Assembly: GCA_017577345.1 (NCBI GenBank)
Contig: PITX01000026.1
Span: 1-10,590 of the forward strand
DNA: 10,590 nucleotides
Source of the DNA: Clostridiales bacterium
GTDB taxonomy: Bacteria; Bacillota; Clostridia; Oscillospirales; Oscillospiraceae
Direction of reading: 5' to 3'
Each line of letters opens with the position of its first letter. Within the stretch, counting starts at the first letter, position 1. A program made the position numbers and the translations under genes. This document shows, one piece after another, positions 1 to 10,590 of the stretch. Under the pieces are notes generated by a model. That model was not told the DNA's origin. It worked only from the letters and a program-made list of their open reading frames with translations, and did no database searches.

Positions 1-314
1 GTACTATCTTTTATTGATGGAACTTTTTCTTCTTTTGGCTTAGTATCCGGCGTTGTTTTATTTGAGTTGCCGGATTCCGTTTGTACCGTTTTACTTTCAT
101 CGGTATCTTGTGTGGATTCTTCAAGGGAATCTATATTAACGCTTGATTCTTGGCTTGCTGCCTGAGAAGAAGTTGTTTCCTTTTCCACCTGAGGAAAAGT
201 ATCTGTAGTGCTATCATTCACCGTTTCTGTTCCCGTAGGCGGTTGGACAGTGTTATTGGCACATCCGGATAATAAGATAAGCAAAACTGCAACAATAATA
301 AGTATTCGTTTCAT
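1..314 (-). CDS. Lipoprotein with Ser/Thr/Glu-rich stalk, 3' end outside window
   Basis: The first 104 codons are visible; the rest lies beyond base 1. The N-terminus is a classic lipoprotein signal: MKR, a hydrophobic stretch of about 12 residues, then lipobox L-S-G-C with the lipidated cysteine at residue 18. The mature part is low-complexity and rich in Ser, Thr, Glu, Gln, Asn and Lys (residues 19-104), like a flexible tether lifting a C-terminal domain off the membrane. That domain is not visible, so no function can be given. The ATG at 312-314 follows an AAAGGAGG site with 7-base spacing, and a good promoter lies just upstream, so the gene can be transcribed apart from parB. It sits 179 bases downstream of parB and probably belongs to the same mobile element, where cargo lipoproteins are common (inference). 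Confidence 0.85.
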   Translation of the reverse strand, partial: MKRILIIVAVLLILLSGCANNTVQPPTGTETVNDSTTDTFPQVEKETTSSQAASQESSVNIDSLEESTQDTDESKTVQTESGNSNKTTPDTKPKEEKVPSIKDS

Positions 315-343
315 AGGATAGCCTCCTTTGATTTCTTACTTAT

Positions 344-372
344 ATTGTATGAACGCTACTTATTTATTTCAA
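344..372 (-). promoter_or_regulatory. Sigma-A promoter of the lipoprotein gene
   Basis: On the minus strand TTGAAA (367-372) and TACAAT (344-349) are separated by exactly 17 bases. Transcription would start near 337, giving a leader of about 20 bases that contains the SD. The gene can therefore be expressed independently of the parA-parB transcript. Confidence 0.65.
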
Positions 373-493
373 ATGTGCCATATATTCTTCTTCTCAGATA
401 GTACAGTAAGCTTATTGAGGAGTGGGGGGAGTGTGAGGGGGGAGAACCAAAACTCCACCGATAAAAGGGTACACTTCTCCCTTGGTGTGGGGC

Positions 494-1438
494 TTATCTT
501 GCATCACCACGATCTCTCTGCCGTTCCTGATATCGGTGATAATACTCAAGCGCTTTCATTATATATTCACCGGTTTTATCATAAGGAACACTGGCAGGGA
601 TATACTTCCTTGCATCTTCGTATTTGATATTGATCTTTTCCTTCTGGTTAGGTTTTTCTTCGCTCATGATAGACTCAATGACATCATTGCTCAGTTTGCC
701 TTCCTGAGAAAACTTCTTCATCTTGATAGCCTGTGCAAGAGAAGGGGTTGCGTCTGCATAAGAGATTTCTTCGAGCAGCGCAGACTGTTCCTCTTTTTTC
801 AGATAGGACAGTTCAACTGCCGGTCTCAATGCAATACGGCTTTCATCGACCATATCAAGAAGTTCGGGGATCAATTCGGTTAGACGGATATATCTACGAA
901 CCTGATCTTGACTTTCGCCAACTTCTTTACCCAGTATTTCTCTTGACGTTGCCGACTTCTGTGCCAGTGGCACAGAAGTTAAATCACTACGCTCTCCTTG
1001 CCTTTTCATGGCTTCAAGACGCATCTTGTACGAAAATGCCTTTTCACTTGGAAGGATTGTTGAACGCTGTAAGTTAGATTCAACCATTAAAATAATAGCT
1101 TCATCACGGGTCATTTCCCGAACTTCGGCTTTAACAGTTTCAAACCCAGCTAATTCACAAGCCTTCTTCCTTCGATGCCCGGATACGATTTCGTACCGTC
1201 CATCTTCTTTGGGTCTGAGCGTGACAGGAGTGATTATCCCGCGTTCTTTAATGCTCTGGACGAGCTGATCCATGTCCTCATCAATTTTTACTTTGAAAGG
1301 GTGGTCGGGGAAATCATCAATTTCTGAGATGGGTATATCATAGATTCGAGGAAGCTTATTTTCTTTTCGCTCTGCCTCGTTCATGAATAACTCATCGTAC
1401 CCGGTCAGGCCCAGATCGATTTTTTGCGCGTTCTTCAA
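494..1438 (-). CDS. parB: ParB/Spo0J-family partition protein (mobile-element type)
   Basis: This is a 314-residue ParB-family protein, the DNA-binding CTPase clamp that loads at a centromere-like site and works with ParA. The N-terminal ParB/sulfiredoxin-like domain spans about residues 30-125. It holds the nucleotide-binding motifs S-G-H-R-R (86-90) and E-S-N-L-Q-R (120-125). A central helix-turn-helix region lies at about 165-210 (ILGKEVGESQDQVRRYIRL), and a variable C-terminal region with basic and acidic helices follows. The start is TTG at 1436-1438, chosen because a full AAAGGAGGTG site precedes it at 9-base spacing. The in-frame ATG at residue 19 has no such site. The gene overlaps the 3' end of parA by 47 bases, implying coupled translation. 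A perfect 11-bp inverted repeat (955-979) lies inside the coding sequence. It resembles ParBs of conjugative elements more than chromosomal Spo0J (inference). Confidence 0.9.
   Translation of the reverse strand: MKNAQKIDLGLTGYDELFMNEAERKENKLPRIYDIPISEIDDFPDHPFKVKIDEDMDQLVQSIKERGIITPVTLRPKEDGRYEIVSGHRRKKACELAGFETVKAEVREMTRDEAIILMVESNLQRSTILPSEKAFSYKMRLEAMKRQGERSDLTSVPLAQKSATSREILGKEVGESQDQVRRYIRLTELIPELLDMVDESRIALRPAVELSYLKKEEQSALLEEISYADATPSLAQAIKMKKFSQEGKLSNDVIESIMSEEKPNQKEKINIKYEDARKYIPASVPYDKTGEYIMKALEYYHRYQERQRDRGDAR
955..979. repeat. Perfect 11-bp inverted repeat inside parB
   Basis: ACTTCTGTGCC (955-965) and GGCACAGAAGT (969-979) are perfect reverse complements around a 3-base centre. 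The repeat lies in the codons for residues about 153-162 (TSVPLAQK), just before the HTH region. It could be an internal ParB-binding (parS-like) site or an mRNA hairpin. It does not match the Bacillus parS consensus, and no T-run follows on either strand. Confidence 0.7.
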
Positions 1439-2216
1439 TTCCTGTCACCTCCTTTGTGAGTGCCTCATACGCTGTCGCAACTTTTCCGTTCTTGTCGTGT
1501 GAGAAAATGCTTTCGCCGGAAAGACTGCACTCCGCAGCTCTTACCGAAAAAGGTATTTCCGTATCGAACACGCGGATATTTTCTCCCACCGTAGATCGGA
1601 GCGAAGTAATGATTGCTTTCGCATTGTTCGTGCGGTTATCGACCATCGTCAGCAAAATAACATCAATCTTCAATCTCGGATTGATCTGTCGCCTAATCTT
1701 TGAAATAGAGCGCAGAAGCAAGTTAAGACCTTTGGTTGATAGGAAGTTCGGCTGAGATGGAATAATCACACTGTCTGCCGCAACGAGCGCATTGACTGTC
1801 ATCATTCCCAGAGAAGGCATACAATCAATAAGAATATAGTCGTAATTCTTTCTCATACTGTCGATACAGTTCTTCAGAACATACTCACGACTCATAACAT
1901 TAAACAGTCCCGTTTCCATGCCGGACAATTCAATATTAGAAGGAAGTAAGTCAACGCCTTCCGGGTGCTTCAAAATAGCATTAGAAGAAAGCTGTTCATC
2001 ATCAATAACCGACTGCATGAGAGTGGAAAGCGACATTTCCAATTCGTCAGGGTTCTTTACACCGAGACTCACCGTTAAACTGCCTTGTGGATCTGCATCA
2101 ACTAAAAGAACTTTCTTTCCTTGTGCTGCAAGTCCCACGCCGAGGTTTACCGATGTCGTAGTCTTACCGACTCCGCCTTTCTGATTTGTGATGGCAATCA
2201 CTCTACAGTTTTCCAT
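1392..2216 (-). CDS. parA: ParA/Soj-family partition ATPase
   Basis: This 274-residue ATPase of the ParA/MinD family segregates DNA by ATP-dependent dimerisation and nonspecific nucleoid binding, with ParB stimulating hydrolysis. The deviant Walker A motif K-G-G-V-G-K-T-T is at residues 13-20 with signature lysine K13. The A' motif L-L-V-D-A-D-P-Q-G is at 37-45 and the Walker B motif I-L-I-D-C at 128-132. There is no N-terminal HTH extension, so it is the short Soj-like form, near the family's usual 250-270 residues. ATG at 2214-2216 is preceded by AAAGGAGG at good spacing. parB follows with a 47-base overlap. An inverted repeat at 2241-2264 and a long structured leader precede the gene, suggesting control at the RNA or operator level. 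It is not the chromosomal soj locus, since none of that locus's usual neighbours are present. Confidence 0.93.
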   Translation of the reverse strand: MENCRVIAITNQKGGVGKTTTSVNLGVGLAAQGKKVLLVDADPQGSLTVSLGVKNPDELEMSLSTLMQSVIDDEQLSSNAILKHPEGVDLLPSNIELSGMETGLFNVMSREYVLKNCIDSMRKNYDYILIDCMPSLGMMTVNALVAADSVIIPSQPNFLSTKGLNLLLRSISKIRRQINPRLKIDVILLTMVDNRTNNAKAIITSLRSTVGENIRVFDTEIPFSVRAAECSLSGESIFSHDKNGKVATAYEALTKEVTGIEERAKNRSGPDRVR

Positions 2217-2240
2217 GGGGTTTCCTCCTTTCTTTATTTA

Positions 2241-2264
2241 TAGCTGTCTGTTTCCAAACAGCTA
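2241..2264. promoter_or_regulatory. Inverted repeat before the parA SD, candidate operator or parS
   Basis: TAGCTGT (2241-2247) and ACAGCTA (2258-2264) form 7-bp arms around a 10-base centre. A second palindrome, CTGTTT-CC-AAACAG (2248-2261), overlaps it. The site is about 25 bases upstream of the parA start and overlaps a TATAAA-like word on the minus strand. ParA and ParB proteins often repress their own operon, so an autoregulatory operator is plausible. An RNA hairpin near the SD is the alternative. Confidence 0.45.
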
Positions 2265-2288
2265 TGTTCGTGTGCGTTATTTGTCCAC

Positions 2289-2520
2289 GACACCCCACGC
2301 ACAGGGAATACATCAGGCGCTTGTTTGCGAAACAAGTCCATGGGAATCTCACCCGCGCCGGGTTCTCCGCCGCCTCCGTAGAGAAGTATCATTAACCCCT
2401 GTGCTTGTCATCGCCACCACCGAAAGCAATTCGGCTTCAACTACATGAGTTTTATCGCTCGCCTTAAAAAAGGGTCATGGCGCACTTGTAGGCTCGGCTT
2501 GAGGTTTCCCTCAGCACAAG
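2289..2520 (-). ncRNA. Candidate structured leader RNA upstream of parA
   Basis: Read as minus-strand RNA, this segment holds many nested complementary arms. First comes a stem TGAGG-GAAA-CCTCA (2500-2513) inside CTTGT/ACAAG (2516-2520 with 2485-2489), then hairpin CCGAA-TTGCT-TTCGG (2420-2434). A long-range helix GCACAGGG (2397-2404) with CCCTGTGC (2299-2306) is extended by GACA/TGTC (2406-2409 with 2289-2292). Inside that helix lie TTCTC/GAGAA (2381-2385 with 2363-2367), ACCCG-GCG-CGGGT (2351-2363) and CTTGTTT-CGC-AAACAAG (2320-2336). The last two are closed alternatively by GGCGC/GCGCC (2355-2359 with 2316-2320). I do not recognise a named riboswitch class. The pairings are read by eye and no folding energy was computed. 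Confidence 0.4.
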
Positions 2521-2544
2521 GAACGTACCTGATGAATGTATATT

Positions 2545-2560
2545 CAATTGTCAAAGAGCA
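2545..2560 (-). promoter_or_regulatory. boxA-like antitermination signal
   Basis: The minus strand reads TGCTCTTTGACAATTG. It differs by one base from the boxA core of E. coli rRNA leaders (TGCTCTTTAACAAT), the RNA site bound by NusB-NusE to make polymerase resist termination. It lies just after a stem-loop GTGGGG-CAAAA-CCCCGC (2563-2579) and overlaps the TGA stop (2551-2553) of the 34-codon ORF. The embedded TTGACA could be mistaken for a -35 element, but no -10 hexamer lies 16-18 bases downstream. Function is inferred from similarity only. Confidence 0.5.
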
Positions 2561-2655
2561 TCGCGGGGTTTTGCCCCACAATCCCTTACAGCAACTTTTG
2601 AGGCCGAAAAACGACACACTTTTTGAAACTTTTTCAAAAAATTTTTTGGGCTCAT
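2551..2655 (-). CDS. 34-residue possible leader peptide
   Basis: ATG at 2653-2655 follows a good SD (CTGGAGG, 2662-2668) with 6-base spacing. The product is a basic peptide of 34 residues that begins MSPKNFLKKFQKV and ends GAKPRDAL. It has no membrane segment and no domain I recognise. Its TGA stop lies inside the boxA-like motif, and the last codons cover the GTGGGG-CAAAA-CCCCGC stem-loop, so a translating ribosome would disrupt both. This layout recalls regulatory leader ORFs such as tnaC, where ribosome position at the stop controls transcription further on. Near the start, the run of six A and six T (2637-2648) forms slippery-type heptamers. A -1 shift there would enter a frame open as far as 2441. 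Without comparative evidence it could be a chance ORF, but the SD and placement favour translation. Confidence 0.45.
   Translation of the reverse strand: MSPKNFLKKFQKVCRFSASKVAVRDCGAKPRDAL
2620..2640. repeat. AT-rich perfect 9-bp inverted repeat
   Basis: TTTTTGAAA (2620-2628) and TTTCAAAAA (2632-2640) pair perfectly around a 3-base loop, inside the early codons of the 34-codon ORF. On the plus strand it is followed by a T-run, but no plus-strand gene would need a terminator here. Confidence 0.5.
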
Positions 2656-2673
2656 GTAAAACCTCCAGAAAGC

Positions 2674-2704
2674 AAAAAATCCCGCCGTGAAATTCACAGC
2701 GGGA
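2674..2704 (-). terminator. Rho-independent terminator or attenuator
   Basis: On the minus strand TCCCGC...GCGGGA (2699-2704 with 2680-2685), with an inner GTGAA/TTCAC helix, is followed at once by TTTTTT (2674-2679). It is either a back-up terminator for lysS or an early attenuator of the parA leader, because a possible promoter (2713-2741) ends just before it. Confidence 0.7.
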
Positions 2705-2712
2705 AATATCCT

Positions 2713-2741
2713 TATATATGTTTATGTATCTTCACAGACAA
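2713..2741 (-). promoter_or_regulatory. Possible promoter of the parA leader
   Basis: On the minus strand TTGTCT (2736-2741) and TATATA (2713-2718) are 17 bases apart, each matching 4 of 6 sigma-A consensus bases. It lies after the lysS terminator and before the 34-codon ORF. The predicted start near 2705 would place the 2674-2704 hairpin at the very 5' end of the transcript. Confidence 0.35.
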
Positions 2742-2770
2742 AATGGTCAGTTGGTCAAAACGCAGAAAAC

Positions 2771-2804
2771 AAAAAAAGACCCACTACCTTTCGATAGTGA
2801 GTCT
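2771..2804 (-). terminator. Rho-independent terminator after lysS
   Basis: On the minus strand AGACTCACTA (2795-2804) pairs with TAGTGGGTCT (2777-2786), ten pairs including one G-U. A short loop separates the arms and seven T follow. It lies 135 bases after the lysS stop and probably ends the chromosomal operon. Confidence 0.8.
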
Positions 2805-2938
2805 TGTGGGAAACTATAAGCTATTATGTGATTTTAAGTGATTATACGGGAAATCACACATTGATTTGCTCCAAATTGGAGAACGGTTGGTGATTTTTGG
2901 TGACTAAAACGGAGATTTTAGCCTTTTTTCACCCAAAA

Positions 2939-4867
2939 TCAATAGAGCTTTGCGCCCGCCGGAATGTGGTTATCGACCATCAAAAGATGGAGCTCTTCTT
3001 CTTCGCCGCGCTTGTTAATTGCGGAGAGAAGCATACCACAGGAGTCGATACCCATCATCGGTCTCGGAGGCAAATTCGTGATCGCAATCAAGGTCTTGCC
3101 AACGAGTTCTTCGGGTTCATAAAATGCGTGAATACCGCTTAAAATCGTTCTATTTACGCCTGTTCCGTCATCAAGAGTGAACTTTAAGAGCTTCTTGGAT
3201 TTCGGTACTGCTTCACATTCAAGAACCTTTACAGCGCGGAAATCGGACTTAGAAAATGTCTCGAAATCAACGAATTCTTCAAAGAGAGGTTCGATAACTA
3301 CGTTGGAAAAATCGATCTTTTCTTCGACTACAGGGGCAGCTTCAACAGGAGCCGCAGCAGCCTTCTCAATCTTCTTGTCAGAGTCCAAAGGTTTCATTGT
3401 CGGGAACAGCAAAACATCGCGGATAGAAGCGGAGTCGGTCAGGAGCATGACCAGACGGTCAACGCCGAAGCCGAGACCGCCTGTAGGCGGCAGACCGTAT
3501 TCCAACGCGGTCACATAGTCGTAATCGACCTGTGCATTGCTCCTGGGGTCAAGCTGCTTGCGCTCTGTGACCTGGCGCTCGAAACGGGCTTTCTGGTCGA
3601 TCGGGTCATTCAGCTCGCTGAACGCGTTGCCGAATTCGGTCGCATTGATGAAATACTCAAAGCGCTCGGTAAATGCGGGGTCAGACGGCTTGCGCTTTGC
3701 AAGCGGGCTGTTCTCCACGGGGTAATCATAGATAAAGGTCGGCTGAATAAGCTTTTCTTCGACAAAGGCATCGAAGAATTCCGCAAGGATCGCACCCTTT
3801 GTCGGCACTTCGGGAAGTGCAACATGGTGCTCCTTGGCAAGCGCAATGGCTTCCTCGTCAGACTTGACCTGTGCAAAATCAACGCCGGAATACTTTTTGA
3901 CCGCTTCCACCATCGTCATGCGCTCCCAATTGCTGAGGTCAATGGGAATGCCTTGATACTTGATCTGCAGCGTACCGCAGACCTTCATGGCAACGGTCTT
4001 CATCATTTCCTCGACAAGATCCATCATGCCGTGGAAATCAGTATACGCCTGATACAGCTCGATCGTGGTAAATTCGGGGTTATGCTTCGGGTCCATGCCC
4101 TCATTGCGGAAGATACGACCGACCTCATAGACACGATCCATGCCGCCGACGACCAGGCGCTTCAGATAGAGCTCGGTCTCGATACGCAGCACCATATCCA
4201 TGTTGAGCGTATTGTGATGCGTAAAGAACGGGCGTGCGGAGGCACCGATCTCAAACGGCGTCAGAATCGGCGTATCGACCTCCAGGAAGCCCTTGGAATC
4301 AAGGAAAGCACGCAGCTCGCGCAAAATCAGACTGCGCTTGACAAAGGTCTCTTTGACCTCTGGATTAGCGATCAGATCCACATAACGCTGACGGTAGCGG
4401 GTCTCTACATTTGTCAGTCCGTGGAATTTATCCGGCAGGGGCAGTAATGCCTTGGACAGCAGCGTGACCTGATGGGCGCGGACAGAGATTTCTCCGCGCT
4501 GTGTGCGGAAAACATCACCGTTCACGCCGACAATGTCACCGATATCAAGCTTGCGGCAGTCATCAAAATCCGCCTCCGCCATTTCGTCAAACTTAATGTA
4601 AAGCTGGATACGGCCCTCGCTGTCCTGCAGGTCAGCAAAAATAACCTTTCCCATACCGCGTTTGCTCATCAGGCGTCCGGCAATCGCAACGGACTGCCCC
4701 TCCATTTCGTCAAAGCGGTCTTTGATTTCTGCGCTGGTCGTTGTAAAGTCGAATTTTGTCTGCGTAAAGGGGTTTCTTCCCTCTTCGCAGAGCTGTGCCA
4801 GCTTCTCTCTGCGGATCCTCACCTGATCGACCAGGGAGAGCTCCTCCTGCGGTACAAACTTAGCCAT
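2939..4867 (-). CDS. lysS: Lysyl-tRNA synthetase (class II) with C-terminal tRNA-binding domain
   Basis: It charges tRNA-Lys with lysine in the cytoplasm. Residue numbers are from the chosen start. The OB-fold anticodon-binding domain is at about 57-142 and the class II catalytic core at about 165-492. Motif 2 (FRNEGMDPKHNPEFTT, about 253-268) and motif 3 (GLGFGVDRL, about 464-472) are intact. A Lys/Ala/Pro/Glu linker (about 498-518) joins an extra domain (about 536-642) of the Trbp111/EMAPII/MetRS-C tRNA-binding type. It carries SKSDFRAVKVLE, LSGIHAFY, PEELVGK and PRPMMGIDSCGMLLSA. At 642 residues it is about 150 longer than usual bacterial LysRS. The start is ATG at 4865-4867 because GGAG lies 6 bases upstream; the in-frame ATG at 4877-4879 has no SD. 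It lies 34 bases after greA and is probably cotranscribed from the greA promoter, with no sign of a T-box leader. Confidence 0.95.
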   Translation of the reverse strand: MAKFVPQEELSLVDQVRIRREKLAQLCEEGRNPFTQTKFDFTTTSAEIKDRFDEMEGQSVAIAGRLMSKRGMGKVIFADLQDSEGRIQLYIKFDEMAEADFDDCRKLDIGDIVGVNGDVFRTQRGEISVRAHQVTLLSKALLPLPDKFHGLTNVETRYRQRYVDLIANPEVKETFVKRSLILRELRAFLDSKGFLEVDTPILTPFEIGASARPFFTHHNTLNMDMVLRIETELYLKRLVVGGMDRVYEVGRIFRNEGMDPKHNPEFTTIELYQAYTDFHGMMDLVEEMMKTVAMKVCGTLQIKYQGIPIDLSNWERMTMVEAVKKYSGVDFAQVKSDEEAIALAKEHHVALPEVPTKGAILAEFFDAFVEEKLIQPTFIYDYPVENSPLAKRKPSDPAFTERFEYFINATEFGNAFSELNDPIDQKARFERQVTERKQLDPRSNAQVDYDYVTALEYGLPPTGGLGFGVDRLVMLLTDSASIRDVLLFPTMKPLDSDKKIEKAAAAPVEAAPVVEEKIDFSNVVIEPLFEEFVDFETFSKSDFRAVKVLECEAVPKSKKLLKFTLDDGTGVNRTILSGIHAFYEPEELVGKTLIAITNLPPRPMMGIDSCGMLLSAINKRGEEEELHLLMVDNHIPAGAKLY

Positions 4868-4901
4868 AGTCTTCTCCATTTCTGCTGTAGGGCAGTTATT
4901 T

Positions 4902-5381
4902 TCAGCGGTTTACATCCAAAATCTCAAAGCGGAGCATGCCGGCAGGGGCATCCACCTCCACGATATCTCCGATATGCCTTCCCAGCATTGCCTTGCCGAA
5001 GGGAGAGTCATCAGAAATGCGCTTTTCCATCGGATTTGCTTCCTGCGAGCCGACGATTGCGAACACATCCGTCTCGTCAAATTCCAGATCCTTCACCTTC
5101 ACGGTACAGCCGAGACCGACGCGGTCTTCTACCTCGGAATCCGTCGTCTCATCAATCACAACGGCGTATGTCAGAATGTTTTCAATCTCTGCAATTCTGC
5201 CGTAAAGCTTCGCCTGCTCATTTTTTGCTTCATCATATTCGCTGTTTTCGGAAAGGTCACCAAAGGAGCGCGCTTCCTTGATCTGCTCGGCAACCTCCTT
5301 TTCTCTGGTGGTTTTCAGATAGTTCAGTTCCGTTTCCAGTTCCTTCAAGCGGTCTCTGGTCAGTTTGTATTCTTTTGCCAT
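4902..5381 (-). CDS. greA: Transcript cleavage factor GreA
   Basis: This 159-residue GreA, the usual family length, rescues backtracked RNA polymerase by stimulating cleavage of the RNA 3' end through the secondary channel. The N-terminal coiled-coil hairpin (about 1-75) carries the signature GDLSENSEYDEAKNEQ, whose acidic residues sit at the tip that reaches the active site. The C-terminal FKBP-like domain (about 80-159) ends with ISDDSPFGKAMLGRHIGDIVEV, the typical signature. The ATG at 5379-5381 is chosen because GGAGG lies 8 bases upstream and the protein then begins MAKEYKLT. Upstream in-frame codons lack an SD. A nearly ideal promoter precedes it. lysS follows after 34 bases, as in many Firmicutes. 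Confidence 0.96.
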   Translation of the reverse strand: MAKEYKLTRDRLKELETELNYLKTTREKEVAEQIKEARSFGDLSENSEYDEAKNEQAKLYGRIAEIENILTYAVVIDETTDSEVEDRVGLGCTVKVKDLEFDETDVFAIVGSQEANPMEKRISDDSPFGKAMLGRHIGDIVEVDAPAGMLRFEILDVNR

Positions 5382-5416
5382 GCCATGATCCTCCAATGTT
5401 ACAAATATGCGCAATG

Positions 5417-5445
5417 ATTATAGAAGAAAGCCGATGTTCTGTCAA
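5417..5445 (-). promoter_or_regulatory. Consensus sigma-A promoter of greA-lysS
   Basis: On the minus strand a perfect TTGACA (5440-5445) and a perfect TATAAT (5417-5422) are separated by 17 bases. The -35 box begins four bases after the S41 protease stop codon. Initiation near 5410 would give a leader of about 30 bases. greA and lysS can thus be strongly and constitutively transcribed apart from the upstream genes. Confidence 0.9.
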
Positions 5446-5448
5446 GCA

Positions 5449-6660
5449 CTATTTGCCCAACGCGGTGATTGCCGCCTGCAGCTGTGCATCATCCGTATGC
5501 CCGACTTTTTCGTAATACAAATTCAAATAAGTCTCTTCATCGACCTCCACGATGACATCGGGTGTTACACCGACATCCGCAAGCGTCACGCCGTTCGGCG
5601 TCTGATAGTGACCCGTGGAAATGGCGATCGCAGAGCCGTCACTCAGGCGGAATGTCTGCTGATAGTTTGCCTTGCCGCAGGTCTGTGTGCCGACGATCAC
5701 GCCTGCTTCATATTCCTGCAATGCCGCCGCGAAAAATTCCGCCGCGGAATAGGAATCGTCATTGATCAGAACTGCCATCGGAATATCCAGACAGCTTTCA
5801 TCGGAATAGTCCACTTCCTCCTTGCCCTTGTAGTCCACAGAGCGGAAAAGCGGTCCCTCCGGCAGAAGATAATCAAGCAAAGCTACCAACTCATGCTTCA
5901 TACCGCCCGGGTTAAAGCGCAGATCGAAAAGCAGTGAGTCTGCACCCCGAGAAATCAGATCCTCGATTGCAGCGATGGAGTCACGGGAAGAATGGGTATC
6001 AAAATTGTTGATCTTGATATAGCCGACATTGTTGTCAAAAAGCTCATATTCAACGACCTCGACCTCAATCACCTGTCTTGTGATCGTTACATCGATTTCT
6101 TTTCCTTCGCGCAGAATCGTGATGTTGACATCGGTACCCTCTTCTCCGCGAACACGGTGCTGTGCCTCGGTCATACCCATTTCAACGGCATTTTCTCCCT
6201 CCACTGCGACGATCATATCGCCGTTCTGCAAACCGGCTGCTTCCGCAGGGCTGTTATGGGTCACGGAAACGATGGTAAAGCCTTCATCGTCCTCATTCGT
6301 GAGCTGAATCGTCACGCCGATGCCGACATAGGCATTCGCATTGCCCTCTGTATAGGCATCGTATTCCTCCGCGCTGATATAGTAGCTCCAACGGTCACCG
6401 GTCGAAGCGATCGCCGCCTCTGCCAGATAATCGCCGAGTTCCTCGGTGGAATAGTCGTCCACATAGTACTGATCCAACAAGGCGATAATCTCGTCCAGCT
6501 TCTGCTTGTAGGCATCGTCCTGTTGCTCGGTCTCTTCCGTACTCCCCTGCGTTTCCGGCGTTAAATAGCCGCTGAAATAACAGCCTGTCATTGAAAGGCA
6601 TACGCCGATAGCAAGCAGAAGACAGCTCGCTTTTTTTAAAACAGAATTAAAATGCTTCAT
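5449..6660 (-). CDS. S41 carboxy-terminal processing protease, lipoprotein (CtpA/Prc family)
   Basis: This 403-residue envelope serine protease would cut proteins near their C-termini outside the membrane. The N-terminus is a lipoprotein signal (hydrophobic 8-24, M-T-G-C with Cys27), so it is lipid-anchored rather than carrying the single transmembrane helix usual in CtpB. A PDZ domain spans about 110-196 (YVGIG carboxylate-binding loop, NSPAEAAGLQNGD) and the S41 core about 205-375. The catalytic triad is present with family spacing: Ser305 (DSYSAAEF), Lys330 (TCGK) and Gln334. LRFNPGG (247-253) is the usual substrate-pocket segment. The ATG at 6658-6660 has a modest GGTG site. It follows the M23 endopeptidase by 66 bases containing a 9-bp hairpin. 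Related proteases (Prc, P. aeruginosa CtpA) degrade cell-wall hydrolases, so the neighbouring M23 protein is a candidate substrate (inference). Confidence 0.93.
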   Translation of the reverse strand: MKHFNSVLKKASCLLLAIGVCLSMTGCYFSGYLTPETQGSTEETEQQDDAYKQKLDEIIALLDQYYVDDYSTEELGDYLAEAAIASTGDRWSYYISAEEYDAYTEGNANAYVGIGVTIQLTNEDDEGFTIVSVTHNSPAEAAGLQNGDMIVAVEGENAVEMGMTEAQHRVRGEEGTDVNITILREGKEIDVTITRQVIEVEVVEYELFDNNVGYIKINNFDTHSSRDSIAAIEDLISRGADSLLFDLRFNPGGMKHELVALLDYLLPEGPLFRSVDYKGKEEVDYSDESCLDIPMAVLINDDSYSAAEFFAAALQEYEAGVIVGTQTCGKANYQQTFRLSDGSAIAISTGHYQTPNGVTLADVGVTPDVIVEVDEETYLNLYYEKVGHTDDAQLQAAITALGK

Positions 6661-6692
6661 ATTATTTCACCAACTTGCTTAAAAATCGTATG

Positions 6693-6719
6693 CCCGGAGC
6701 CCGCTATGCAGGCTCCGGG
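6693..6719. repeat. 9-bp GC-rich inverted repeat between M23 and S41 genes
   Basis: CCCGGAGCC (6693-6701) and GGCTCCGGG (6711-6719) pair perfectly around a 9-base loop. On the minus strand a five-T run follows only after seven more bases, so it is a weak or partial terminator, or an mRNA-stabilising hairpin that sets S41 expression below that of ftsEX and the M23 gene. Confidence 0.65.
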
Positions 6720-6726
6720 ATAACAA

Positions 6727-7983
6727 TTAACCTGAAATATAGTTCATCGGGTTGACGGTGTCACCGTTATAATATACCGTGAAATGCAGGTGCGGACCGG
6801 TGGAATAACCGGTGGAACCGACATAGCCGATGACCTGACCCTGAGAAACGAAGTCGCCATCGTTGACGACGAAGTATGTCATATGTCCGTAAAGCGATGA
6901 GAAGCCGTCCATATGGTTGATCGTCACATAATTGCCGTAAGCGTAGTTATAGGTCGCGGTGGTAACATAGCCGCTCTTGGTTGCATAGATCGCAGTGCCC
7001 TGATTTGCTGCAAGATCGACACCGTTGTGCATTGTATAGTTGCCGGTGATCGGGTGAACACGGTAGCCGTAGGAGCTCGTAACGCAGGCATAGCCGCTGT
7101 AGTCCAGCGGGAACATGAAGCCCTCGCCGCTGCTCGGATAAACAGGAGCGGGATTGGGATTATCGGGAGTGGGCTGAGGCGGATGCGCCGCCTCCCATTC
7201 ACGCTGTAAGGCGGCAGTTTTCTCTGCCTCCAGATCAGCAATCTCATCGGTCAGTGCCGTCAGCTGCGCTTCATATTCTTCATCGAGCTTGACCAGCTCG
7301 ATCTTATCGGCAACCAGCTCTGAAAGGAGCTGATCGGACTCTGCACGCTTTTCATCCAGTGTCTGCTGTGCTTCGGTCAGTTCTGCTTTCTTCCCTTCCA
7401 GAATGATCTTCTGAGCTGCAAGGTCTTCCTTGGCGGAAATGACCTCCGCGGCAAGCTGACGCATCTCATCCATCATGCGCTGATCGGTCTTTGCGATTTC
7501 CTCGATCATCGCACGGCAGTTGAGCATATCTGCAAAGCTTTCCGCATCAAGAAGCACAGACCAGAAAGAAACCTCACCGCGCTCCTGCATTGCACGCATA
7601 CGAAGCTTGTAGCGCTCGAACAGCTCATCCTGGCGGCCCTGCAGCTCGTCCAGCTCTGCCTGTTTTTCGGAAATCAGCATATTATACTGGTGCACCTGTT
7701 CGGTGACATTTTCGATTTCCAGACGGGTCAGCTCGATCTCCTGATCGACCTGTGCCTTCTGTTCGACCACATTCAGCGTTCTGCTCTCGTTCTCCGCAAT
7801 CTGCGATTCCAAAGCAGAGCGCTGCTCCTCCAGCTCGTCCGACTTTCCCTCCAGCTCGTCGATCTCTGCCTGAATTTCGGCAGAAGTTTTTGCATTGACC
7901 GCCATAACGACAAAGCCTGCTATGAATGACAGCACAAGCAGTCCTGCAATCAGGGAAATAATCAGTCGTCTGTACTTATACAT
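6727..7983 (-). CDS. Membrane-anchored coiled-coil M23 peptidoglycan endopeptidase (EnvC-like)
   Basis: This 418-residue protein probably cuts peptide cross-links in peptidoglycan under FtsEX control. An N-terminal hydrophobic segment (about 8-30) acts as signal peptide or anchor. A long coiled coil (about 33-265, rich in Glu, Gln, Leu and Lys) resembles the EnvC/PcsB/CwlO regions that bind the FtsX outer loop. A Pro-rich linker (about 266-285, PQPTPDNPNPAP) follows, then the LytM/M23 domain (about 290-418). Zinc ligands His319, Asp323 (HNGVD) and His400 (HLHF), plus catalytic His367 and His398, are all present with LytM spacing. E. coli EnvC, by contrast, has a degenerate domain. ATG at 7981-7983 follows AGGAGG with 6-base spacing. 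It starts 44 bases after ftsX, the layout expected for an FtsEX effector. The partnership is inferred from domain order and context. Confidence 0.9.
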   Translation of the reverse strand: MYKYRRLIISLIAGLLVLSFIAGFVVMAVNAKTSAEIQAEIDELEGKSDELEEQRSALESQIAENESRTLNVVEQKAQVDQEIELTRLEIENVTEQVHQYNMLISEKQAELDELQGRQDELFERYKLRMRAMQERGEVSFWSVLLDAESFADMLNCRAMIEEIAKTDQRMMDEMRQLAAEVISAKEDLAAQKIILEGKKAELTEAQQTLDEKRAESDQLLSELVADKIELVKLDEEYEAQLTALTDEIADLEAEKTAALQREWEAAHPPQPTPDNPNPAPVYPSSGEGFMFPLDYSGYACVTSSYGYRVHPITGNYTMHNGVDLAANQGTAIYATKSGYVTTATYNYAYGNYVTINHMDGFSSLYGHMTYFVVNDGDFVSQGQVIGYVGSTGYSTGPHLHFTVYYNGDTVNPMNYISG

Positions 7984-8027
7984 AGTATTCCTCCTATCTG
8001 AGAAACAAACCGTTTTTCCGTCCGAAA

Positions 8028-8909
8028 TCAGACCTTCAGGAAACGGCGGATGGACATCAGGCTGCCGAAGATACCGATAAAGAGACCGGCTACTGCGCAG
8101 ATGACAGCCATGGGAATCAGCATTTCGGTAAATGGGACAATCTTCATAACCTCAAGACCCGTATTCAGGATAGCCTTGCGAATGACCTCGTACAGACCCC
8201 ATTCAATAAAAAATGACAGTACTGCGCCGAAAACGCCGAGAATAAAGCCCTCCACGAAGAACGGGAAGCGGATGAAGCTGTTCGTTGCGCCGACCATCTT
8301 CATGATTGCGATCTCCTCGCGGCGATCCATCATGGCAAGACGGATCGTGTTGGAAATGATAATCAGAGAAACAACAAGCAGAACAGCGGCGATCGCAATG
8401 GATGCGATATACAGCACCGTGCGGATCGTCGCCAGTGCATTGCCGACCTCGATATCCGCATAGACATCGGCAACGCCGACCACTTTTTCAAGCTCCGCCT
8501 TTGTCTCCTCGACCTTTGCATTATCCACAAGCGTGATCTCAAACTGGTCACGCATGGATTGCGCATTTAAGCCGTCAAACAGAGATGCATCGGAATCACC
8601 GATAAAGTTTTCCAGTGCCTCTTCGCGGGAAATGAACCTTGCATTTTCCACATTGTCCAGCAGATTGATATCGGAGCCGACGCTCTTGGACTCGGCCTCC
8701 GTATAATTCTCGTCGATGCAGACGACAATACGCATTTCCTTCTGCACATCATCGACCGTCAGGTTGAGGTTGTAGCAAATCAGAGAAAAGCTGTTGATGA
8801 TGACAAGGCAGGCGACCGTAATGCAGATCGCCGCGAAGGACATGAAGCCGTGCTTGAATACTGCACGGAAGCCTTCGCCCAATAAATATCCGAAATTATT
8901 ATGCTTCAT
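8028..8909 (-). CDS. ftsX: Cell division ABC-transporter-like permease FtsX
   Basis: It is the membrane subunit of FtsEX, a type VII ABC system that transmits ATP hydrolysis across the membrane to a wall hydrolase instead of moving a substrate. Length is 293 residues, normal for Gram-positive FtsX. TM1 is at about 22-46, a large extracellular domain at 47-163, TM2 at 164-187, TM3 at 214-238 and TM4 at 262-284. The cytoplasmic loop with REEIAIMKMVGATNSFIR (197-214) is the family-typical coupling segment. The ATG at 8907-8909 overlaps the end of ftsE by 11 bases (ATGAAGCATAA), so translation is probably coupled and no strong SD is seen. An upstream in-frame extension into ftsE is not a credible start because it is ftsE in another frame. 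The outer loop would bind the coiled coil of the next gene's product. Confidence 0.95.
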   Translation of the reverse strand: MKHNNFGYLLGEGFRAVFKHGFMSFAAICITVACLVIINSFSLICYNLNLTVDDVQKEMRIVVCIDENYTEAESKSVGSDINLLDNVENARFISREEALENFIGDSDASLFDGLNAQSMRDQFEITLVDNAKVEETKAELEKVVGVADVYADIEVGNALATIRTVLYIASIAIAAVLLVVSLIIISNTIRLAMMDRREEIAIMKMVGATNSFIRFPFFVEGFILGVFGAVLSFFIEWGLYEVIRKAILNTGLEVMKIVPFTEMLIPMAVICAVAGLFIGIFGSLMSIRRFLKV

Positions 8910-9585
8910 AGTTGTAATACCCGTCCATTCCGTCGCTGATGACGCGACCTTCATCAATGGCAACGACACGCTTTGTAAAGCGGTCAACCAGTCCCTTTTC
9001 ATGGGTAACAACCATGACCGTTGTGCCGAGCGCATTGATCTTCTCCAGAAGCAGCATGATCTCAAAGGAACGCGCAGGATCCAGATTGCCGGTAGGCTCA
9101 TCGGCAATGATCATCGTGGGGTTATTGATCAGAGCGCGGGCGATCGCAACACGCTGCTGCTCACCGCCGGACAGCTCGTTCGGCAGGCGGCGACCCTTGT
9201 TCTCCAGCCCGACCAGCTCAAGAACATACGGTACACGCTTCTTGATTTCCTTGTTTGATGCACCGATCACGCGCATTGCAAAGGCGACATTTTCATAGAC
9301 CGTCTTGTTTTCAATCAGACGGAAGTCCTGGAAAATAACACCGAGCGTACGGCGCATATAGGGCACGGACGAACGCCTGATGGATTCCAGCTTATAGCCG
9401 TTTACCAGAATAGAGCCGGAGGTCGGCTTCAATTCCGCAGTCAACAGCTTGATAATGGTCGATTTGCCCGAGCCGGACTGTCCGACCAGAAACACGAATT
9501 CACCGTCGTCAATATGCATATCAATGCCGTTGAGCGCATGGGTGCCTGTTTCATAGGTTTTTGTAACATTGATTAAGTCGATCAT
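8899..9585 (-). CDS. ftsE: Cell division ATP-binding protein FtsE
   Basis: This 228-residue ABC ATPase powers FtsX at the septum or sidewall. Walker A G-Q-S-G-S-G-K-S-T is at residues 35-43, the Q-loop glutamine at 86, signature L-S-G-G-E-Q-Q at 138-144, Walker B M-I-I-A-D-E-P at 158-164, and the H-loop histidine at 195. The FtsE-like segment RRTLGVIFQDFRLI (78-91) separates it from LolD/MacB-type ATPases, and the overlap with ftsX confirms the call. The ATG at 9583-9585 has only a weak GGTG site and follows the regulator gene after 16 bases, so it is probably cotranscribed from further upstream. Confidence 0.96.
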   Translation of the reverse strand: MIDLINVTKTYETGTHALNGIDMHIDDGEFVFLVGQSGSGKSTIIKLLTAELKPTSGSILVNGYKLESIRRSSVPYMRRTLGVIFQDFRLIENKTVYENVAFAMRVIGASNKEIKKRVPYVLELVGLENKGRRLPNELSGGEQQRVAIARALINNPTMIIADEPTGNLDPARSFEIMLLLEKINALGTTVMVVTHEKGLVDRFTKRVVAIDEGRVISDGMDGYYNYEA

Positions 9586-9601
9586 AGTAACACCAGATTT
9601 C

Positions 9602-10590
9602 TTATATCATTCGGCTCTCGCGTGATGCGAGATATTTCTTGACCATCAGTGCGACCTTGAAGATGATGGCATCGTCAAATTCACGCAGATCAAGTCCGGT
9701 CAGTTTTTTGATTTTCTCCAGACGATAGACCAGCGTATTTCTGTGTACGAAAAGCTTACGGGATGTTTCAGAGACATTCAGGCTGTTTTCAAAGAACATA
9801 TTGATCGTAAACAGCGTTTCCTGATCCAGAGAGTCAATGGAATTTTTCTTAAAGACTTCTGACAGGAAAATATCACACAGTGTGGTCGGAAGCTGATAGA
9901 TCAGGCGGCCGATGCCGAGATTTTCATAATTGATGACCGTCTTTTCGGTGTCAAACACCTTGCCGATCTCAATGGCGACCTGTGCCTCCTTATAGGAGTC
10001 TGCAAGCTCGCGCAGATGCTCGGAAACCGTGCCGATACCGATCGTAGTACGGGCAAAGAGCTCCGTTTTCAGTCGTTCTTCAATGCTTTTCGCCATCTGC
10101 GTCAGCTCTTCCCCCGTCACATCCGGTGCAACATGGCAGATCACGGCATGATCCGTCTCATTGACACTGATGACGAAGTCCTGCTGACCGTTAAACATAG
10201 ACTGCAGCAGCTCGACAACAGCGACATCCTCATGTCCGCGCTGACGGACAAGGAATACCGCACGCGGCTGCTCCGTCTGGAAATGCAGCTCCTTTGCACG
10301 GATATAGATGTCTCCGGGCAGGATGTTGTCCGTGATGATATTCTTGACAAAAGTGCCCTTGTCGTGCTTTTCCTCGTAGTAGCTCTTGGTAAAGCCGAGA
10401 GAAACCTGTGCCATACGGCAGATCGCAGCAGACTGCTCATCTGTACCGTCAGTGAAGACGCAGTAGCCAAAGGCAGAGTTCCAGCCATTCAGCGCAAAAA
10501 ATGTACGACCGCCGACAACAACCGGTTTTTCCGGATCAGCACTGACAGCGATAACAGCATCGCTGAAACGCTCTCCTAACAGAGCCGAGC
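9602..10590 (-). CDS. PucR/CdaR-family transcriptional regulator, 5' end outside window
   Basis: The reading frame is open to the window edge, so the start is missing; 328 residues are visible. An internal ATG at 10412-10414 is not the start, because coding continues upstream (LLGERFSDAVIAVSADPEKP, then VVVGGRTFFALNG). The middle carries a CdaR GGDEF-like region (around IGIGTVSEHLRELADSYKEA). The last 60 or so residues are the PucR C-terminal HTH (SETSRKLFVHRNTLVYRLEKIKK written as SETSRKLFVH followed by RNTLVYRLEKIKK), including the HRNTLVYRL core. PucR and CdaR proteins activate purine or sugar-diacid catabolic genes in response to a ligand. No such genes are nearby, and ftsE starts 16 bases downstream, so the target may be envelope or division genes (inference). 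Ligand unknown. Confidence 0.85.
   Translation of the reverse strand, partial: SALLGERFSDAVIAVSADPEKPVVVGGRTFFALNGWNSAFGYCVFTDGTDEQSAAICRMAQVSLGFTKSYYEEKHDKGTFVKNIITDNILPGDIYIRAKELHFQTEQPRAVFLVRQRGHEDVAVVELLQSMFNGQQDFVISVNETDHAVICHVAPDVTGEELTQMAKSIEERLKTELFARTTIGIGTVSEHLRELADSYKEAQVAIEIGKVFDTEKTVINYENLGIGRLIYQLPTTLCDIFLSEVFKKNSIDSLDQETLFTINMFFENSLNVSETSRKLFVHRNTLVYRLEKIKKLTGLDLREFDDAIIFKVALMVKKYLASRESRMI

Follow-up and report, generated by a model that had tools for sequence, protein, structure and literature searches.

The segment at positions 2545 to 2655 (minus strand) of the 10,590-nucleotide stretch analyzed here, referred to as the window, is very probably the 5' end of a cis-acting, processive antitermination RNA of the canT type, which heads the parA-parB operon of a mobile element. 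Since this RNA is homologous to canT of Tn916, an antiterminator demonstrated by experiment, it would most likely serve as a canT-type antiterminator for the parA-headed operon. A first-pass annotation of the same DNA had proposed boxA-dependent antitermination of a mobile-element operon, gated by translation of a 34-codon leader ORF. Judged from the homology to canT, the antitermination part of that proposal appears strongly supported, and the copy in the window would be expected to act in the same way as canT; the translational gate is not supported, as is detailed below. On the minus strand of the window, lysS (4879-2939) is followed by two terminator-like hairpins, the leader ORF, a further hairpin, boxA, parA, and parB. 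The first gene 3' of the RNA is parA (1392..2216; PF13614, E 6.6e-62), located approximately 330 nt downstream of boxA; it is followed by parB (494..1438; PF02195, E 3.3e-18) and one short ORF, past which the contig terminates.

The RNA extends from boxA to a hairpin designated P7 (2271..2560, minus strand) and comprises about 300 conserved and covarying nucleotides. Between boxA and parA it contains a match to the Rfam family RF02913, pemK RNA (2338..2395, minus strand), which scores 64.9 bits against a curated gathering cut-off of 34.8 (E 3.6e-10) and includes an AUGAUAC core. This family was reportedly defined by Weinberg in 2017; it is named only for a neighbouring gene, and we know of no function assigned to it. 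The Rfam model covers 61 positions and corresponds to one domain of the covarying RNA, which measures about 300 nt and starts with boxA. Its main folded part is closed by helix P1, whose 5' strand (2527..2534) starts right after boxA and whose 3' strand (2311..2318) lies beyond the pemK domain. Helix P2 (5' strand 2513..2521, 3' strand 2397..2405) and the hairpins P5 (2419..2435) and P6 (2320..2336) are enclosed by P1, and P7 (2271..2303; loop GGGGTGTCGTGGACAAATA) follows on its 3' side, all on the minus strand. A UUCCC run located 5' of P7 could pair with GGGG.

The pemK RNA is found in 92 of the 296 genomes searched, the window's own included, and 91 of these lie above the cut-off. Among the matches listed, 91 loci (L002-L092, the window's copy being L003) were taken for comparison. 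P1 is present in 62 of the 70 loci with a boxA score of at least 13, compared with 57 of 350 when the 3' strands are shuffled, and in 59 of these 62 loci it starts 22-26 nt past the start of boxA. Two alignments, A1 with 33 and A2 with 23 sequences, were assembled from those of the 91 loci that have a clear boxA and a similar length. RNAalifold predicts 34 pairs from the 33 sequences, 28 of them with compensatory changes, and leaves boxA unpaired. In a 39-pair model on the 23 sequences, 87.0% of the cells are paired, versus 64.3% after shuffling and 34.9-45.2% in slid controls, over which the model is favoured since it was drawn from the very sequences tested; changes on both sides are seen in 36 of the 39 pairs, and the covariation score is 0.613 versus 0.220 (0/500 shuffles). 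The 3' hairpin P7 reaches a stem score of at least 6 in 55/90 loci (20/450 shuffles), with a loop that in many loci resembles GGGGTGTCGAGGACAAATA.

In the available text of the canT report (PMC11658703), canT is described as an RNA-like antiterminator, shown experimentally to be processive and cis-acting and required for transfer. It functions in cis and in one orientation only, and allows passage of the terminators T1, T2, and T3 as well as of the gatB terminator. Its activity is destroyed by a 162-bp deletion or by an ATA-to-TGC change at one Tyr codon in orf5. In a 400-bp canT fragment, the latter change had little effect (PMC11658703), which counts against the reading given above. The comparison with canT was based on the pCF10 copy of the Tn916-type element (L212) instead of the Tn916 record. 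A profile HMM implemented in Python and built from alignment A2, which includes no Tn916 sequence, matches the orf8-xis stretch of pCF10 over model positions 1-218 of 242 (54.2 bits; E 1.9e-16 for two records), and the Rfam pemK model scores 55.0 bits in the same stretch (cut-off 34.8). The stretch contains a boxA, TGTTCTTTGAAAACTGAATA, a P1 of 12 pairs (AGTAATCGAATA/TGTTCGATTGCT), and a P2 of 9 pairs (CGATAAGAA/TTCTTATCG), so that the homology extends from boxA through the pemK domain.

The published lesions can be placed on this RNA. According to the coordinates given in the available text, the 162-bp deletion removes the pemK domain. The two Tyr codons of orf5 are both located inside the core AUAAUGAUAC, which is among the most conserved stretches of the family; the inactivating three-base change of canT would accordingly fall within this core, whose counterpart in the window is UUAAUGAUACUUC. 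The window RNA and canT share boxA, P1, P2, the pemK domain, the AUAAUGAUAC-type core, and the location in a mobile element, but canT is located between orf8 and xis and is described as acting across the circle junction (PMC11658703, available text), whereas the window RNA directly precedes parA. At four loci (L030, L031, L064, L075) the gene before the RNA ends, by eye, like a sigma-type helix-turn-helix protein, which invites comparison with Tn916, where the sigma-like orf7 adjoins orf8 and canT is followed by xis-int. The fold of canT has so far been given as single-sequence predictions by its authors (PMC11658703, available text); with the present alignments canT gains a covariation-based fold.

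The boxA of the window, TGCTCTTTGACAATTG (2545..2560, minus strand), overlaps the TGA of the leader ORF, and further copies with up to two mismatches are absent from the window's own genome. The first-pass annotation had named non-conservation of boxA among homologous leaders as a finding that would count against it; the corresponding comparison shows the opposite. Among the 91 loci, the window's own included, 86 have at least 300 nt of upstream sequence and five have less. In these 86, a boxA-like 20-mer matching at least 14 of 17 scored positions is present in 61 loci, compared with 23 of 860 dinucleotide shuffles, and at a threshold of at least 15 of 17 the counts are 51/86 and 4/860. Since the 17-position consensus was drawn from the same loci, a second test used independent boxA pieces from rRNA spacers. 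Clear rRNA was not detected in the window's own lineage by 23S patterns in sets of 60 and 6 genomes, and rRNA stretches of other Bacillota from a plasmid collection were therefore used. The piece from Peribacillus is matched at no fewer than 10 of 12 positions in 39/86 loci (26/860 shuffles), that from Bacillus subtilis at the same threshold in 33/86 (44/860), and that from Acetoanaerobium at no fewer than 12 of 14 positions in 10/86 (3/860). A reversed boxA gives a smaller excess (7/86 versus 29/860), so that part of the boxA excess is due to composition or to A/T tracts.

The boxA of the family is thus conserved and of the rRNA-operon type, matching the rRNA-operon boxA of Bacillota other than the window's own lineage. 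The sequences found upstream of 23S are TGTTCTTTGAAAACTAGATA in B. subtilis, TGTTCCTTGAAAACTAGATA in Peribacillus simplex, and TGCACATTGAAAACTGCATA in Acetoanaerobium noterae, each preceded, by eye, by a hairpin some bases to the 5' side. The gamma-proteobacterial boxA GYTCTTTAANA (PMC5725501) is matched except for A-to-G at position 8. Some of the low-scoring loci possess a boxA variant ending in ACAAAGAAAGC, which was not counted as boxA. In Enterococcus faecalis NZ_CP138654 (L116:1501-1521; E about 4), 21 bases are identical to the window's boxA and the bases after it. They precede a region of structured appearance, as judged by eye, on a plasmid that also carries Anti-Q RNA, and possibly belong to another boxA-led leader.

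Directly 5' of boxA, a hairpin (2560..2582, minus strand) occupies the position that boxB has in rrn leaders. This stem-loop, at about 2582-2560, belongs to a fold of 51 nt with an energy of -19.4 kcal/mol. In the fold predicted for 2554-2587, AAGGG (2587-2583) pairs with CTCTT of boxA (2558-2554), so that the hairpin could mask boxA. Hairpins of at least six pairs just upstream of boxA are found in 36/70 loci, compared with 43/350 shuffles. The order of hairpin, boxA, and 5' strand of a closing helix resembles the boxB-boxA-boxC arrangement of rRNA operons, but the closing helix here surrounds a small leader RNA instead of rRNA, and the operon encodes proteins. In rRNA operons, NusB-S10 (NusE) is held on boxA; recruitment of the same pair by the boxA of this family would be a reasonable expectation, and NusB-S10 are proposed as host factors.

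Alternatively, the RNA might antiterminate alone, in the manner of put RNA, by touching RNA polymerase directly. The boxA-like run would then be merely a conserved start piece, and NusB-S10 would not be involved. We regard this as possible but doubtful. Direct binding to RNA polymerase is what the authors of canT suspect, according to the available text of their report, and 25 of the 86 loci remain below a boxA score of 14. A further point, contrary to our main reading, comes from the active 452-bp canT fragment, which is stated to begin 126 nt past the orf8 stop (PMC11658703, available text). By our own count it starts at TTGAAAAC, that is, seemingly within boxA, and would hence be devoid of the hairpin and of the first six bases of boxA. 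This seems to speak against an absolute need for boxA, which could be dispensable, could be a folding aid only, or could be partly replaced by vector sequence. On the other hand, a common boxA form of the family, TGTTCCTTGAAAACTGAATA, differs from the pre-23S boxA of Peribacillus at two of 20 bases, hairpins precede boxA more often than in shuffles, and boxA is left unpaired in the predicted structure; these observations argue against this alternative.

The nearly fixed distance between boxA and P1 bears on another role of boxA. In Escherichia coli rrn operons, boxC of the leader-trailer helix is mostly located 18-19 nt after boxA; it is believed to stay close to the polymerase, and this tethering has been proposed to aid helix formation (PMC10250234, available text). 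The boxA-P1 spacing of the present RNA is of the same kind. Conceivably, boxA serves folding only, as in rRNA, with the Nus complex tethering the 5' end and thereby bringing the 5' strand of P1 together with its partner about 220 nt further on, and with antitermination requiring nothing but the folded RNA. Although both the fixed spacing and the rrn precedent are in line with this explanation, a domain of this small size may fold unaided, and we consider a role confined to folding unlikely. It is compatible with our main reading, the two not being exclusive.

According to that main reading, the nascent RNA would expose the hairpin and the rrn-type boxA and would subsequently fold into a domain of about 230 nt closed by P1. 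NusB-S10 (NusE) would probably stay bound to boxA, as they do in rRNA operons, and the folded RNA would remain with RNA polymerase, conferring resistance to terminators. Since the polymerase would be terminator-resistant through the bound RNA, full transcription of the operon would be accomplished only by polymerases that have traversed the leader, while an upstream terminator may keep host transcription out.

Such a terminator is suggested by the region between lysS and the leader, which contains one intrinsic-terminator-like hairpin 3' of lysS (2776..2805, minus strand; 13 pairs and a T tail) and a second one directly 5' of the leader (2680..2704, minus strand; 11 pairs, 7 of them G-C). The latter is a possible candidate insulator. 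Upstream terminator-like hairpins with a dG of -14 or lower are found in 20/69 leaders, compared with 6/207 shuffles. An insulating terminator guarding the transfer genes is described for Tn916 (PMC11658703, available text); the putative one of the window lies at 2704-2680, while T1 of Tn916 is located near the other end of that element. The lysS gene is a candidate boundary of the element, the match ending at or soon past its stop in two aligned relatives (L121, L123). Another locus from the same genus (L128:12-146) partly shares about 135 nt of the post-lysS stretch (window 2776-2930), up to a point within the terminator stem; the shared part may represent an element end or an attachment region. 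Internal terminators were also considered as a sign of antitermination and were rejected, the terminator-like hairpins downstream showing no sense-strand excess (26 sense versus 25 antisense over 19 stretches); nor does a Monoglobus gene run, with 9 of its 39 terminator-like hairpins on the sense strand. This lack of enrichment counts against our main reading.

The elements on which the first-pass annotation was founded are real: a 34-codon ORF (2551..2655, minus strand; ATG at 2655, TGA at 2553-2551), an SD sequence (GGAGG, 2666-2662), a stem-loop, and a boxA overlapping the TGA are all present. From these it had been proposed that a ribosome translating the ORF and halting on boxA may gate antitermination. 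The ORF is, however, not generally conserved among relatives. SD-led ORFs of at least 12 amino acids were counted in 28 leaders with ParA confirmed downstream and in 52 other loci; five leaders in which no ParA motif was found (L040, L049, L059, L073, L085) were left out of both groups, L040 having one short SD-led ORF. The ParA leaders contain such ORFs in 10 of 28 cases, compared with 13 of 140 shuffles, so that some of these leaders may encode a peptide, and N-termini resembling one another (MKKF, MSxKNF) are seen repeatedly by eye. Yet only four of the ten stop at the TGA of boxA, whereas five cross boxA in another frame and one stops upstream; 24 of the 28 ParA leaders are therefore without an SD-led ORF ending at that TGA, and they show no conserved peptide that stops at the site of regulation, as tnaC-type leaders do. 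No excess is apparent in the 52 other loci (3/52 versus 27/260 shuffles), and the Tn916-type canT of pCF10 has no SD-led ORF ahead of boxA. The TGA frame is open for at least 34 codons in 16/61 loci, versus 7 and 12 in the other two frames (8 of the 91 loci were reversed in this count). The boxA of the window's lineage itself contains TGA, and any frame entering in that phase must stop there. An A/T-tract element, AAAAAATTTTTTGAAAAAGTTTCAAAAA (2620..2647, minus strand, by eye), lies within the leader ORF, and similar tracts are seen by eye upstream of several relatives irrespective of the presence of an ORF. Based on the frame counts and the SD-led ORF counts, a leader-peptide gate is rejected as a general feature, and we hold it to be very improbable.

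The gene context of the relatives points to mobile elements in general. For the context scan, the longest ORF of at least 60 amino acids starting within 900 nt downstream of the RNA was taken; 88 of the 91 loci have one, and after removal of the apparent duplicates L019, L041, and L092, 85 ORFs were scanned. Their Pfam matches are Resolvase (20), PemK (18), AAA_31/ParA (12), Phage_integrase (10), Mob_Pre (2), and CHAP (2). Thus, the RNA precedes ParA, PemK/MazF, and recombinase or integrase genes, and a second copy in the window's own genome is located 5' of a PemK-toxin gene. This diversity bears on the idea of a ligand-binding riboswitch or an attenuator for parA alone, which would account for the position in the 5' UTR, for the complex conserved fold, and for the Rfam classification of pemK as cis-regulatory. 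The occurrence of the same RNA ahead of toxins, recombinases, and integrases, and within Tn916, where its loss affects distant genes (PMC11658703, available text), makes this idea highly implausible.

Regarding ParA, 60 loci in genome contigs were compared. The RNA is located upstream of parA in 13 of them and is not found there in 47; it is present in all 10 loci whose ParA is at least 76% identical over at least 143 residues. A boxA score of at least 14 is reached in 12 of the 13 RNA-bearing loci, the thirteenth being cut by a contig end. In Monoglobus, the homologue stands at the head of at least 20 kb of genes on one strand, among them parA, parB, and genes for pilin-like, SNF2, TOPRIM, MobC, and relaxase proteins. 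In a Cohnella plasmid, belonging to the Bacilli, the RNA likewise lies 5' of parA (profile E 4.3e-19). Two IMG/VR contigs (L210, L211), originating either from phages or from mislabelled elements, carry the RNA as well.

For conjugative elements, the antitermination RNAs canT and conAn were known before. As far as our searches reach, what is new is that pemK RNA and canT are joined, that this RNA has a boxA and a larger fold, and that it is placed before a parA operon: no paper joining canT with boxA or pemK was found among the open-licence papers listed, and the terms boxA, pemK, and Rfam do not occur in the available text of the canT paper (PMC11658703). The Rfam pemK family would obtain a likely function through its link to an experimentally tested antiterminator. 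It is, in our estimate, an evenly balanced possibility that canT-like antitermination RNAs form a widespread class, with the pemK RNA as one of their domains, and that they mimic the front end of rRNA operons, with hairpin, boxA, and closing helix at a set distance, so as to capture the host's rRNA Nus complex. Expression of the transfer operon would then depend on passage through the leader and perhaps also, by way of free NusB-S10, on the growth state. Given that numerous mobile-element loci of Bacillota carry the same RNA, gene transfer may generally be controlled at this point.

The conAn system of plasmid pLS20 similarly places an antitermination RNA at the head of its conjugation operon, but it employs a protein processivity factor, ConAn1 (PMC8955417, available text). 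Homology of the present RNA to conAn2 was considered and rejected, the pemK RNA giving no match in the whole of pLS20 and the canT-type profile none in the parts searched (1-35 and 50-65.8 kb, or 51 of 66 kb, including the stretch after the first operon gene). In pLS20, a 20-base complementary pair, CAGGATTCACACGTTTATCA, recognized by eye, closes a long stretch without boxA located 3' of the first gene of the conjugation operon (L094:3090-3375); this closed stretch is presumably conAn2.
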